Of a DNA stretch of 64,000 nt, positions 1-64,000 are shown piece by piece. Below the pieces are notes generated by a model. It was given only the letters and a program-made list of their open reading frames with translations, ran no database searches and was not told the origin of the DNA. Source of the stretch: Pseudobutyrivibrio ruminis CF1b (lineage in GTDB: Bacteria; Bacillota; Clostridia; Lachnospirales; Lachnospiraceae). A program made the translations under genes and the position numbers. Within the stretch, counting starts at the first letter, position 1; each line of letters starts with the position of its first letter. The stretch spans positions 1-64,000 of the forward strand of contig NZ_KE384121.1 of NCBI RefSeq assembly GCF_000424005.1, read 5' to 3'.

Positions 1-595
1 GTCTTAAAACGAGCATGCTACTTTGTGATTCATAGTCCCCAAACACATCTTTATATTCAGGGAAATATATGGCAAACCATCTTGCAATGCGATTTTTAAT
101 CTGGGTAAGTTCCCTAATGATTCGCTTACGATTGGTTGTCAACACTCTTAAATCTGCATAAACACCATCAGGTGTATATGGAGCAGAATATCTACCTTCA
201 ATAACAAGCTTTGCTATTACCTTAGGATCTTTACAATCATTTTTACTTTGGCTGTTATCATCCAGTTCCTTGGTCTGCTTTACCGCATAAGGGTTAACCA
301 TAACCAGTAGGATGCCTCCATCCTCAAGATAAGCGCCAAGGTCAAACCAGTAATGACCAGTTGGCTCAATTCCTACTATCACATCTGACTTATTGTTTTT
401 ATTTAGTAACCACTGCATCCAATTCTTGAAGCTATCAAAACCTTCTCGACTGTTGCTAAACTTAAAAACTTTACCTAGTTCAATGCCTCTCCAATCAAAG
501 GCTCTGGCATAATGTGTAGTACTTCCTATATCAATTCCAACTACCAAAGTTGATTCTTTTACTTGATTGATTCTCTCATTCTGCTTACAATTCAT
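1..595 (-). CDS. IS110-family transposase, N-terminal part (runs off window start)
   Basis: This is the first ~198 codons of a transposase; the 3' part lies outside the window. The start is the ATG at 595, preceded by AAAGGAG. Near the N-terminus VVGIDIGSTTHYA is the first DEDD (RuvC-like) aspartate strand, followed by GIEPTGHYW with the second acidic residue and by VNPYAVKQTKE and SKNDCKDPKVIAKL, which are typical of the IS110 DEDD domain. The C-terminal serine domain cannot be seen. IS110 enzymes excise and insert the element through a circular form, guided by a bridge RNA encoded in a non-coding end. Family assignment is firm; whether the copy is intact cannot be judged. Confidence 0.9.
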   Translation of the reverse strand, partial: MNCKQNERINQVKESTLVVGIDIGSTTHYARAFDWRGIELGKVFKFSNSREGFDSFKNWMQWLLNKNNKSDVIVGIEPTGHYWFDLGAYLEDGGILLVMVNPYAVKQTKELDDNSQSKNDCKDPKVIAKLVIEGRYSAPYTPDGVYADLRVLTTNRKRIIRELTQIKNRIARWFAIYFPEYKDVFGDYESQSSMLVLR

Positions 596-735
596 TTGTG
601 GGTGTCTCCTTTGAACAATGATTTTTATTAACCGGCAAGTTAACAATCATTATTCTATGAGAGGCACTCATTTTTTACAAACCTGATATTTTTACCCTAA
701 CAGGAATGCTCACTCTATGTAATCATTATCATGTT
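596..735 (-). other. non-coding end of the IS110 element, possible bridge RNA region
   Basis: About 140 bases upstream of the transposase start contain no ORF. The segment includes a stem-loop at 617-652, in which AATGATT pairs with AATCATT and TTAAC pairs with GTTAA around a short loop. In the IS110 group the bridge RNA is known to come from the end that precedes the transposase gene. The element boundary is not defined by terminal repeats, so the right limit is a guess. Confidence 0.4.
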
Positions 736-737
736 AT

Positions 738-833
738 ACATATTTTATCATAATCTATCATAATTTGCATATTTTATCATAAACTATCATAATTCATCAT
801 AATTTACATATTTTATCATAAACTATCATAAAA
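738..833. repeat. AT-rich direct repeat, three copies
   Basis: Three near-identical copies of CATATTTTATCATAA followed by a CTATCATAA tail start at 738, 767 and 806. An extra CATCATAATTT sits between copies two and three. The tract lies between the IS110 element and the znuB terminator and has no coding potential. Confidence 0.7.
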
Positions 834-836
834 AAT

Positions 837-865
837 AAAAAGCCTCAGCCTTAGCTGAAGCTTTT
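837..865 (-). terminator. terminator after znuB
   Basis: An imperfect stem (AAAAGC-TTCAGC against GCTGAGGCTTTT, read leftwards) with a short loop runs into a T-rich tract immediately after the znuB stop. Confidence 0.75.
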
Positions 866-869
866 ATCT

Positions 870-1673
870 CTAACGGTCTTTACCATATATGTATGTTGCA
901 AAGTAGATTACGCTTGCGATGATTACAATCATTGGGCCTGTAGCCATATCTGTGAAGTAAGATACAAATAATCCTGCCACGCCTGAGAAAATACTGAATA
1001 TCATAGAAAAGTAAGTATACTCTCTAAAATTCTCAGAGATATTTCTGCTGCTGGCTGCAGGTAGGATAAGCAATGCATTAATAAGAAGGATTCCAACCCA
1101 CTTAATGCTAAGCATTACTAGAAGTGCTATAAGCACCGCAAAAGCATCCTCCATAAGTCGCACCTGCATGCTTCGGCTCTTTGCCAAAGTAGCATGGATA
1201 CTGATAGCTGTCAGTCTGTTGATACTTACAAACCAGAAAATAAGGATTACAGCGAACAATACTATAAGCTGAATAATCTCAGTAACTGTGATAGATAATA
1301 TATCACCTACAAGTATTGCTGAGTAGTTGCTAAAGCTTCCGCCCCTTGAAAGGATTGCAAGACCAAGTGCTGTGGCGCAGCTGGCGAATACTGAGATAAG
1401 TGTATCCGATGAGCTGAGACCCTTTCTACTTATATAATTAAGAAGAAGTGCAAAGCATACACCAAAGATAATCATAGATACTGTGGTGTTGGCTATACCC
1501 ATGATGACACCTGCTGCAATACCAGTCAGTGCCGAATGTCCAAGTGCATCGCTGAAATATGCCATGCGCTTTTGAACAATCATGGTACCTACCATTCCAA
1601 ACAATGGAGAGATAAGAAGGATTGCTATTGTAGCTCTAATCATGAAGGCGTAGCTAAACATTTCGTTAAACAT
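870..1673 (-). CDS. znuB: metal ABC transporter permease (ZnuB type)
   Basis: This is the membrane subunit of a high-affinity Zn(II)/Mn(II) importer of the ABC-3 family, about 267 residues with eight or so hydrophobic segments. Family marks are the early GMVGTMIVQKRMAYFSDALGHSALTG stretch (residues ~25-50) and IKWVGILLINALLILPAA near residue 190. Of two ATGs separated by one codon I chose the one at 1673, because it sits nine bases after GGAGG. The gene overlaps the end of the ATPase gene by eight bases, indicating translational coupling. Zinc is more likely than manganese given the histidine-rich binding protein nearby, but the metal is inferred. Confidence 0.88.
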   Translation of the reverse strand: MFNEMFSYAFMIRATIAILLISPLFGMVGTMIVQKRMAYFSDALGHSALTGIAAGVIMGIANTTVSMIIFGVCFALLLNYISRKGLSSSDTLISVFASCATALGLAILSRGGSFSNYSAILVGDILSITVTEIIQLIVLFAVILIFWFVSINRLTAISIHATLAKSRSMQVRLMEDAFAVLIALLVMLSIKWVGILLINALLILPAASSRNISENFREYTYFSMIFSIFSGVAGLFVSYFTDMATGPMIVIIASVIYFATYIYGKDR

Positions 1674-2427
1674 TAGCATTCACCTCCACTTCTCCTGTTG
1701 CTCCCTTGCCAAATACATTCTTGAATGCGTCTGTCTCGTACACAAGCTTTGGACGGCCTGCCGCTGTAACAGTCTTATCTATAAGGATAACATTGTCTGC
1801 ATATTTATATACATAATCAAGATCATGACTTACAAGGATTATTGCAAGATCATGTGTCTCCTTCAGATACTTCATCTTTTCATAGAAGGCATCCATACCA
1901 TTCTTATCAATACCAGACACTGGCTCATCTAATAACAGAAGGTTTGGTGTGTCATGAACTGCCATAGCAAGAAGCACTCGTTGTAGCTGTCCACCTGAAA
2001 GTGTACCTACAGGCTGGTCGATAAGCTCTGCCACATCAAATTCTGCCAAGGCTTCCCGGACATGCTCATGCTCTTTCTTACTGCTTAATAATATAGGCAG
2101 CTTTCCTGTAAATGACTGGAACAAATCATACACACTAAGAGGTGTAGTCCTGTCTATATTTACAGTCTGTGGCACATAGCCAATCTTAAGGCTTGGCATA
2201 TTGTTATTCATTTTATTCTTGAACTGGATTTCACCTGTATAAGGCACCTCACCTAAGATAGCACGCACAAGTGTAGACTTACCTGCACCATTACGACCTA
2301 CTATGGCTGTCATTTGGCCACAGTGAACGTGGAGGTTTATGTTGTCTAAGACCTGCTGGTCGCCGAAGGCTACACCCAAATTTATGAACTTAATACAGTG
2401 GAATCCACATGGAATTATCTTCCTCAT
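1666..2427 (-). CDS. znuC: metal ABC transporter ATPase (ZnuC type)
   Basis: This is the cytoplasmic ATPase that powers the importer. Walker A is GRNGAGKST (~residues 43-51), the signature is LSGGQLQRV, and Walker B is LLLLDEPVSGID, followed by the switch histidine in VSHD. Length (253) is normal for the family. The first ~12 residues before IKFINLGVAF look like an unusual extension, but no other start fits; AAGGGG lies 11 bases before the ATG. A strong hairpin separates this gene from znuA upstream. A weak promoter (TTGTCA, 16 bases, TATAGA) can be drawn between that hairpin and the gene, so znuCB may be transcribed on its own. Confidence 0.9.
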   Translation of the reverse strand: MRKIIPCGFHCIKFINLGVAFGDQQVLDNINLHVHCGQMTAIVGRNGAGKSTLVRAILGEVPYTGEIQFKNKMNNNMPSLKIGYVPQTVNIDRTTPLSVYDLFQSFTGKLPILLSSKKEHEHVREALAEFDVAELIDQPVGTLSGGQLQRVLLAMAVHDTPNLLLLDEPVSGIDKNGMDAFYEKMKYLKETHDLAIILVSHDLDYVYKYADNVILIDKTVTAAGRPKLVYETDAFKNVFGKGATGEVEVNANV

Positions 2428-2493
2428 ATTTTGATATTTGCCCCTTGTTTTTCGAACGTATTTTCTATATCATTGGTTTATACAATGACAAAT

Positions 2494-2537
2494 AAAAAGT
2501 AACCGCCCTGACCTGGTAAGTTGTGGCGGTTACTTTT
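2494..2537. terminator. strong hairpin between znuA and znuC
   Basis: A 13-base near-perfect stem (AAAAGTAACCGCC with GGCGGTTACTTTT), loop ~17 bases, is followed leftwards by TTTTTATTT. It should stop transcripts arriving from engB-znuA, at least in part. Confidence 0.8.
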
Positions 2538-2632
2538 GTAACTAAGCAATTAATCTAGGGCTAACCGTCTATCGGTAGCACCTTTTCTAAATAAATAGTA
2601 ACATCACCGCTCAAAATCGTCAATCTAATCTT

Positions 2633-3664
2633 TTATAATACATTCTTTATATTTGCATAGTTCTTATTCAAAACTGTAATATAATCCAATCCAGAATAAT
2701 CTCCGTGCACCAGCGTCTCAAGGTACACTACCTTGGCATCAGTCTGTTCCTCGATTAGCTTGCCCATGGATGAGCCGTAGTCGTACTCTGCGAATACAAG
2801 CTTTACATCATTGTCGCGGATGGCATCAAGGAATTCACTAACTTCACCTGCGCTGACCTGTCGCTCCTCATCTAAATCCATGGTAGCCACTACATTGGCG
2901 CCAATGGACTGTGCCGTATATGCAAAAGCTTCATGAAGGATGGCAACGTTTTCATTTGCCACTGCCACATCTAATCCCTGCTTGTCAATTTTCTCAAGAG
3001 CTGCTGTGTACTTTCTTACATTTTCAGCTATGGCAGACTCTTCCCTGTTAGGATTCGCATCCATTAAACCATTTGCAATGGAAATAACCTGACATTGATA
3101 CAATCTATCATCCATCCAAATATGACTATTGGCGCCATGGTCATGGTGATGCTCAGACACCTCATCCGTCAGCTCCGCTGACACCTTCCCCTCAAGGGGA
3201 AGGCTTTCGCTTTCCTCTTCATGGTCATGCTCTTCATCTTCTTTAATAAGATATTCGTCCATACCAATGAATCCATCTGAATGCTCTATAGCTTCATAGG
3301 TATCTATGATTTTAAGATCAGGATAGGCTGCAATAACATCGTCCAAGTATCCTTCCATGCCGCCGCCATTTACCACTAGCACATCTGCCTTTGAAAGATT
3401 CTTCATATCCTCTGTGGTAAGAGTGTAATCATGAAGACAACCTGTGGTAGGCTGTGAAAGGTTCTGAACCCTATAGCCATCTACGCCATCAAGGATATTT
3501 ATAGTAGCAAGGTACACTGGGTTGCAGCTTGTCATGACAAGTATTTCATCATCATTTGCAGTCTGTTCGTTATTTAGTTTTACATAAAAAAATGTGCCGA
3601 TACTGCACACCACGGTGATGGAGATTAGCAGTAGCAGCACAAATAAATATTTAGATTTTTTCAT
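2633..3664 (-). CDS. znuA: metal-binding protein of the ABC importer (ZnuA type)
   Basis: This is the extracytoplasmic solute-binding protein that hands metal to ZnuB, cluster A-I family. A hydrophobic N-terminal segment (residues ~5-28) serves as signal or anchor. The first metal histidine is in GCLHDYTLT. A charged histidine-rich loop (residues ~140-178, with HDH and HHHDHG) precedes the SHIWMDD histidine, and EAFAYTAQSIGA follows later. Part of this loop is encoded by a palindromic repeat (separate entry). The ATG comes one base after the engB stop and has no clear ribosome site of its own, so translation is probably coupled to engB. That neighbour is unusual for a metal transporter. Confidence 0.88.
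   Translation of the reverse strand: MKKSKYLFVLLLLISITVVCSIGTFFYVKLNNEQTANDDEILVMTSCNPVYLATINILDGVDGYRVQNLSQPTTGCLHDYTLTTEDMKNLSKADVLVVNGGGMEGYLDDVIAAYPDLKIIDTYEAIEHSDGFIGMDEYLIKEDEEHDHEEESESLPLEGKVSAELTDEVSEHHHDHGANSHIWMDDRLYQCQVISIANGLMDANPNREESAIAENVRKYTAALEKIDKQGLDVAVANENVAILHEAFAYTAQSIGANVVATMDLDEERQVSAGEVSEFLDAIRDNDVKLVFAEYDYGSSMGKLIEEQTDAKVVYLETLVHGDYSGLDYITVLNKNYANIKNVL
3158..3204. repeat. palindromic repeat element inside znuA
   Basis: Two consecutive stem-loops lie within the coding sequence: GTCAGC/GCTGAC (3168-3182, 3-base loop) and CCTTCCCC/GGGGAAGG (3184-3203, TCAA loop). In frame they encode LPLEGKVSAELTDEV, splitting the histidine-rich loop of ZnuA. From memory, the same core (CCTTCCCCTCAAGGGGAAGG next to a GTCAGC hairpin) occurs as a dispersed repeat in many gut Clostridia. 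The family membership is recollection, not a search. Confidence 0.7.
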
Positions 3665-3665
3665 A

Positions 3666-4286
3666 TTAGTCTAAGTCGTCTACATCAGTCAGGCTCGCCT
3701 CATTTTCGATGACCTGATCTAAAAAGTCCTGGATAGTATCTAATCCCTGCTTAGTCTGAGATGAGAAAGGAACAATGATTGTATCCTTTCCTGCACCTAA
3801 GCCCTCGCGAAGAATCTTTATCTGCTTGTCTAGCTGGCTGCGCTTTATCTTATCAGCTTTTGTAGCGATAACAATTGGGTCGTAGCCTACATAGTCCATC
3901 CATTCGAACATCTGCTTATCATTTGCAGATGGTGCGTGACGAATGTCTACAAGCAAAAATACAGCGCGAATCATATCTGAGGTATTAAGATATGTCTCAA
4001 TCATCTTACCCCAGCTTTCACGCTCTTTCTCAGATGCCTTAGCAAAGCCATAGCCCGGCAAATCAACTACGTAAATTTCGTCATTAATATTGTAGAAATT
4101 TATCGTCTGAGTTTTGCCCGGCTGTGCTGAAACTCTGGCTAAGGCCTTGCGGTTCATAACCGCGTTTATGAGTGATGACTTGCCTACATTTGACTTACCT
4201 GCGAAGGCAACCTCTGGGAGGTCGTTCTTAGGAAGCTTCGATGTAGGCCCGCACACTGTTTCAAGATTACATGAACGGATAACCAT
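3666..4286 (-). CDS. engB: ribosome biogenesis GTPase EngB/YsxC
   Basis: This small TRAFAC-class GTPase is needed for assembly of the 50S ribosomal subunit. G1 is GKSNVGKSSLIN (~residues 30-41), G3 is DLPGYG, G4 is TKAD, and the switch region is PGKTQTINFY. The length of 206 residues is usual. Its ATG shares one base with the clpX stop (TAATG), so the two are translated together. The clpX-engB order is standard in Firmicutes, although lon, often found between them, is missing here. Confidence 0.95.
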   Translation of the reverse strand: MVIRSCNLETVCGPTSKLPKNDLPEVAFAGKSNVGKSSLINAVMNRKALARVSAQPGKTQTINFYNINDEIYVVDLPGYGFAKASEKERESWGKMIETYLNTSDMIRAVFLLVDIRHAPSANDKQMFEWMDYVGYDPIVIATKADKIKRSQLDKQIKILREGLGAGKDTIIVPFSSQTKQGLDTIQDFLDQVIENEASLTDVDDLD

Positions 4287-5575
4287 TATGCGCTCTTTTC
4301 CTTTTTGTCCTCGATGGAAACAACTGCTGCCTCATCCTCTGATTCCTTATCGATAAGGAGAAGGTTTGCGTCTACCATCTCTTTTGTTACTGTGATCTCT
4401 GTGATGCTCTCGTCAGATGGAACATGATACATGTAATCCATCATAACTGACTCAACAATGGCACGAAGACCACGGGCTCCAGTCTTTCTCTCGATTGACT
4501 TCTTTGCGATTTCGCGAAGTGCCTCATCCTCAAAGTGAAGCTTTACACCATCCATCTTAAACAATGCCTGGTACTGCTTTGTAAGAGAATTCTTAGGCTC
4601 CTTAAGAATGCGAATCATATCCTCTTCTGTAAGCTCGTTCAATGATACATTGATAGGCACACGACCGATAAACTCAGGAATGAGACCATACTTAATGAAA
4701 TCCTGTGGAAGCGCCTGCTGTAAAAGCTCGTCAATCTTCTGATTGTTCTTATCCTTAACGTCTGCACCAAAACCAATAGCGCTGACATTAGTACGCTGAG
4801 AAATGATTTTCTCAAGACCTTCAAATGCACCACCGCAAATGAAGAGAATGTTCTTAGTATCGATGGCAATAGTCTCCTGCTGTGGATGCTTACGTCCGCC
4901 CTGTGGTGGAACGTTTGCAACTGTACCCTCGATAATCTTAAGAAGTGCCTGCTGAACGCCTTCACCTGAAACATCACGTGTAATAGATACGTTCTCAGAC
5001 TTCTTTGTAATCTTATCTATCTCATCGATATAAACGATACCGATTTCTGCTTTCTTAATATCGAACTCTGCTGCCTGGATAAGCTTAAGGAGGATATTCT
5101 CAACATCCTCACCTACATAACCAGCCTCTGTAAGAGTAGTAGCATCAGCGATAGCAAATGGAACACCAAGTACACGAGCTAATGTCTGTGCAAGAAGTGT
5201 CTTACCTGAACCTGTAGGTCCAAGCATAAGTACGTTACTCTTCTGGAGTTCTACATCGATGTCGTCTGGATTAGCCATGATTCGCTTGTAGTGGTTGTAT
5301 ACTGCAACAGAAAGAACCTTCTTAGCCTCATCCTGACCGATAACATACTGGTCGAGGAATGCCTTCATATCTTCTGGCTTCTGAAGATTGATTTCGATTG
5401 AATCGTTGTCAGCTGCTGGAGCAAAATCCTCGAGCTCTTCAACAATAATCTCCTGGCAGATATCTACGCACTCATCACAGATAAATGCCCCATTAGGACC
5501 TGCAATAAGCTTGCGAACCTGGTTTTGTGTCTTGCCGCAGAAAGAGCAGCGAATTCTATCATCGTTTCTTGACAT
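4286..5575 (-). CDS. clpX: ATP-dependent Clp protease ATP-binding subunit ClpX
   Basis: This AAA+ unfoldase feeds substrates to ClpP. The N-terminal zinc-binding domain has its four cysteines in CSFCGK and CDECVDIC (residues ~10-40). Walker A is GPTGSGKT, Walker B is VYIDEIDK, and the ClpP-docking IGF loop appears as IGFGADV. The length of 429 is normal, and the C-terminal tail is acidic and lysine-rich. It follows clpP by 54 bases on the same strand. Confidence 0.97.
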
Positions 5576-5629
5576 AACTACCTCTTAATTTAAATGTAAA
5601 AACAATAGCCCTATATATTTATCGGCTAA

Positions 5630-6214
5630 TTAGTTCTTCTTTGTAATGATTTCATCAATAAGACCATAATCAAGAGCTTCCTGAGCATCGAGCCAGTGAT
5701 CACGCTCTGTATCGAGACAAACCTGCTCGTAATCTTTACCTGTGTTAGCAGCAAGCATACGATTGAGCTTTTCTCTAGTCTTTAAAATGTTCTTGGCAGC
5801 GATTTCGATCTCTGTAGCCTGTCCCTTTGCGCCGCCAAGTGGCTGATGAATCATAACCTCTGCATTTGGAAGAGCAAATCTCTTACCCTTCTGACCACCT
5901 GCAAGAAGGAATGCTCCCATTGATGCAGCCATACCGATACAGATTGTAGAAACATCAGGCTTGATGTACTGCATTGTATCGTAAATAGCCATACCAGCAG
6001 TAACGCTACCGCCTGGGCTATTAATATAAAGGTGAATATCCTTGCTAGGATCTTCTGACTCTAAGAAAAGAAGCTGAGCAACTACAAGTGATGCAGTAAC
6101 TTCATTAACCTCCTCACCAAGGAAAACGATACGATCCTTTAAAAGTCTTGAATAAATATCATAAGAACGCTCTCCACGAGAATTCTGTTCAATGACGTAA
6201 GGTATTGTTGCCAT
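5630..6214 (-). CDS. clpP: ATP-dependent Clp protease proteolytic subunit ClpP
   Basis: This is the serine peptidase forming the Clp barrel. It shows the NSPGGS oxyanion loop, the nucleophilic serine in GMAASMGAF (~residue 97), the histidine in MIHQPLGG, and the aspartate in the TERDHWLD region. The 194 residues match the family. AAAGGAGG precedes the ATG. It lies between tig and clpX on the same strand, the conserved chaperone-protease order. Confidence 0.97.
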
Positions 6215-6244
6215 TAATTTGTGTCCTCCTTTAAATAGAAGCTA

Positions 6245-6265
6245 AGCCCGAGCTTACGCTCAGGC
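6245..6265 (-). other. stem-loop in clpP leader
   Basis: AGCCTGAGC pairs with GCTCGGGCT around a 3-base loop, just upstream of the clpP ribosome site and without a T tract. It could be a processing or stability element between tig and clpP. Confidence 0.4.
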
Positions 6266-6349
6266 TATTGCTTAAGTTACTATATCATTATAGTTGTTTT
6301 AATATTTCCTGTCTCGAATTTTACAAAAAGTTAATAAATTCTTTACAGA

Positions 6350-7681
6350 TTATTCAGCGTCTGCCTCAGCGTCTGCCTTCTTTGTAGTCTTCTTCTTTGC
6401 AGCTTCCTTAACGTTGTCCATGATAAGCTCGATAGCCTTCTCGATAGCGATATCCTTCTTCATAGACTCCTTCTCGTTCTCGCCAACAAGGTTCTTAAGC
6501 TGATCAAGCTCCATACCGTACTGCTTTGACATCTCTTCAAGCTTAGCGTCAACATCAGCGTCTGTAGCCTCAATCTTCTCAGCCTTAGCAATTGCCTCAA
6601 GTACAAGTGAAGACTGTGTACGTGAAAGTGCATCTGGGCGAACCTGCTCACGGAATGCATCCATTGTCATGCCTGTAAACTGCATATACTGCTGAAGTGA
6701 AAGACCCTGCTGTGCCATGTTGTTAGCGAAGTCGTTGATCATGTTCTCTACCTGGTAATCAAGCATAGCGTCTGGGATTTCCATCTCTGAATCCTCAACG
6801 ATCTTAGCGATAGCTTCGTCTTCCTGTGCACGACGGCCTTCTGCCTTCTTATTGTTCTCAAGGCGCTCCTTAACAGATGCCTTGTACTCGTCTACTGTCT
6901 CGAACTCTGTATGATCTGAAACATACTCATCATCAAGCTTTGGAACATCCTTCTTCTTTACCTCGTGGATGTGGCACTTAAATACTGCAGCCTTTCCAGC
7001 AAGATCCTCTGCCTGGTATGTCTCTGGGAATGTAACCTCAACGTCTACATCCTCGCCAGCCTTGTGACCGATGAGCTGATCCTCGAAACCAGGAATGAAT
7101 GAACCAGAACCAAGAACGAGGTCATAGTTCTCACCCTTTCCACCTTCGAATGCTACACCATCAACGAAACCTTCGAAATCGATAACAGCTGTATCGTTCT
7201 TAGCAGCCTTACCGTTCTTTGTAACCATGCGAGCATCTCTCTCGAGCTCAGCCTTGATTGAATCATTAACCTCTGTAGCTGTAACCTTAGCATCAACCTT
7301 TGTTACAGATACACCCTTGTACTTACCAAGCTTAACTTCTGGCTTAACAGCAACTGTAGCTGTGTAGATGAAGTCCTTGCCCTTCTCAAGCTGAGTAATA
7401 TCAACCTGTGGCTGTGAAACGATATCAAGCTTAGACTCATCATAAGCCTGTGGATATGTTTCCTGCATAATAATATTAGCAGCGTCCTCATAGAAAATCT
7501 CTGCACCATACATCTTCTCGATCATGTGCTGAGGAACCTTGCCCTTTCTAAAGCCAGGAACAGAAATGCTGTTCTTCTGCTTGTTATATGCCTTTGTAAT
7601 AGCCTTCTCGAGCTCAGCTGCGTCAACTGTGACTGTAAGCTTTGCCATGTTCTTCTCAAGATTTTCTACCTGTACGTTCAT
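6350..7681 (-). CDS. tig: trigger factor
   Basis: This ribosome-bound chaperone and peptidyl-prolyl isomerase meets nascent chains at the exit tunnel. The ribosome-docking signature is GFRKGKVP (~residues 43-50). The FKBP-like domain follows at ~150-245 (DTAVIDFEGFVDGVAFEGGKG), and the helical chaperone domain fills the rest. The C-terminus ends in a lysine/alanine/acid-rich tail. GAGGAGG precedes the ATG. A good promoter overlaps the end of rpiB upstream, so tig probably opens the tig-clpP-clpX-engB-znuA transcription unit. Confidence 0.96.
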   Translation of the reverse strand: MNVQVENLEKNMAKLTVTVDAAELEKAITKAYNKQKNSISVPGFRKGKVPQHMIEKMYGAEIFYEDAANIIMQETYPQAYDESKLDIVSQPQVDITQLEKGKDFIYTATVAVKPEVKLGKYKGVSVTKVDAKVTATEVNDSIKAELERDARMVTKNGKAAKNDTAVIDFEGFVDGVAFEGGKGENYDLVLGSGSFIPGFEDQLIGHKAGEDVDVEVTFPETYQAEDLAGKAAVFKCHIHEVKKKDVPKLDDEYVSDHTEFETVDEYKASVKERLENNKKAEGRRAQEDEAIAKIVEDSEMEIPDAMLDYQVENMINDFANNMAQQGLSLQQYMQFTGMTMDAFREQVRPDALSRTQSSLVLEAIAKAEKIEATDADVDAKLEEMSKQYGMELDQLKNLVGENEKESMKKDIAIEKAIELIMDNVKEAAKKKTTKKADAEADAE

Positions 7682-7761
7682 TTACTAATATTCCTCCTCT
7701 AATGTATATATCAGGTACGACCTTTAGGGTCTATTATTTGCGCATTTAAACATGCCCAAAA

Positions 7762-7790
7762 ATTATAGCAGAACTAGTTTTTATTTTCAA
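7762..7790 (-). promoter_or_regulatory. promoter of tig
   Basis: TTGAAA (7785-7790), a 17-base spacer and TATAAT (7762-7767) with an upstream TG (extended -10) read leftwards, ~80 bases before tig. The -35 box lies inside the last codons of rpiB. Confidence 0.7.
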
Positions 7791-8220
7791 TAGCCGAAAT
7801 CATATCGATTCTTGTCTGGTGACGTCCGCCGCCCTCAAACTCTGCTTCCAAGAAGCTTTTTACGATATCCTTTGCAAGCTCGGAACCAACGATTCTTGCT
7901 CCGAATGCAATCATGTTAGCGTTGTTGTGCTGACGGATAAGACGTGCTGTAGCTGTATCTGAACATACTCCACAGCGGATGCCCTTTACCTTATTTGCTG
8001 CAAGGGAAATACCTACACCTGTTCCACAAATAAGAACTCCAAGATCAACCTCTCCTGAAGCTACCATTCTGGCTGCCTTCTCGCCGTACTCTGGGTAGTG
8101 GCAGCTCTCTGTAGAATCTGTGCCAATGTTGATTACCTCGTGTCCAAGGCTCTCGATGTACTCCTTAATCTCAAATTTAAGTTCTGGTGCTGCGTGATCG
8201 TTTGCAATTACAATTTTCAT
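7774..8220 (-). CDS. rpiB: ribose 5-phosphate isomerase B
   Basis: This cytoplasmic enzyme of the pentose phosphate pathway interconverts ribose 5-phosphate and ribulose 5-phosphate. It has IANDHAAPELK at the N-terminus, the catalytic cysteine/threonine loop CGTGVGISLAANK (~residues 66-78), and RLIRQHNNANMIAFG. The length of 148 is typical of the LacA/RpiB family. The start overlaps the stop of the upstream phosphatase gene by four bases (ATGA), so the two are coupled. A LacAB-type role is unlikely without a partner subunit. Confidence 0.93.
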   Translation of the reverse strand: MKIVIANDHAAPELKFEIKEYIESLGHEVINIGTDSTESCHYPEYGEKAARMVASGEVDLGVLICGTGVGISLAANKVKGIRCGVCSDTATARLIRQHNNANMIAFGARIVGSELAKDIVKSFLEAEFEGGGRHQTRIDMISAIENKN

Positions 8221-8756
8221 TTTAAAGGTACCTTATTTATTTCCTTTCCATATAATTTGTAAATTCTATAGCCGAGCAAAATAATGGCCTCAAGGAATCT
8301 CTTCAATATAATCTGAGGCTCCTCTTTCCATTTTAATACTGGCTTTACCATCACTGAGCGGATGCCTGCACGATTGGCTCCCCACACATCTGTAAGAATC
8401 TGGTCTCCCACAAAGATGGTGTTAGTCACATCTGTGCCCATCTGCTCCATAGCCTTCTGATAACCTTTGGCTGATGGCTTGTTGGCTTTATAGATGTAGG
8501 TACAGTATTCTACTGCCTCTTTAAAAGTCTTTACACGAGGCTCCTTATTATTAGATAGAAGTAACGCCTGAAAACCTATCTCGTGAAGCTCTTTAAAAAA
8601 TGCCTTTGCCCTGTCATCTGCAGGTGCATTGTGTGGCACCAGCGTGTTATCAACATCAAAGATGACTGCTCTGTAGCCTTCTTCATAAAGTTTTTTAAAG
8701 TCGATAGAATATGTACTATCTACATAGTCTCTTGGATATAAATTTCTTTTACTCAT
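8217..8756 (-). CDS. YqeG-family HAD phosphatase
   Basis: This HAD-superfamily IIIA phosphatase resembles YqeG of Bacillus. Motif I is FDVDNTLVPH (nucleophile and acid aspartates), motif II is LLSNN, the motif III lysine lies in KANKPSAKG, and motif IV is VGDQILTDVWGANRAG. The C-terminal ~30 residues contain a hydrophobic helix. The substrate is unknown; some relatives act on phosphatidylglycerophosphate. The ribosome site is weak. It is co-transcribed with rpiB. Confidence 0.85.
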   Translation of the reverse strand: MSKRNLYPRDYVDSTYSIDFKKLYEEGYRAVIFDVDNTLVPHNAPADDRAKAFFKELHEIGFQALLLSNNKEPRVKTFKEAVEYCTYIYKANKPSAKGYQKAMEQMGTDVTNTIFVGDQILTDVWGANRAGIRSVMVKPVLKWKEEPQIILKRFLEAIILLGYRIYKLYGKEINKVPLK

Positions 8757-8773
8757 AGGCTCGATTTTAACAT

Positions 8774-8803
8774 AAAAACAGGGACATGAAAACCATGCCC
8801 CTG
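8774..8803 (-). terminator. terminator between the small unknown gene and the YqeG gene
   Basis: CAGGGGCATG pairs with CATGTCCCTG around a short loop, followed leftwards by TTTTTAT. Confidence 0.8.
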
Positions 8804-8836
8804 GATAATTATTGCTTTAATGATGTGCATTTTTAT

Positions 8837-9148
8837 TTATAATGTGAAGTTTTCCAATCCTCTGTCTTCATCTTCTGCTATCTCGTCATTTGTTTTAACG
8901 AGGTACTGGTAACGGTGGATTGCTGTGTCCTTTTCCATATTGCCAACTGCTTCGGCGATATTCTTTGCTGCTGCCTTACCTGCTGCGCTAATTGTAAGAG
9001 AAGCTGCCACATCTCTGTCTCTACTGATGACTGCCCCATCTTCCTCTGTCACTTTACTTTCAGTGATTGGTGCAGAAATCGCTGGCATCACCTTCTCTGT
9101 ATTCTTTTCATAAAACCCATCAGCTGGGCGAATTCCCGAAATATTCAT
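8837..9148 (-). CDS. small protein of unknown function
   Basis: A 103-residue polar protein I do not recognise. It has no signal peptide or membrane segment. The N-terminus MNISGIRPADGFYEKN is followed by an alanine-rich stretch around residues 55-68 (ISAAGKAAAKNIAEAVG) and an acidic end. The start is supported by GGAGATG nine bases before the ATG, and a terminator follows. It stands alone between nrdR and the YqeG gene on the same strand. The coding assignment is fairly good; no function can be given. Confidence 0.7.
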   Translation of the reverse strand: MNISGIRPADGFYEKNTEKVMPAISAPITESKVTEEDGAVISRDRDVAASLTISAAGKAAAKNIAEAVGNMEKDTAIHRYQYLVKTNDEIAEDEDRGLENFTL

Positions 9149-9249
9149 ATAACATCTCCGTATTTATCTTTGTACCTTATATATCGGATGCAAGGATTAA
9201 TACTTAACTCCCTATTGCGCTCTTCCCAAAAAGGGCTCCGCCTGGTGCA

Positions 9250-9702
9250 TTATTTATCTAATACACGCTTAAGCTCATCCATGAATGTGTTAACATCCTT
9301 GAACTCACGGTATACAGATGCAAATCTGACATATGCAACTGGATCCACATTCTCAAGATGTTCCATAACGATTTCACCGATGCGTGTACTAGGAATCTCC
9401 TTTTCCTCCAGTGAGAAAATCTCTGTCTCGATTTCATCAACGACCTTTGAAATCTGAGATGCAGAAACCGGACGCTTTCTACATGCGATAAGAACGCCCT
9501 TCTCAATCTTAGTTCTGTCGTATGGCTCTCTATTGTTATCTTTCTTAATAACAATAAGTGGAATAGTCTCTACCTTTTCATATGTAGTGAATCTCTTTCC
9601 ACACTCTGGGCAAGAACGGCGACGTCTAATACTTGTGTTGTCATCTGCAGGTCTTGAATCAATTACGCTAGTATCTTGGCTACCACAAAATGGACACTTC
9701 AT
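9250..9702 (-). CDS. nrdR: transcriptional repressor NrdR
   Basis: This zinc-ribbon/ATP-cone repressor of ribonucleotide reductase genes senses ATP/dATP. The zinc ribbon has CPFCG and CPECG pairs separated by RRRRS, then FTTYEKVE, then the ATP-cone (VIKKDNNREPYDRTKIEKG). The start was set to the ATG at 9702, five bases after GGAGG; an upstream in-frame TTG overlaps that ribosome site. No ribonucleotide reductase gene lies in the window. Confidence 0.95.
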   Translation of the reverse strand: MKCPFCGSQDTSVIDSRPADDNTSIRRRRSCPECGKRFTTYEKVETIPLIVIKKDNNREPYDRTKIEKGVLIACRKRPVSASQISKVVDEIETEIFSLEEKEIPSTRIGEIVMEHLENVDPVAYVRFASVYREFKDVNTFMDELKRVLDK

Positions 9703-9777
9703 ATCTTCCTCCAAAAAGCAAATTTTCGAACCACAATATCTAGTGTTATTTTATCAGTTTCAGTACTATAACGCAAC

Positions 9778-9811
9778 AAAAAAGCCGCCGCGGTAAATAT
9801 ACCGCGACGGC
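9778..9811 (-). terminator. terminator of the pyruvate:ferredoxin oxidoreductase gene
   Basis: GC-rich stem GCCG-CGCGGTA with TACCGCG-CGGC around a 4-base loop, followed leftwards by TTTTTTG. Confidence 0.85.
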
Positions 9812-9836
9812 ATTAAGTCAAATCATAAATTCAATT

Positions 9837-12800
9837 TTATGAATAAAGATCAACTAACTTCTTAAGGTGTGCGTAACGCTCCTTAGCTGTCTCCTCGTTG
9901 AGTGCAAAGAGTCTATCAGCACGCTCTGGGAATGCCTTTGTAAGACGAGCATAACGTGTCTCGTTCTTGAGGAAATCCTGATACTTGCTGTAGTCACCTT
10001 CCTTAGAAGTAAGAGTGAATGGATTCTTTCCTTCCTTCTTAAGGTCTGGGTTGAATGAGAAGAGGTTCCAGTAACCAGCCTCTACAGCCTTCTTCATCTC
10101 ATCCTGGCAGTGGTTCATACCACCCTTAACACCGTGAAGCTCACATGGAGCGTATCCGATGATAAGTGAAGGTCCGTTGTAAGCTTCTGCCTCAGCAAGA
10201 ACCTTAACAGCCTGAGCCATGTTTGCACCAAGTGCGATCTGAGCTACATATACATAACCGTATGACATAGCAATCTCAGAAAGAGACTTCTTAGACATCT
10301 CCTTACCTGAAGCAGCGAACTGGCAAACCTCACCGATGTTAGAAGCCTTAGAAGCCTGTCCACCAGTGTTAGAGTACATCTCTGTATCGAATACCATAAC
10401 GTTAACGTTCTCACCAGAAGCAAGTACGTGATCAAGACCGCCGAATCCGATATCGTATGCCCAACCGTCACCACCGAAGATCCATACAGACTTCTTAGCG
10501 AGGTAATCCTTAAGAGCAAGTGCTGCCTTAGCATCCTCAGAACCGTTCTTCTCGAGCTCAGCTACGAGTACGTCTGTTGCTGCACCGTTCTCACGTGTTG
10601 AGTTGATTGTCTCTTCGAACTTAGCAAATGCTGCCTTAAGCTCTGCAGAACCAGCCTCAGCTGCCTTCTTAGCAGACTCGATAGCGCGCTCGCGGAGGTA
10701 CTTCTGACCAACTTCCATACCTAAACCGTGCTGTGCGTTGTCCTCGAAGAGTGAGTTACACCAAGCTGGACCCTTCTTAGAATCCTTGTTAACTGTGAAT
10801 GGTGATGTAGCTGCAGGACCACCCCAAATTGAAGAACATCCTGTAGCGTTTGAAATATACATATGCTCACCGAAGAGCTGTGTAATAAGTCTTGCGTATG
10901 AAGTCTCTGCACAACCTGCACATGATCCTGAGAACTCAAGGAGTGGCTGGTTGAACTGTGAGCCCTTAACTGTAAGGTCAGAGCCTGCAGCTTCCTTACG
11001 TCCAACATTAGCTACTAAGTAGTTGAATACTGGCTGCTCGTCTGCTTCGTCTGCCTGTGGAACCATTGTGATAGCACCAACTGGACATACAGTTGTACAC
11101 TCACCACATCCCATACAGTCAAGTGGAGATACAGACATTGTGTACTTGTACTCAGAAGCCTTTGGCTTTGTATCAGCAAGCTTGATGTTTGCTGGAGCTG
11201 CCTTAACCTCATCCTCTGAAAGCATGTAAGGACGGATTGTAGCGTGTGAACATACGAATGCACACTGGTTACACTGGATACACTTCTCTGGATCCCATGT
11301 AGGAACTGTTACAGCTGTACCACGCTTCTCGTAAGCAGCAGCACCAAGCTCGAACTGTCCGTTTGGATTCTCTGAGAATGCAGAAACCGGAAGTGAATCT
11401 CCATCCATCTTAGAGATAGGCTCAAGGAGGTTCTTAACCATCTTAACAACCTCTGGACGACCCTCAAGTGCTGGCTTAGCAGCATCTGGAGTTGGGTTCT
11501 TCCAAGAATCTGGAACGTTTACCTTATGTACAGCATCAACACCAGCGTCGATAGCGTTGTAGTTCATGTTTACAACATCGTCACCCTTCTTGCCGTATGA
11601 CTTCTTAGCAGCCTGCTTCATGTAATCAACAGCCTCATCGATAGGCATTACATCAGCGAGCTTGAAGAATGCTGACTGAAGGATTGTGTTTGTTCTCTTA
11701 CCCATACCAATCTCGATAGCCTTATCGATAGCATTGATTGTGTAGAGCTGGATGTTGTTATCAGCGATATACTTCTTAGCCTCAGCGTTGAGCTTTGTCT
11801 CGAGCTCTTCGTCTGACCACTGGCAGTTGATCATGAATACTCCGCCTGGCTTAACGTCCTGAACCATCTTCATGCCCTGTGTAACGTAAGCTGGGTTGTG
11901 GCAAGCTACGAAGTCTGCCTGATTAATATAGTATGGAGACTTGATTGGGTTGTCACCAAATCTAAGGTGAGAAATAGTAACACCACCAGTCTTCTTTGAA
12001 TCATACTGGAAGTATGCCTGGATGTACTTATCTGTGTGGTCACCGATGATCTTTGTAGAGTTCTTGTTAGCACCTACAGTACCATCACCGCCGAGACCCC
12101 AGAACTTGCACTCCTTAGTACCAGGAGCTGAAGTGATAGGAGCTGGCTTAACCTCTGGAAGTGAAAGGTTAGTAACATCATCAACGATACCGATTGTGAA
12201 TCTAGCCTTTGGAGCATCCTTCTCAAGTTCCTTGTATACAGCGAATACTGATGAAGGAGGAGTATCCTTAGAACCAAGACCATATCTACCACCGCAGATA
12301 GTGATGTCATTGAGACCTGCCTCACGAAGTGTTGTAGCAACATCAAGGTAAAGAGGATCTGCAAGAGCACCTGGCTCCTTTGTTCTATCAAGGATAGCAA
12401 TCTTCTTAACTGTCTTAGGAAGTGCAGCAAGGAATGCCTCTGAAGACCAAGGTCTGTAAAGACGTACCTTAAGTACACCAACCTTCTCGCCGTGTGCGTT
12501 GAGGTAATCAATAACCTCTTCTGCAACGTCGTTGATAGAACCCATAGCGATGATGATTCTATCAGCATCAGCAGCACCATAGTAGTTGAAAAGCTTGTAA
12601 TCTGTACCAAGCTTTGCATTTACCTTGTCCATGTACTTCTGAACAACTGCTGGGAAGTTATCATAATATGTATTGCATGCTTCTCTGTGCTGGAAGAAAA
12701 CGTCACCGTTCTCATGAGAACCACGCATTGTAGGATGCTCTGGATTAAGTGCACGAGCACGGAATTCGTTGATAGCATCCATGTTAACCATCTCTTTGAG

Positions 12801-13370
12801 ATCTGCATAATCCCACTTCTCGATCTTCTGGATTTCGTGTGATGTACGGAAACCATCGAAGAAGTTAAGTACAGGTACCTTACCCTCGATAGCTGCAAGG
12901 TGAGCTACTGGAGCAAGATCCATAACTTCCTGTGGATTTGTCTCGCATAACATAGCGAAACCTGTCTGACGACAAGCGTAAACATCTGAGTGATCACCAA
13001 AGATGTTAAGTGACTGTGTAGCAACTGTACGAGCTGATACATCGAATACACAAGGAAGCTGCTCAGCAGCGATCTTGTACATATTAGGGATCATAAGAAG
13101 AAGACCCTGTGAAGCTGTGAATGTAGTTGTGAGTGCACCAGCACCAAGTGAACCGTGAACGGCACCTGCTGCACCTGCCTCAGACTCCATCTCTACAACC
13201 TTTACCTGATTTCCGAAAATATTCTCAAGGCCTGCTGCTGACCACTGGTCAACGAAATCGGCCATTGGGCTGGATGGTGTAATAGGGTAAATAGCAGCGA
13301 CATCTGTAAACGCATAAGCTACGTGTGCTGCAGCCTGGTTACCATCCATAGACTGTTTTGCTCTTGGCAT
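9837..13370 (-). CDS. nifJ: pyruvate:ferredoxin (flavodoxin) oxidoreductase
   Basis: This single-chain enzyme of ~1177 residues oxidises pyruvate to acetyl-CoA and CO2 while reducing ferredoxin, a central step in clostridial fermentation. Domains in order: N-terminal pyrimidine-binding domain (VAAIYPITPSSPMAD), the gamma domain, two 4Fe-4S clusters (CIQCNQCAFVCSH and CMGCGECTTVCPVGAI, residues ~690-760), a third cluster cysteine pair CAGCAETSYA, and the thiamine-diphosphate domain with GGDGWAYDIGFGGLDH. The start was moved to the ATG at 13370, eight bases after AAGGAGG. The gene is monocistronic and diverges from guaB. Confidence 0.97.
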   Translation of the reverse strand: MPRAKQSMDGNQAAAHVAYAFTDVAAIYPITPSSPMADFVDQWSAAGLENIFGNQVKVVEMESEAGAAGAVHGSLGAGALTTTFTASQGLLLMIPNMYKIAAEQLPCVFDVSARTVATQSLNIFGDHSDVYACRQTGFAMLCETNPQEVMDLAPVAHLAAIEGKVPVLNFFDGFRTSHEIQKIEKWDYADLKEMVNMDAINEFRARALNPEHPTMRGSHENGDVFFQHREACNTYYDNFPAVVQKYMDKVNAKLGTDYKLFNYYGAADADRIIIAMGSINDVAEEVIDYLNAHGEKVGVLKVRLYRPWSSEAFLAALPKTVKKIAILDRTKEPGALADPLYLDVATTLREAGLNDITICGGRYGLGSKDTPPSSVFAVYKELEKDAPKARFTIGIVDDVTNLSLPEVKPAPITSAPGTKECKFWGLGGDGTVGANKNSTKIIGDHTDKYIQAYFQYDSKKTGGVTISHLRFGDNPIKSPYYINQADFVACHNPAYVTQGMKMVQDVKPGGVFMINCQWSDEELETKLNAEAKKYIADNNIQLYTINAIDKAIEIGMGKRTNTILQSAFFKLADVMPIDEAVDYMKQAAKKSYGKKGDDVVNMNYNAIDAGVDAVHKVNVPDSWKNPTPDAAKPALEGRPEVVKMVKNLLEPISKMDGDSLPVSAFSENPNGQFELGAAAYEKRGTAVTVPTWDPEKCIQCNQCAFVCSHATIRPYMLSEDEVKAAPANIKLADTKPKASEYKYTMSVSPLDCMGCGECTTVCPVGAITMVPQADEADEQPVFNYLVANVGRKEAAGSDLTVKGSQFNQPLLEFSGSCAGCAETSYARLITQLFGEHMYISNATGCSSIWGGPAATSPFTVNKDSKKGPAWCNSLFEDNAQHGLGMEVGQKYLRERAIESAKKAAEAGSAELKAAFAKFEETINSTRENGAATDVLVAELEKNGSEDAKAALALKDYLAKKSVWIFGGDGWAYDIGFGGLDHVLASGENVNVMVFDTEMYSNTGGQASKASNIGEVCQFAASGKEMSKKSLSEIAMSYGYVYVAQIALGANMAQAVKVLAEAEAYNGPSLIIGYAPCELHGVKGGMNHCQDEMKKAVEAGYWNLFSFNPDLKKEGKNPFTLTSKEGDYSKYQDFLKNETRYARLTKAFPERADRLFALNEETAKERYAHLKKLVDLYS

Positions 13371-13653
13371 TTCTAATTCCTCCTTATTATATAGAGACAT
13401 TTTTATAGTTACTGGAATGAACTAAATCCCCACTTGCGGATGCAAATGGAAACAAACCGGCGCTCATCCCCATAATGTCGTGATTATATGATAGAACTAT
13501 TGATAAAATTATTCAATAAGACAAAATCGATTTTCTGTTTATTTTGGAGTACAAAATTGTTAAATTTCTTAGTATTATCAATTATGTGTCTATTATTATC
13601 ATTAACTGCCCTGACCACTTCCAAAATTTCTCAAAATAAATCAAAATCTCTCA
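13371..13653. other. divergent intergenic region between nifJ and guaB
   Basis: An AT-rich stretch with no convincing gene. A possible leftward -10 (CATATAAT near 13475) could serve nifJ, but no good -35 accompanies it. The rest is low-complexity AT sequence. Confidence 0.5.
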
Positions 13654-13682
13654 TTGACACTGTCAGTTTTGTAACCTATAAT
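13654..13682 (+). promoter_or_regulatory. consensus promoter of guaB
   Basis: TTGACA (13654-13659), a 17-base spacer and TATAAT (13677-13682), a perfect vegetative sigma-factor match, 45 bases before the guaB ATG. Confidence 0.88.
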
Positions 13683-13703
13683 CTATAAAAATTTAATTCG
13701 TAG

Positions 13704-15185
<1,482 letters not shown>

Positions 15186-15202
15186 TAAGAGAAATTATTA
15201 AA

Positions 15203-15232
15203 AGGTCCAGCCATAGCAGCTGGACCTCTTTT
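15203..15232. terminator. bidirectional terminator between guaB and the chemoreceptor gene
   Basis: Perfect 9-base stem AGGTCCAGC/GCTGGACCT with a 7-base loop, flanked by A and T tracts, between two convergent genes. Confidence 0.85.
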
Positions 15233-15242
15233 ATTTCTATAA

Positions 15243-17009
15243 TTATTCGTCGTCCTCAACGCTTGTGAAGCGCGATACCTCTTCCTGAAGTCTCTGAGAA
15301 ATATCACGGTTAATCTCAGAGTCATCATGGATTGTGGTAATCGATTCAAGGATTTCTGTGGTATTTTCAGTAGCTTCAGATACCCCTTTTGTACAGTCAT
15401 TGATAACCTTTGAAATATGGTCAATCTCCGATGTCATCTCATTTATTGTAGAATTAAGTACTACTGTGTTGTCATTTACGCTGTCAAGAACTGAATTGAT
15501 ATCTTCGGCATCCTGATAGTACTGCTTTGCTACATCTTCGAATCCATCATAATCAGCAAGCACAGTCTCACTTACATAAGTAAGCATCTCGTTAGAGTTA
15601 TCTGCAAGAGCCTCAACGGCTGAAATAACCTGATTACTGATTTCCTGAATAGAATTAGCTGTTTCCTTACTGTGCTCAGCAAGCTGTCTGATTTCGTCAG
15701 CAACTACTGCAAAGCCCTTACCAGCTTCACCTGCACGGGCTGCCTCGATAGACGCATTAAGAGCCAGAAGGTTTGTCTGAGCTGCGATTGAAAGGATGTC
15801 CTCAGTAAGTGTCTGAATCTGTTCTACATTCTTACTTTCTGCAATAGAATTCTCTAAGGTATCTTTAATAGAAGAAACCATTTCGTTTGTAGATTCCTTC
15901 ATCTTAACTGTCTTCTCACGAATCACATTAGCATGATCCTTGATTTCTGCTACTCGGCTTGTACCCTCATTAACCTGGTTGGATACATTGCCTACCGCAT
16001 CATTTACATCACTTGCTTCTTCATTAAGTGAAAGGAGTGTATTATTAGCTGTCTCCATGCTGGCTGAAAGCTCTTCCATAACAGCAGATACGTTACTCAC
16101 ATCATCCTTAGAGGCATTTACAATACCAACTGTATTTTCAACAGAAGTATAAATATTTCCTGACTCATCCTTTATAGTGAAGATAATCTTCTCTAAGGTC
16201 TCTAAGAAGTTGTTGATACCTGATACAAGAACACCAACCTCATCCTTTGATTTATTATTGATTCTGTGGGCAAGATTTGCATTGCCGGCATTCATATCTG
16301 CAATCATCTTATCCAGATCTTTTGCAGATGAAATAAGTGGATTTACTGATCTTCTTACTATGATTACAGCAAATGTGGTGGCAACAATCTGCATTATAAT
16401 ACCAAAGACTATAGACTGCTGTACTTTTGTTTCATATTTTATGAGGTCTTCCTCATTTTCCTGCACAAGAAGCTCCAGCTTTTCACGCATGAGTCCTACA
16501 TTTTCCTCGTACACTGTCACATACTCATGTGCTCCAGCAAAATAAGTGGTCATAGCATCGCTAAATTTGCCTTCATAAAAGCTTGCTTCCATCTTTTTAT
16601 ATTCAGCAAGAAAGCTATTGGCTGCATTACTCATTGTCTGATACTGCTCTGTAAACTCAGGGTCATTTATAGCCTCCACATGAGTCTTCAAATCAGCAAC
16701 AGCCTCTGCAACAAGCTGATATTCTCCTTCGCCTACACCGATGATTGTGTCTCTTGTGGCGGTATCAGTCCAATTATCCTGGTACATATAATTCATGGTC
16801 TCAAGAATGAAAATTCTCTTAACCAGATTTTGTAAGTTAGTATTGGCATTACCAAAGTCTCGCTCTACCAACAAATAAGTCTGGGACATCATGTTGGCAG
16901 TGGTAACAGCTGACCTGAAATTGAAGCCGATAAAGGCTATACCAAACACCATTACCAAATCAAGAAGAACAATGCTGGCCATAATCTTTGCTTTCATGCT
17001 ACTTTTCAT
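15243..17009 (-). CDS. methyl-accepting chemotaxis protein
   Basis: This membrane chemoreceptor has a first membrane helix at residues ~8-28, an extracytoplasmic four-helix-type sensor domain to ~residue 190, a second membrane helix ([20 protein letters not shown]), a HAMP linker, and a cytoplasmic signalling coiled coil. The hairpin tip carries the conserved [21 protein letters not shown]. It signals through CheW/CheA to the flagellar motor. The ligand is unknown. The start is placed at the ATG (17009) eight bases after AGGAG. It is a single gene between two terminators; no other chemotaxis genes are nearby. Confidence 0.93.
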
Positions 17010-17080
17010 GCTAAACACTCCTTAAAAAAACAGCTTGTTTATTCTCCCATGCCTAAAGTAAGCTAGCATGATTTTAGCAA

Positions 17081-17111
17081 AAAAAATCTCCCAATGTGTG
17101 GGAGATTTTTT
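17081..17111 (-). terminator. terminator of the GH3 beta-glucosidase gene
   Basis: AAAATCTCCCA pairs with TGGGAGATTTT around a tiny loop and is flanked by A and T runs. Confidence 0.8.
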
Positions 17112-17185
17112 AACAAATTGCGAATATATTGTGAGCAATTATATTTTGCAACACTATATATATTGCATAGCTTAATTGACACCTG

Positions 17186-19999
17186 TTACTCTTCACCCAT
17201 TCTGGCAAACATAAGGCGGAATTCCTCTTCTCTAGACTTTTCAAGAGAGAATTTAATATCCTTTATTTCCATACCATCCTGAGCAAAATAAAGCTTTAAG
17301 AAGAAGGTCATGGCGCATCCGACGAATGGCACCTCGATAGTCTGCCACTCCTTGTCCTCACCTGTGAGAGTCACCATCTTCACAAGCTCCTTGTCCTTGA
17401 AAATGCTAAGTGGAATCTGAGCAAGGTCGCTAAGATTCTGGGCTGCACGTACTGTGAGCACAAGCTTGTAATCGCCTCTTTCCTTGAATGAAACAGTAAT
17501 CATGTTGTTGCTGTTTCGAGCTGTCTTAATGTCAGCTGGATTAATCTCAGCCACACCACTTTCGTCGATACGAAGGTCTATCATCTTATCGAAATCAAGC
17601 TCGTCATCATCTACCTCTGAAGCAAGCTGAATATCAAGGTCGTTGTCTCTCTCCAGATAGCGATTCATAACAGGTTTTTCCATAATCCACTTGCAGATAT
17701 TTGCAGCACAACGCTGAAGCTCAGCTCTTGTAAGTGTGCCATCAGCAAGTGCCTCTGCTGTGTTATCTTTGTTTGTATTATCCTCTGAGCTGCTTGTAAC
17801 CATGTAAAGGTCGTTCTGAGCACGAACGATAGCTGCCATGTCGGAATTATTTCCGTGATATGACTTGCCGCCCTTTGCCCACCAGTCAGTCATGACGATA
17901 CCATCAAAGCCCCACTCCTCACGGAGGATTCGTGTAACCAAATCGTAGCTTGATGATGTATAGTATCCGTTTACTGAACCATATGTAGTCATAACAGCAT
18001 GAGCGCCTGCTTCTCTAACAGCCATCTCAAAGCCCTTGAGATAAATCTCACGGATGGCACGCTGTGAAGCCACATGCTCAACTGTGTGTCTGCCTGTCTC
18101 CTGTGTATTCATACAGAAGTGCTTGATAGTACCTGTAACGCCGTATTTGTGCATACCCTTAAGCATTGCAGATGCGTTCTTTCCGGTAACGAATGGGTCC
18201 TCGCTGAAGTATTCAAAGTTACGTCCGTTGAGAGGATGTCTGTGAATATTCATACCTGGTCCTAACAGACAGTCAATCTTGTTCTTGCGAAGCTCCATAC
18301 CTTCCCAATTATAAAGCTCCTCAACAAGTTCTAAGTTCCATGCACATGCAAGACATGTACCATTTGGCATAGCAAAGGCTCTCTTACCAGAATCCATACG
18401 AATTCCTGAAGGGCCATCTGAACAGCATGCCACAGGAATGCCCTTCTCAAGGAGGGAATCAGTAACACCACCATAAGCGCCACCACATCCAGGTGTAACC
18501 TTTGGTGAGCTCATGCCCTCACCACGAACTATGCAGCAAAGCTCCTCATCAGAAAGCTGAGCCACGAAATCATTCATAGTGCATTTCTTATCTAAAACGT
18601 CAGCAAGCTTAAAAGTCTTGCCTTCTTTTTTCTTCATCTCTGTAGGAAGAGTCTCTTTTCTGAACTTCTCAGAATCTACAGTAGCTGTAGGAACATCCTC
18701 ATACAGTGTCTTGAAGCTGCCGTCAGCAAGCTTTACTGGCTTGATTCTTGTGAAAGGTACCACTGGAGCCATGGCCTCTGAAAGCTGCTCGATTACCTTT
18801 AAATCCTGAAGCTTGATTTCTCCTGCTTCCACAGTAGTACGAACATTTTCGCCAACGTAAAATTCGTAAACACCTGCCTGCATAACATATGCATTTTTGT
18901 GGCTGGTGACACCGCTGTCATCAAAGCTTGAAAGCTGATAGTTCGTAATTACGAATTCTAAATCCTGGCTTTCTCCTGGTGCAAGCTCCTTTGTCTTACC
19001 AAATTCCACAAGCTCCATAGCAGGATTTCCAAGGACACCCTGATCCTTTGAAACATATACCTGAACAACCTGCTGTCCTGCCAAATCTCCAGTATTTTTA
19101 ACTGTAGCCTTGATTGTGACTTTATCTCCATCATAAAGGCAGTTGCCAGCCTGAATATCAAATGTTGTATAAGACAGACCATATCCAAATGGATAAAGTA
19201 CCTTATCCTGTGCAAAAGTCTCGAAATATCTGTAGCCTACGTAGATATCTTCGCGCTGAATATTTGTTTCCTTGCCACCAAAGTTTGGTGTAGAAGGATA
19301 GTCCTCAATATCCTTTGCGATTGTATCTGTAAGACGACCTGATGGATTAACATCTCCGGAAAGTACATCAACAGCACCGTAGCCACCTTCCTGACCACCC
19401 TGCCAGATGTAGAGAACTGCAGATGTGTTGTACTTCTCCATCCAGTTCATATCGATGATGTTACCAACATTTAAAAGAACGATAGTCTTCTCGAAAGTCT
19501 CTGTTACATTCTTAAGCATCTCATGCTCGTCGTCTGTAAGAAGGTAACTTCCCTGAGAAACACTGTTATCCTGGTCCTCTCCTGCAGTACGACCAATAAG
19601 CACGATAGCAAGGTCAGAAGACTCTGCAACCTTTTTGGCAAGGTCTGCTGTTACAGGCATCTCCTTTTGGAACCATGGCTCGGAAGCCCAGCCCACACCT
19701 GCATCAAATGGATTGTCCTTAATCCACTCATCATAGGTAGCCTTAAGGTCCTCATTTAAAACGAAACGCTCATCTGCTTCAAATGCCTCTCGAACACCGA
19801 TTACATATTTTGTATTAACCATACCACCTGAGCCAGTACCACTCTTGTAGTAATTGAACTGGCTTCGGCCAAATAACGCTATATTACAACCAGCCTGAAG
19901 TGGAAGGACACCGTCGTTTTCCAGAAGGACAACACCCTCTGCAACAGCACGTCTTGCCACACTGGCGAACTTTTCAGTATCAAATAACTTTGAACCCAT
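17186..19999 (-). CDS. GH3 beta-glucosidase with swapped domain order
   Basis: This large (937-residue) glycoside hydrolase family 3 enzyme probably cleaves cello-oligosaccharides or aryl glucosides. Unlike most GH3 enzymes, the C-type alpha/beta sandwich comes first (residues ~15-265), followed by a fibronectin-III-like domain (~275-390). The (beta/alpha)8 barrel comes after ~470, with KHFCMN and the nucleophile Asp705 in VMTDWW. The same reversed order is known from Butyrivibrio fibrisolvens and Ruminococcus albus. The final ~130 residues form an extra beta-rich region. There is no signal peptide, so it is cytoplasmic. GGAGG lies before the ATG. Substrate is inferred. Confidence 0.9.
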   Translation of the reverse strand: MGSKLFDTEKFASVARRAVAEGVVLLENDGVLPLQAGCNIALFGRSQFNYYKSGTGSGGMVNTKYVIGVREAFEADERFVLNEDLKATYDEWIKDNPFDAGVGWASEPWFQKEMPVTADLAKKVAESSDLAIVLIGRTAGEDQDNSVSQGSYLLTDDEHEMLKNVTETFEKTIVLLNVGNIIDMNWMEKYNTSAVLYIWQGGQEGGYGAVDVLSGDVNPSGRLTDTIAKDIEDYPSTPNFGGKETNIQREDIYVGYRYFETFAQDKVLYPFGYGLSYTTFDIQAGNCLYDGDKVTIKATVKNTGDLAGQQVVQVYVSKDQGVLGNPAMELVEFGKTKELAPGESQDLEFVITNYQLSSFDDSGVTSHKNAYVMQAGVYEFYVGENVRTTVEAGEIKLQDLKVIEQLSEAMAPVVPFTRIKPVKLADGSFKTLYEDVPTATVDSEKFRKETLPTEMKKKEGKTFKLADVLDKKCTMNDFVAQLSDEELCCIVRGEGMSSPKVTPGCGGAYGGVTDSLLEKGIPVACCSDGPSGIRMDSGKRAFAMPNGTCLACAWNLELVEELYNWEGMELRKNKIDCLLGPGMNIHRHPLNGRNFEYFSEDPFVTGKNASAMLKGMHKYGVTGTIKHFCMNTQETGRHTVEHVASQRAIREIYLKGFEMAVREAGAHAVMTTYGSVNGYYTSSSYDLVTRILREEWGFDGIVMTDWWAKGGKSYHGNNSDMAAIVRAQNDLYMVTSSSEDNTNKDNTAEALADGTLTRAELQRCAANICKWIMEKPVMNRYLERDNDLDIQLASEVDDDELDFDKMIDLRIDESGVAEINPADIKTARNSNNMITVSFKERGDYKLVLTVRAAQNLSDLAQIPLSIFKDKELVKMVTLTGEDKEWQTIEVPFVGCAMTFFLKLYFAQDGMEIKDIKFSLEKSREEEFRLMFARMGEE

Positions 20000-20044
20000 T
20001 CAATAAACCTCCAAAATAATCCATGCTGAAAGGTATTATAAACT

Positions 20045-20083
20045 AAAAAAGAGGGTCTTTTATATCAAAAACCCTCTTTTTTT
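20045..20083 (-). terminator. terminator of the phosphoglucomutase gene
   Basis: AAAAAAGAGGGT pairs with ACCCTCTTTTTTT; it works for leftward transcription just after the phosphohexomutase stop. Confidence 0.85.
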
Positions 20084-20090
20084 ATCAATA

Positions 20091-21785
20091 TTATTCCACT
20101 GAATTAATTAGAGCAAAAATCTCATCTTTTATAGCTGCATTCACCTTCAATGCATTCTCACGTGAATCCTGATTTGAGTAGAAGTAAAACTTAATCTTAG
20201 GCTCTGTACCTGATGGTCTGATAGCAAACCATGAACCATTGTCCAAGAATAAGCGAATAGCATTCTGAGGTGGGATATCTTCATATCCATTGATATAATC
20301 TATTACCTTTTCAACCTTTGCGCCAGCAACCTCTGTAGGCATATTCTCGCGGAACCACTTCATCATACGTTGGATGCGCTGTGCTCCTGGAATACCCTCT
20401 AAGATGATGTTTGGCTCGTCCTCTGCGAAGAAACCATACTTAGCGTAGATTTCCTGGAGAACATCCCAAAGAGTCTTGCCTTGCTTGCGGTAGTAAGCTG
20501 CTGCCTCAGCAACCATCATACCAGCTGAGATACCGTCCTTGTCGCGGATATCCTCGCAGATAGCATAGCCAACTGACTCTTCATAACCAAATAAGTATGT
20601 ATACCCGTTATCGTGAAGATAAGGGATTTTTCCACAAATGTTCTTGAAACCAGTAAGAGTTTCAAACATTTCCACACCGTAAGCCTTAGCCATGATTGTG
20701 GATAATGTAGATGTAACGATAGACTTAACCATAGCGCCCTTAGCTGGAAGTGTTCCTGCATCCTTATGTCCCTCGAGAACATAGTTTACAAGAAGGTATC
20801 CTGTCTGGTTACCGTTAAGTGGCACGTAGTTACCCTCACTGTCGCGAATCTCGATTGCGAAGCGGTCTGCATCTGGGTCAGTAGCCATAAGAAGCTCTGC
20901 GCCAAACTTGCGACCATATTCCTCTGATAATCTGAATGCCTTTGTATCCTCTGGGTTTGGATAACCTACAGTCTTGAAATCAGGGTCTGGATTCTCCTGC
21001 TCTGGAACGATTGTCCAGTTAGAGAAACCTCTGTCGTTAAGCATCTGACGGAATGGGATAGAACCGCATCCGTTAAGTGGTGTATATACAAGTGGAATTG
21101 TAAGATCAAGCTCGTCACCCTCGTGAATAGCAAGAGACTCAATCTTATCAAGATACTCTCTGTCGTACTCAGCGCCGAGAACGATAATCTTTCCTTCCTT
21201 AACGCCCTGCTCAAAGTCAGACTTCTTGATACCGTTCCACATATCAACAGCATTGATGCAATCTGTCATGCCATCTGCAATCTCAGATGAAACCTGGCAT
21301 CCGTCATCCCAGTATGCCTTGTAGCCATTGTATTCCTTTGGATTGTGGCTGGCTGTGATGTTGATACCTGATACTGTGCCAAGACGGCGAATCATGTAAG
21401 CAAGCTCTGGTGTTGGGCGAAGATCTGGGAAGCAATATACCTTGATTCCGTTAGCTGCAAAAATACCAGCAGCAAGCTGTGAGAACTCCTTTGAGAAGTG
21501 ACGTGGGTCATGTGCGATAACTACACCCTTCTCACAAGCCTCCTTACCCTTTGACACGATAAAATCAGCAACACCCTGTGTAGCCTTGCCAACTGTAAAG
21601 AAATTCATGCGGTTGGTTCCTGCACCAACTTTACCACGAAGACCTGCTGTACCAAAGGAAAGGTCCTGATAGAAGCGGTCCTCCTTCTCTTTCTCATCGC
21701 CAGCGATAGCCTGAAGCTCAGCCTTTAAAGGATCTGAATCAGCAAGCTTCTCTAACCACTCATTATATCTTGAATTGTAATCCAT
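20091..21785 (-). CDS. phosphoglucomutase/phosphomannomutase
   Basis: This alpha-D-phosphohexomutase (564 residues) interconverts hexose 1- and 6-phosphates. The active-site phosphoserine loop is TASHNPKEYNGYK (~residues 138-150), the metal loop is DPDADRFA, the sugar loop is GYEESVGYA, and the phosphate loop is RPSGTEPKIKFY. The sequence is of the PgcA type found in Firmicutes. GGAGG precedes the ATG. It is placed after the beta-glucosidase promoter region and flanked by terminators on both sides, so it is probably monocistronic. Preference for glucose over mannose is not visible. Confidence 0.93.
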   Translation of the reverse strand: MDYNSRYNEWLEKLADSDPLKAELQAIAGDEKEKEDRFYQDLSFGTAGLRGKVGAGTNRMNFFTVGKATQGVADFIVSKGKEACEKGVVIAHDPRHFSKEFSQLAAGIFAANGIKVYCFPDLRPTPELAYMIRRLGTVSGINITASHNPKEYNGYKAYWDDGCQVSSEIADGMTDCINAVDMWNGIKKSDFEQGVKEGKIIVLGAEYDREYLDKIESLAIHEGDELDLTIPLVYTPLNGCGSIPFRQMLNDRGFSNWTIVPEQENPDPDFKTVGYPNPEDTKAFRLSEEYGRKFGAELLMATDPDADRFAIEIRDSEGNYVPLNGNQTGYLLVNYVLEGHKDAGTLPAKGAMVKSIVTSTLSTIMAKAYGVEMFETLTGFKNICGKIPYLHDNGYTYLFGYEESVGYAICEDIRDKDGISAGMMVAEAAAYYRKQGKTLWDVLQEIYAKYGFFAEDEPNIILEGIPGAQRIQRMMKWFRENMPTEVAGAKVEKVIDYINGYEDIPPQNAIRLFLDNGSWFAIRPSGTEPKIKFYFYSNQDSRENALKVNAAIKDEIFALINSVE

Positions 21786-21805
21786 ACGAATTCCTCCATT
21801 AAACT

Positions 21806-21862
21806 AAAAAATGCTATAGGTTTATGATTTTCATCAGAAAATCATAAACCCAATAGCATTTT
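21806..21862 (-). terminator. long terminator after the alpha/beta hydrolase gene
   Basis: A stem of more than 20 base pairs (outer AAAATGCTAT/ATAGCATTTT, inner GGTTTATGATTTT/AAAATCATAAACC) with a 4-base loop is followed leftwards by TTTTTAG. It lies between the hydrolase and phosphoglucomutase genes. Confidence 0.85.
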
Positions 21863-21899
21863 AACACATATTATTTGTAATGTCTGTGAAAGGTTTGTA

Positions 21900-22727
21900 T
21901 TATTCTTCCTCATCTATATTCTTCACAAAGCCTGTTATTATCTCGTTTATAAGCTCTGGCTCATCGGTATTTGAATTGTGACCTGCACCTCTAATCCACT
22001 CAATAGGGATACCAGATTTCTTAGTCCATGCCTTGTTGTATCTCATGGTGGAGCCTGCTCTGTCATTATCGCCACAAATCAAAAGTGCCGGGCAGGTGAT
22101 GTCGTATGGCAGTCTGGCTTCAATGGCATCAGCAAGGATTTGATAACCATGCCCAACGAGCTTAGCATATCTAGGCTTGTCACCATCGTATACCATCATG
22201 ATGTCATGCATCAGCTTTCGGCCATATTCAGAGGTTGCTGTAAAATTAGTTCCATCTCTTAAAAGAGCCTTCCATGGATACCATTTGTATACTGGCTCCA
22301 TTCTATGAAGCAGCCACAGCTCTGGTTTTGTAATGTACTCGATTTTTAGTGGAGCTGAGTCCACAGAAATAAACCCTTTTATCTTCTCTGGGAACAGCTG
22401 ATGATACATCTGCCCCAGGTATCCGCCCATAGACTGACCGATGATAACCGGGCTATCGAAGCCTTCAGTCTTTAAGATTTCATCCAACCATTTTGCCTTA
22501 TCCATCAGTGAGAAAGTCATTTCAAATGGATACGAGCTGGCATGTCCCGGTGCATCCCAAACAAATATGGAATACTTATCTTTGAAATATTCCACCTGCT
22601 TATCAAACAGTCTGTGGTCAGCTGTAAGACCTGGAAGAAAAATCAGCTGAAGCTTTGATTTTGGAGCATCTTCATTTACCCAATAGTGTATTTTACCTTT
22701 TGCTGTCTCATATATTTTTTCTGTCAT
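21900..22727 (-). CDS. alpha/beta hydrolase
   Basis: An alpha/beta hydrolase-fold enzyme of ~275 residues, substrate unknown. The oxyanion region is FLPGLTADHRLF, the nucleophile elbow is GQSMGGYLG, the acid is in LLICGDNDRAG, and the histidine is in GAGHNSNTDEP. I set the start at the ATG at 22727: a perfect GGAGGG lies five bases upstream, and the protein then begins in the normal way for this fold (MTEKIYETAKGKIHYW). The reading frame continues upstream for 29 codons into a remnant of an acetyltransferase gene with its own ribosome site, so a longer fusion form may also be made. Confidence 0.82.
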   Translation of the reverse strand: MTEKIYETAKGKIHYWVNEDAPKSKLQLIFLPGLTADHRLFDKQVEYFKDKYSIFVWDAPGHASSYPFEMTFSLMDKAKWLDEILKTEGFDSPVIIGQSMGGYLGQMYHQLFPEKIKGFISVDSAPLKIEYITKPELWLLHRMEPVYKWYPWKALLRDGTNFTATSEYGRKLMHDIMMVYDGDKPRYAKLVGHGYQILADAIEARLPYDITCPALLICGDNDRAGSTMRYNKAWTKKSGIPIEWIRGAGHNSNTDEPELINEIITGFVKNIDEEE

Positions 22728-22814
22728 TATTCCCTCCACATGAAGATCATTTACCTGCTTGCGGAGTTCATTTACTCTTTCAAGTTCATCTTCTCTAGCA
22801 AATCTAACCGACAT
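22728..22814 (-). pseudogene. acetyltransferase (GNAT) gene remnant fused in frame to the hydrolase
   Basis: The first 29 codons of the open frame read MSVRFAREDELERVNELR and KQVNDLHVEG. From memory this is the N-terminus of a GNAT acetyltransferase common in Lachnospiraceae, whose next residues should be a glycine/proline-rich turn and the acetyl-CoA domain. Here it runs straight into the hydrolase ribosome site and start codon. GGGAGG before the ATG at 22814 shows that the original start signal remains. A deletion that joined the two genes is the simplest reading. Confidence 0.6.
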
Positions 22815-22938
22815 AAATTACCTCCCTCGTTTTACAATTTCTCCTGTGAATATTATTAATACTATAGCCTTTTTCTACCTAAAAAAGAAGCCATCCAGCA
22901 GCATTTATACTACTAAATAGCTCATTCTGTGTATTTTT

Positions 22939-23754
22939 CTATAAACAATACAGTTTTATCTTATCTTCAACTAATTTTGTGTTGATTGGAGCATCTCCAG
23001 TCTCCATCGTTATTATTAAACTCTGACCTAACATAATTCCGCCTTCTTCATAGTCATTTATCTTGCTGAAATTCTTTTTGGCGTAGTCAAAATCACTTAA
23101 TAAACCCAGGTGTTCCCAGTAGATTGTCTTTCTTTTCCTAACATTTAAGACCATAAAATCAGGATACACTATATGTCTTCCTACAAGTTCCAACCTCGGC
23201 TCATATCTATAAGGAACATGATACTTATCTAATAAATCAGCTATGATTCTTTCTGATTTAGACCTAACATAACCTCCATCAGAAGTGGCAATCTTTCCTT
23301 CTCCATAATATTCATTTTGATGATCAGGATTTTCTTCCAGCCATCTTTGAATAAAGGCTTCATCAGGTTCCACAAAAGGAACGAGAAGTTCTTTTCTAGC
23401 GGGATGCATTTTTTCATATATTTTACCTATTTCATCTATATCATATCCAGAAAGAAATCTTTTTAGTCTTCCATGTAATACATTTAACTTTTTATTTACT
23501 ATTTTTTCATAATCTCTTTGTGCTATCTTCTTTGCTATCTTGAATTGTTTAGTACTCACATATTTCTTTTTGCTTTTTTCTTTATCATATAGATAGTACT
23601 GATTACAGCCATTACTAGTTGAAACTATCAAGCTATAATCTGGTAAATTTTCAAGCCTTGAAATATTCTTGTTTGATTTATTGATTAGCTCTTCTAGCTC
23701 ATGCAGCTGTTTTTCTAACAAATCCTTATAATTAACCACTAACTCATACTCCAT
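22939..23754 (-). CDS. PD-(D/E)XK nuclease-like protein next to an inverted-motif array (locus A)
   Basis: A 271-residue protein without a known name. Residues 1-~145 are charged and helical, with a probable coiled coil at ~5-35 and a YYLYDKEK strand near 55. The C-terminal half resembles a restriction-endonuclease fold: VRSKSERIIADLL (first acidic residue), VPYRYEP, YPDFMVLN (catalytic-type aspartate) and IYWEHLG, where Glu-x-x would be the E-x-K position with the lysine replaced. No signal peptide or membrane segment. A paralogue of equal length lies at 55943-56758 and shares RKRKTIYWEHLG. The ribosome site is weak. Upstream is an array of CTACGGTCA motifs, one of which overlaps the likely -35 box. 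Nuclease activity is inferred from motifs only. Confidence 0.75.
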   Translation of the reverse strand: MEYELVVNYKDLLEKQLHELEELINKSNKNISRLENLPDYSLIVSTSNGCNQYYLYDKEKSKKKYVSTKQFKIAKKIAQRDYEKIVNKKLNVLHGRLKRFLSGYDIDEIGKIYEKMHPARKELLVPFVEPDEAFIQRWLEENPDHQNEYYGEGKIATSDGGYVRSKSERIIADLLDKYHVPYRYEPRLELVGRHIVYPDFMVLNVRKRKTIYWEHLGLLSDFDYAKKNFSKINDYEEGGIMLGQSLIITMETGDAPINTKLVEDKIKLYCL

Positions 23755-23777
23755 TTCTTTCTACACATCTCTTTACT

Positions 23778-23805
23778 ATTATCTTTTCAACTATCCTACG
23801 GTCAA
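23778..23805 (-). promoter_or_regulatory. probable promoter of the locus A nuclease-like gene, overlapped by an array motif
   Basis: Read leftwards: TTGACC (23800-23805), 16 bases, GATAAT (23778-23783), 24 bases before the ATG. TTGACC is part of the first TGACCGTAG motif of the array, so a protein bound there would block the promoter. Confidence 0.5.
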
Positions 23806-24041
23806 TGGAACACTTTTTATATCTACGACCGTAGAAAATAATATCTAATTTCTCGAGCTACGGTCATTTGAAGATATTTTTTCTCTATGCCGTAGTTTTC
23901 CTGCTTATTTTTAATAATTTAAGCTTTTCAGCTAAAGCATAATCATGCATATAAACAAATTCTTAGTTTATGACCGTAGTTTTCATAAATAATTTCTTTA
24001 TGGCTACGGCATGAAGGTAATTTTTTACTTGGTGACCGTAG
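23796..24041. repeat. array A: inverted CTACGGTCA/TGACCGTAG motif pairs
   Basis: Seven motif copies lie between 23796 and 24041, at 23796(+), 23827(-), 23858(+), 23888(-), 23971(-), 24004(+) and 24033(-). Copies at 23888 and 24004 read GGC instead of GGTC. Six form three inward-facing pairs with outer ends 39, 38 and 38 bp apart (23796-23834, 23858-23895, 24004-24041); the copy at 23971 has no clear partner. The bases between the halves differ from pair to pair. The region has no gene. Confidence 0.9.
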
Positions 24042-24227
24042 CGCAATAAAACAAAAAAGGGAATGTGGTGGTGATTTGAATAATAGGTCCACCAATTTGT
24101 GATAAATCTAAAGTGATTTTAAAATCCAAAAGATAATATAACGTTCATATTGAAATCTGTCAACAATAATACAGTAATTTATGCCTGTAACTAAGATAAA
24201 AAGGAATACTTATATCAAAGTACAACC
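24042..24227. other. non-coding stretch between array A and the GH8 terminator
   Basis: AT-rich sequence without an ORF or further motif copies. GGTCCACCAATTTG at 24086-24099 is the only GC-bearing patch; I see no structure in it. Confidence 0.4.
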
Positions 24228-24263
24228 AAAAGGCTGGCCACCGTACTAGTGTCCAGCCCTTAT
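24228..24263 (-). terminator. terminator of the GH8/ABC transporter 1 operon
   Basis: AAGGGCTGG pairs with CCAGCCTTTT around a loop that itself contains CAC/GTG; a T-rich run follows leftwards. Confidence 0.8.
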
Positions 24264-24291
24264 TATATCTAATCAAATGAAGAAGAAGTAA

Positions 24292-25416
24292 TTACCAAAT
24301 GCGGTAATTTCCGCTAAGTGCCAACATAGCGAAGAGATATAGACAATTGTCGAAGTAGCGTCTTTCGCCTGTGCGAAGAGGTGTGTTCCACAGCTCTTCT
24401 ACTGCTTTAAGCGCATACTCTCCATCCGCTGCCAAACTAGCCTGAGCTATTGTGGCAGTCAAGCCTACTGGATGAAGTGCCTTTCCTTCGAGTATCGTTC
24501 CGTCAATCTCGTAAATTCCTCTGCTATCTTCGACTGGGAGGTTTGCGAAGAAAGCCTGAAGGTTGTTGGCAGTAGCTTTACACCACTGTCCAAATTCGGT
24601 GTTCTTATCGGCCCATTCATAATCAAGGCCGATATTTGCTATGGTTCTATAAGCGTCGCTGTAGAACCAGTCATGTCTACCACCGAAATGTTCATGGTCG
24701 GGATAAGGTTTACCATCATAGTAACTGTATTCTGGGGAAAGACCTGTTACTGGATGGCATGCTTTCTTGAGATATTCACGGGAAGCTTTAGCGCATTTTC
24801 TCCAAAGCTCTTTGTCTTCTTCGAAGCAGTTCTCCGCAAATAAATCATAGAAGTGTGGAAGATGATAAGATGGATCTGTAAACTCAAGTCCTGGGACGAA
24901 CTTAATAAGACCATCCTCGTTCCACATATTGTGGCCTCCATACATTTCTTCATGATGGAGCACCACTCTTAAAAGCTCTTTGGCTTTCAAGCTGTAGTTA
25001 TAGATGCCCTCGCCATCACCCCAACGGTGGCTTGCAAAGATAAGTGCCATTGCAAAGAATTCCTCACCATCTGGAGCTGGTCCATAAGCATTCTTCGTAC
25101 CGTCTGTGGCAACTGACCAGGCAAAGTAGCCTTTGTTCTCACCTTCATCAAGGTACATGTTTGTCATTGCCCATGTCCAAAGCTGATCAAATTCCTTTTT
25201 CTTGTCCATCTGAACAGCCATCATCATTCCATAAGAAATACCTTCGGTACGAGTATCGATATTTCCTGTATCTACTAAGAATCCCATGGTGCCATCCTCA
25301 GTTGTCTCATAAAACTTGTCGACACCATAGAATATCTCGTCAAATGTCTCATTTACCCTGTGCTGAATTTCCTCAGGGGTCTTACCTATCTCTAAAAATA
25401 AATTTCTGTATGTCAT
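24292..25416 (-). CDS. GH8 reducing-end xylose-releasing exo-oligoxylanase
   Basis: A 374-residue cytoplasmic family 8 glycoside hydrolase that should remove xylose from the reducing end of xylo-oligosaccharides. The acid is Glu58 in RTEGISYGMM and the base Asp254 in RHDWFYSDAYR, the spacing seen in the Bacillus halodurans Rex enzyme. YFAW and GPAPDGEEFFAMAL are further family marks. No signal peptide. It is the last gene of the ABC transporter 1 operon, 21 bases after the permease gene. No strong ribosome site is visible, so coupling to the permease is likely. The GH8 call is firm; exo-specificity is by similarity. Confidence 0.9.
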   Translation of the reverse strand: MTYRNLFLEIGKTPEEIQHRVNETFDEIFYGVDKFYETTEDGTMGFLVDTGNIDTRTEGISYGMMMAVQMDKKKEFDQLWTWAMTNMYLDEGENKGYFAWSVATDGTKNAYGPAPDGEEFFAMALIFASHRWGDGEGIYNYSLKAKELLRVVLHHEEMYGGHNMWNEDGLIKFVPGLEFTDPSYHLPHFYDLFAENCFEEDKELWRKCAKASREYLKKACHPVTGLSPEYSYYDGKPYPDHEHFGGRHDWFYSDAYRTIANIGLDYEWADKNTEFGQWCKATANNLQAFFANLPVEDSRGIYEIDGTILEGKALHPVGLTATIAQASLAADGEYALKAVEELWNTPLRTGERRYFDNCLYLFAMLALSGNYRIW

Positions 25417-25437
25417 AATCGTCTAGTCTAAAAAATC

Positions 25438-26394
25438 TTATTCCTTTACGCCACCAAGTGTAAGTCCAGTTACAAAGTATTTCTGTAAGAATGGATAAAT
25501 ACAGATAATTGGAAGCATTGTTACAATAGTTGCAGCTGCTCTTACAGATGTAGGAGTTACTGAACCTTCACCAGCATTCTTCATAGCTTCTGCAGATGAG
25601 CTCTGGTTTGATACTGAAGAAAGGAGTTTCATAAGCTCATACTGCAATGTTGTATACTGTGAAGCCATTCTGTTATAAAGCATTGCATCGAACCATGAGT
25701 TCCACTGACCTACAGCAACGAAGAGAGCAACAGTTGCATAAACTGGTTTACATAATGGAGAAATAATCTTTAGGAAAATAGTTGTGTAACCAGCTCCATC
25801 TAACTGTGCTGACTCCTCTAAACTGTCAGGAATACCTCTCATGTAGGTTCTGATAACAAGCATGTTAAAGGCAGATAACATTCCAGGTATTACGTAAACA
25901 GCAAAGCTGTTTGTAAGTCCAAGGGATTTAAAAAGGAGGAATGTAGGAATCAATCCACCGTTAACATACATAGTGATAACCCAAAACAGTGATACCTGCT
26001 TAGCAAACATAAAGTTCTTACGACTTACGATAAAAGCAAGTATAGCGTTTGTGACAAGAGCAAGAACTGTACCAATGAGTGTTCTTGCTACAGTGACAAC
26101 AGCACCAGTAACAAGGTTGTCCTTAGATAATACTGTCTCATAGTTCTTCCAGGTAAATACTCTTGGCCAAAGATAAATGCCACCTCTAAGAGCGTCAGTA
26201 CCATCATTTAATGATACTGCAAGTGTATTTAAAACTGGATAAAGTGTAATAACTACAAAGCAAATCATAAATATGCCATTGCAAATTCTAAATGCTAAAT
26301 CAGCGCCTGAAATCTTCTTGCGTTTTCTAGCTTTTCCCATAGCGACCTCCTTGGTTTTTCCGGCGGTGCTTGTTAAATCTAATGTCTGATCCAT
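25438..26394 (-). CDS. sugar ABC transporter permease 1, AraQ/LplC type
   Basis: This is the second membrane subunit of a CUT1-type importer, with six predicted membrane helices and the EAA loop EESAQLDGAGYTTIFLKIISPL (split by G about 20 residues after EES). The C-terminal QKYFVTGLTLGGVKE is diagnostic for the YtcP/LplC group, which imports complex-carbohydrate oligomers. Two starts are plausible: 26394 (GGAGG, eight bases) and an internal ATG at 26340 (AAGGAGG, five bases). The internal one begins at MGKARKRKK, closer to the family. It lies 12 bases after the partner permease. Confidence 0.9.
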   Translation of the reverse strand: MDQTLDLTSTAGKTKEVAMGKARKRKKISGADLAFRICNGIFMICFVVITLYPVLNTLAVSLNDGTDALRGGIYLWPRVFTWKNYETVLSKDNLVTGAVVTVARTLIGTVLALVTNAILAFIVSRKNFMFAKQVSLFWVITMYVNGGLIPTFLLFKSLGLTNSFAVYVIPGMLSAFNMLVIRTYMRGIPDSLEESAQLDGAGYTTIFLKIISPLCKPVYATVALFVAVGQWNSWFDAMLYNRMASQYTTLQYELMKLLSSVSNQSSSAEAMKNAGEGSVTPTSVRAAATIVTMLPIICIYPFLQKYFVTGLTLGGVKE

Positions 26395-26406
26395 GCTGCA
26401 CACCTC

Positions 26407-27324
26407 CTAGAATAATCTTTCTTCACCGTGCTTCTTAGCAATATGGTTGAAGAATACAATAAGAATAATTGAAACCAAACTCTTAAAGATACCTGCTGCA
26501 GTACCGATTGAGTAATCGCCCTGGCTGATACCCCATTTCAAAACGTAGATATCAATTGTCTGTGATACGTTCTGTACAAGACCGTTACCAAGTAAGTACT
26601 GAATTTCGAAACCTGCGTTAAGTACGTTACCAACATTCATAAGAAGAAGAATCATAATTGTTGGCTTGATACCAGGAAGTGTTACGTGCTTGATCTTTGC
26701 CCATCTACCAGCACCATCGATAGCTGCTGCTTCATAAAGTGATGGGTCAATAGATGTGATAGCTGCTAAATATATAATTGCATTCCAGCCTGTCTCCTTC
26801 CAAACATTAGCGAAGGCTACGATTGGCCAGAAGTATTTTTCGTGTGCAAAAAAGTTGATTGGCTGTGTAATCCAACCAAAGTGTAACATTACTGTGTTGA
26901 TGATACCTGTTCCTGAAAGTGCATCGTGAAGAATACCTGTAACGATGATCCAAGAAAGGAAGTGAGGTAAGTAAGAAATAGTCTGAACGACCTTCTTGCC
27001 ACCCTTGAATGCCATTTCATTCAAAAGAATTGCGAATAAAATAGCCATAACAAATGTAGCTGCAAGGTTTATAACACCCATTGCCAAAGTGTTACGAATA
27101 ACTCTAAGGAATGATACATCCGAAAATAATACCTTGAACTTATCTAATCCTACGAACTGTGAATGTAAAAGACCTGTTACTGGCTTATAATTCTGAAATG
27201 CCATAAGCCATCCAACAAGTGGTGCATAATGGAATACTATTCCATAAATTACGATTGCAGCTGCCCAGATAATAAGAATTCTCTGGCGCTTAAAATCGGC
27301 CATATTGAATGTTTTCTTTGTCAT
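26407..27324 (-). CDS. sugar ABC transporter permease 1, LplB/YteP type
   Basis: First membrane subunit of importer 1, about 305 residues and six helices. The start at 27324 follows GGGAGG; the longer open frame upstream has no ribosome site. HYAPLVGWLMAFQNYKPVTG near residue 35, the EAA loop YEAAAIDGAGRWAKIKHVTLPG, and FQYLLGNG-like QYLLGNG are typical of LplB proteins. Pairs with the downstream AraQ-type permease and the lipoprotein at 27427-29100; the ATPase is presumably a shared MsmX-type protein encoded elsewhere, as no ATPase gene is in the operon. Confidence 0.9.
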   Translation of the reverse strand: MTKKTFNMADFKRQRILIIWAAAIVIYGIVFHYAPLVGWLMAFQNYKPVTGLLHSQFVGLDKFKVLFSDVSFLRVIRNTLAMGVINLAATFVMAILFAILLNEMAFKGGKKVVQTISYLPHFLSWIIVTGILHDALSGTGIINTVMLHFGWITQPINFFAHEKYFWPIVAFANVWKETGWNAIIYLAAITSIDPSLYEAAAIDGAGRWAKIKHVTLPGIKPTIMILLLMNVGNVLNAGFEIQYLLGNGLVQNVSQTIDIYVLKWGISQGDYSIGTAAGIFKSLVSIILIVFFNHIAKKHGEERLF

Positions 27325-27372
27325 AATTACCTCCCAAATTACTGCTAAATCTCTAAAAATAGGTATAAAGAT

Positions 27373-27397
27373 GGCGGGCACTATGATAATGCCCGCC
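27373..27397 (-). other. stem-loop between binding protein 1 and permease 1
   Basis: GGCGGGCA pairs with TGCCCGCC around a 9-base loop, with only a weak T tract. Such hairpins commonly stabilise the binding-protein message or partly terminate transcription. Confidence 0.65.
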
Positions 27398-27426
27398 AAG
27401 GGTTTATCTTTTTACCAAATTAAATC

Positions 27427-29100
27427 TTATTTGTACTTAGCTGCTTCTGTCATTCTTCTCTCGAGCTCTGTCTGCATCTCTGAGATGAAATCTTCTGGCT
27501 TGCACTCTTCGTATACCTTCATATACTCAGCCCAACCCTTATCAAAGTCATCAGCCATAACAACCTTTGGAAGATACTGGTGCTTAATCTCACCCATCTT
27601 TGTCCAAGCTGTACCACCTGGTGTGTCAGTTGTTAATGTGTTTGAATATGTGTACATTGGGTACCAGTCACCTGGCTTCTCTGATGTACCAAGCATTTCT
27701 ACATATGTCTTAGCGCCATAAGCTTCGAAGCACTTCTTAATTGGCTCTGAAAGACCATCAAAGAATTCCTGCTCCTGTCCATCAGACTTCATAGCATTCT
27801 TGCCATCGCGGCTTGTTCCAGAATACTGTGGGAAGTATGAGTAAGAACATGTATGAGCTGCCTTGTAAGCTGTATCAGCTGCCTGCTTTCTCATCTCTGG
27901 TGTTCTGTAGTATAATCCGTCATCGCCAACCTTGTAATCTACATCCTTAACACCCCAGAATCTTAAGTCATGAATCTCCTGATCAAGAAGATCGTTAACG
28001 AACTGAAGTGCTGCATCTACATCTTTACAAGATGTTGTGATTGCAAGACCTGAAGATACGTTAAGAACTCCGCCTGAGTTGTGCCACTGGTTCTTCATAC
28101 CCTTCTCAATTGTGATTGGAAGTGGAACGTACTGGCAACCCTGCTCATCAAGACCTGCTGACTTGATTGCATCCTCGCCTGTGTAAGCGAAATCCCACCA
28201 CTGATCAATCATACCAAGTACACGACCAGAAGAAATCTTAGCGATGTACTCATCATATGTCTGTGTGAATGACTCTGGATCAACAATACCCTTGTGATAC
28301 TCTTCGTTAAGCTTCTTGAAGTACTTAACAGCTGTATCTGTTGTATTGTAATCAATAACCTGAAGCTTCTCTGGATCTACAATAACTGATCCATCGTTTG
28401 GATATCCATCAAGGAACTCTGGTGCATTCTCTAAGCAGAAGTATCTCCAGTCATCGCAAAGGATTGTGTATGGGATATTTGCTGTAGTACCATCAGCCAT
28501 TGTTGGGTTAGCTTCGTTGTACTTCTCGATAAGATCGAAGTACTCATCCATTGTCTCAACCTTTGGATAACCAGCCCACTCAAGAACTCTTGCCTGAATC
28601 CAGAATGCTTCGTCATTGTGTGTACAAGCACGTTCCTGACCATAGATGTTAGAGAACTGTGGAATCCAGTAGATATGTCCATCGCTCTGACGGAGCTGAT
28701 CCCATTCCTGCTCTGTAAAGTATTCCTTAATGTTAGGATATTTATCAATGTAATCATCAAGAGCTACAAGAGCGCCAGCCTCATAAAGCTGCTTTGAACC
28801 ATTACCACCTTCGATAAAGTCTGGATATTCCCCACCAGCAATAAGAGTACCAACTGCCTCTTCAGCTGTCTGGCCTGTAAGCCATGTCTCCTTTACTTTA
28901 CAACCAGTCTTCTCAGCAATAATCTGCTGGATCTCGTTGTCATCATTGATTTCTGAACCAGGTACTGCAAAGAATGCTGTGAATTCTTTGATACCATCTT
29001 CGTTCACTGCTCCACCGCTTGCTGCTTGCTTACCGCATCCAGCGAACATGCTTGAGAGCATTGCAGCGCAAAGCACAGCGCTTACAATTTTCTTTTTCAT
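27427..29100 (-). CDS. sugar ABC transporter substrate-binding lipoprotein 1
   Basis: Extracellular solute-binding protein (family 1, LplA/YtcQ-like, 557 residues) that captures oligosaccharides for importer 1. The N-terminus is a lipoprotein signal, with the lipobox ending FAGC at about residue 22. The mature protein is rich in tryptophan and tyrosine (DQWWDFAYTG, DWYPMYTYS), as expected for sugar stacking. AGGAGGG precedes the ATG. It opens the operon that ends with GH8, directly downstream of the two-component system that probably controls it. Xylo-oligosaccharide is the inferred ligand. Confidence 0.9.
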   Translation of the reverse strand: MKKKIVSAVLCAAMLSSMFAGCGKQAASGGAVNEDGIKEFTAFFAVPGSEINDDNEIQQIIAEKTGCKVKETWLTGQTAEEAVGTLIAGGEYPDFIEGGNGSKQLYEAGALVALDDYIDKYPNIKEYFTEQEWDQLRQSDGHIYWIPQFSNIYGQERACTHNDEAFWIQARVLEWAGYPKVETMDEYFDLIEKYNEANPTMADGTTANIPYTILCDDWRYFCLENAPEFLDGYPNDGSVIVDPEKLQVIDYNTTDTAVKYFKKLNEEYHKGIVDPESFTQTYDEYIAKISSGRVLGMIDQWWDFAYTGEDAIKSAGLDEQGCQYVPLPITIEKGMKNQWHNSGGVLNVSSGLAITTSCKDVDAALQFVNDLLDQEIHDLRFWGVKDVDYKVGDDGLYYRTPEMRKQAADTAYKAAHTCSYSYFPQYSGTSRDGKNAMKSDGQEQEFFDGLSEPIKKCFEAYGAKTYVEMLGTSEKPGDWYPMYTYSNTLTTDTPGGTAWTKMGEIKHQYLPKVVMADDFDKGWAEYMKVYEECKPEDFISEMQTELERRMTEAAKYK

Positions 29101-29153
29101 AAATAACCCTCCTATTTTTTCCTGGGGCTAAAACCTCATGCCCCTTTGCTATG

Positions 29154-29182
29154 ATATTATTCTATGTCAGAACTGTGAACAA
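29154..29182 (-). promoter_or_regulatory. possible promoter of the ABC transporter 1 operon
   Basis: TTGTTC (29177-29182), 17 bases, TAATAT (29154-29159), read leftwards, about 55 bases before the lipoprotein ATG. A GC hairpin (GGGGC/GCCCC, 29124-29144) lies in the leader. Confidence 0.4.
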
Positions 29183-29205
29183 AACATCGGATAAAGTATA
29201 GAAAA

Positions 29206-29236
29206 AGGGGGGAGAAAATTTATATTTTCTACCCCC
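29206..29236 (-). terminator. terminator after the response regulator gene
   Basis: GGGGGTAGAAAAT pairs with ATTTTCTCCCCC around a 4-base loop, followed leftwards by TTTTT. Confidence 0.8.
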
Positions 29237-29263
29237 TAAATTTTGACAACTTATCCGTACTGT

Positions 29264-30844
29264 TTAGAATTGTTTTTTATACTTGGTAGGTGTACAACCC
29301 ATTGCCTCTATAAACTTATTTACAAAGTAATCCGCATCCTTATAACCTACAGATTCTGCCACTTCATAAATTTTCATATCAGTTTTGCGAAGAAGCTTGG
29401 CTGCCTCCTCAATTCTCTTTTTATTAAGATAATCCTTAAATGAGCATCCGTACTTCTTTCTGAAGAGCTGTCCCAGATAAGCTGAGTTAACATAATATTT
29501 TTCACTGAGATCTTTCAGTGTAAGGTTCGATGCGTAGTTTTTCTTAATCTCCTCTTCCACATCACCAAGAACTCCTCGTGATACGTTTTTACGAAGCTGA
29601 GCAAGATACTCGCCATAGGCGTAAGACATACGGCAAAGGTGAGTTCTTCCACCTCTTCTGATACCCTCCTCTGAAGTGGTCTCAGATATGATACGAAGAA
29701 TTTCTTCCTGGTTAACTTCGCTGTCAAGCTCGCTGGCAAGATGAATAAGCTGGAATAAAAGATAATTGATGTTCAGATTCATGGTAGAACCTGTCACACC
29801 AGTCTTTTGCATTTCCTCATAGAAATCCTCTACGCATTTACGAATTTCCACATGCTCGCCTCTTTCGATGGCAGTTATCAACGCATCCAACTGCTTTTTG
29901 CAAATAATTAGTCCTGATTCACAAACCTTATACTCTTCATCATAGAAGTAAATGTTCTTCTTCTCACGGAAGCCCTGAAGAGAATGAAGCATGTTGGCAG
30001 TACCATAGGACTTTGAAATGTTTCTTATACCAGTAACTGTCTTTCCTACAAGAACTGTAATGGAAAGATTTGTGTTTGCCTCCAGGTATTCAAGGAAGCT
30101 GATAAGATATTCCTTTTCAGTAAGCTGCAGGCGTTGTCCCATACTCTCACTGTAAACAAATCCTATATCATATACCTGCTCGCTGTCTGAAATGTCACGA
30201 ATACAAAAAATCGAATCATCTTTAAGATAATCACAAGCTGCTATATAAAGCTTCGCAAGCATTGCTTTTTTATCATCATCAGAAAAATCTTCTGCAGGAT
30301 TCTGCTCATCAAGCTGAATCTCCACATAACACTTTTCTTCATCTATATTTGTCTTTTGAGTCACATATTCTAAATCAGTAACATCATATTTACCACTGAG
30401 AAGATGCATAAGGGTGCGTTCCATGTACGCCTTTTCCTTTAGCATTCCATCCTTGTTACGTGATGTCTTAGCCTGATTTAATTCTGATACTTTTCTAAGA
30501 ATTGTAATAAGCTGTTCACTCTCAACAGGCTTCAATATATAATCGGTGCAATCAAAGCGAAGTGCCTCCTGAGCATAGCTGAACTCTGCATATCCGCTGA
30601 GAATAACAAAATAAGTGTCCTGATTTAACTCCGTTCTGATGGCCTTTAAAAGCTCAACACCAGTCATAACTGGCATTTTAATATCTGAGATAATCAAATC
30701 AACAGGATTGTTTGAAACGAAATCATATGCCTCCTTACCATTTGATGCAGTGGAAATATGATATCCTTCCTTTTCCCAATCCACTAAAAGCTGCAAGCCC
30801 TGTAAAATAAATGGCTCGTCATCTACTAATAAAACCTCTAACAT
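29264..30844 (-). CDS. AraC-type response regulator (YesN family)
   Basis: Two-component response regulator, 526 residues. The receiver domain (residues 1-120) has DDE at 8-10, the phosphorylated aspartate in DLIISDIKMP, and the lysine in ILKPVESEQL. A long middle region of unknown fold follows. Two AraC helix-turn-helix motifs are at the C-terminus (LTLKDLSEKYYVNSAYLGQLFRK and IYEVAESVGYKDADYFVNKF, each given here only as landmarks). It starts three bases after the kinase stop. It probably activates the adjacent ABC transporter 1 operon when its kinase senses sugar. Confidence 0.92.
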   Translation of the reverse strand: MLEVLLVDDEPFILQGLQLLVDWEKEGYHISTASNGKEAYDFVSNNPVDLIISDIKMPVMTGVELLKAIRTELNQDTYFVILSGYAEFSYAQEALRFDCTDYILKPVESEQLITILRKVSELNQAKTSRNKDGMLKEKAYMERTLMHLLSGKYDVTDLEYVTQKTNIDEEKCYVEIQLDEQNPAEDFSDDDKKAMLAKLYIAACDYLKDDSIFCIRDISDSEQVYDIGFVYSESMGQRLQLTEKEYLISFLEYLEANTNLSITVLVGKTVTGIRNISKSYGTANMLHSLQGFREKKNIYFYDEEYKVCESGLIICKKQLDALITAIERGEHVEIRKCVEDFYEEMQKTGVTGSTMNLNINYLLFQLIHLASELDSEVNQEEILRIISETTSEEGIRRGGRTHLCRMSYAYGEYLAQLRKNVSRGVLGDVEEEIKKNYASNLTLKDLSEKYYVNSAYLGQLFRKKYGCSFKDYLNKKRIEEAAKLLRKTDMKIYEVAESVGYKDADYFVNKFIEAMGCTPTKYKKQF

Positions 30845-30846
30845 TA

Positions 30847-32460
30847 CTACAATAACCCCTTTAGATATTTCACTGGAACCATAATTTGCACAAGTGTACC
30901 TGTGCCTGGCTCCGAATCAAGGTCAAAGACAGCCTCGTCCTCAGACATCATTTTAAGTCTGAGACATGCATTAACAATACCCACTCTACCTTTTTCCTTG
31001 AGCATTTCGATATTTGCAAAACGCATCCTTCGAAGAAGATTTTTTTCTTCCTCCTCTCCCATTCCGTTTCCTGTATCCTCTATTTCAAGAGTCATAAATT
31101 CACCGTCGGTGGAAATCCTTACAAATATCCATCCTGGCGTGATTTTACTTTCTATTCCATGGATGCATGCGTTTTCTACGAACGTTACTATAGTAAGCTT
31201 TGGAATCAATAATTTCAAGCACTCAGTTTCCACATCAATATCAAATGACAGTCTGTCACCGAAGCGATATTTCTGCAATTCCAGATACGCATTTACGAAT
31301 TCTATCTCTTTTTCAATAGTAACATTATCCTCATTCCACTCAGTATACTGACGCTGAAGCTTGGCAAGATGCTCCACCATTTTTGAAGTCTCAGTTTCCT
31401 GTTTCAAAAGAGAATGCATTCGTATACTTTCAAGTGCATTAAAAAGGAAATGTGGATTAATCTGACTGTGTAGTGCAAGGAGCTCTGCGTTCTTTCTTGC
31501 CACAAAGGATTCCTGTTCCTTCAGCTTATTCTGATAAACAGTGTTCAAGATGCTGCTGACATAGATAGGTAAAACCATATTTACAATAATCAGAAGAAGG
31601 AACTGATACCAGCGGCGCTTAAAGGCATTCAGGAAGGAATTATTCCCCGCTAAAACATCCACTGTAAGCATCTGATTATAGCTCTGAAACTCCTGTGAAT
31701 AAGATATATCTTTAAGATCAAGCTTTAAACCATAGTCTTTATTTATATTGCTATACTTACTGTTGGACAAAATTACTCGCGAATTGTCACATACATAAGC
31801 ACGATTTTCAAAATTTAAATTGGAAATACTATCAGAAATCTTTCCATAATCGATGATAACAAGCAAAATGTTTCTGGAAACCCTGTTGTAATAATTCAAT
31901 CTTTGGAAATAATAGATAGTCTTTTGAATCTGGCTATCTGCAGTTTTTCTTCTGCCGAAATATAAGCCTTTATTTAAATCGGATTCTTCAACATAGGTAT
32001 ACCAGTCAGTGCCAACGGCCTGGTCCAAACGCTGGAACTCAGCACCATTTGTGACTGTATCATTATCTATGTATATACAAAAATTAAGACCTGACTGCCC
32101 CTCTACAAGCTTAAGGAGAGTGTCATCAAAGAAATCATGATATGCATTATAGTATTCAAGATTAGTTTTAAACTCTGTGTTTAAAAATCTATCAACATAC
32201 AGGCTGCTATAAAGAGCATTGCCCAGCTTAGCAGCCTGATCTATTTGATTTTCAAAAGTGTATGTAATGGCATTTGCCTGATTCTCCATGGTATGCTCTC
32301 TTGCTGCCAACTCAGCACGATATGCTCCCGAAACAACAAGACCATCAACCAAAAGGATAGGAATGATGACAAACACAATATAGAATGCCATCAGTCTTCT
32401 CTTTGAAGTTGTTTTAGAAATAAATCTCCCAAAATAAGAATCAAATTTTGTCATTAACAT
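30847..32460 (-). CDS. sensor histidine kinase (YesM family)
   Basis: Membrane sensor kinase of the LytS/YesM group. One helix is near residues 20-45 (LMAFYIVFVIIPILLVDGLVV) and another near 285, bracketing an extracytoplasmic sensor domain. The His_kinase domain has the phosphorylated histidine in HSQINPHFLFNAL, and the HATPase domain follows with VENACIHGI, DTGNGMG and GIVNACLRL. The start is uncertain: I use the ATG at 32460, just after the GH43 stop, because the longer frame overlaps GH43 without a ribosome site. Partner of the AraC-type regulator. Confidence 0.88.
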   Translation of the reverse strand: MLMTKFDSYFGRFISKTTSKRRLMAFYIVFVIIPILLVDGLVVSGAYRAELAAREHTMENQANAITYTFENQIDQAAKLGNALYSSLYVDRFLNTEFKTNLEYYNAYHDFFDDTLLKLVEGQSGLNFCIYIDNDTVTNGAEFQRLDQAVGTDWYTYVEESDLNKGLYFGRRKTADSQIQKTIYYFQRLNYYNRVSRNILLVIIDYGKISDSISNLNFENRAYVCDNSRVILSNSKYSNINKDYGLKLDLKDISYSQEFQSYNQMLTVDVLAGNNSFLNAFKRRWYQFLLLIIVNMVLPIYVSSILNTVYQNKLKEQESFVARKNAELLALHSQINPHFLFNALESIRMHSLLKQETETSKMVEHLAKLQRQYTEWNEDNVTIEKEIEFVNAYLELQKYRFGDRLSFDIDVETECLKLLIPKLTIVTFVENACIHGIESKITPGWIFVRISTDGEFMTLEIEDTGNGMGEEEEKNLLRRMRFANIEMLKEKGRVGIVNACLRLKMMSEDEAVFDLDSEPGTGTLVQIMVPVKYLKGLL

Positions 32461-32471
32461 CACCCAATAAA

Positions 32472-34022
32472 TTAATTTTTCTCTAAAGTAAGCCATGCGA
32501 AATCGCAGTGGTTCTCGCTTGGTTTACCATTTGAAGAAGTGTACATTCCCACTGTACATCCTACAAACCCGCCTGCTTCTTCTGTGGTGTATGGCAATAA
32601 ATCGATACCTGCTTCAAGAAGTGTGTGCTTTCCATTCTCCACAAGATAAGCATCTGCCTTCTGTGCCTTAGCCTGAAGCTCAATTGTAACAACATCTGTG
32701 CTAACCTCAGCCGATGCTGTAACAGTCTCTTCTCCCTTAACAGTCTTGCGTACCTGAAGAACCTTCTTACCACCCTTTAATACTATCTCAAGTGTAAGAT
32801 GATTTGCGTGATTCTGGAAAAGAACCAAACCACCACATTCATTTTCATTTGCAGGAGTAAAATCAACTCCAGTATTTACCTTAAATGAATAATCCTTCTG
32901 ACGCAATCCCAAATATGATGGATAACACATTTCCTCTGCACGCTCTGGACGAGTGAAAAGACGAAGGAATCCTGGACGCTCTGTAAGTGAGTAGATATCC
33001 TCGTTTCTCTTTTCAATACCAACAAGGCGCTGGTCTAATTCATTTGTCCAGAAGTGAAGCTCATCACTCCACTCATTTTCTGCTGCAAATGGATGCTCCT
33101 CAAAGGTCAGCTCCACATCATCCTCGAGCTTACCAATGCCTGGATTAATAACAGGCCATCCCTCTTCCCAAACAACCTTTGCAAGGAAGGTCTCACGACC
33201 GATGCTGCAGTGCTTTTCGCATGGACGTGAAGCAAGCATAACAATGTACCAGTTGCCGTTTTTATCATCGATTAAATCACCGTGACCAGCATATATTATA
33301 GGATAATCCTTACCTAAATTTCTATGAGAAAAAATAGGATTTCTTGGGCAGCCCTCGAACCATGCAAAAAGTTCCTTTGAGCGGGCTACTGAAATAGCGT
33401 GCTCTGGGCCTGTACCACCTTCAGCGTGAAGAAGATAATAATAACCGTCCTTCTTGTAAAGGTGTGGACCTTCTGGCCAGATAACGTCTTTTACGGCGCC
33501 CTTCCAGATTGCCATAGACTCACCTACGAGCTTCATTGTGTTAAGGTCTAATTCCTGTACCCAGATTTCCCAGTCGCCGTTGTAGCGAACTCCCTCTGGA
33601 TTTGGTCTTGTTCCTACATAGTAGCATCTGTCATCGTCATCAAAGAAAAGTGATGGGTCGATACCAGGTGCATCCTCGCCAAGATAGTATGGCTCAGACC
33701 ATGGACCTGCTGGGTCCTTTGCTGTTACTACGAAGTTGCCACCATGGCTAACATTTGTAGTAATCATATAGAATGTACCCTTGTGCTCGCGGATCGTTGG
33801 AGCAAAGATTCCTCTTGAAATCTCGCCGCTTACTGGGAGCTGGCTCTCTCTGTCTAAAACATGTCCGATCTGCTCCCAGTGTGCCAAATCCTTGCTGTGG
33901 AAAATTGGAACACCTGGTGCATAAACGAAGCTTGAGCAAACGATATAGAAATCATCCCCTACGCGGCATGCTGAAGGGTCTGGATAAAAACCTTTAAGTA
34001 TTGGGTTGTGTGCAGTTACCAT
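32472..34022 (-). CDS. GH43 beta-xylosidase/alpha-L-arabinofuranosidase
   Basis: Family 43 glycoside hydrolase of 516 residues with an N-terminal five-bladed propeller. The base is Asp15 in GFYPDPSA, the pKa aspartate is in PGIDPSLFFDDD and the acid glutamate in IWPEGPHLYK. A C-terminal XynB-type beta-sandwich (residues ~325-515) closes the active site. No signal peptide, so it acts on imported xylo-oligomers, removing xylose or arabinose. GGGAGG precedes the ATG. It sits in the PUL between the esterase and the sensor kinase. Confidence 0.92.
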   Translation of the reverse strand: MVTAHNPILKGFYPDPSACRVGDDFYIVCSSFVYAPGVPIFHSKDLAHWEQIGHVLDRESQLPVSGEISRGIFAPTIREHKGTFYMITTNVSHGGNFVVTAKDPAGPWSEPYYLGEDAPGIDPSLFFDDDDRCYYVGTRPNPEGVRYNGDWEIWVQELDLNTMKLVGESMAIWKGAVKDVIWPEGPHLYKKDGYYYLLHAEGGTGPEHAISVARSKELFAWFEGCPRNPIFSHRNLGKDYPIIYAGHGDLIDDKNGNWYIVMLASRPCEKHCSIGRETFLAKVVWEEGWPVINPGIGKLEDDVELTFEEHPFAAENEWSDELHFWTNELDQRLVGIEKRNEDIYSLTERPGFLRLFTRPERAEEMCYPSYLGLRQKDYSFKVNTGVDFTPANENECGGLVLFQNHANHLTLEIVLKGGKKVLQVRKTVKGEETVTASAEVSTDVVTIELQAKAQKADAYLVENGKHTLLEAGIDLLPYTTEEAGGFVGCTVGMYTSSNGKPSENHCDFAWLTLEKN

Positions 34023-34034
34023 AATTTACCTCCC

Positions 34035-34119
34035 GCATGTTACAGCAACAAGCCTTAGTATTTCTCCGCTCATCTAACATGATTCGCTTGAGAAATCTAA
34101 GAGCTTGTTTCTTACATGC
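34035..34119 (-). other. large imperfect hairpin upstream of the GH43 gene
   Basis: Arms 34035-34065 and 34089-34119 pair over about 30 bases (GCATGT/ACATGC outside, AACAAGC/GCTTGTT and ATTTCTC/GAGAAAT inside) around a ~23-base loop. There is no T tract, so it is more likely an RNA processing or stability element between the esterase and GH43 coding regions than a terminator. Confidence 0.65.
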
Positions 34120-34129
34120 TATTTCTAAT

Positions 34130-35833
34130 TTATTTAACTAATCCAAAACCAAGTATTGTAAACTTGTTTCTTATGTCATCCTTATCTACTTCAACTCGTA
34201 CGTGATGTTTAGCAGTTTCGTTTTCATCTATTACGATGAGTGGGTTGCAGTGGCACCAACGGTTTACATATGGGTCAAGGTCGCGGACAAATTTGCCATC
34301 TACGTATACCTTTGCTGTGGCTGCATCAACCTCGCCTGAATCCTTCATTACGATTACGAGAGCCTTGCACTCTACATCCATTTCGAATGGCTCACTGCTG
34401 CCCTTAGCACCATCGTACATCCAGTTGTATGGGAACTCTGGCGAAAGCTTTAAATCCATATCCATCTCAACCGACTGAAGAACATCATCCGTATATACGA
34501 ATCCGCCAGGTTGTACACTGACAAGGTCTGTATTGTCTTTCTTATCCACAAGGATAACATCATCAAATGTATTTCCAATTGCTGGAGCCTCATCCAAGCG
34601 TGGATTGTACTCTGCTGGAGTCTCTCCTGCAATAGCCTTAGCCATAATGTTGATAAGGCAGTCTGCCATGATTGTATGTCCAAGGTTTGTAGGATGGAAC
34701 ATATCATAGAAGTACTGGTGCTTTGTAAGGATTCTCTTGTCTCTGTCATAGAACTGAGGAACAACAGCATCCTTCACGCTTGCCATTGGAAGGTCATATC
34801 TAAATCCTACAGGAGCAAGTCTGTCCTGAAGGTTGTAATCATCTGAGAATACTGAGAACATCAGCATTACTGCAGGCTGGCTTGGAAGCTTTAATGCGCG
34901 TCTTACAAGACTCTCAAAGCAGTTACCCTTTGTCTCGTCTCCCTCGTCGTTGACTGCAAATTCAACTACAAGAAGATCAGGCTCTACTGCGCCATCGCGA
35001 AGCACATCTCTGTCAAAGCGAATCATACCAAGCTCTGAAGGTGTTCCGCCTACGCCGGCCTTTACAAAATGAATGTTGTCACCGCCACCCATAAGCTTCT
35101 TGAAGCCAAGGAAGGATTTACGTGCATAGCATTCTTCGTTAATAGGTGTAGCACCTGCACCCTGTGTAATAGAGCCACCGATGTAGCAGATGTTTACATC
35201 CTCTCCTGCCTTTGCCTTGTTAACAACATCCATAAGACGCTTTGTGTTTCCAAGGTTTACTAAAGAACGGTCAATCATCTCCTTGTACTCTGGTGATGCA
35301 GTATCTACTGGCTTTTCCTCAAGCTGAGGTGGTGCCTCAAAACCATCATTTAAAAAGAATCTTACAGAGAGGAATGCCTTCTCCTCTGGTGCATCTGTGT
35401 GAACACGAATCTGCCCAGGAACATCATCATCCTCTGTCCAGTCAATGTCAGAAAGGTAGATTCTCTCCTCTTTTGAATTCGTATTTACGTTAGCAATAAG
35501 GTTGGCTCCGCCACCATATAAATCCTTCTTGCCGTACATCTGGAAAACAAACTCTGCCTGCTTATCCTTATCATCCATCTCCACAGAAACGCCTACAGAA
35601 TGAACTAGCTTCTTAAAGCCGTCTACTGTCTCCATAAGCTTTAAGATGTGCTCATCAGTAACATTTCCTGTGAAGGTTGCGCTGCTGATAAGTCGTCCAT
35701 CACTCTGATAAAGGAAAGAAACACCCTTACCTTCCTCATCAGACTGTGTGAATAATTCCTTATCCTTAATTATATAGAAATATGGGCGATTCTTTTCTGG
35801 GTCTGTTGGTGCCTTTGCAATTTGCATTTCCAT
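34130..35833 (-). CDS. SGNH/GDSL esterase, probable acetyl-xylan esterase
   Basis: A 567-residue protein without signal peptide. Residues ~1-190 form a beta-rich N-terminal part of unknown role. An SGNH hydrolase domain follows, with the nucleophile in CYIGGSITQGAGA (block I), a later FAVND (block III asparagine), and the Asp/His pair in DMFHPTNLGH. The C-terminal ~150 residues are beta-rich. Its place between GH3 and GH43 genes suggests removal of acetyl groups from imported xylan oligomers. GGAGG precedes the ATG. Substrate is inferred from context. Confidence 0.82.
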   Translation of the reverse strand: MEMQIAKAPTDPEKNRPYFYIIKDKELFTQSDEEGKGVSFLYQSDGRLISSATFTGNVTDEHILKLMETVDGFKKLVHSVGVSVEMDDKDKQAEFVFQMYGKKDLYGGGANLIANVNTNSKEERIYLSDIDWTEDDDVPGQIRVHTDAPEEKAFLSVRFFLNDGFEAPPQLEEKPVDTASPEYKEMIDRSLVNLGNTKRLMDVVNKAKAGEDVNICYIGGSITQGAGATPINEECYARKSFLGFKKLMGGGDNIHFVKAGVGGTPSELGMIRFDRDVLRDGAVEPDLLVVEFAVNDEGDETKGNCFESLVRRALKLPSQPAVMLMFSVFSDDYNLQDRLAPVGFRYDLPMASVKDAVVPQFYDRDKRILTKHQYFYDMFHPTNLGHTIMADCLINIMAKAIAGETPAEYNPRLDEAPAIGNTFDDVILVDKKDNTDLVSVQPGGFVYTDDVLQSVEMDMDLKLSPEFPYNWMYDGAKGSSEPFEMDVECKALVIVMKDSGEVDAATAKVYVDGKFVRDLDPYVNRWCHCNPLIVIDENETAKHHVRVEVDKDDIRNKFTILGFGLVK

Positions 35834-35845
35834 TACATTATCCTC

Positions 35846-37972
35846 CTAATACTCTACTTCAGTTACTTCTCCCTTTAACACCACATCAAAAATATCTACT
35901 GGCTTTCCTGTAAGTTCTGCACTTCTCGCATCTGGCTGCTGGCCTCCGATAGATACCTTAAATGTACCTGGCTCAACCACACATCTGCCCTTCTCATCAA
36001 TAAGTGCAAAATCGCGGGCTGAAAGCTCAAGGCTCACTTCCTTTGATTCCCCTGGAAGAAGCTCAACCTTTGCAATCTTTCTAAGCATGCAGTTGGCAAC
36101 TCTTGTGGATGCTTCAACATCCTTCACATATACCTGAACAGTCTCGTGTGCCTCATAATCCCCTGCATTCTTAACTGTTACCTTAACTGTAAATTTATCT
36201 CCAATAGCACCCTCAGTCTTGTCGATGCCAGCATTTGAATACTGAATATCTGAATAGCTGAGACCATATCCAAATGGATAAAGTGGTGTGCCCTTGAAAT
36301 ATCTGTATGTACGTCCCTCCATTGAGTAGTCCTCGAATGGTGGTAAATCAGCATCTGACTTGTAGAAGGTAAGTGGAAGCTTTCCTGAAGGGCTGTCCTC
36401 GCCGAAAAGTACCTCAGCGATTGCGCGTCCGCCTCTTGCTCCTGGATACCAGCACTGGATTATCGCATTTACGTTATCGTTAGCCCAGCTAAGATCCATT
36501 GCAGAACCTGCTAAAACAAGAAGTACTACTGGCTTTCCAATAGCTGTAATCTTCTCTACAAGTTCCTGCTGCAAGCCTGGAAGCTTAAGTCCCTTCTTAT
36601 CTCCACTACCGAACTCGTTTCCAGCATCGCCTTCCTCTCCTTCGATTGTAGAATCAAGACCCATTGCAAGTACTACAACATCTGAGTGCTCTGCTACAGC
36701 CATAGCCTCAGCAAATGTATCTCTTGCCTCAGAAAGCACGTGCATTCTGTCCTTCCAAAGTGGAGTTCCGTCTGAATGGAATACTCTCACATCATCTCCA
36801 ACGTAACGCTGGATTCCTTCAAGTACTGTAATATATTCAGAAGAAATACCTTCGTAATTTCCTACAAGAGCGATTCTTGAATTTGAGTTTGGTCCAATGA
36901 CACCGATTGTCTTGATAGCATCCTTCTTAAGTGGAAGAAGTCCATCGTTCTTGAGAAGTACCATAGAGCGCTTAGCTACTTCATTTGCAAGCTCCTTGTG
37001 TTCCTTACACTCTACCATCTCGTATGGGATGTCATCATATTTGCTGCCTCTCTCTGGAAGAGTTCCAAGGCGAAGGCGAAGCTCGATTAATCTTTCAACT
37101 GACTCTGTGATTGTCTCCTCAGAAACAAGGTCTGCCTTGTATGCATAGAGAAGCTTCTCATATACACAACCGCAGTTCAAATCGCAGCCGTTATTAACTG
37201 CAAGTGCTGCAGATTCCACTTCACATGTGGTTACCTTGTGATTCTCGTGGAAATCTCTGATTGCCCAGCAGTCTGAAACTACATGGCCTTCAAAGCCCCA
37301 GTCACCTCTTAAAATATCCTTCAACAATCTCTTGCTGCCGCAGGCTGGCTCGCCGTTTACTCTGTTGTAAGCACCCATAACAGCCTCTACCTTTGCATCC
37401 TTTACAAGCCGCTTGAAGGCATAGAGATATGTATCATATAAATCCTGGTCATTTACCTTCGCATCAAAATGATGTCTGTCTGCCTCAGGACCTGAGTGAA
37501 CAGCAAAATGCTTTGCACACGCTGCAGACTTTGGATTATCTAAATCATCACCCTGAAGACCTCTTACGTAAGCCATGCCAAGCTGACCTGTAAGATATGG
37601 ATCCTCACCGTATGTCTCATGGCCACGGCCCCATCTTGGGTCACGGAAGATATTTACGTTTGGAGCCCAGTAAGTAAGACCCTTGTATATATCTCTGTCG
37701 CCATGCTTTGAAAACTCATTATACTTTGCTCGTCCCTCTGTAGATGTTGCATCTGCCACCTTCTGAACAAGCTCCTCATCAAATGTGGCACCAAGGCCGA
37801 TTGCCTGAGGGAAAACTGTGGCATCTCCAGCTCTTGCCACTCCGTGAAGTGCCTCGTTCCACCAGCAGTACTTTGGAATACCAAGTCTGTCGATGGCCTC
37901 TGCGTGGTGAAGCATCTGCGAACACTTCTCCTCTATTGTCATCTGCGATACTAATTCCTTAGCACGCTTCAT
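35846..37972 (-). CDS. GH3 beta-xylosidase
   Basis: Family 3 enzyme of ~708 residues in the standard order: barrel domain (residues ~1-300; CAKHFAVHSGPE, nucleophile Asp234 in VVSDCW), alpha/beta sandwich (~340-570) and fibronectin-III-like domain (~600-680). CWWNEALHGVARAG near residue 35 is typical of beta-xylosidases rather than beta-glucosidases. The start was moved to the ATG at 37972 with AGGA upstream, overlapping yesL by 14 bases; the longer frame begins with TTG. No signal peptide. Releases xylose inside the cell. Confidence 0.92.
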   Translation of the reverse strand: MKRAKELVSQMTIEEKCSQMLHHAEAIDRLGIPKYCWWNEALHGVARAGDATVFPQAIGLGATFDEELVQKVADATSTEGRAKYNEFSKHGDRDIYKGLTYWAPNVNIFRDPRWGRGHETYGEDPYLTGQLGMAYVRGLQGDDLDNPKSAACAKHFAVHSGPEADRHHFDAKVNDQDLYDTYLYAFKRLVKDAKVEAVMGAYNRVNGEPACGSKRLLKDILRGDWGFEGHVVSDCWAIRDFHENHKVTTCEVESAALAVNNGCDLNCGCVYEKLLYAYKADLVSEETITESVERLIELRLRLGTLPERGSKYDDIPYEMVECKEHKELANEVAKRSMVLLKNDGLLPLKKDAIKTIGVIGPNSNSRIALVGNYEGISSEYITVLEGIQRYVGDDVRVFHSDGTPLWKDRMHVLSEARDTFAEAMAVAEHSDVVVLAMGLDSTIEGEEGDAGNEFGSGDKKGLKLPGLQQELVEKITAIGKPVVLLVLAGSAMDLSWANDNVNAIIQCWYPGARGGRAIAEVLFGEDSPSGKLPLTFYKSDADLPPFEDYSMEGRTYRYFKGTPLYPFGYGLSYSDIQYSNAGIDKTEGAIGDKFTVKVTVKNAGDYEAHETVQVYVKDVEASTRVANCMLRKIAKVELLPGESKEVSLELSARDFALIDEKGRCVVEPGTFKVSIGGQQPDARSAELTGKPVDIFDVVLKGEVTEVEY

Positions 37973-38609
37973 TGTTTCCTGATTCAACTATCTCTTCCTC
38001 CTTGTTTAACATTTCTAACTGTTTATTGAATTCCCTACTTATGTAATAAAGTGTGACTGTGGTGCAAAGAAGCCAGATTGCCAGGCCCCATTCGATGTAC
38101 CATGCACAGATTATGTAAGGTAAAAAAGTCACGATAAAAATCAAAACCATTCTTGGGAAATTTAGAAGTGCCATTACCATGGATGCCTTGAAAAGTTCCT
38201 TCAATGTCACTTTATATCTCGCCTCAAATGGGAACATGCAGTATGCAACTGACCAAACCACAAAGGAAAGCACACCAAGGACTGCCTTTAAGAGGATTGG
38301 CATAGATGCTGCTCTGCCATAGAGCACGTTGTACCAGTCAAATGCCAGCACAAGTCCCACCAGAAGAACTATCAGCCAGGCAACTGTTACCTGTGGAAAA
38401 TTATCCTTAAAGGATTTGAAATAGCTCTTTGTAACACTTGGTTCCTCGCCACGAACTATTTTCATTGATGTATAAAATTTCGCAGTATGGGCTGCGCCTA
38501 TAGTGATAATTGGAATTGAGCAAAGAACTGTAAGAAGATTAAGGATGATAAAATCTGTAACCTTGCTAAGAAACTCCATTACTTCGCTGTCTGGACTAAA
38601 TATTTGCAT
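37959..38609 (-). CDS. YesL-like membrane protein (DUF624)
   Basis: A ~216-residue protein with five or so membrane helices (FIILNLLTVLCSIPIITIG first) that is usually found with YesM/YesN-type sugar systems; its role is unknown. The start was set to the ATG at 38609, ten bases after GGAGG; the longer frame reads through that ribosome site. It opens the five-gene group yesL-GH3-esterase-GH43-kinase-regulator, after the terminator of the ABC transporter 2 operon. Confidence 0.85.
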   Translation of the reverse strand: MQIFSPDSEVMEFLSKVTDFIILNLLTVLCSIPIITIGAAHTAKFYTSMKIVRGEEPSVTKSYFKSFKDNFPQVTVAWLIVLLVGLVLAFDWYNVLYGRAASMPILLKAVLGVLSFVVWSVAYCMFPFEARYKVTLKELFKASMVMALLNFPRMVLIFIVTFLPYIICAWYIEWGLAIWLLCTTVTLYYISREFNKQLEMLNKEEEIVESGNNEAC

Positions 38610-38652
38610 AACATTACTTCCTCCGAATACTACTTTGAGTTGGTAACATTTT

Positions 38653-38704
38653 ACAAAAAAATCCCCACCAGCATCTACTGACAAAGTTCAGATGTTAGTG
38701 GGGT
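38653..38704 (-). terminator. terminator of the ABC transporter 2 operon
   Basis: CCCCAC-AACATCT pairs with AGATGC-GTGGGG around a loop of ~15 bases, followed leftwards by TTTTTTT. Confidence 0.85.
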
Positions 38705-38740
38705 AAATTTTAGTCTTATTTTTTTAGGACTGTTTTGCTA

Positions 38741-40414
38741 TTAGTCGATAGATGTAGCTGAACCGAACTTAGCCTCAAACTTCTCAGTTCTCTCATCCAT
38801 AATAGCCTGTCCGCCTGATGCAAGGTAATCCTCGATAGCGCTGTCCCAAACCTTATCAAAATCAGCTTCCTTAGCAGCAAGTGCTGTATCGTAAACAACG
38901 TCTCTCTTTGAGCCAAGTGCCTCGCCCATACCGTTTTCAGCAACGATTTCTGGAACCTTTACGTTCTTAGCAATCTTGTTGTCTGTAGCTGCAATATCAA
39001 GTGCTCTCTGAACATCCTCTGGATCGCAGCATGGATAGCTGTGAGCCATAGAGAGAAGTGTAAGGTCCTCATCACCAAGGTTAAGACCGTTACATGTAAT
39101 TGTGTAATCAATGTTGTTACCTGAGTTCATGATTGGGTCGCCTGTTGCTGCGATGCACTCGATAGCGCCATCCTCAAGAACGTTGTGTGTAACACCCTCA
39201 TCACCAATCTGTAAGTACTTGATGTGCTCTGGAGCTGAGATCCAGTCAAGGTAAAGAAGTGATGCAAGTGGCTCATCGTTTGTAGATGGGAAGAAGATCT
39301 TTCTGTCACCTGCTGTAGAGTCAACATACTTAAGGTGCTTGCCCTCTGAGTTCTCGAAGCAGTCAACTGCAACGTACTTAGCATCATCGCCTACGATTCT
39401 CTTAAGGTTAGCCTGGATTGAATCCTCACCACTTCTGAAAGGATAATCCCAGTTGTGCTGGAATGCACCAACATAACCAGCCTTCATCATATCATCCTCT
39501 GTAGAATCACCAGCTGTGTAAAGAGCGAAATCCTTCCAAAGGAGGCCTTCGTTGTACCACTTGTTAAGTGTCTTCATAGCTTCCTTTGTGCCCTTCTGTG
39601 TAAGCTTTCTGTCATCAAATCCGTTGATGTAGAATTCCTTATCTGTAATCTTTGGATCCATCTGTGACTCGATAAGAAGTGCTGCTCTCCAGCCTACATC
39701 GAATGAAACAGAGAATGGAACCATCTTATCTGCATCCTTGCCAAGAAGTTCCTTAGCATTGTCGCGGAATGCGCAGATGCAATCATAGAACTCAGCCTGT
39801 GTTGTAGGCTCTTCAAGACCAAGCTTATCTAACCAGTCTTTTCTCATGAATGTGTTGATACGTCTGTTGTTAGCACGCTTTCCTTCGATAGCCCAGAGTG
39901 TTCCATCTTCATCTGATAAATCCCAGTAGATGTTTGTATCGCCAAGCCAATCCTGAAGGTTTGTAAGCTCGCTGCCATACTGATCAAGCATTGGCTTCAT
40001 ATCAAGAACACCGCCCATGTTAGCGTATGTCTGAATTGTTGGATATGAGTATGTAAGGCAGATATCTGGAGCTCCGCCTGAAGCAAGAAGGTTGTTAATT
40101 TCTTCCGTCTCTGTCCAACGTGGAACTGCTACGAACTCAACTTCTACGTTGTGATCCTCAAGCATTCCCTTCTTGATGTACTCTGTGTACATGTTGTCTG
40201 TTGGGTCTGTACCGCCATCGTTTCCTCTGTCGTAAACCTCAACTGTGATGTGTTTTGTCTCAGCAAATTTTCCATCAACAAGCTCTGAAACGCCAGAACC
40301 TTCTTCGATGGAAGTAGTGCCTTCTTTTGTTGCATCTGAGCTGCTTGAACCACATGCTACCATGCTAAGACCCATAGTGCATGCAAGCACTAATGCTACG
40401 ATTCTTCTTTTCAT
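38741..40414 (-). CDS. sugar ABC transporter substrate-binding lipoprotein 2
   Basis: Second extracellular solute-binding protein of family 1 in the region (557 residues). The lipobox ends MVAC at residue 21. Unlike binding protein 1, this one comes after its permeases. Aromatic patches such as DISLTYSYP-like DICLTYSYPT and QHNWDYPFRSG fit sugar binding. GGGAGG precedes the ATG. A run of hairpins separates it from the permease gene and may let its message accumulate more than the permeases. Oligosaccharide ligand inferred. Confidence 0.9.
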   Translation of the reverse strand: MKRRIVALVLACTMGLSMVACGSSSSDATKEGTTSIEEGSGVSELVDGKFAETKHITVEVYDRGNDGGTDPTDNMYTEYIKKGMLEDHNVEVEFVAVPRWTETEEINNLLASGGAPDICLTYSYPTIQTYANMGGVLDMKPMLDQYGSELTNLQDWLGDTNIYWDLSDEDGTLWAIEGKRANNRRINTFMRKDWLDKLGLEEPTTQAEFYDCICAFRDNAKELLGKDADKMVPFSVSFDVGWRAALLIESQMDPKITDKEFYINGFDDRKLTQKGTKEAMKTLNKWYNEGLLWKDFALYTAGDSTEDDMMKAGYVGAFQHNWDYPFRSGEDSIQANLKRIVGDDAKYVAVDCFENSEGKHLKYVDSTAGDRKIFFPSTNDEPLASLLYLDWISAPEHIKYLQIGDEGVTHNVLEDGAIECIAATGDPIMNSGNNIDYTITCNGLNLGDEDLTLLSMAHSYPCCDPEDVQRALDIAATDNKIAKNVKVPEIVAENGMGEALGSKRDVVYDTALAAKEADFDKVWDSAIEDYLASGGQAIMDERTEKFEAKFGSATSID

Positions 40415-40439
40415 CGTAATCCTCCCAATAATGTTTTTA

Positions 40440-40589
40440 ATTTATTTTTATTCCCTTAATAAGGGGTTAAACTGCAGTCAAGGAAACTGCAGTTTAATCT
40501 GCTTTCAGCAGACAGCAATTTTAAATGAATTACATTCATTCAAAATTACTGCCGTTTACGAAATGAGTTTTTTTGATAAAAACTCATTT
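40440..40589 (-). other. cluster of intercistronic hairpins before binding protein 2
   Basis: Read leftwards from the permease stop: AAATGAGTTTTT/AAAAACTCATTT (40561-40589), AATTTTGAATGAAT/ATTCATTTAAAATT (40509-40551), TCTGC/GCAGA (40498-40513), AAACTGCAGT/ACTGCAGTTT (40467-40493) and a small CCCTTATTAAGGG (40452-40464). At least four stable stems in 150 bases without a gene. Confidence 0.75.
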
Positions 40590-41558
40590 CTACTCCTTAA
40601 CTGCTCCAAGTGTTACACCATGAATGAAATACTTCTGCAAGAATGGGTAGATGCAAAGGATTGGAATCGTTGAGAACATAACGATTGCAGCCTTAAGTGA
40701 CTCAGAAAGACCAGGTGTTGAGAAGCCTTCCTGTGTAGCTACCTCTACTGAATTCATGTTGTTCAAAATGTTGTAAAGCAGTAACTGAAGAGGATAGAAA
40801 TCCTTGTTCTTCATATACATCAAAGCATCTGAGTATCCGTTCCATCTTCCTACTGCGTAGAACAGAGCAAGTGTTGCGATAACTGGCTTTGAAAGTGGTA
40901 AATAAATGCTCCAGAGAATTCTGAAGAATGATGCTCCATCGATTTCTGCTGACTCTCTAAGGGAATCTGGGATTCCGTAAAAGAAGCTTCGCATGATAAT
41001 CATGTTGTAAACGCTTAAGCATCCTGGAACTATAAGTACAAGTGGGTTGTCCAAAAGGTTCAAGTCCTTCATAAGTAAGTAGTTTGGAATTGTTCCTGCG
41101 TTGAAGAACATTGTAATAGTAATGATAATGTTGAAAATTGAACGTCCCTTAAGTTTGTTGAAAATAAGTGGATAAGCGCAAAGCACTGTCATTGTCAGTG
41201 AAAGGAATGTACAAATCACTGTTAAAATTACGGTCCATACAAATGACTTAATGTACTTTGGATCTCCTAAAACTGTTGAATAAGCTGATAAGTTAATTCC
41301 CTTTGGAAGCAGATATACCTCTCTTTTTACAAGGAAGTCTGTTGCTGAAAGTGAACGTGCCAAAAGGTTGATCATTGGAATGATACAAATCAAACTGATA
41401 ATTATGCAGATTGAAATGAAAATGATATCTCCCACCTTTGTCTTATCAGATCTAACCATGCGGGTTGTTTCTGTCTCGTCGTCTTTGTCTTTTCTCTTAG
41501 AACGTGCAAAGCCTTTTGTACTAAATTTTCCTGCTGTCATAACTAATTCTTTTGCCAT
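40590..41558 (-). CDS. sugar ABC transporter permease 2, AraQ/LplC type
   Basis: Second membrane subunit of importer 2, 322 residues and six helices, after a highly charged N-terminal tail (KRKDKDDETETTR). The EAA loop is RESAEIDGASFFRILWSIYL, and the C-terminal QKYFIHGVTLGAVKE matches the YtcP/LplC group and resembles permease 1. AGGAGG precedes the ATG. It comes 12 bases after its partner permease. Confidence 0.9.
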   Translation of the reverse strand: MAKELVMTAGKFSTKGFARSKRKDKDDETETTRMVRSDKTKVGDIIFISICIIISLICIIPMINLLARSLSATDFLVKREVYLLPKGINLSAYSTVLGDPKYIKSFVWTVILTVICTFLSLTMTVLCAYPLIFNKLKGRSIFNIIITITMFFNAGTIPNYLLMKDLNLLDNPLVLIVPGCLSVYNMIIMRSFFYGIPDSLRESAEIDGASFFRILWSIYLPLSKPVIATLALFYAVGRWNGYSDALMYMKNKDFYPLQLLLYNILNNMNSVEVATQEGFSTPGLSESLKAAIVMFSTIPILCIYPFLQKYFIHGVTLGAVKE

Positions 41559-41570
41559 ACTTCACACCTC

Positions 41571-42530
41571 CTACCAAATACCGCGCTCGCCAAGCTTACG
41601 TGAAAGCCAGTTTGCGAAAAGGAGGAAGATAACTCCTACAACTGACTGGAACAAACCAACGGCTGTTGTAAGTGAGAACTGAAGGCCTTTGATACCGTTC
41701 TTGTAAACGAATGTTGAAATAACCTCTGCGTTCTGCATAACCAGGTTGTTCTGTAAAGCGAATGGTCTGTCGAATGCTGAACCTAAAATATTACCAAGTG
41801 CCATAATCAAAAGAACTACGATAGTGCTCTTGATTCCTGGAAGTGTGATGTGCCACATCTTGCGGAAGCGTCCTGCTCCATCAACTGAAGCGGCCTCGTA
41901 AAGCTCTGGTGAGATACCTGCAATAGCTGCGAGGTAGATGATTGAGTTCCATCCAAAGCTCTGCCAGATTCCAAGGAAGATGTAAGTTCCTACCCATTTG
42001 TGTGGATCATTCAAAAATGGAACTGCCTCTCCGCCAAGGTTTGTAATGAACATGTTTACAAGACCATTACTTGGAGCAAAAAGCTGAATTGCCAAACCAT
42101 AGATGATAACCCATGAAAGGAAATGTGGCATGTAAGCAATTGTCTGTACTGTCTTCTTGAACCACTTAACATTAAGCTCGTTAAGGATTAATGCGAAAAT
42201 GATTGGGATTGGGAAACCAATAACCAAATCTAAAAGGTTCAAGCCAACTGTATTTCTCAAAGCATTTAAGAAATCTCTGTTGTGAAAGGCCTGAATAAAA
42301 TACTGGAAGCCATGATTGTCTGCCCATGGCATCTCTCCTACCTTTTGCACAATACTGTACTTCTTAAAGGCAATTAATACGTACTTCATTGGAACATACT
42401 TGAAAACCAAAAGATAAATCATTGGCAATAATAGTAAAACGTAAAGCTGCCAATATCTCTTAAAGTAGGCTTTCCAGTTAGTCTTCTCAGCTACCGCTGC
42501 TGCTGAGTTTTTCGCTGCAACAACTTTCAT
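41571..42530 (-). CDS. sugar ABC transporter permease 2, LplB/YteP type
   Basis: First membrane subunit of importer 2, ~319 residues, six helices. The start at 42530 follows GGAGG by six bases; a longer frame reads through that site. YVPMKYVLIAFKKYS near residue 45 and the EAA loop YEAASVDGAGRFRKMWHITLPG are family marks. It opens the importer 2 operon and is preceded by a palindromic operator-like site nearly identical to one before gntR. No ATPase gene in the operon. Confidence 0.9.
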   Translation of the reverse strand: MKVVAAKNSAAAVAEKTNWKAYFKRYWQLYVLLLLPMIYLLVFKYVPMKYVLIAFKKYSIVQKVGEMPWADNHGFQYFIQAFHNRDFLNALRNTVGLNLLDLVIGFPIPIIFALILNELNVKWFKKTVQTIAYMPHFLSWVIIYGLAIQLFAPSNGLVNMFITNLGGEAVPFLNDPHKWVGTYIFLGIWQSFGWNSIIYLAAIAGISPELYEAASVDGAGRFRKMWHITLPGIKSTIVVLLIMALGNILGSAFDRPFALQNNLVMQNAEVISTFVYKNGIKGLQFSLTTAVGLFQSVVGVIFLLFANWLSRKLGERGIW

Positions 42531-42559
42531 TTCTATCCTCCACTTCATAAATTTATAAA

Positions 42560-42573
42560 ACTAGTATACAAGT
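42560..42573. promoter_or_regulatory. probable GntR operator at the ABC transporter 2 promoter
   Basis: ACTAGTATACAAGT differs at one position from the perfect palindrome ACTTGTATACAAGT at 43421-43434. It overlaps a possible leftward -10 (TATACT), 30 bases before the permease start. TNGT-type symmetry with a TATA centre fits FadR/UxuR-group regulators. Confidence 0.6.
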
Positions 42574-42610
42574 ATATTAGTACGTCAGAGGGGTGAAGTC
42601 CATATTAAAA

Positions 42611-42645
42611 AAACAACCAAAATGACTTTAACATTTTGGTTGTTT
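42611..42645 (-). terminator. terminator of the gntR gene
   Basis: AAACAACCAAAAT pairs with ATTTTGGTTGTTT around a 9-base loop; a T run follows leftwards. Confidence 0.85.
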
Positions 42646-42679
42646 TACACGAATTTATTCTATTGTTGACTAATTCTTG

Positions 42680-43360
42680 CTAAGCTGTTTCGAAATATTG
42701 CGGGAAGGTCTTAATCAGCTCTTCCTGATCCAGTCTGTATCGATTCAAATGCTTCTCAACGATTTCCTTGGCCTTCTCCTTATCCTTTTCTTTAATAGCC
42801 TCAAGCATCAGTCTGTGGTCCCCTACAATCTTCTTATCCTTAACAGTAAGCATAGAAAGTGTACGGACTCTGTCGAAATGAATCATAATCATCTGACGCA
42901 TATTATGAATGGTTTCTTTCTTGGCAGTTACATAAATCATTCTGTGGAATTCGTTGTCCAGCTCGAAAATCTTCTCTGTATTGTCCTTTTCAAGGTAGAA
43001 TTCCTGCAGGGCCACGTTCTCCTCCAGCTGTTTGATATCCTCCTCTGTGGCCATATCACATGCCTCTTCGATTACGGCGATATCCAGCACCTTTCTAAGA
43101 AATACAGCCTCCTCCACATACTGGGAGTTGATAAGGGAAACATAGCTACCCCTCTGTGGGTAGATTTCGATAAGAGCTGCCTTATGTAATTCCTGGATTG
43201 ACTCTCTTACTGGAGTACGGCTAACGCCTAAGAATGCTGATATTTCGTTTTCACTGATAGCCTGTCCCGGCTCCAAATCTGCTGACTTAATGTTCTCAGT
43301 GATTGCTCTAAGGGCATACTCCCTCGCAGTCTCTGAGCTCAACCTCTCGATTTTTTTCAT
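42680..43360 (-). CDS. GntR-family regulator with FCD domain
   Basis: A ~226-residue FadR-subgroup transcription factor. The winged helix-turn-helix is at residues ~10-70 (AISENEISAFLGVSRTPVRES), followed by an all-helical FCD ligand-binding domain with metal-ligand-like residues in LDNEFHRMIY and DHRLMLEAI. The start is at 43360 after GAGGAG. Members respond to sugar acids and related metabolites. It faces the importer 2 operon, and a shared 14-base palindromic site lies before both, so it probably regulates itself and the importer. Xylose- or uronate-related ligand is a guess. Confidence 0.9.
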   Translation of the reverse strand: MKKIERLSSETAREYALRAITENIKSADLEPGQAISENEISAFLGVSRTPVRESIQELHKAALIEIYPQRGSYVSLINSQYVEEAVFLRKVLDIAVIEEACDMATEEDIKQLEENVALQEFYLEKDNTEKIFELDNEFHRMIYVTAKKETIHNMRQMIMIHFDRVRTLSMLTVKDKKIVGDHRLMLEAIKEKDKEKAKEIVEKHLNRYRLDQEELIKTFPQYFETA

Positions 43361-43406
43361 AGTTCTCCTCATTTTAAGGTTAGAATGAAAGTTTGTTATT
43401 ATTCTA

Positions 43407-43449
43407 ACAAAAAGGATTCAACTTGTATACAAGTCAAACCCTTTTTGTT
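43407..43449. promoter_or_regulatory. inverted repeat with GntR operator core upstream of gntR
   Basis: The perfect 14-base palindrome ACTTGTATACAAGT (43421-43434) is nested in a longer inverted repeat (AACAAAAAGG 43407-43416 and CCTTTTTGTT 43440-43449). Read leftwards, the whole could also end the upstream esterase transcript, since the outer stem finishes in CCTTTTTGTT. It may serve as both operator and terminator. Confidence 0.6.
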
Positions 43450-43484
43450 AAAACTGTTTAGTTTAAGTTCTTTTAAATTGTCAC

Positions 43485-44420
43485 TTATTTTCTTTTGTAG
43501 ATGGCAAAATACTTCTCAAGCCATGCTGCTGCAAGATCAATCCAAGCCTTTGCATCCTTATTTGTCTGAATGTCATATGCATCACGACATGATGTACTCT
43601 GGTCGCAAAGAGCCATTCCATGACCACCATCCTGAAAGATGTGGAGTTCAAAAGGAATGCCTGCTTCTGCAAGGGATGTAGCATAAATGGTAGAGTGAGC
43701 AACAGGCACCAGCTCATCCTTTGATGTTGACCAGATAAATGTTGGCGGAACATCCTCATCAACAAGACGTGCAGGACTCATATCAAGAAGCTTCTCCTGA
43801 TCTTCCCAATCCTCCCCTAACATAAGACGGTTTGATACTGAGAAGAATTCGAATGCACCTTCGCTGTCCTTCTTTGTTGCCTCATACATGTAGATGTAAT
43901 CTGTAAGTGGGTATCCTAAAATGCAGGCTGCTGGACGAAGAACCTCTTTATCTACTCCTACGAAATCAGTGATTACAGGCTTTGACCAGTGTGTTGAATA
44001 CATGGCGCAGTTGTGTGCGCCTGCTGAGAATCCACAGATTGCAATTCTCTTGGCATCTACCTGCCACTCTCCTTTGTGCTCATTAATATAAGCAAATGCC
44101 AAACCAATTTCGCGCATTGGCTGTGGATGAAGTTTGTCAGGATTGATTGCCTGGTGTGCGAAATCTGTCTCCCAATAAGGCTTTGAACCATCATATGCAA
44201 TTGAATATCTGAGAACAAATGCGTTGTAGCCCTGACGAAGGAATGCCATTGCAATAGGCTCGCCTTCACGATCACTGCAGCAAAGATATGCGCCGCCTGG
44301 GCAGATGAGAACTGCAGGACGCGCTTTGCCCTGAGTCATCTCTGGTGAATCATCTAAGATATAGGTGGTAAGAGTCACATCATCTCTACCCTCAATAAGC
44401 TTAATTACTTCGCTTTTCAT
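43485..44420 (-). CDS. alpha/beta hydrolase, acetyl-esterase like
   Basis: A ~311-residue esterase of the BD-FAE/acetyl-esterase group. HGGG-type oxyanion region appears as VLICPGGAYLCCSDREGEP, the nucleophile is in ICGFSAGAHNCAMY, the acid aspartate in SKDELVPVAHS and the histidine in FQDGGHGMALCD. No signal peptide. The start is at 44420 behind GGGAGG. Located next to gntR at the edge of the xylan-oligomer region, it may remove acetyl groups from imported oligomers. Substrate inferred from context. Confidence 0.85.
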   Translation of the reverse strand: MKSEVIKLIEGRDDVTLTTYILDDSPEMTQGKARPAVLICPGGAYLCCSDREGEPIAMAFLRQGYNAFVLRYSIAYDGSKPYWETDFAHQAINPDKLHPQPMREIGLAFAYINEHKGEWQVDAKRIAICGFSAGAHNCAMYSTHWSKPVITDFVGVDKEVLRPAACILGYPLTDYIYMYEATKKDSEGAFEFFSVSNRLMLGEDWEDQEKLLDMSPARLVDEDVPPTFIWSTSKDELVPVAHSTIYATSLAEAGIPFELHIFQDGGHGMALCDQSTSCRDAYDIQTNKDAKAWIDLAAAWLEKYFAIYKRK

Positions 44421-44425
44421 AATAA

Positions 44426-44478
44426 AACCTCCCAATTTCTAGCGTTCTTAGAATACTATACTAGAATCTTGGGAGGTT
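44426..44478 (-). promoter_or_regulatory. inverted repeat containing the esterase ribosome site
   Basis: AACCTCCCAA (44426-44435) and TTGGGAGGTT (44469-44478) are perfect inverted copies, continued inward by TTCTAG/CTAGAA. On the leftward transcript the downstream arm is the esterase ribosome site GGGAGG. A possible promoter (TTTTCA, 17 bases, TATAGT) lies across the upstream arm, in which case the repeat acts as DNA rather than as an RNA hairpin. Confidence 0.6.
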
Positions 44479-44515
44479 GAAAACCGATTTATTTTAGTTT
44501 TTCACGGCTAAATTT

Positions 44516-44860
44516 TTACTTTTTATTCTTAACCTTCTTAACGTAGTCAACTACTTCAGCCTTAGTCGCCTTGTTAAGTTTTTCGAGCTTTTTAACTACC
44601 TCGTACTCTCCGGTACCCTTGCTGGCGATGACAAAATCAACATCTCCGGCACCCTTTCCAGGAATAGTATCCTGTAGGATATCGAATGGTGAAACATCAA
44701 GTACATCGCAGATAGCCATAATCTTTTCAGCAGATGGATTAGTCTTTTTTCTCTTCCAATCGCTGATTGTGCTCTGGGCAATTCCTGTACCAGCAGAAAA
44801 CTCAAGTTGAGTCATGCCCTTTTCTTCCATAATTTTGAAAATTCTTTCGCTAATTATCAT
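44516..44860 (-). CDS. XRE-family helix-turn-helix regulator
   Basis: A 114-residue DNA-binding protein. The helix-turn-helix covers residues ~5-60 (MTQLEFSAGTGIAQSTISDWKR), followed by a lysine-rich helix at the C-terminus (EVVDYVKKVKNKK). The start at 44860 is placed after GGGAGG; the longer frame reads through it. A perfect palindrome TATCGTTTATACGATA just downstream of its -10 box suggests autorepression. Targets other than itself are unknown. Confidence 0.85.
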   Translation of the reverse strand: MIISERIFKIMEEKGMTQLEFSAGTGIAQSTISDWKRKKTNPSAEKIMAICDVLDVSPFDILQDTIPGKGAGDVDFVIASKGTGEYEVVKKLEKLNKATKAEVVDYVKKVKNKK

Positions 44861-44888
44861 CTCTCGGCCCTCCCACCACATTAATCGA

Positions 44889-44904
44889 TATCGTTTATAC
44901 GATA
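44889..44904. promoter_or_regulatory. palindromic operator before the XRE gene
   Basis: TATCGT-TTAT-ACGATA, a perfect 6-base palindrome around TTAT, directly follows the leftward -10 box. Typical size and place for an XRE self-repression site. Confidence 0.65.
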
Positions 44905-44933
44905 ATTATACTCTATTACAATAATACTCACAA
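44905..44933 (-). promoter_or_regulatory. promoter of the XRE gene
   Basis: TTGTGA (44928-44933), 17 bases, TATAAT (44905-44910), read leftwards. Confidence 0.65.
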
Positions 44934-44944
44934 TAAGATTTCTG

Positions 44945-46087
44945 TTAATTTTGTCCATTGTGATGTAATTGTTTTTGCGTATACATTAAATTATCTATAT
45001 TATCTGCAAACTCCTCTCTGCTCATATTGGTACTATAATTGTAAATTGCATATCCACAGCTCAAATCAACATCTGGGTGCCATTTACGTTTATCCCTTAC
45101 ATTTGCCAGCTTTTCTCTGGTCTGCAGAATCAGCTCATCAAGTTCGATGGCTGAAACATTATCGGTAATTACACAGAACTCGTCGCCACCAAATCTTCCA
45201 ATGGAAGCTTCTCGACCAAATAAATCCGACAATATATCTGCAGTAATTTTTATAGCTTTATCGCCCTCATCATGACCATAGGTATCATTTATCGTTTTGA
45301 AATTATCTATATCCATCATGATTGCTGCGAAATTTTTTTTGCTCTGCTGGCTTGTCTTGATTTTTTCCTCCATCTTAATATCAAGACCACGTCGATTCAA
45401 AACACCTGTAAGATAATCAACGTTTACGTCATTACTTTGGAAGAAGAAAAACAGGATTAAACAACCAAGGGAAATACCTGCGTAAGTGGAATCGATGCTG
45501 GCCAAAAAGACCTGACACAAAGCTCCGATAAGAGCAAATATAGGAAGAAACAGAATCATGTTCTTATATTCACTCATAAAATCATTTCTAAAAACAACGG
45601 TATATACCAGAAGAAGAATGATAAAGACCATGACAAGAACAGCTCTTATCATAAAGAACTGGCCACGGTAATACAGGCCATCTTCAAAGTAGAAAAACCA
45701 CCCCAGTTGTAATACTGAAGACATGGTAACAAGGACAACATTTATAATGGAAAATGCCTGGAATGCAGTTCTAAAGCTGGTTCTGGCATTGCTGCTTTCC
45801 TTGTCCATCCAACAGTCCACGTAGTTCACCGCAAACAAAATATCCACTGGATCTAATATGAAAATAATGAAATAGCCTATTCGTGCCAGAATCAAAAGGG
45901 AATCTGGATTGTTCTCGCCTATTCTACCTATGGACTCTGAAAATAATAAAACGAGCGTACAAATAAGAATTGCAGAGTATTTTCTACCTTTCTGCAACCT
46001 AGAGGTTTTGTTCTGAAAAATCAAAAGAAGAATCAGAAGGAACGATGTGAAAAAATTTAGTATCACCCAACCAGGTACTTCTATCAT
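44945..46087 (-). CDS. membrane diguanylate cyclase (GGDEF)
   Basis: A 380-residue protein with six or so membrane helices in the first ~210 residues, then a GGDEF domain (~215-375). The active site reads RFGGDEFCVI and the metal-binding aspartate lies in MMDIDNFKTIND, so it should make cyclic di-GMP. I see no RxxD inhibition site in the five residues expected before the GGDEF loop. GAGAGGG precedes the ATG. The HD-GYP protein that would degrade the product is two genes away. Confidence 0.9.
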   Translation of the reverse strand: MIEVPGWVILNFFTSFLLILLLIFQNKTSRLQKGRKYSAILICTLVLLFSESIGRIGENNPDSLLILARIGYFIIFILDPVDILFAVNYVDCWMDKESSNARTSFRTAFQAFSIINVVLVTMSSVLQLGWFFYFEDGLYYRGQFFMIRAVLVMVFIILLLVYTVVFRNDFMSEYKNMILFLPIFALIGALCQVFLASIDSTYAGISLGCLILFFFFQSNDVNVDYLTGVLNRRGLDIKMEEKIKTSQQSKKNFAAIMMDIDNFKTINDTYGHDEGDKAIKITADILSDLFGREASIGRFGGDEFCVITDNVSAIELDELILQTREKLANVRDKRKWHPDVDLSCGYAIYNYSTNMSREEFADNIDNLMYTQKQLHHNGQN

Positions 46088-46170
46088 TTTTGCCCTCTCA
46101 TTGGTATAGTACTGCTAGTTTCCCATTATTTCCTTCTGATTTTAACACCATAATTTTATAAAATTGTGAC

Positions 46171-47046
46171 TTATTTAAGGATAATATCGTAATTTACTTC
46201 GAAAGTCTCGCCAGCTAATAACGTATTTCCGTATTCTCTTTCTTCAAGCTTCTGGTTAAAGCCTACTCTATCGCAACGGCCGTACCATGGCTCGATGCAT
46301 ACGAATGGTGCATGCTTTCCAACTGGTGACCATACGCCAAAGAGTGGCGCTGTGAAAGCAACTGTAAGAACGTCTTTACCTGCTGGATCCACAAGTGTTA
46401 CTGCATCTGACTGCTGATCCTCGATGATGAGAGCATCTCTGCTGAAGAGCTCATCTGTCATTTTAAGGATGCCGTTATCAAGCTTGAAAGTGCTCTGGTC
46501 ATTGCCGAGACATCCGCTGCCATCACCTGCAATTATGTTTGCAGTGATTTCTGAATTCGTATTTCCGTTTTTTTCAAATCTTAATGTGTATGTATCAAGG
46601 TCACAGTTGAATGCTGGGTGGCCACCGATTGAGAAATACATTGTTTCCTGACCAGGATTTTCTACCTTCCATCCCACCTTAACTGTTGCATCTGTGATTT
46701 TGTAGCTAAGTGTAAGGATAAAATCGAATGGATACTTAATTTTGCTGGCTTCTGAGTCCTTTAACTGGAATTCAAGCTCATCAGTTGATTCTTTTGCCAA
46801 CTCAAAATCCATGTCTCTTGCAAAGCCATGCTGACCCATTTCATATGTCTTTCCAGCATATACTGACTTCTTATCGTAGTAATTTCCAACTAATGGGAAA
46901 AGCACTGGTGATGTACGTCCCCAAAAAGCGCTGTCAGCCTGCCACATCATCTCAGTGTTATCTGACTTTCTGATAAGTGATTTGATTTCAGCTCCATGGT
47001 CTGAAACTGTAAGTTTAATTTTGTCGTTCTCGATTGTGTAGTTCAT
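46171..47046 (-). CDS. aldose 1-epimerase family protein
   Basis: A 291-residue mutarotase-fold protein of the LacX/galM-like group. The general base/acid residues of this branch are suggested by GGHPAFNCDL (histidine) and CIEPWYGRCD (glutamate). It converts anomers of aldoses or hexose 6-phosphates. AAAGGA precedes the ATG. Placed between signalling genes on the same strand, 15 bases after the HD-GYP gene, perhaps co-transcribed. The exact sugar is not evident. Confidence 0.88.
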   Translation of the reverse strand: MNYTIENDKIKLTVSDHGAEIKSLIRKSDNTEMMWQADSAFWGRTSPVLFPLVGNYYDKKSVYAGKTYEMGQHGFARDMDFELAKESTDELEFQLKDSEASKIKYPFDFILTLSYKITDATVKVGWKVENPGQETMYFSIGGHPAFNCDLDTYTLRFEKNGNTNSEITANIIAGDGSGCLGNDQSTFKLDNGILKMTDELFSRDALIIEDQQSDAVTLVDPAGKDVLTVAFTAPLFGVWSPVGKHAPFVCIEPWYGRCDRVGFNQKLEEREYGNTLLAGETFEVNYDIILK

Positions 47047-47061
47047 TATTCTGTCCTTTCT

Positions 47062-48084
47062 TTATGAATCACAGGGATTATCCCGCATGTGATACTCTTT
47101 GTCCTCATCTATCATTTTAAGCATAATATCTGCAAACTTCGGATCGAACTGGCTTCCTTTGCCCTTTTCTATCTCGCTTCGGACCACTTCCTGAGGAAGG
47201 GCTCCTCTGTAGCTTCGGTTGCTGGTCATGGCATCGTAGGCATCTGCCACAGCGATAATTCTGGCTTCCTCTGGAATGTCATCACCTGACAACCCTTGTG
47301 GATATCCCTTGCCATCATATCTTTCATGATGCCATTTTGCACCTGCTGCAAGCTCTGGCATTTCCTGAATATTGCCAAGAATCTTTCCACCAATTGAAGG
47401 GTGCTTTTTTATTCGGGCAAACTCTTCATCTACAAGCCTTCCCGGCTTATTTATTACCTCATCAGGAACTCCGATTTTACCTACATCATGAAGGAGTCCC
47501 ATCATGAAAATTTTCTCCTGCCTTTTCTCGTCATAGCCATATTTTTTTGCTATTTCTTTTGAATAAATCGCCACTCTTCCGGAATGACCATTTGTGTAAT
47601 TGTCTTTTGCATCGATGGCATCTGCCAGACTCTCCACGACGTGGATAAAGAGATTCTCATTTTCTCTGGTCTTCTCATATACCATGCTTTCCAGGTCTCT
47701 CTGAAGTCTTACCAGCTCCACCGCATGCTTCACCCTGAGCACCAGCACACTTGCCACAAATGGCTTTCTGATAAAGTCCATTGCACCAAGGGAAAGCCCC
47801 TTTGTCTCGGCATCCTCATCCTCGTTGGCAGTTAAAAATATTACCGGCACGTCTTTCCATCCAGAATCGCTCTTTTTCAGCTCCTTTATTACTTCAAACC
47901 CGTCCATTTCCGGCATACTGATATCCATCAGGATGAGGTCTGGCTCCGGGTTGTCTTTAGTATGTTCCAAAAGAGCTTTTCCGGATTTGAGCGCAACCAC
48001 CTTAAGCCCAGCACCTGTAAGGGTATTCCAGGCTCCTTTAAGAATTATAGGGTCGTCGTCAACAACTATAATCTGTGGAATCAT
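47062..48084 (-). CDS. response regulator with HD-GYP phosphodiesterase domain
   Basis: A ~340-residue RpfG-like protein. The receiver domain (residues ~5-125) has DDD near the start, the phosphorylated aspartate in DLILMDISMPEMDG and the lysine in RKPF. The HD-GYP domain has HDVGKIGVPDEVINKPG and YDGKGYPQGL, the motifs for hydrolysing cyclic di-GMP. The start is at 48084 after GGAGG. Divergent from the Hpt gene. A phosphorelay from the hybrid kinase through Hpt to this receiver is a likely route. Confidence 0.92.
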   Translation of the reverse strand: MIPQIIVVDDDPIILKGAWNTLTGAGLKVVALKSGKALLEHTKDNPEPDLILMDISMPEMDGFEVIKELKKSDSGWKDVPVIFLTANEDEDAETKGLSLGAMDFIRKPFVASVLVLRVKHAVELVRLQRDLESMVYEKTRENENLFIHVVESLADAIDAKDNYTNGHSGRVAIYSKEIAKKYGYDEKRQEKIFMMGLLHDVGKIGVPDEVINKPGRLVDEEFARIKKHPSIGGKILGNIQEMPELAAGAKWHHERYDGKGYPQGLSGDDIPEEARIIAVADAYDAMTSNRSYRGALPQEVVRSEIEKGKGSQFDPKFADIMLKMIDEDKEYHMRDNPCDS

Positions 48085-48184
48085 TTTCACCTCCAGAAGG
48101 GCAATTCCTTTATCAAATGATATCGTAAAACCGTTTATGCATCAACTTCATAGTGGTATACTCAGGACATGGAGGGATTTTACG

Positions 48185-48769
48185 ATGAACATTAATATTC
48201 CTGGTATCGAAGTAGAAATGGCTATCAAAAACACTGGTTCTGAGGCTCTTTTCACAGAGCTTCTTGGTGATGTCTACAAGCTCATGGATGAAAAAATAAA
48301 TCTTGTAGAATCCTACCTGGCTGACAAGGATATTCAAAACTACACCGTTCAGGTTCACTCTCTCAAGACCACCTGCCGCATGATTGGCGCCATGGATCTC
48401 GGTGAGGAATTCTTTAACCTTGAAAAACTTGGTAAAGAAAATGATTTGGCTCAAATTGAAGCGCTCACACCAGGCGTGTTGGACTCCTTGCGGACATTTA
48501 AACCTTACCTAGAACCGTTTGCCTCAATGGATAATACAGGCGAAAAAATCGATTTTGATTCAACCGCGTTTTCAGTTATCCTAAATAAGCTCATTGCGGC
48601 AATAGATGACTTTAATCTTGGTGTCGCCGAAGAAGCCACCAAACAGCTCTTTTCTTATGATTGTGATGAAGAGCTTTCTGGTAAGCTTGACGATTTGGAT
48701 AAGCTGGTTTCTAATATCGATTATGACGAGGCAAAGGCTCTTGCAAAGCAGATTCTGGATAGTCTATAG
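48185..48769 (+). CDS. stand-alone histidine phosphotransfer (Hpt) protein
   Basis: A 194-residue protein beginning with the ATG at 48185, eight bases after GGAGGG; an open frame continues much further upstream but only as a shadow of the opposite-strand regulator gene. The phosphoryl-accepting histidine is in QVHSLKTTCRMIGA (~residue 58) with the usual downstream GA-LGEEFF helix. The second half is helical and acidic. A possible -10 (TATACT at 48157) precedes it. It is the only plus-strand gene of this cluster and probably carries phosphate from the neighbouring hybrid kinase to the HD-GYP receiver. Confidence 0.85.
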   Translation: MNINIPGIEVEMAIKNTGSEALFTELLGDVYKLMDEKINLVESYLADKDIQNYTVQVHSLKTTCRMIGAMDLGEEFFNLEKLGKENDLAQIEALTPGVLDSLRTFKPYLEPFASMDNTGEKIDFDSTAFSVILNKLIAAIDDFNLGVAEEATKQLFSYDCDEELSGKLDDLDKLVSNIDYDEAKALAKQILDSL

Positions 48770-48775
48770 GCTAAT

Positions 48776-50149
48776 TTATTTCAGCTCTAAAGTTCCGTAA
48801 GCTGCTACTGCTTCATCCACTGTCATTTCTCCATTAACAACTGCGTATGCTGCTGCCCTGAACTGTTTTACAGCTGTATCCAGAATTTCTGTATCTCTAA
48901 AACTAATCGTTCTTTCCGCTGGAAAATCTGAAAGTGAAGCATACACCTCGTCCAAAGAATAATCCTGAGTAGGTGTTATCAGTCTCTTTTCCTGGGCCAT
49001 AAGGTCAAGTTCCTTTTCACTTGTAAGGAATCTGATAAATTCATTTGTCATGTCGATGTTGGCTCCGTTTTTATTTACACAGAATAACAGCGACATTGAA
49101 TCCATATAATAACCCCCATCATCACCGGAAGGAGCTACATAAAAGTCATACTTAAAAGGATTTACCTCGAATGCTTCTGATTTACTCTCACGCTTTTTTG
49201 TTCCAGAGACAACATCTCCAGAGCAGAGCATCATAGGCACATCTCCTTCAAAGAATCTCAGAATTACTGCATTGTAATCATCTTCAATTTCAGCAGCACA
49301 TTTATTTACATCTATATAGCCCGAATCTATCAGCTCCGCTAATCTTGTTAGAGCTGCTCGCATAGTTTCTCCACAAGAAGGCTCAAGATTATTTAAATCG
49401 TCCTCAATGCTTCTGTCATCCTTTACAGCTTTTGCAAACATTGGGTATGCAAAGGCATAGCCTATTCCTGGCGTGGTTGAGGTATTGGCACCCATAATAG
49501 GTGATTCATAGCCTGCTGCCTTAAGTTTTTCGCAGGTATCCTTTAATTGGCCAAATGTGGTTGGAACCTGAAGCCCTTCCTTTTCAAAGATATCCATATT
49601 CACAAGCATTCCGTAGGATGTGGCAAATATTGGAAGGGTTTTGATTTCACCATTATTCATTTCCCATCTTAAGTCTGTTCGGATACAATCCAAGTCGATT
49701 TCAAGTTCTGGTGTTGAAAGAACCTCTGCGCTCTCGAATAGGCAATCATAACGCTCATCACCGTACATCCATGGCTGAACTACGTATATATCAGGCTGCT
49801 CCTCTCCTACAATGGCCTGCCTGATGGTGTTACTGTAGTCATCAAGATATGTGTACTGGATTTCCCCCTCTGGGTAATGACTGTAGAATCGCTCAAAGGC
49901 ACTTTCTAAAGATTCAAAATTGGAGTAGGTTCCGGCCACAGACAGCTTATACTCTGTATCTGAAGGTAATTTGGGAGAAAACTCTTTGCTGGCCTTATCC
50001 TGGTTTTCATCCTGACTTTGCTCCTGAGCCTGGGTGTCGTTATTGTTCTCATTTTGACTTTGACTCTGAGACTGGCCGCAACCTGCCATGGCAAGTATCA
50101 ATGTTGTTATTAATGTTGTGGATAGGATTTTATTAATGCTTTTATTCAT
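48776..50149 (-). CDS. extracellular solute-binding lipoprotein linked to a hybrid kinase
   Basis: A family 1 solute-binding protein (~457 residues) with the lipobox ending MAGC near residue 22 and a Ser/Gln/Asn/Glu-rich linker after it. No permease genes are near. The start at 50149, after AAGGAG, overlaps the hybrid kinase stop by eight bases. It may hand its ligand to the kinase sensor domain instead of a transporter, as known for several periplasmic-binding-protein/kinase pairs. Ligand unknown. Confidence 0.85.
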   Translation of the reverse strand: MNKSINKILSTTLITTLILAMAGCGQSQSQSQNENNNDTQAQEQSQDENQDKASKEFSPKLPSDTEYKLSVAGTYSNFESLESAFERFYSHYPEGEIQYTYLDDYSNTIRQAIVGEEQPDIYVVQPWMYGDERYDCLFESAEVLSTPELEIDLDCIRTDLRWEMNNGEIKTLPIFATSYGMLVNMDIFEKEGLQVPTTFGQLKDTCEKLKAAGYESPIMGANTSTTPGIGYAFAYPMFAKAVKDDRSIEDDLNNLEPSCGETMRAALTRLAELIDSGYIDVNKCAAEIEDDYNAVILRFFEGDVPMMLCSGDVVSGTKKRESKSEAFEVNPFKYDFYVAPSGDDGGYYMDSMSLLFCVNKNGANIDMTNEFIRFLTSEKELDLMAQEKRLITPTQDYSLDEVYASLSDFPAERTISFRDTEILDTAVKQFRAAAYAVVNGEMTVDEAVAAYGTLELK

Positions 50150-52577
50150 GTTCTCTCCTTTCAGTATCAATAGCCTCTTGCTTCTGTAAATAAGCTAAAG
50201 CCTGCTCTTCTGTTTTAACTACTGCCACATTGTATCGGCCCGACAGCCGTGCCCTGATTCTCTTTAAAAATCCCACATCTTCACTCACTATGAGGATGCT
50301 TTGAATGTTCTCAGCTTTAGATTTTTCTTCGTTTGAGGCAACTTTTTTGTCGTTTTCTGTCTTGGTTTCTGTTGCTTGGGTTGCATCAGGCTGTTCCAGA
50401 AGGTCCTCTGGCAGATATGAAAGCAACATACTTTCCAGTCTGTTTGTATCAATTGGCTTTGTCAGATAATCGTCAAAGCCAGCATTTATATAGGTTTCAC
50501 GCATGCCTGAAACAGCATTTGCGGTAAGACAGATTACAGGGGTTTTCTGATTTGGAGTATCCGCACACTCTTTCATTTCCTTTATGGTTTCGATACCATC
50601 TTTATCCGGCATCATATGATCCAGGAAAACCACATCGTAGAAATTCCGTTTGAAAAGGGCTATACAGGCATCACCACTATCTGCCGTATCAATCTGCATT
50701 TTCGTTTCACTTAGAAGACTTACAAATACCTTAAGGTTAATCTCGTTATCGTCCACCACAAGTATTCGTGCTCTAGGTGCCACAAACTGTACCTGATAAG
50801 CCTTTCTTTCGCTGAGGAAGTGTTTGTAGGCCAAATCAAATTCTCCAAGTGGCTCCCATTCCACTACCTTTTGTTTTAGGGCGAAAGAAAACTCGGAACC
50901 TGTGCCATATTCGCTTTCCACCTGAATTCTGCTGCCCATCATATTAAGAAAGCTCTGGGCTATAGCCATTCCCAGGCCAGTGCCTTCAATGTTTCGATTT
51001 TTCTTTTCCTCAATTCTCTCAAAGGCAGCAAATAGTTTGTCCAAATCTTCCTTCTTAATACCTATTCCAGTATCCTTCACACTGACATGAAGAAGTATGT
51101 GGTCTGGTTCATCTTGGCATTTACTGCTAGATACAGAGAAAATAACTCTTCCTTCATTTGTGTATTTAACAGCATTTGAAAGGATATTTGTGATTACCTG
51201 CTTTATTCTGATTTCATCACCGTGGAGGAGCCTTGGAATATCCTTATCCACATTAAGTTCGAAGCTAAGCCCCTTTTCCTCTGCCCTTCGCTGGACCATG
51301 TTTACAAGATCATTTAAAAGAGAAGCAATGTTGTAGTCCACATTTATGATTTCCATCCTTCCAGCTTCTATCTTTGAGAAGTCAAGGATGTCATTGATGA
51401 TTCCAAGAAGGGTATTTCCGGCAGCCCTTATGTTTTCTGAGTAGCCTATGACTTTCTCATCTTCACTATCTCGCAAAATCATTTCATTCATGCCGATTAT
51501 GGCATTCATAGGGGTTCTGATGTCATGGGACATGGTGGACAGGAAATAGGATTTTGCTTCATTTGCCTGATTTGCAGCCTCTGCCGCAACTGACAGCTTT
51601 CGGTTATAGTTCAAAAGCACTCCCATATTGAAATGTAGAAGAACCACCAGTCCAAAGGAGACGATTCCCAAAAGAATCCAGTCAATGGACCTGTTGACCG
51701 TCAGCTCCTTGGCTGGAATGTATGCTACAAGGAACCAGGAATCAAGGCCAGTCAGTGGAGAGTATGCTATGACACTATCCTCATTTTTAGAGTTGCGGAT
51801 GTGCATAGAGCCAATGCTGGTGCGAATAGTGTCCACTACATTGTTATATTCCTGAGTGGTCATCGGATTGTAGGATTTAAAATATTCAAAAAAGTTGCTG
51901 TTTTTCAGGGATTTTCCGTGGATCATGTAGTCGCCATCCCAGTCAATAAGGGATATTTCCACCTTTTCATATTCCCCCTTCAGAAAGACCAGTTTCTGTT
52001 CCAAACGGCTTACAGGAACCACGCGAATAATAAGGCCTTGCCTCATCTCACCGGTTTCATCATCCAACACTTTTACATTGTTTAAAAAAGCGATGGACTG
52101 CACGCCGTTTAAAGGGTTGGTATATGCCCTTGTCAGGTTTACCACACCATTCACGTTACTGATTTCAAGATTGTCAAAAATATTAATGTTGGTGTATCTC
52201 ACAGAGTAATCCGACGGATCTGTTGATTTGGCGGAGGTAGATATGCCCGTCATAGAACCGTCATCAATATAGATAAGATGTCCCGAAATTTCGGGAGAAA
52301 TTTTTGCTTTTCGAATATAAGAAATGGCCTCCTCAATGGTCATAGGAGTCCCTGCCTCCGCAGACCTATTGATATAATTTGACCAAATATCACACAGATG
52401 CTGCTCATCCTCCAGATAGTTGGCGATGATTTGCTCTGTGGTTGTTGTCATTTTCTCAAAAGACGCAATTGAAGCACGGTTTGACTCTTCTGCCCTGTCG
52501 TTGGCATACTTCAGGATTATGAAAAGAATCAAACCCACTATCAATATATTTATGATGAAAATATATCGTTTCTTCAA
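50142..52577 (-). CDS. hybrid sensor histidine kinase
   Basis: An 811-residue membrane kinase. Helix one is at residues ~4-24, an extracytoplasmic Cache-type sensor follows to ~300, and helix two is near 305. The HisKA domain has STMSHDIRTPMNAIIG, the HATPase domain has NILSNAVKY, DTGIGI and GTGLGMAI, and a complete receiver has VVDDNEINL, FLDHMMPDKDG and LTKP. After an acidic linker the last ~50 residues (ILIVSEDVGFLKRIRARL) look like the start of a second receiver cut off by the stop. The start is TTG behind GGGGAC. Its likely relay partner is the Hpt protein. Confidence 0.9.
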   Translation of the reverse strand: MKKRYIFIINILIVGLILFIILKYANDRAEESNRASIASFEKMTTTTEQIIANYLEDEQHLCDIWSNYINRSAEAGTPMTIEEAISYIRKAKISPEISGHLIYIDDGSMTGISTSAKSTDPSDYSVRYTNINIFDNLEISNVNGVVNLTRAYTNPLNGVQSIAFLNNVKVLDDETGEMRQGLIIRVVPVSRLEQKLVFLKGEYEKVEISLIDWDGDYMIHGKSLKNSNFFEYFKSYNPMTTQEYNNVVDTIRTSIGSMHIRNSKNEDSVIAYSPLTGLDSWFLVAYIPAKELTVNRSIDWILLGIVSFGLVVLLHFNMGVLLNYNRKLSVAAEAANQANEAKSYFLSTMSHDIRTPMNAIIGMNEMILRDSEDEKVIGYSENIRAAGNTLLGIINDILDFSKIEAGRMEIINVDYNIASLLNDLVNMVQRRAEEKGLSFELNVDKDIPRLLHGDEIRIKQVITNILSNAVKYTNEGRVIFSVSSSKCQDEPDHILLHVSVKDTGIGIKKEDLDKLFAAFERIEEKKNRNIEGTGLGMAIAQSFLNMMGSRIQVESEYGTGSEFSFALKQKVVEWEPLGEFDLAYKHFLSERKAYQVQFVAPRARILVVDDNEINLKVFVSLLSETKMQIDTADSGDACIALFKRNFYDVVFLDHMMPDKDGIETIKEMKECADTPNQKTPVICLTANAVSGMRETYINAGFDDYLTKPIDTNRLESMLLSYLPEDLLEQPDATQATETKTENDKKVASNEEKSKAENIQSILIVSEDVGFLKRIRARLSGRYNVAVVKTEEQALAYLQKQEAIDTERREHE

Positions 52578-52676
52578 TCTGCGTCCCCTGTAAAAACTAA
52601 AAAGTTATACACAATAACACAGATTAAGTGTACCATTTAACTATTTTTATATTGTTAAAAAAGGATGATGAAATCT

Positions 52677-53501
52677 TTACCAATTCTTGACTATTGCGAT
52701 TTCTTTGATATATCCCTCGTCATCATTAGGTGTTTCAAGAATGAATGGAAGATTTTGGAGAGCTGGATGTGTGGCAACGCGCTTCATTGCCTCCATTCCA
52801 ATGTACCCCAGGCCCAGCTTTTCATGTCTGTCTTTGGCAGCGCCGCATTCATTTTTGCTGTCGTTGAAGTGTATGGCCTTAAGTCTTTCTAGGCCGATGA
52901 TTTTATCAAACTGGGTAAGCACACCATCTAAATCATTTACGATGTCGTAGCCACCATCCCACACATGGCAGGTATCAAGGCAGACGCCAAGCTTGTCATT
53001 GAGCTCAACTCTGTCTATGATTTCTCTTAATTCTTCAAAGGTCTTACCTACTTCTGAACCTTTTCCAGCCATTGTTTCAAGCAATACTGTTGTGTTCATC
53101 TCTGGCCATAATGACTGATTCAGGCCATCTGCAATCTGCTGAATTCCCACCTCTGCACCCTGACCAGTGTGAGAACCAGGATGGAAATTGTAATACTGAT
53201 TTGGCACCTGCTCCATTCTCTGCAAATCCTGCTGCAACATATCAAGTCCGTTAGCTCTGGTCTCCGGCTTTGCCGAGCAAAGATTCATTGTGTAGCTGGC
53301 GTGTGCTACAAGTGTTCCAAACTTTTCCTTTTCAAGGATTGCCTGAAGCTTTTCCACATCTGCTGGCTCAATATCCTTGGCTTTTCCACCTCTTGGGTTC
53401 CTTGTAAACCATGCGAAGGTGTTGCCGCCGAAGTCCACCATCTGACGTCCCATTGCTTCATATCCATTTGTCACTGATAAGTGACAGCCTATGTATACCA
53501 T
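52677..53501 (-). CDS. nfo: endonuclease IV (AP endonuclease)
   Basis: Xylose-isomerase-fold DNA repair enzyme that cuts at abasic sites, 274 residues. Metal ligands lie in GCHLSV, VAHASYTMNL, FHPGSH, LLETMAGKGSE, CLDTCHVWDGGYD, IHFNDSK, RHEKLGLG and LETP. AGGAAAGAGG precedes the ATG. It follows the radical SAM gene by 40 bases on the same strand. Confidence 0.95.
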   Translation of the reverse strand: MVYIGCHLSVTNGYEAMGRQMVDFGGNTFAWFTRNPRGGKAKDIEPADVEKLQAILEKEKFGTLVAHASYTMNLCSAKPETRANGLDMLQQDLQRMEQVPNQYYNFHPGSHTGQGAEVGIQQIADGLNQSLWPEMNTTVLLETMAGKGSEVGKTFEELREIIDRVELNDKLGVCLDTCHVWDGGYDIVNDLDGVLTQFDKIIGLERLKAIHFNDSKNECGAAKDRHEKLGLGYIGMEAMKRVATHPALQNLPFILETPNDDEGYIKEIAIVKNW

Positions 53502-53541
53502 TAATTTTCCTCTTTCCTATTGGTTGAATTATGCCTGACCA

Positions 53542-54423
53542 TTATATCAAATCCAAGGTCATTTGCTCATATTTTTCTGGCAAGTCATTCATGTAGCTAA
53601 AACAATCATTAGGCTTGTAGAGGATTTTGTTTGCTTTACTGGTATCTTCGAGAAGCTTCATAAGCCTTTGGCTGTTAGGGCTTGGCACATCGTAGGCATT
53701 GCCATAGGTATTTATGTATTTTTCTTTCAGACCAGGGAAATGCTTGTCCAGTGCCTCGTAGAAATACTCTCTGTCACCATCTCTTAAGGTCACCCCCATT
53801 CCAAAACAGATGATTCCTTTCACTCCCACACGAATACATTCCTGTAATATCGCATTTACATTTTCCTCTGTGTCGTTTATAAAAGGAAGTATTGGCGTGA
53901 GCCAGACTATTGTGGGGATGCCACGATTTTGCATCTCCTCTAACACCTGTATCCTGCGTTTCGTGTTGCAGACATTTGGCTCTATGATGGAACACAGGTT
54001 GTCATCATAGGTGGTCAGGGTCATTTGAACCACTGCCTTAGCCTTTCGATTTATTTCCTCCAGGAGGTCTATGTCTCTGAGGATTCTGTCTGACTTTGTC
54101 TGGATGGCTATTCCGAATTCATATCTGGAGATGATTTCCAGGCATTGTCTTGTAAGCTGCAGCTGCTCTTCGCAGTGCATGTATGGGTCCGACATGGCAC
54201 CTGTGCCTATCATGCATCGCTTTCTTTTAGATTTAAGGGCTGCTTCCAAAAGCTCTGGGGCATTTTGCTTCACTTCGATATCCTCGAAGGCATGGGTAAA
54301 CTGATAGCATTTACTTCTGCTATCACAATAAATACAGCCATGAGTACACCCACGATATATATTCATACCGCTACGCCCGCCACCATTTGCAGTTAATATC
54401 CCCTTCGCATTTACGAAATGCAT
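53542..54423 (-). CDS. radical SAM protein of the spore photoproduct lyase group
   Basis: A 293-residue radical S-adenosylmethionine protein. The cluster motif is GCTHGCIYCDSRS (CxxxCxxC, residues ~26-33), followed by MIGTGAMSDPYMHCEEQ and IQTKSDRI, marks of the SPL-like/Rv2578c family. The cysteine used by true spore photoproduct lyase at the C-terminus cannot be confirmed. GGAGGGG precedes the ATG. Clustered with endonuclease IV, so a repair role is possible but not shown. Confidence 0.85.
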   Translation of the reverse strand: MHFVNAKGILTANGGGRSGMNIYRGCTHGCIYCDSRSKCYQFTHAFEDIEVKQNAPELLEAALKSKRKRCMIGTGAMSDPYMHCEEQLQLTRQCLEIISRYEFGIAIQTKSDRILRDIDLLEEINRKAKAVVQMTLTTYDDNLCSIIEPNVCNTKRRIQVLEEMQNRGIPTIVWLTPILPFINDTEENVNAILQECIRVGVKGIICFGMGVTLRDGDREYFYEALDKHFPGLKEKYINTYGNAYDVPSPNSQRLMKLLEDTSKANKILYKPNDCFSYMNDLPEKYEQMTLDLI

Positions 54424-54434
54424 CTTCCCCTCCG

Positions 54435-55076
54435 TTAGTTATTCCATGCGTATTCCATCATGTCTATGCCAGGCTTGCCACTCCGGATTTTCTCGATTTC
54501 TTTGGTGCAAAAATCTATAGCCTCGTTGATGAACTCATCTGACATTTCTTTTGTGAAAAAGAAAATAGGCTCTTCTTTGATTGGCTGGAAGTAGTAGTTT
54601 AGGTTGGCCATAAAATTTGGCAGATCAAAATCGCTGATTTGGTTGAGATCCTCGTTGGCAAAATCCTCCGGTATCACAACGTCATTCTCTAGCTGATACT
54701 TGTTTATCACATACTGATTTACAATCCCATAATCCTTATGCAATCGCTCTACATTGCCCTGTTTATGCGGGTTCCAGCTATGCCTAACATATACATATTG
54801 CCTGTAAAGGGCATCTTGAACCAGGTGAAGATAGTAACCCATGTACAGGTCATCAGAAAGCATCTTCTCTCCAAACTCTTGCCTGTATCTGTCAAAGTCG
54901 TAGGTCTTCTTTGTACCCTCATTAACAAAGATTTTTAAGTGGGCATTCCTTTCCTTCTCGCCTTTAATCCCTGCATCTACTAGGATGGCACCAAACTTAA
55001 GCCTGTTCGTATCAGTAAAATCTATTTTTTTTGTTAGCTCATTTGTTATCGCCAAGTGCATTATGCTTGAAGCCAT
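54435..55076 (-). CDS. zinc-dependent phospholipase C-like protein
   Basis: A 213-residue all-helical protein with histidines and aspartates at positions expected in the zinc-dependent phospholipase C/S1-P1 nuclease fold: MASSIMHLAITNEL at the N-terminus and MGYYLHLVQDALYR with an HxxxD pair in the middle. No signal peptide, so it is probably not a secreted phospholipase. The start overlaps the upstream acetyltransferase gene by 16 bases and has GGAGAAG before it. Function unknown. Confidence 0.65.
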   Translation of the reverse strand: MASSIMHLAITNELTKKIDFTDTNRLKFGAILVDAGIKGEKERNAHLKIFVNEGTKKTYDFDRYRQEFGEKMLSDDLYMGYYLHLVQDALYRQYVYVRHSWNPHKQGNVERLHKDYGIVNQYVINKYQLENDVVIPEDFANEDLNQISDFDLPNFMANLNYYFQPIKEEPIFFFTKEMSDEFINEAIDFCTKEIEKIRSGKPGIDMMEYAWNN

Positions 55077-55549
55077 TTTTTCTTCTCCAAATGATAGTAT
55101 TTAAAATCGCCCTCTTGCTTGATAAATTCGAATCCCAGCTTATCGAGGATATGCTGACTCCTTGTGTTTTTTACAATGATATCAGCATTTACTTTTTCCA
55201 GTCCTAGCTCATCAAAAGCATATTGAATAGCCTGTCGCTCAGCTTCTGTTCCATAGCCCTTGCATTTGAAATCATCATTTTGCATATGGATACTGAGTTC
55301 ACATTCTTTATTATCAAAATCAATTTGCTTCAGCTGAACTTCACCAATTGGCTTATCTTCAAGCATTATGGCAAACAGTATTCTTGTTGGCTCCTGTTTG
55401 GAATCAAAATATTTATCAACCTTTTCTGGGCTGTATTCAAACGGCTTGAACATTGACATATCCATAAAAATAGCATCATCATTCTGCCAACCTTTATAAA
55501 GCTCATGACAAAGCTCTCTGGTCATCTTTTGTAATCTAATCTTCTGCAT
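55061..55549 (-). CDS. GNAT acetyltransferase (RimJ/RimL-like)
   Basis: A 162-residue acetyltransferase. The acetyl-CoA loop is in DDFKCKGYGTEAERQAIQYAF (loop residues K-GYG-E), followed by VNADIIVKNTRSQHILDKLGFEF and YYHLEKKKW at the end. Substrate unknown. Its ribosome site is weak; it follows the MazG-like gene after four bases and overlaps the next gene, suggesting an operon. Confidence 0.9.
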   Translation of the reverse strand: MQKIRLQKMTRELCHELYKGWQNDDAIFMDMSMFKPFEYSPEKVDKYFDSKQEPTRILFAIMLEDKPIGEVQLKQIDFDNKECELSIHMQNDDFKCKGYGTEAERQAIQYAFDELGLEKVNADIIVKNTRSQHILDKLGFEFIKQEGDFKYYHLEKKKWLQA

Positions 55550-55553
55550 GTCT

Positions 55554-55880
55554 CTACCATCTCTTCATGTTTGTCTCAAATTTATTCTCATATGCAACTT
55601 TAAGCTCATCTGCTGTAATCCCAAAGCATTGCATCACGTCATTGTAGTACATGAGGACATCTGCCATCTCTTCCACAAGGTGGTGTCTAAGTTCGGCATC
55701 ATTGCAGGCTTTTGTCCCACCATTCTTTTTAACAATGTCTATGACTTCACCAATTTCTCCAACCATCCACAGCAGCTTATTCTTCCCCGTCTCCGGACCA
55801 ATAGGCTCCCATTTATCTTTATATTTATCCTGAAGCTGTCTTTGCATTTCCTGCATCTCATTAATTGTAAAATCCGCCAT
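55554..55880 (-). CDS. MazG-like nucleotide pyrophosphohydrolase
   Basis: A 108-residue all-alpha NTP pyrophosphatase-like protein. The metal site is EIGEVIDIVK and HLVEEMADVLMYYND (ExxE...ExxD). The start at 55880 follows GGGAGAAG; the longer frame has no ribosome site. Such small MazG proteins hydrolyse nucleoside triphosphates or damaged nucleotides. It is first of a run with GNAT, phospholipase-C-like, radical SAM and nfo genes. Confidence 0.85.
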   Translation of the reverse strand: MADFTINEMQEMQRQLQDKYKDKWEPIGPETGKNKLLWMVGEIGEVIDIVKKNGGTKACNDAELRHHLVEEMADVLMYYNDVMQCFGITADELKVAYENKFETNMKRW

Positions 55881-55904
55881 TATCTTCTCCCTAAATAATA
55901 ATTC

Positions 55905-55932
55905 AATTTTGGCAGGTTTAACTGCCAAAATT
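55905..55932 (-). other. hairpin between the locus B gene and the MazG-like gene
   Basis: AATTTTGGCAG pairs with CTGCCAAAATT around a 6-base loop. It could be a terminator of the locus B gene, although the following T tract is broken. Confidence 0.65.
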
Positions 55933-55942
55933 AGTATCTATG

Positions 55943-56758
55943 TCAAATACAATACTTCTTAATCTTGTTCTCTACACTTTTAGCATCAAATGGTTTATCC
56001 TCTGATTCCATTGATATTAAAAGGTTATCTCCCACATTATACCCATTTTGTTCATATATGGCTATTTTTTCGAAGTTTTTCCTAGCATAATCTACATCTC
56101 CAAGCATTCCCAAATGCTCCCAATAAATAGTCTTCCGCTTCCTCACATTTAATATCACAAAATCAGGATAGACTGTATATCTGCTATTAAGCTCAAGCAA
56201 TGGCTCATAGCGATATGGCACATTATATTTATCCAGCAAGTCTGCAATTATCTTTTCAGATTTTGATCTAACATAAACACCTTGTGAGGTATAGTACTTA
56301 CCATCGCTTGGGAATGGATTCTGATTACCTGTATGCTCTTCCAGCCATCTTTGAATATACATTTCATCTGGCTCTATAATGGGGATTATCATTTTTTTCT
56401 TGGCTTCAGGCATATCCTCATATAGCTTAGTTATTATCTCTATATCATAAGTATTTATAATTTGCTCAAGCTTAGTCTTCTGCATTTCTAAAATATTTAC
56501 AGCAGCCATTTCATAATCCTTTTGAATAATTTTATTCACAAGCCTCAACTGCTTCTTGCCGGCATATTTCTTTATTCCAGTGCTTCTATCAACCAGATAA
56601 TATTGTGTGCTACCGTGACTTTTAGAAACATTTACTTTAAAGTCAGGAATATCTTTTAGCTTTGCGATATTTCTATTCCCTTTTGCTATCAGATTTTCTA
56701 TTTCATTCAATTGCTTTACTAAGTCCATTTTATAATTTTTCAACAGCCATTCCTCCAT
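55943..56758 (-). CDS. PD-(D/E)XK nuclease-like protein next to an inverted-motif array (locus B)
   Basis: A paralogue of the protein at 22939-23754, also 271 residues when started at the ATG at 56758; the two-codon-longer TTG start is not supported by alignment. N-terminal helical part with a probable coiled coil (~10-35) and STQYYLVDR near 55. The C-terminal nuclease-like part has VRSKSEKIIADLL, VPYRYEPLLEL, YPDFVILN and RKRKTIYWEHLG. The Glu-Lys of a classical E-x-K is replaced by Glu-His. No clear ribosome site; an array motif (GCCCGTAAA) lies 12-20 bases before the ATG. Upstream is an array of TTTACGGGT motifs. Function unknown; nuclease activity inferred. Confidence 0.75.
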   Translation of the reverse strand: MEEWLLKNYKMDLVKQLNEIENLIAKGNRNIAKLKDIPDFKVNVSKSHGSTQYYLVDRSTGIKKYAGKKQLRLVNKIIQKDYEMAAVNILEMQKTKLEQIINTYDIEIITKLYEDMPEAKKKMIIPIIEPDEMYIQRWLEEHTGNQNPFPSDGKYYTSQGVYVRSKSEKIIADLLDKYNVPYRYEPLLELNSRYTVYPDFVILNVRKRKTIYWEHLGMLGDVDYARKNFEKIAIYEQNGYNVGDNLLISMESEDKPFDAKSVENKIKKYCI

Positions 56759-56769
56759 AATCAACTACA

Positions 56770-57081
56770 TTTACGGGCGAAGCAAATAGATTACCTTTTT
56801 TACCCGTAAGTTTAAAAACACTAAAAAAATTTTTACGGGTATTATTTATAACTCCTGCAATATACCCGTAAATATTCCATCTTTTCACAGCATTTCCTCA
56901 TTATCCTAAAGTAACCTGCTCTCAATTTACGGGTGAATTCAGCCATTCAATATACTCACCCGTAACAACTTTTATTTCTTACGGGTAAAACTTACATTGG
57001 AGTCAATCCCGCCCGTAACCCTCAAAAACAACAATTTAAATTTACGGGTGCAGAGACAGTAAATAGCAATTTACCCGTAAA
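56770..57081. repeat. array B: five inverted TTTACGGGT/ACCCGTAAA motif pairs
   Basis: Ten motif copies form five inward-facing pairs: 56770-56809, 56832-56872, 56926-56965, 56979-57018 and 57041-57081. From the first T of TTACGGG to the last A of CCCGTAA every pair spans 39 bp, except 40 bp in the fourth. Bases between halves differ completely; gaps between pairs vary (22, 53, 13, 22). In pair 2 the arms extend symmetrically to TAT/ATA and in pair 3 to TGA/TCA. No ORF in the region. Confidence 0.93.
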
Positions 57082-57241
57082 TCCATTCTTCAACATCAAA
57101 AAATAAATTGGAAAACTTTGGCGAAATGAAATAATCTGCCATGACAGTGATAAATTAACATCACCTTTCAAACGATAGATAGAAATATAACTCCCTGCCA
57201 ATAAAATGTCAAGTCATCTGATGACTGCATCCCCACAAAAT
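57082..57241. other. non-coding stretch after array B
   Basis: AT-rich, no ORF and no further motif copies. A small inverted repeat AGTCATC/GATGACT (57212-57226) is the only structure I see. Confidence 0.45.
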
Positions 57242-57271
57242 AAAAAAGAGAGCCGATTTCTCGGCTCTCTT
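57242..57271 (-). terminator. terminator of the kinase-acetyltransferase gene
   Basis: Perfect stem AAGAGAGCCGA/TCGGCTCTCTT with a 4-base loop; T-rich run leftwards. Confidence 0.88.
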
Positions 57272-57299
57272 GAAGATATCTATTCAAAATAATCCATAT

Positions 57300-58406
57300 T
57301 TACTTTATTTCCTTTGAATACAGGAAATCATCGTCGCCACCATAATTAGTAATCTCTTTTACGAAGGAATATCCAAAGTGTTCGTATAATCCGGCGTTTT
57401 CCCAAGGTGTAGGAATATAGCTTCTTGTAAATCCCTGCTCCTTCAGATACTCATTGGCATAATCAATCAGCTTTCCGCTTATTCTGTGTCCGCGGTATTC
57501 TTCTGTCACAAACACACAGGATACCCAAGGATATAGTTCTGGCAAAGGATAATAATCCTCTTTCATAACAGATGCCATTCCGATTATATTACCGTTAGCC
57601 TTTGCTACGAACATGGTCTCCCAATCAGAAAACTCCCAGTTTCTCACAAGGTTTGCGATATGCTCCTTTACTTCAATCCATGAACAGCCCTCTATAAACT
57701 TCAATAAATCATCTGCCAACGGTGTACCTTTATCAACCTTTTGTATCTCAAAGTCCTCAGGTAAACACCATCCGAAATGCTTGGCAACAAGATTCGCTGT
57801 TTCCTCAACAGTTCTGTTTTCGTCACGCTCAAGCCAGAAGTAATCGCTGTTTTTGATAGAATTATAAGGATTGGCATTCAAAGAGCATAGAGTTTCATTA
57901 CAGTTTGCCTTTGCCGCCTCAGGATTAGTAGTACTTTCTATAAATTCCTTAAAGCCCTGATGGTCTAGTCTGTTGCAATACTCATCAACTATATCAACAG
58001 GCTCTCGAAGCATGAATGCTATTCTTGATGGCTCAGTTAATGTCTTTGCCTGGTCTAGTGTCAAATGGCAATCACAAATAACAGGCCCATTCTGAGATAA
58101 TCTTATAAGATCCAATAGAACAAAATCCAACTGCTCCCTTGTGTTATCAAGTAACCACTGCTTATACTCCTCTGGCTCTCTGCCAAAGAACTCATCTGCG
58201 CTTTCAAAGCTTTTATTCATGTTTGGCTGATGCTCTTTATCCGATAAAGCCTGATGAACTGGAAAATGCTCATCAATATCATAAACTGGAATACCAAACT
58301 TCTCGCCAAGTGCTTTTGAAACTGTTGTCTTGCCTCCGCAAGGTGTACCTGTAATAAAGTAAACGTTTCTTAAATACTCTTTAATTATATTGTCCTGAAA
58401 TATCAT
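57300..58406 (-). CDS. P-loop kinase fused to a GNAT acetyltransferase
   Basis: A 368-residue two-domain protein. Residues ~10-215 form a P-loop NTPase/kinase-like domain: Walker A is ITGTPCGGKTTVSKAL, and DIDEHF follows the second strand. Residues ~220-368 form a GNAT domain, with the acetyl-CoA loop in TEEYRGHRISGKL and ending PWENAGLYEHFGYSFV. Both substrates are unknown; small-molecule modification or resistance is possible. AAGGAG precedes the ATG. Stand-alone, with a structured leader upstream and a terminator after it. Confidence 0.82.
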   Translation of the reverse strand: MIFQDNIIKEYLRNVYFITGTPCGGKTTVSKALGEKFGIPVYDIDEHFPVHQALSDKEHQPNMNKSFESADEFFGREPEEYKQWLLDNTREQLDFVLLDLIRLSQNGPVICDCHLTLDQAKTLTEPSRIAFMLREPVDIVDEYCNRLDHQGFKEFIESTTNPEAAKANCNETLCSLNANPYNSIKNSDYFWLERDENRTVEETANLVAKHFGWCLPEDFEIQKVDKGTPLADDLLKFIEGCSWIEVKEHIANLVRNWEFSDWETMFVAKANGNIIGMASVMKEDYYPLPELYPWVSCVFVTEEYRGHRISGKLIDYANEYLKEQGFTRSYIPTPWENAGLYEHFGYSFVKEITNYGGDDDFLYSKEIK

Positions 58407-58434
58407 TTCGATTCTCCTTATATAAATAGTTTTT

Positions 58435-58483
58435 TAGTTTCGAGTTGATCGAAGCATGAAACTATTCAATAAGTCTCATGCTT
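58435..58483 (-). promoter_or_regulatory. leader with two competing hairpins before the kinase-acetyltransferase gene
   Basis: TAGTTTC (58458-58464 read leftwards) can pair with GAAACTA (58435-58441), or AAGCATGA (58476-58483) with TCATGCTT (58452-58459). The two helices share bases and exclude each other. No T tract follows, so control of translation is more likely than termination, if the leader is used at all. Confidence 0.4.
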
Positions 58484-58545
58484 TTAGATATTTCTTAACT
58501 TTAAAAACATTACCATTTCATTTTCCTCCAATTTGTTATTTCATT

Positions 58546-58583
58546 AAAAAAGCCGTGCTACGAACTATACATTCATAGCACGA
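58546..58583 (-). terminator. terminator of guaA
   Basis: CGTGCTA/TAGCACG stem with a 15-base loop, followed leftwards by GCTTTTTT. Confidence 0.8.
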
Positions 58584-58645
58584 CTATTTGTTTATACCAC
58601 AAAACTAATCAAATGTCACGTTTTTCTCAGTATGAAGATTTTTGT

Positions 58646-60193
58646 TTATTCCATCTCCACTGTTCCAGGTGGCTTAGAAGTCAAATCGTACATTACGCGG
58701 TTAACGCCCTTTACCTCGTTTATGATACGACTCATAACACGCTGAAGTACTTCGAATGGGATTTCTGAAGCTTCTGCTGTCATGAAGTCTACAGTCTCAA
58801 CTGCACGGAGCACTACTGCGTAATCGTAAGTACGCTCGTCGCCCATAACACCTACAGAGCGCATGTTTGAAAGGGCTGCGAAATACTGATCTGGAAGCTT
58901 TGCAAGACCAGCTTCAGCAAGCTCAGTACGATAAATATAATCAGCATCCTGAACGATGCGAACCTTCTCAGCTGTAACCTCTCCGATGATACGGATACCA
59001 AGACCTGGGCCTGGGAATGGCTGACGGAATACAAGATACTCAGGTAATCCAAGCTCAAGACCAACCTTACGAACTTCATCCTTGAAAAGGTTTCTAAGTG
59101 GCTCGATGATTTCCTTGAAATCAACATAATCTGGAAGGCCACCTACGTTGTGGTGAGACTTGATAACTACTGACTCGCCGCCAAGTCCTGACTCTACAAC
59201 GTCTGGGTAGATAGTTCCCTGTGCAAGGAAATCAACAGTGCCAATCTTCTTAGCCTCTTCCTCGAATACACGGATGAATTCCTCACCGATAATCTTACGC
59301 TTCTGCTCTGGCTCCTCTACGCCAGCAAGCTTTGCGTAATAACGGTCTGCTGCGTTAACACGAATGAAGTTGATATCAAATGAACCAGCTGGACCAAATA
59401 CGCCCTCAACCTCATCGCCCTCGTTCTTACGAAGAAGACCGTGATCTACAAATACGCATGTAAGCTGCTTGCCGATAGCTTTTGCAAGAAGTGCTGCAAG
59501 TACAGATGAATCAACACCACCCGAAAGTGCAAGCAATACCTTACCATCGCCAACCTGCTCACGAATCTCGCCGATAGTCTGCTCAACGAATGAATCCATG
59601 CGCCAAGTACCTGCTGTACCGCAGATATTACGAACAAAGTTAAATAAAATGTCCTTACCCTGAACAGTGTGAAGCACCTCTGGGTGGAACTGAATTGCAT
59701 AAAGCTTCTTCTCCTCACAAGCTGATGCTGCAACTGGGCAGTCTGCTGTGTGGGCAATTATTTCAAAACCAGGAGCTACCTTGCTGATGTAGTCGAAGTG
59801 ACTCATCCAAACGATAGTTGATTTTTCAACGCCTGCGAATAAAGTATCGCCTGCTCCATCAATATAAGTCTTAGTCTTACCATATTCACGGACTGGGGCC
59901 TTTTCAACCTTTCCTCCAAGCACATGCATCATAAGCTGTGCGCCATAGCAAAGACCAAGCACAGGTATTCCTAACTCGAAAAGCTCCTTAGTGTAAGTAG
60001 GGGCACCTTCCTCATAGCATGAATTTGGACCACCTGTAAGGATGATTCCCTTAGGATTCATTTCTTTGATTTGTTCAAGCGGGGTACGATAAGAATAGAT
60101 TTCACAATAGACGTTACATTCTCTGACACGGCGGGCTACAAGCTGATTGTACTGACCGCCAAAGTCAATAACGATGACTTTTTCCTGGTTCAT
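58646..60193 (-). CDS. guaA: GMP synthase (glutamine-hydrolysing)
   Basis: Converts XMP to GMP with ATP and glutamine; guaB of this window provides the substrate. The glutaminase domain (residues ~5-190) has the nucleophile in [11 protein letters not shown] and the histidine/glutamate in IQFHPEV. The ATP-pyrophosphatase loop is [11 protein letters not shown], and the C-terminal dimerisation domain ends with [17 protein letters not shown]. The length of 515 is normal. AAAGGAG precedes the ATG. Monocistronic, with its own terminator. Confidence 0.97.
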
Positions 60194-60346
60194 TAGTCGC
60201 TCCTTTGAAATTATAATTGATATTTAAATTTCCTATATAATATATGCTTTTCCCTTTTTCTTCAACAGTTAATATTAATAATTTATTCTTCGTATCCGAT
60301 AACGTATATAGAAATATGTAACTATGCAGGGTTTCAGGAGCTTCAT

Positions 60347-60847
60347 ATGAGTATAAGTGTTACCAATTCCCTTTCACTAAGATTATATTATGGACAGTAC
60401 TCAGCACTTGTAAAAGGTTCAACCAGAAAGGATGCCACTGTAGGCACTCTCTCTTTTGCCGATGCAAGTGCCCTTCGTAATGCTGTCAGAAGACTCCAGG
60501 ACTACAAGTTTGAAGATGGGACCGAGGCTGAAATTCAGGAAAAACTCAAGGCATTCTCTGATGCTGTTAATAATACGCTGGATTCCGGGGCAAACTATGC
60601 GGGTAACAGCACATCTGTAAAGAATGCTGTATCGAAGATAAAAAATCTCAATAAAGAATACGCATCTGACTTAAAGAAAATCGGAATCACTGTGGATAAA
60701 GACGGCTCCATGTCTGTTTATGAATCTGCTTCCAAGCTATATAGTAAAGAAAAATTCTCAAAGTTCTTCGACAAAGATTCCAAGTATTTAAACGACCTTT
60801 ACAGCGCTGCCCAAAGAATCACACGCCGCGTGGACGTAAGGATTTAA
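60347..60847 (+). CDS. small protein of unknown function
   Basis: A 166-residue, mostly helical, polar protein I cannot name. No signal peptide or membrane helix. DLKKIGITVDKDGSMSVYESASKLY near residues 110-130 resembles the short turn seen in flagellar cap and hook-associated proteins, but the rest (LSFADASALRNAVRRLQDY) does not support a call. CAGGAG precedes the ATG. It lies between guaA (divergent) and trkA (same strand, 84 bases downstream). Confidence 0.7.
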   Translation: MSISVTNSLSLRLYYGQYSALVKGSTRKDATVGTLSFADASALRNAVRRLQDYKFEDGTEAEIQEKLKAFSDAVNNTLDSGANYAGNSTSVKNAVSKIKNLNKEYASDLKKIGITVDKDGSMSVYESASKLYSKEKFSKFFDKDSKYLNDLYSAAQRITRRVDVRI

Positions 60848-60860
60848 CTTGAACTTTTGC

Positions 60861-60903
60861 CCCATATAGATTACATTATCATATGGGAGATTATGTAATC
60901 TCC
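60861..60903 (+). promoter_or_regulatory. trkA leader with alternative hairpins
   Basis: Within 43 bases CCCATAT pairs with ATATGGG (60862-60887), GGAGATTA with TAATCTCC (60886-60903), and AGATTACAT (60868-60876) with ATGTAATCT (60893-60901). The third pairing excludes the others. The GGAGG ribosome site lies 12 bases downstream. Confidence 0.4.
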
Positions 60904-60931
60904 TAATACTATTTTGGAGGCATTTTCTAAG

Positions 60932-62320
60932 ATGTTGTTTAGTTCGTCTCAAAAAAGGGGACTTAAAATAATAATTGTAGGATGCGGTAAGGTTGGTCGC
61001 ACCCTCGTTGACAGACTTTCCAAAGAAGGTCACGACATCGTTGTCATCGACCAGAAACAGGAAAGAATAGATAATCTTACAAATCTTTACGATATCATGG
61101 GCATTCAGGGAAACGGTGCCAGCTACAGCACACAGTTGGAAGCAGGTATTAAGGATGCTGATCTTATCATCGCTGTTACTAACTCTGATGAGCTTAATCT
61201 TCTCTGCTGTACAATTGCAAAGCAGGTTGGTGATTGCGCTTCTATCGCAAGAGTTAGAAACCCAGACTATTCAAAGGAAATTTCATACCTTCAGGAAAAG
61301 CTTGGTCTTGTAATGATTATTAACCCTGAGCTGGAGGCTGCAAAGGAGATTTCTTCAATCCTTTCTCTTCCATCTACATTGGAGGTTTCATCATTTGCCC
61401 ACGGCCAGGCTGAAATGGTTGAGTTTAAAATCGAAGAAGGCAATGTTCTCGATGGTCTTAAGATTAAGGACCTTAGCTCAAACATCTCTAGCAAGGTGCT
61501 TGTTACAGCTGTAAAGCGTGGTTCTGAGATTGTTATCCCTACCGGTGATTTCACTCTTCAGGCTAACGATATTGTCAGCGCCGTAGGTGCCAGACGTTTC
61601 GCCCGTACATTCTTAAATGAAATCGGATTCAAAACACGTCAGGTTAAGGACTGTCTTATTGTTGGTGGAGGTAAGGCTTCATATTATCTTGCAAACCTTC
61701 TCCTTCAGGCTCGTATCAATGTCCGCATTATCGAGCGTAATAAGGAGCGTTGTGAAGAGCTTTCAGTTGCACTTCCAAAGGCTACTATTATCAACGGTGA
61801 TGGTGGCGATGAAGCGTTACTTCGTGAAGAAGGCATCGAGTATGTAGAGAGCTTTGTCCCTCTTACAGGAATCGATGAAGAGAACGTTCTTCTCACACTT
61901 TATGCTAATCAGGTAAGTAATGCGAAAGTTGTAACAAAAGTCAACCGTATTAATTTTGATAATGTATTATCTCAGCTTAACCTTGGTTCTGTGGTATATC
62001 CACGCCATATTACAGCTGAATCAATCATCGCCTATGTACGTGCCAAGAGCGCATCTGGCGATGGTGATGATATCCTCACACTCTATCATATGTTTGATAG
62101 AAAGGTAGAGGCCATCGAGTTTAACATTACTGAGAAATCAAATGCTACTGGCGTTCCATTCTCAGTTTTACAGTTTAAAGACAATGTCTTAATTGCCTTT
62201 ATTAATCGTAACGGTAAAATCATTATCCCAAGCGGTTCTGACACTATCGAGGTCGGAGACACAGTCATGGTTGTTACCACACATACTGGCTTTGGAACTA
62301 TATTAGATACATTGAGGTAA
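60932..62320 (+). CDS. trkA: Trk potassium uptake regulator TrkA
   Basis: Cytoplasmic gating subunit of the Trk/Ktr potassium importer, ~462 residues. Two RCK units are visible, with Rossmann loops IIIVGCGKVGRTL at the N-terminus and CLIVGGGKASYYL near residue 228. Each is followed by a TrkA-C ligand domain. The start was set to the ATG at 60932, ten bases after GGAGG; a TTG overlapping that site opens a longer frame. The stop lies eight bases before trkH, so the two are an operon. Confidence 0.94.
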   Translation: MLFSSSQKRGLKIIIVGCGKVGRTLVDRLSKEGHDIVVIDQKQERIDNLTNLYDIMGIQGNGASYSTQLEAGIKDADLIIAVTNSDELNLLCCTIAKQVGDCASIARVRNPDYSKEISYLQEKLGLVMIINPELEAAKEISSILSLPSTLEVSSFAHGQAEMVEFKIEEGNVLDGLKIKDLSSNISSKVLVTAVKRGSEIVIPTGDFTLQANDIVSAVGARRFARTFLNEIGFKTRQVKDCLIVGGGKASYYLANLLLQARINVRIIERNKERCEELSVALPKATIINGDGGDEALLREEGIEYVESFVPLTGIDEENVLLTLYANQVSNAKVVTKVNRINFDNVLSQLNLGSVVYPRHITAESIIAYVRAKSASGDGDDILTLYHMFDRKVEAIEFNITEKSNATGVPFSVLQFKDNVLIAFINRNGKIIIPSGSDTIEVGDTVMVVTTHTGFGTILDTLR

Positions 62321-62328
62321 AATAGGGC

Positions 62329-63840
62329 ATGAATAATTCCGTCATTCGTTTTATCCTGCTTTATGTAGTGGGATTCATGGGAATATTTTTGATGCTACCG
62401 ATTTTTGTAGCACTTATATATCACGAGAATGTTTGGGTAGATTACGCTGTTGTTGCGGTACCTTGCCTCATTCTCGGAATTATTAACAGTAGAATAAAAC
62501 CAAAGGAAGTTTCCTTCTATCTTAAGGAAGGATTCTTCTGCACCGGAGCTTCATGGGTTATCTTATCAGTAATCGGTGCTATCCCGCTTTGGCTTACAAA
62601 CGAGATTCCTCACTTTATCGATGCAGTTTTTGAAACAGTTTCAGGTTTTACCACAACTGGAGCGTCTATTTTGGATAATGTAGAGGCTTTATCACATGCC
62701 TCTCTGTTCTGGCGAAGCTTTACTCACCTTGTTGGTGGTATGGGAGTTTTAGTATTCCTTCTTACTATCATCCCTTTGGCCGGTGGTGAGGGTTCTCAGT
62801 TCAATCTTATGAAAGCAGAGTCACCTGGACCATCTGTTGGAAAGCTTGTACCTAAGCTTAAGAACACAGCACAGATGCTCTATCTTATTTACTTAGGTTT
62901 ATGTGCATTGGAGATTATCCTTCTTTTAATCGCAGGAATGACTCCATTTGAGGCTATCAATACAGGAATTGCCACAGCAGGTACTGGAGGTTTTGGTATC
63001 TACTCAAGCAGTATCGGTGGCTTTAATGTGGCATGTCAGTGGATAGTTGCTATTTTCATGTTTGTATTCGGTGTAAATTTCAACTTCTACTACTATGTAC
63101 TTTTCCATCATGCAAGAGATGCCTTCCGTATGGAAGAAGTTAGAATGTACGCTTTCCTTACTGGAATTTCCATTGTCATTATTACTTTAAACACATTAAG
63201 CTGCAGTGCTGGCCTTTTCGATGCACTTACAAAGGCAGCCTTCCAGGTTACCTCTATCCAGTCATCTACAGGCTTCTCTACTACTGATTTTGATATGTGG
63301 CCACAGACAAGCCGCTGCGTTTTAGTACTTCTTATGTTCATCGGTGCCTGCGCAGGATCTACAGGTGGTGGAATTAAAGTTTCCCGCTTTGTTCTTATGG
63401 GAAAGGCTGTACACAAGGAGCTTATCAGCTACATCCATCCACGTAGCATTAGAAAGACACTTATGGATGGCAAGCCAGTTACTCACGATACAGTTCGTTC
63501 AAACAACGTTTTCTTCGGTACATTTATGCTTGTGTTCTTCGTAAGCGTATTTGTTTTATCTTTTGAAAATATTGATTTTTCAACTGTATTTACATCTGTT
63601 ATTGCCTGCCTTAGTAATATCGGACCTGGCCTTAGTATGGTTGGTCCTACCCGAAACTTTGCGTTTTACACAGACATATCTAAGATTATGCTTATTCTTG
63701 ATATGCTTGCAGGACGATTAGAGCTCTTCCCTATTTTGATGCTCTTCCATCCAAATATCTGGCAGGACTTGTTTACCAAGCGCAAAGTAAAAAAATTAAA
63801 GCACGCTGGCAAAGTACTTAATGACGATTTTAAAAAATAA
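62329..63840 (+). CDS. trkH: Trk potassium transporter TrkH
   Basis: Membrane pore subunit of the potassium importer, 503 residues. The four selectivity-filter repeats are recognisable as SGFTTTGAS, GTGGFG, SSTGFSTTD and SNIGPGLS. Ten or more membrane helices. The C-terminus is short and basic. A GAGG a little upstream supports the ATG at 62329. Works with trkA immediately upstream. Confidence 0.95.
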   Translation: MNNSVIRFILLYVVGFMGIFLMLPIFVALIYHENVWVDYAVVAVPCLILGIINSRIKPKEVSFYLKEGFFCTGASWVILSVIGAIPLWLTNEIPHFIDAVFETVSGFTTTGASILDNVEALSHASLFWRSFTHLVGGMGVLVFLLTIIPLAGGEGSQFNLMKAESPGPSVGKLVPKLKNTAQMLYLIYLGLCALEIILLLIAGMTPFEAINTGIATAGTGGFGIYSSSIGGFNVACQWIVAIFMFVFGVNFNFYYYVLFHHARDAFRMEEVRMYAFLTGISIVIITLNTLSCSAGLFDALTKAAFQVTSIQSSTGFSTTDFDMWPQTSRCVLVLLMFIGACAGSTGGGIKVSRFVLMGKAVHKELISYIHPRSIRKTLMDGKPVTHDTVRSNNVFFGTFMLVFFVSVFVLSFENIDFSTVFTSVIACLSNIGPGLSMVGPTRNFAFYTDISKIMLILDMLAGRLELFPILMLFHPNIWQDLFTKRKVKKLKHAGKVLNDDFKK

Positions 63841-63843
63841 TTT

Positions 63844-64000
63844 ATGAATACAGTTTTAATGAAGATGACTGAAGCATACGATTATCAGTCATTCTACGAA
63901 AAAATTAAAGATTGTTGCATCTTAGATTGCAAATCAATAGAAGGCACACGCTGCTATCTGGACGACCTTGCCAAGGAAGTCCTGATAGATAGGCTTGTGC
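63844..64000 (+). CDS. start of an arginase-family-like gene (runs off window end)
   Basis: The first 52 codons are visible, from an ATG three bases after the trkH stop. The text MTEAYDYQSFYEKIKD and LDCKSIEGTRCYLDD resembles, from memory, the N-terminus of arginase-fold proteins often found in Lachnospiraceae. No catalytic residue can be seen yet, so the call is tentative. No own ribosome site is obvious; it may be coupled to trkH. Confidence 0.45.
   Translation, partial: MNTVLMKMTEAYDYQSFYEKIKDCCILDCKSIEGTRCYLDDLAKEVLIDRLV

Follow-up and report, generated by a model that had tools for sequence, protein, structure and literature searches.

Predicted nucleases, many encoded beside arrays of paired DNA words, look like an undescribed DNA-recognition system of rumen and gut bacteria

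CRISPR-Cas loci are built of identical direct repeats with unique spacers and are accompanied by cas genes. The REPIN/RAYT systems consist of inverted doublets of short words with dispersed gene-free copies and a cognate gene near its own copies; several families occur per genome, protein and word co-evolve, and the TnpA-REP (RAYT) protein is an HuH (Y1) enzyme acting on folded single-stranded REP palindromes (PMC3116915, PMC8266576). In TIGR-Tas, the Tas proteins carry a Nop domain and the arrays give 36-nt guides (PMC12045711).

Within the 64-kb stretch of DNA analyzed here (the window), one locus, locus B, combined a gene for a nuclease-like protein with an array of inverted word pairs. Its features were as follows.

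55943..56764, minus strand: locus B gene, encoding a 273-residue nuclease-like protein
56771..57080, no strand: locus B array, five inward pairs of the half-site TTACGGG(T)
56771..56809, no strand: pair 1, outer span 39
56833..56871, no strand: pair 2, outer span 39
56927..56965, no strand: pair 3, outer span 39
56979..57018, no strand: pair 4, outer span 40
57042..57080, no strand: pair 5, outer span 39
57098..57154, minus strand: block distal to the array, TTTATCACT..TGGCAG..TTTCGCCA..TTTTCC, partly conserved at related loci
57184..57212, minus strand: predicted sigma-70 promoter TTGACA-17-TATATT, 11/12 consensus, by consensus match only

Exact TTACGGG words were located at 56771, 56803(-), 56833, 56865(-), 56927, 56959(-), 56979, 57012(-), 57042 and 57074(-), which agrees in number, place and outer spans (39/39/39/40/39) with the five inward pairs described in the sequence-only reading. 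No further copy was found in the window; 2.28 copies were expected by chance, and ten were reached in 0/100 shuffles. Within-pair offsets were 32, 32, 32, 33 and 32, and successive pairs, measured from the last word of each to the pair that follows, were 30, 62, 20 and 30 apart. That the latter differ by about 10 and 32 gave an early hint of helical turns. The gene starts 6 bp from the nearest TTACGGG word and has 273 codons when counted from TTG; the 271 residues reported earlier correspond to an ATG two codons further on, and the phrases VRSKSE, YPDF and YWEHLG are present in the protein. The symmetric bases said to extend the pair arms belong in part to a longer half-site, TTACGGGT, present in 8/10 copies, and such symmetry taken alone is no evidence of strand pairing. 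When three pairs were folded as single strands, two beat all 200 shuffles and the third was equalled by 19/200. A pure hairpin or cruciform reading of the pairs was rejected, given their short stems and large loops and the one pair in three that was no better than shuffles.

The order at locus B is predicted promoter, then array, then gene. Six promoter-like sites were found in the 701-bp region, compared with 3.5 expected. Part of the stretch 57098-57240, which includes the distal block, matched the upstream flanks of homologues by blast at E<1e-6 in ten other loci (L090, L060, L023, L020, L019, L024, L017, L018, L021 and L014). Since the array lies between the predicted promoter and the start codon, its binding should repress the gene, and such repression would be the simplest reading of the arrangement at this locus.

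As the sequence-only reading had supposed, no described system with this build was found in listings and the starts of abstracts of the open-licence literature. The locus and its relatives look like an undescribed DNA-recognition system of rumen and gut bacteria, in which small nuclease-like proteins, many of them beside a paired-word array, apparently read that array with their own tip region. Unlike CRISPR-Cas repeats, the pairs are inverted and their inner sequence is free, and the protein has no Pfam match; the neighbors of the window gene were judged by eye. As in TIGR-Tas, a single effector gene lies beside an array in which the words differ from locus to locus and the spacing is constant within each (PMC12045711). 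Here, in contrast, none of 105 family members matched Nop in Pfam at E 0.001, no guide-like conservation was seen, and the arrays are phased on duplex DNA.

The likeness to REPIN/RAYT extends to inverted short-word doublets dispersed outside genes and to cognate word-protein pairs that co-evolve, both of which are present here. The components differ: none of the 105 members matched HuH in Pfam, and a PD-(D/E)XK-like domain matching PDC-S68 was found instead. The half-sites are 7-8 bp long and are not palindromes (TTACGGGT, TACTACCT, TGCATCCCA), so that only the pair can fold; the pairs of an array follow one another at whole turns of the duplex, and separate hairpin blocks form the edges of some islands. 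REPIN/RAYT is the nearest functional parallel, alike in logic and not in parts. The leading candidate for the overall role is a REPIN/RAYT-like, self-maintaining repeat system, which is quite possible, though short of likely.

A protein search of the same genome (G000) yielded nine copies of the gene, the other eight being 27-54% identical to the locus B protein. One of these lies in the window at locus A.

22942..23754, minus strand: locus A paralogue, 54% identical to the locus B protein
23796..24041, no strand: locus A array, CTACGGT(C) pairs starting at 23796, 23858 and 24004

When the window was divided into 195 tiles, loci A and B only were above the limit, the locus A array with a score of 2.2 being barely over the shuffle maximum of 2.0. 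The words at the nine copies were all different (TTACGGG, CTACGGT, GCAGTA, CACGTA(G), TACTACCT, GGCATAAA, TTTATCA, TATCGCA and TTTGTCAA). An array over the shuffle maximum, each with its own word, was present at 8/9 copies; that of L003 (GCAGTA, score 1.6) was not over this maximum.

Among the matches listed, the family was represented in 28/29 genomes of the genus with 1 to 12 matches each, the exception being a genome that is 83% complete. Matches were found in 71/200 genomes of the bacterial family, some to the nuclease domain only, and in 21/291 genomes of the class at E 1e-20, several of these from other families. A scan of named genomes returned 72 relatives. Full-length ones occurred in other Clostridia as well as in Pseudobutyrivibrio, and relatives from other phyla comprised the C-terminal part only, from residue 133 or later. 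Carriage by viruses was considered and rejected. No relative was found in viral_contigs scanned with a single protein. Phages gave one match, in a 4.2 kb record without annotation; it spanned 84% of the query, and no word in the record formed two pairs. Seven plasmid records matched, none over 80% or more of the query and all limited to residues 139-271.

Arrays are a property of this protein family. With an exact-word detector, two or more like pairs were seen at 75/114 genus loci, duplicates included, compared with 0/114 shuffles, and at 13/28 loci from the family search compared with 0/28 shuffles. From the genus matches listed, 75 loci were taken for analysis; a 76th stretch, L115, was a stray without the gene. 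With a mismatch-tolerant detector, 118/165 distinct full-length genes had an array that outscored all 1304 shuffled flanks, profile spans under 225 and duplicate protein cores having been removed, as did 110/147 genes with 500 bp on both sides. The sequence-only reading had expected paired motifs beside homologues; with these 118 genes it was not refuted on this point, though 47/165 had no array above the shuffles. The same limit was passed at 16/23 class-level full-length loci, partly from other families, and in 0/155 control tiles at nuclease-domain-only loci (three nearly full-length-looking loci excluded). In 19/118 the best array lay 3' of the gene, a position not accounted for by simple blocking of a promoter. 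By the exact-word detector, the highest number of exact pairs was in the 3' flank of L049, with ten exact TTGATAA pairs in a 73 bp repeat. In G022, the upstream flank of L015 and L128:1200-1800 each mix TTACGGG and CTACGGT in a single array, perhaps an array in transition between specificities.

The spacing of successive pairs was measured with a detector that constrained the within-pair offset and left the unit distance free; units outside 40-125 bp and same-word repeats with the same unit set were removed. In 109 arrays, the distances piled up near 52.5, 62.5, 73, 84, 94 and 105 bp. A period scan from 7 to 15 bp peaked at 10.5 bp with R 0.78 (217 units), and R was 0.79 with one unit per array; the nominal Rayleigh p of about 1e-30 is an overstatement, as related arrays remain in the set. 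Gap differences in 45 unequal-gap arrays peaked at 10.55 bp (R 0.74, n=59). The 31 arrays away from genes (58 units) peaked at 10.4 bp with R 0.79; 17 of these were checked in their DNA sequence, with the gene in none, and 14 were placed by pattern coordinates, away from genes among the matches listed. Class-level arrays (28 units) had R 0.84 at 10.5 bp and a peak at 10.25. The earlier claim that helical geometry matters was supported by this whole-turn spacing, both at genes and away from them. Whole-turn spacing over freely varying linkers suggests that duplex DNA is read on one face. Two subunits would share one inward pair, separated by about three turns of the helix, and dimers on neighboring pairs, lined up on one face of the duplex by this phasing, would probably stack.

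In 17 close orthologous array pairs (one locus represented twice), differences were found at 17/1178 positions in half-sites, 389/2038 (19.1%) inside pairs and 298/1610 (18.5%) between pairs. Change in half-sites was about 13-fold slower than in the DNA inside pairs, a figure helped by ascertainment, as sites were found by word match. The sequence-only reading had proposed a target, guide or control element of the nuclease-like protein. That the array belongs with this protein was supported, most likely as its recognition and control element, and a guide RNA is disfavored by the duplex phasing and the free divergence of the inner sequence. An RNA-guided or RNA-processing system, in which the array is transcribed to give a hairpin or guide per unit, would draw on the predicted promoter, which would transcribe the array, and on the single-strand folding of two pairs out of three, which surpassed that of shuffles. 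Whole-turn spacing with variable linkers between, inner sequences that diverge as fast as the gaps, the 19 best arrays lying 3', and the lack of any Rfam match at 16 loci or Pfam match in 105 members all argue against it, and we regard it as most improbable.

Gene and array were swapped together at one address. Beside a kinase gene, the TTACGGG gene and its array are present in G000, and a 54% identical protein with TGCATCC pairs in G019; beyond the array, from window 57108 on, the flanks of the two genomes are 92-94% identical. In G028, where the flank is present from window 57234, neither gene nor repeated pair was found. In G002 and G007, relatives lie near guaA with GCATCCC and CATCCCA arrays.

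Half-site profiles of the 118 arrays were compared with segment-wise protein identity (6903 pairs, 3565 of them at 30-75% identity; the 47 array-less genes were excluded). Word similarity followed residues 41-69 (partial rank r 0.183), a value reached by 0/500 permutations; the other eight segments ranged from -0.05 to 0.04. After collapse to 89 clusters, this segment had r 0.138 compared with 0.093 for the next best, 166-190, and ranked first in 75% of bootstraps. Among nine-residue windows in the 89 clusters, 46-54 stood out with r 0.281, none of the other 49 exceeding 0.115. An association of N50 with TAC (25/34 versus 13/55 clusters) was picked after inspecting the table. Word specificity changes fast with protein divergence: words were shared (similarity >0.8) by 23/23 protein pairs above 80% identity, 96% of 46 at 70-80%, 34% of 68 at 60-70% and 7% of 236 at 50-60%. 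Within genomes, 0/180 array pairs had similarity >0.8, compared with 109/2980 between genomes, a comparison confounded by between-genome orthologues.

In the AF2 model of the locus B protein (mean pLDDT 94.8), helices 12-35 and 70-105 form coiled-coil arms with a three-stranded beta tip (42-68) between them, followed by a helical linker and a nuclease domain, which begins after about residue 155 in the model and was assigned to about 150-272. The same elements were returned when the N-terminal 144 residues were modelled alone. Residues 46-54 form, in the models, a beta-hairpin tip on the coiled-coil arm. Consistent with the covariation, this hairpin very probably is the recognition part and reads one 7-8 bp half-site. 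Fold searches with the full-length and N-terminal models gave mainly coiled-coil look-alikes for the arm and tip. Arm-type and AP2-like DNA-binding domains have a three-stranded sheet fold related to integrase arm domains; such a fold was considered for the beta tip and was not returned by the fold search.

The C-terminus is predicted to be a PD-(D/E)XK-like nuclease domain. The conserved acidic residues in the shared core fold that characterize such domains are present, E170, E187, D201, E216 and H217 being invariant in 105 aligned homologues. The usual position of the catalytic lysine (E-x-K) is occupied by E216-H217-L218; K168 is invariant and K233 nearly so in the 105 sequences, and either might substitute. 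None of the 105 members matched any Pfam family at E 0.001. In PADLOC, residues 149-271 matched profile positions 1092-1218 of the 1221 of PDC-S68 at E 1e-28, and a domain match to HEAT_CxxC_PD-DEXK was obtained at 6e-8. The C-terminal nuclease domain is common to this protein and PDC-S68, a candidate defense protein. PDC-S68 is about 1200 residues long and contains further parts besides this domain; the present protein has 273 residues. In Lachnospiraceae, two proteins join this nuclease domain to an SF1-type helicase core, which the present protein lacks: L181:3690-7397 (-) and L182:21-3752 (+) encode SF1-type helicases of about 1240 residues that end in the nuclease domain of the array proteins, and no array was found in 23 tiles at these two loci. 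A likeness to T7 endonuclease I and phage Holliday-junction resolvases was seen in a weak profile match (residues 156-196, E 0.03). Foldseek gave nothing against the PDB at 1e-3 (best DrdV, 0.026). Among viral models, 13 hits at 1e-3 or better included phage Holliday-junction resolvase and endonuclease I, yet TM-scores were low (0.27 to 0.31).

The PDC-S68 and HEAT_CxxC_PD-DEXK matches would suit the alternative of an autoregulated defense nuclease, for which the cis array would be an operator that keeps a toxic nuclease low, dispersed arrays would be decoys or leftovers, and invading DNA would be attacked. So would the promoter predicted on the far side of the array, the presence in one genome of several copies whose words are distinct (none of the 180 within-genome array pairs exceeding similarity 0.8) and the patchy distribution, with matches in 71/200 family genomes, some to the nuclease domain only. 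Defense alone leaves unexplained the in-phase gene-less arrays of 2 to 5 pairs and the island copies within a genome described below, and we consider it unlikely.

Motif pairs were also found without the gene, an outcome of the kind that the sequence-only reading had named as refuting it. The genome of the window contains 18 TTACGGG pairs, 5 at the gene and 13 in four arrays with no family gene in their surroundings; a reversed-pattern control gave 0 in this genome and one match each in G009, G017 and G022. Word, span and phase are preserved in the gene-less arrays, and for this reason we take them to be scattered sites belonging to this system. The intergenic position of dispersed pairs was judged by eye at L120-L123. 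The TACTACCT pattern occurred in 10/29 genomes, with 12 pairs in G000 and 40 in G027, TGCATCC in 20/29, and TATCGCA in 9/29 and none in twenty, each with a reversed control of 0. Five genomes with a known cognate gene had 10, 7, 20, 6 and 4 TATCGCA pairs, of which 7, 2, 16, 2 and 3 were away from the gene, and four further genomes, whose genes are only partly motif-typed, had 3, 2, 2 and 1. GGCATAA, one of the five words searched in the 29 genomes, gave no gene-less array and a gene array in G000 only; eight other genomes had one single pair each (five being one conserved sequence or close variants), compared with four in the reversed control. Single intact TGCATCC pairs adjoin TTACGGG arrays in G000 (L120:3308-3344, L122:3044-3080), and this word is absent from all nine gene-copy arrays.

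The reading that we consider likely, on sequence and model evidence, is that of a sequence-specific nuclease with its own array as binding site, probably under its own control, the arrays spreading in the form of mobile islands. In the repeat-maintenance role considered above, arrays would bring the nuclease, whose domain weakly resembles junction-cutting enzymes, to islands, and it would help these to persist or spread. Arrays kept in phase at several sites on the chromosome and served by one reader, and the coiled-coil arms, would also suit a chromosome-organizing or partition-like protein in which the nuclease fold is structural and the arrays are anchoring sites. That idea is very unlikely, with acidic nuclease residues invariant in 105 sequences, copy numbers of 1 to 12 among the matches listed, a single genus genome of the 29 (83% complete) having no copy, absence of the gene from most family genomes sampled, and words that differ between close species.

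Some gene-less arrays lay inside MITE-like islands with terminator-like inverted ends and large hairpin blocks, with several related copies per genome (L138:1899-2591 in G000:C7; L130-L137 in G027). In G027, island copies at four or more internal positions were 79-97% similar, and further copies, possibly overlapping, lay at contig ends; the similarity did not extend past the island. The hairpin block that opens several islands folded far better than shuffles (z -7.6; other end -4.5). A search of the 29 genomes for this block gave 22 rows at 21 loci in 7 genomes; these loci are not independent, L292 and L296 being two ends of one island and the G027 copies being related. Arrays were present at 16/21 of these loci, with the words TACTACC, TTACGGG with TGCATCC, TGCATCC, TTTATCA or GACACGA; of the five loci without an array, three were cut by contig ends and two were not. 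That the block accompanies arrays of several words suggests island edges common to the word families. No family gene was found in loci L285-L301 and L149-L152, and in the flanks examined around gene loci the block was absent. Neither a target duplication nor a clean empty site was established.

The islands could instead be ordinary MITEs moved by an unrelated transposase, with the arrays as passengers and the gene regulating only itself. Inverted ends and hairpin blocks that gene loci lack in the flanks examined, and gene-less arrays without the block (L121, L122, L123, L139, L141 and L147), fit this account. Arrays of several word families beside the block at 16/21 loci would be odd for a passenger, and word and phase are kept in gene-less arrays, so that we hold it to be rather unlikely. 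For the self-controlling nuclease with spreading arrays we counted the G000 copies with their own words, arrays at 118/165 genes and 0/155 controls, phasing, covariation, slow half-sites, the address swap in G000/G019/G028, the gene-less arrays, the hairpin-block loci and the G027 island copies. Against it we counted the missing E-x-K lysine, the 47/165 array-less genes, GGCATAA without a gene-less array, the modest lead of residues 41-69, half-site ascertainment, blocks absent at gene loci, two uncut block loci without arrays, the 19/118 arrays lying 3' and the lack of an established target duplication or clean empty site. A fuller version, which we put forward tentatively as possible and somewhat doubtful, is a selfish or domesticated repeat system of two-part array nucleases with a fast word-switching beta tip and a phased cis array, which recruit themselves to cruciform-edged mobile islands and cut or resolve them so that islands spread and convert one another. 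If true, a Pfam-unmatched family would hold many DNA specificities on one scaffold, each labelled by its own genomic array, so that a recognition code would be readable from sequence alone, and repeat maintenance built on a nuclease, not a transposase, would have spread through rumen and gut Clostridia.

A 42-bp conserved sequence with TTACGGG ends and a palindrome-like core was found at G002:C16:122727, G012:C17:2998, G021:C40:16202 and G023:C24:21595. It is apparently unrelated to the arrays and was set aside from the TTACGGG count (all of G002, G021 and G023; one of four in G012). The island at G000:C1:570650 differed from its G019 counterpart by 156 bp, running from one CCCGTAA to the next CCCGTAA (L121:3151-3345 versus L124:3161-3199), with a second difference a few bases on.
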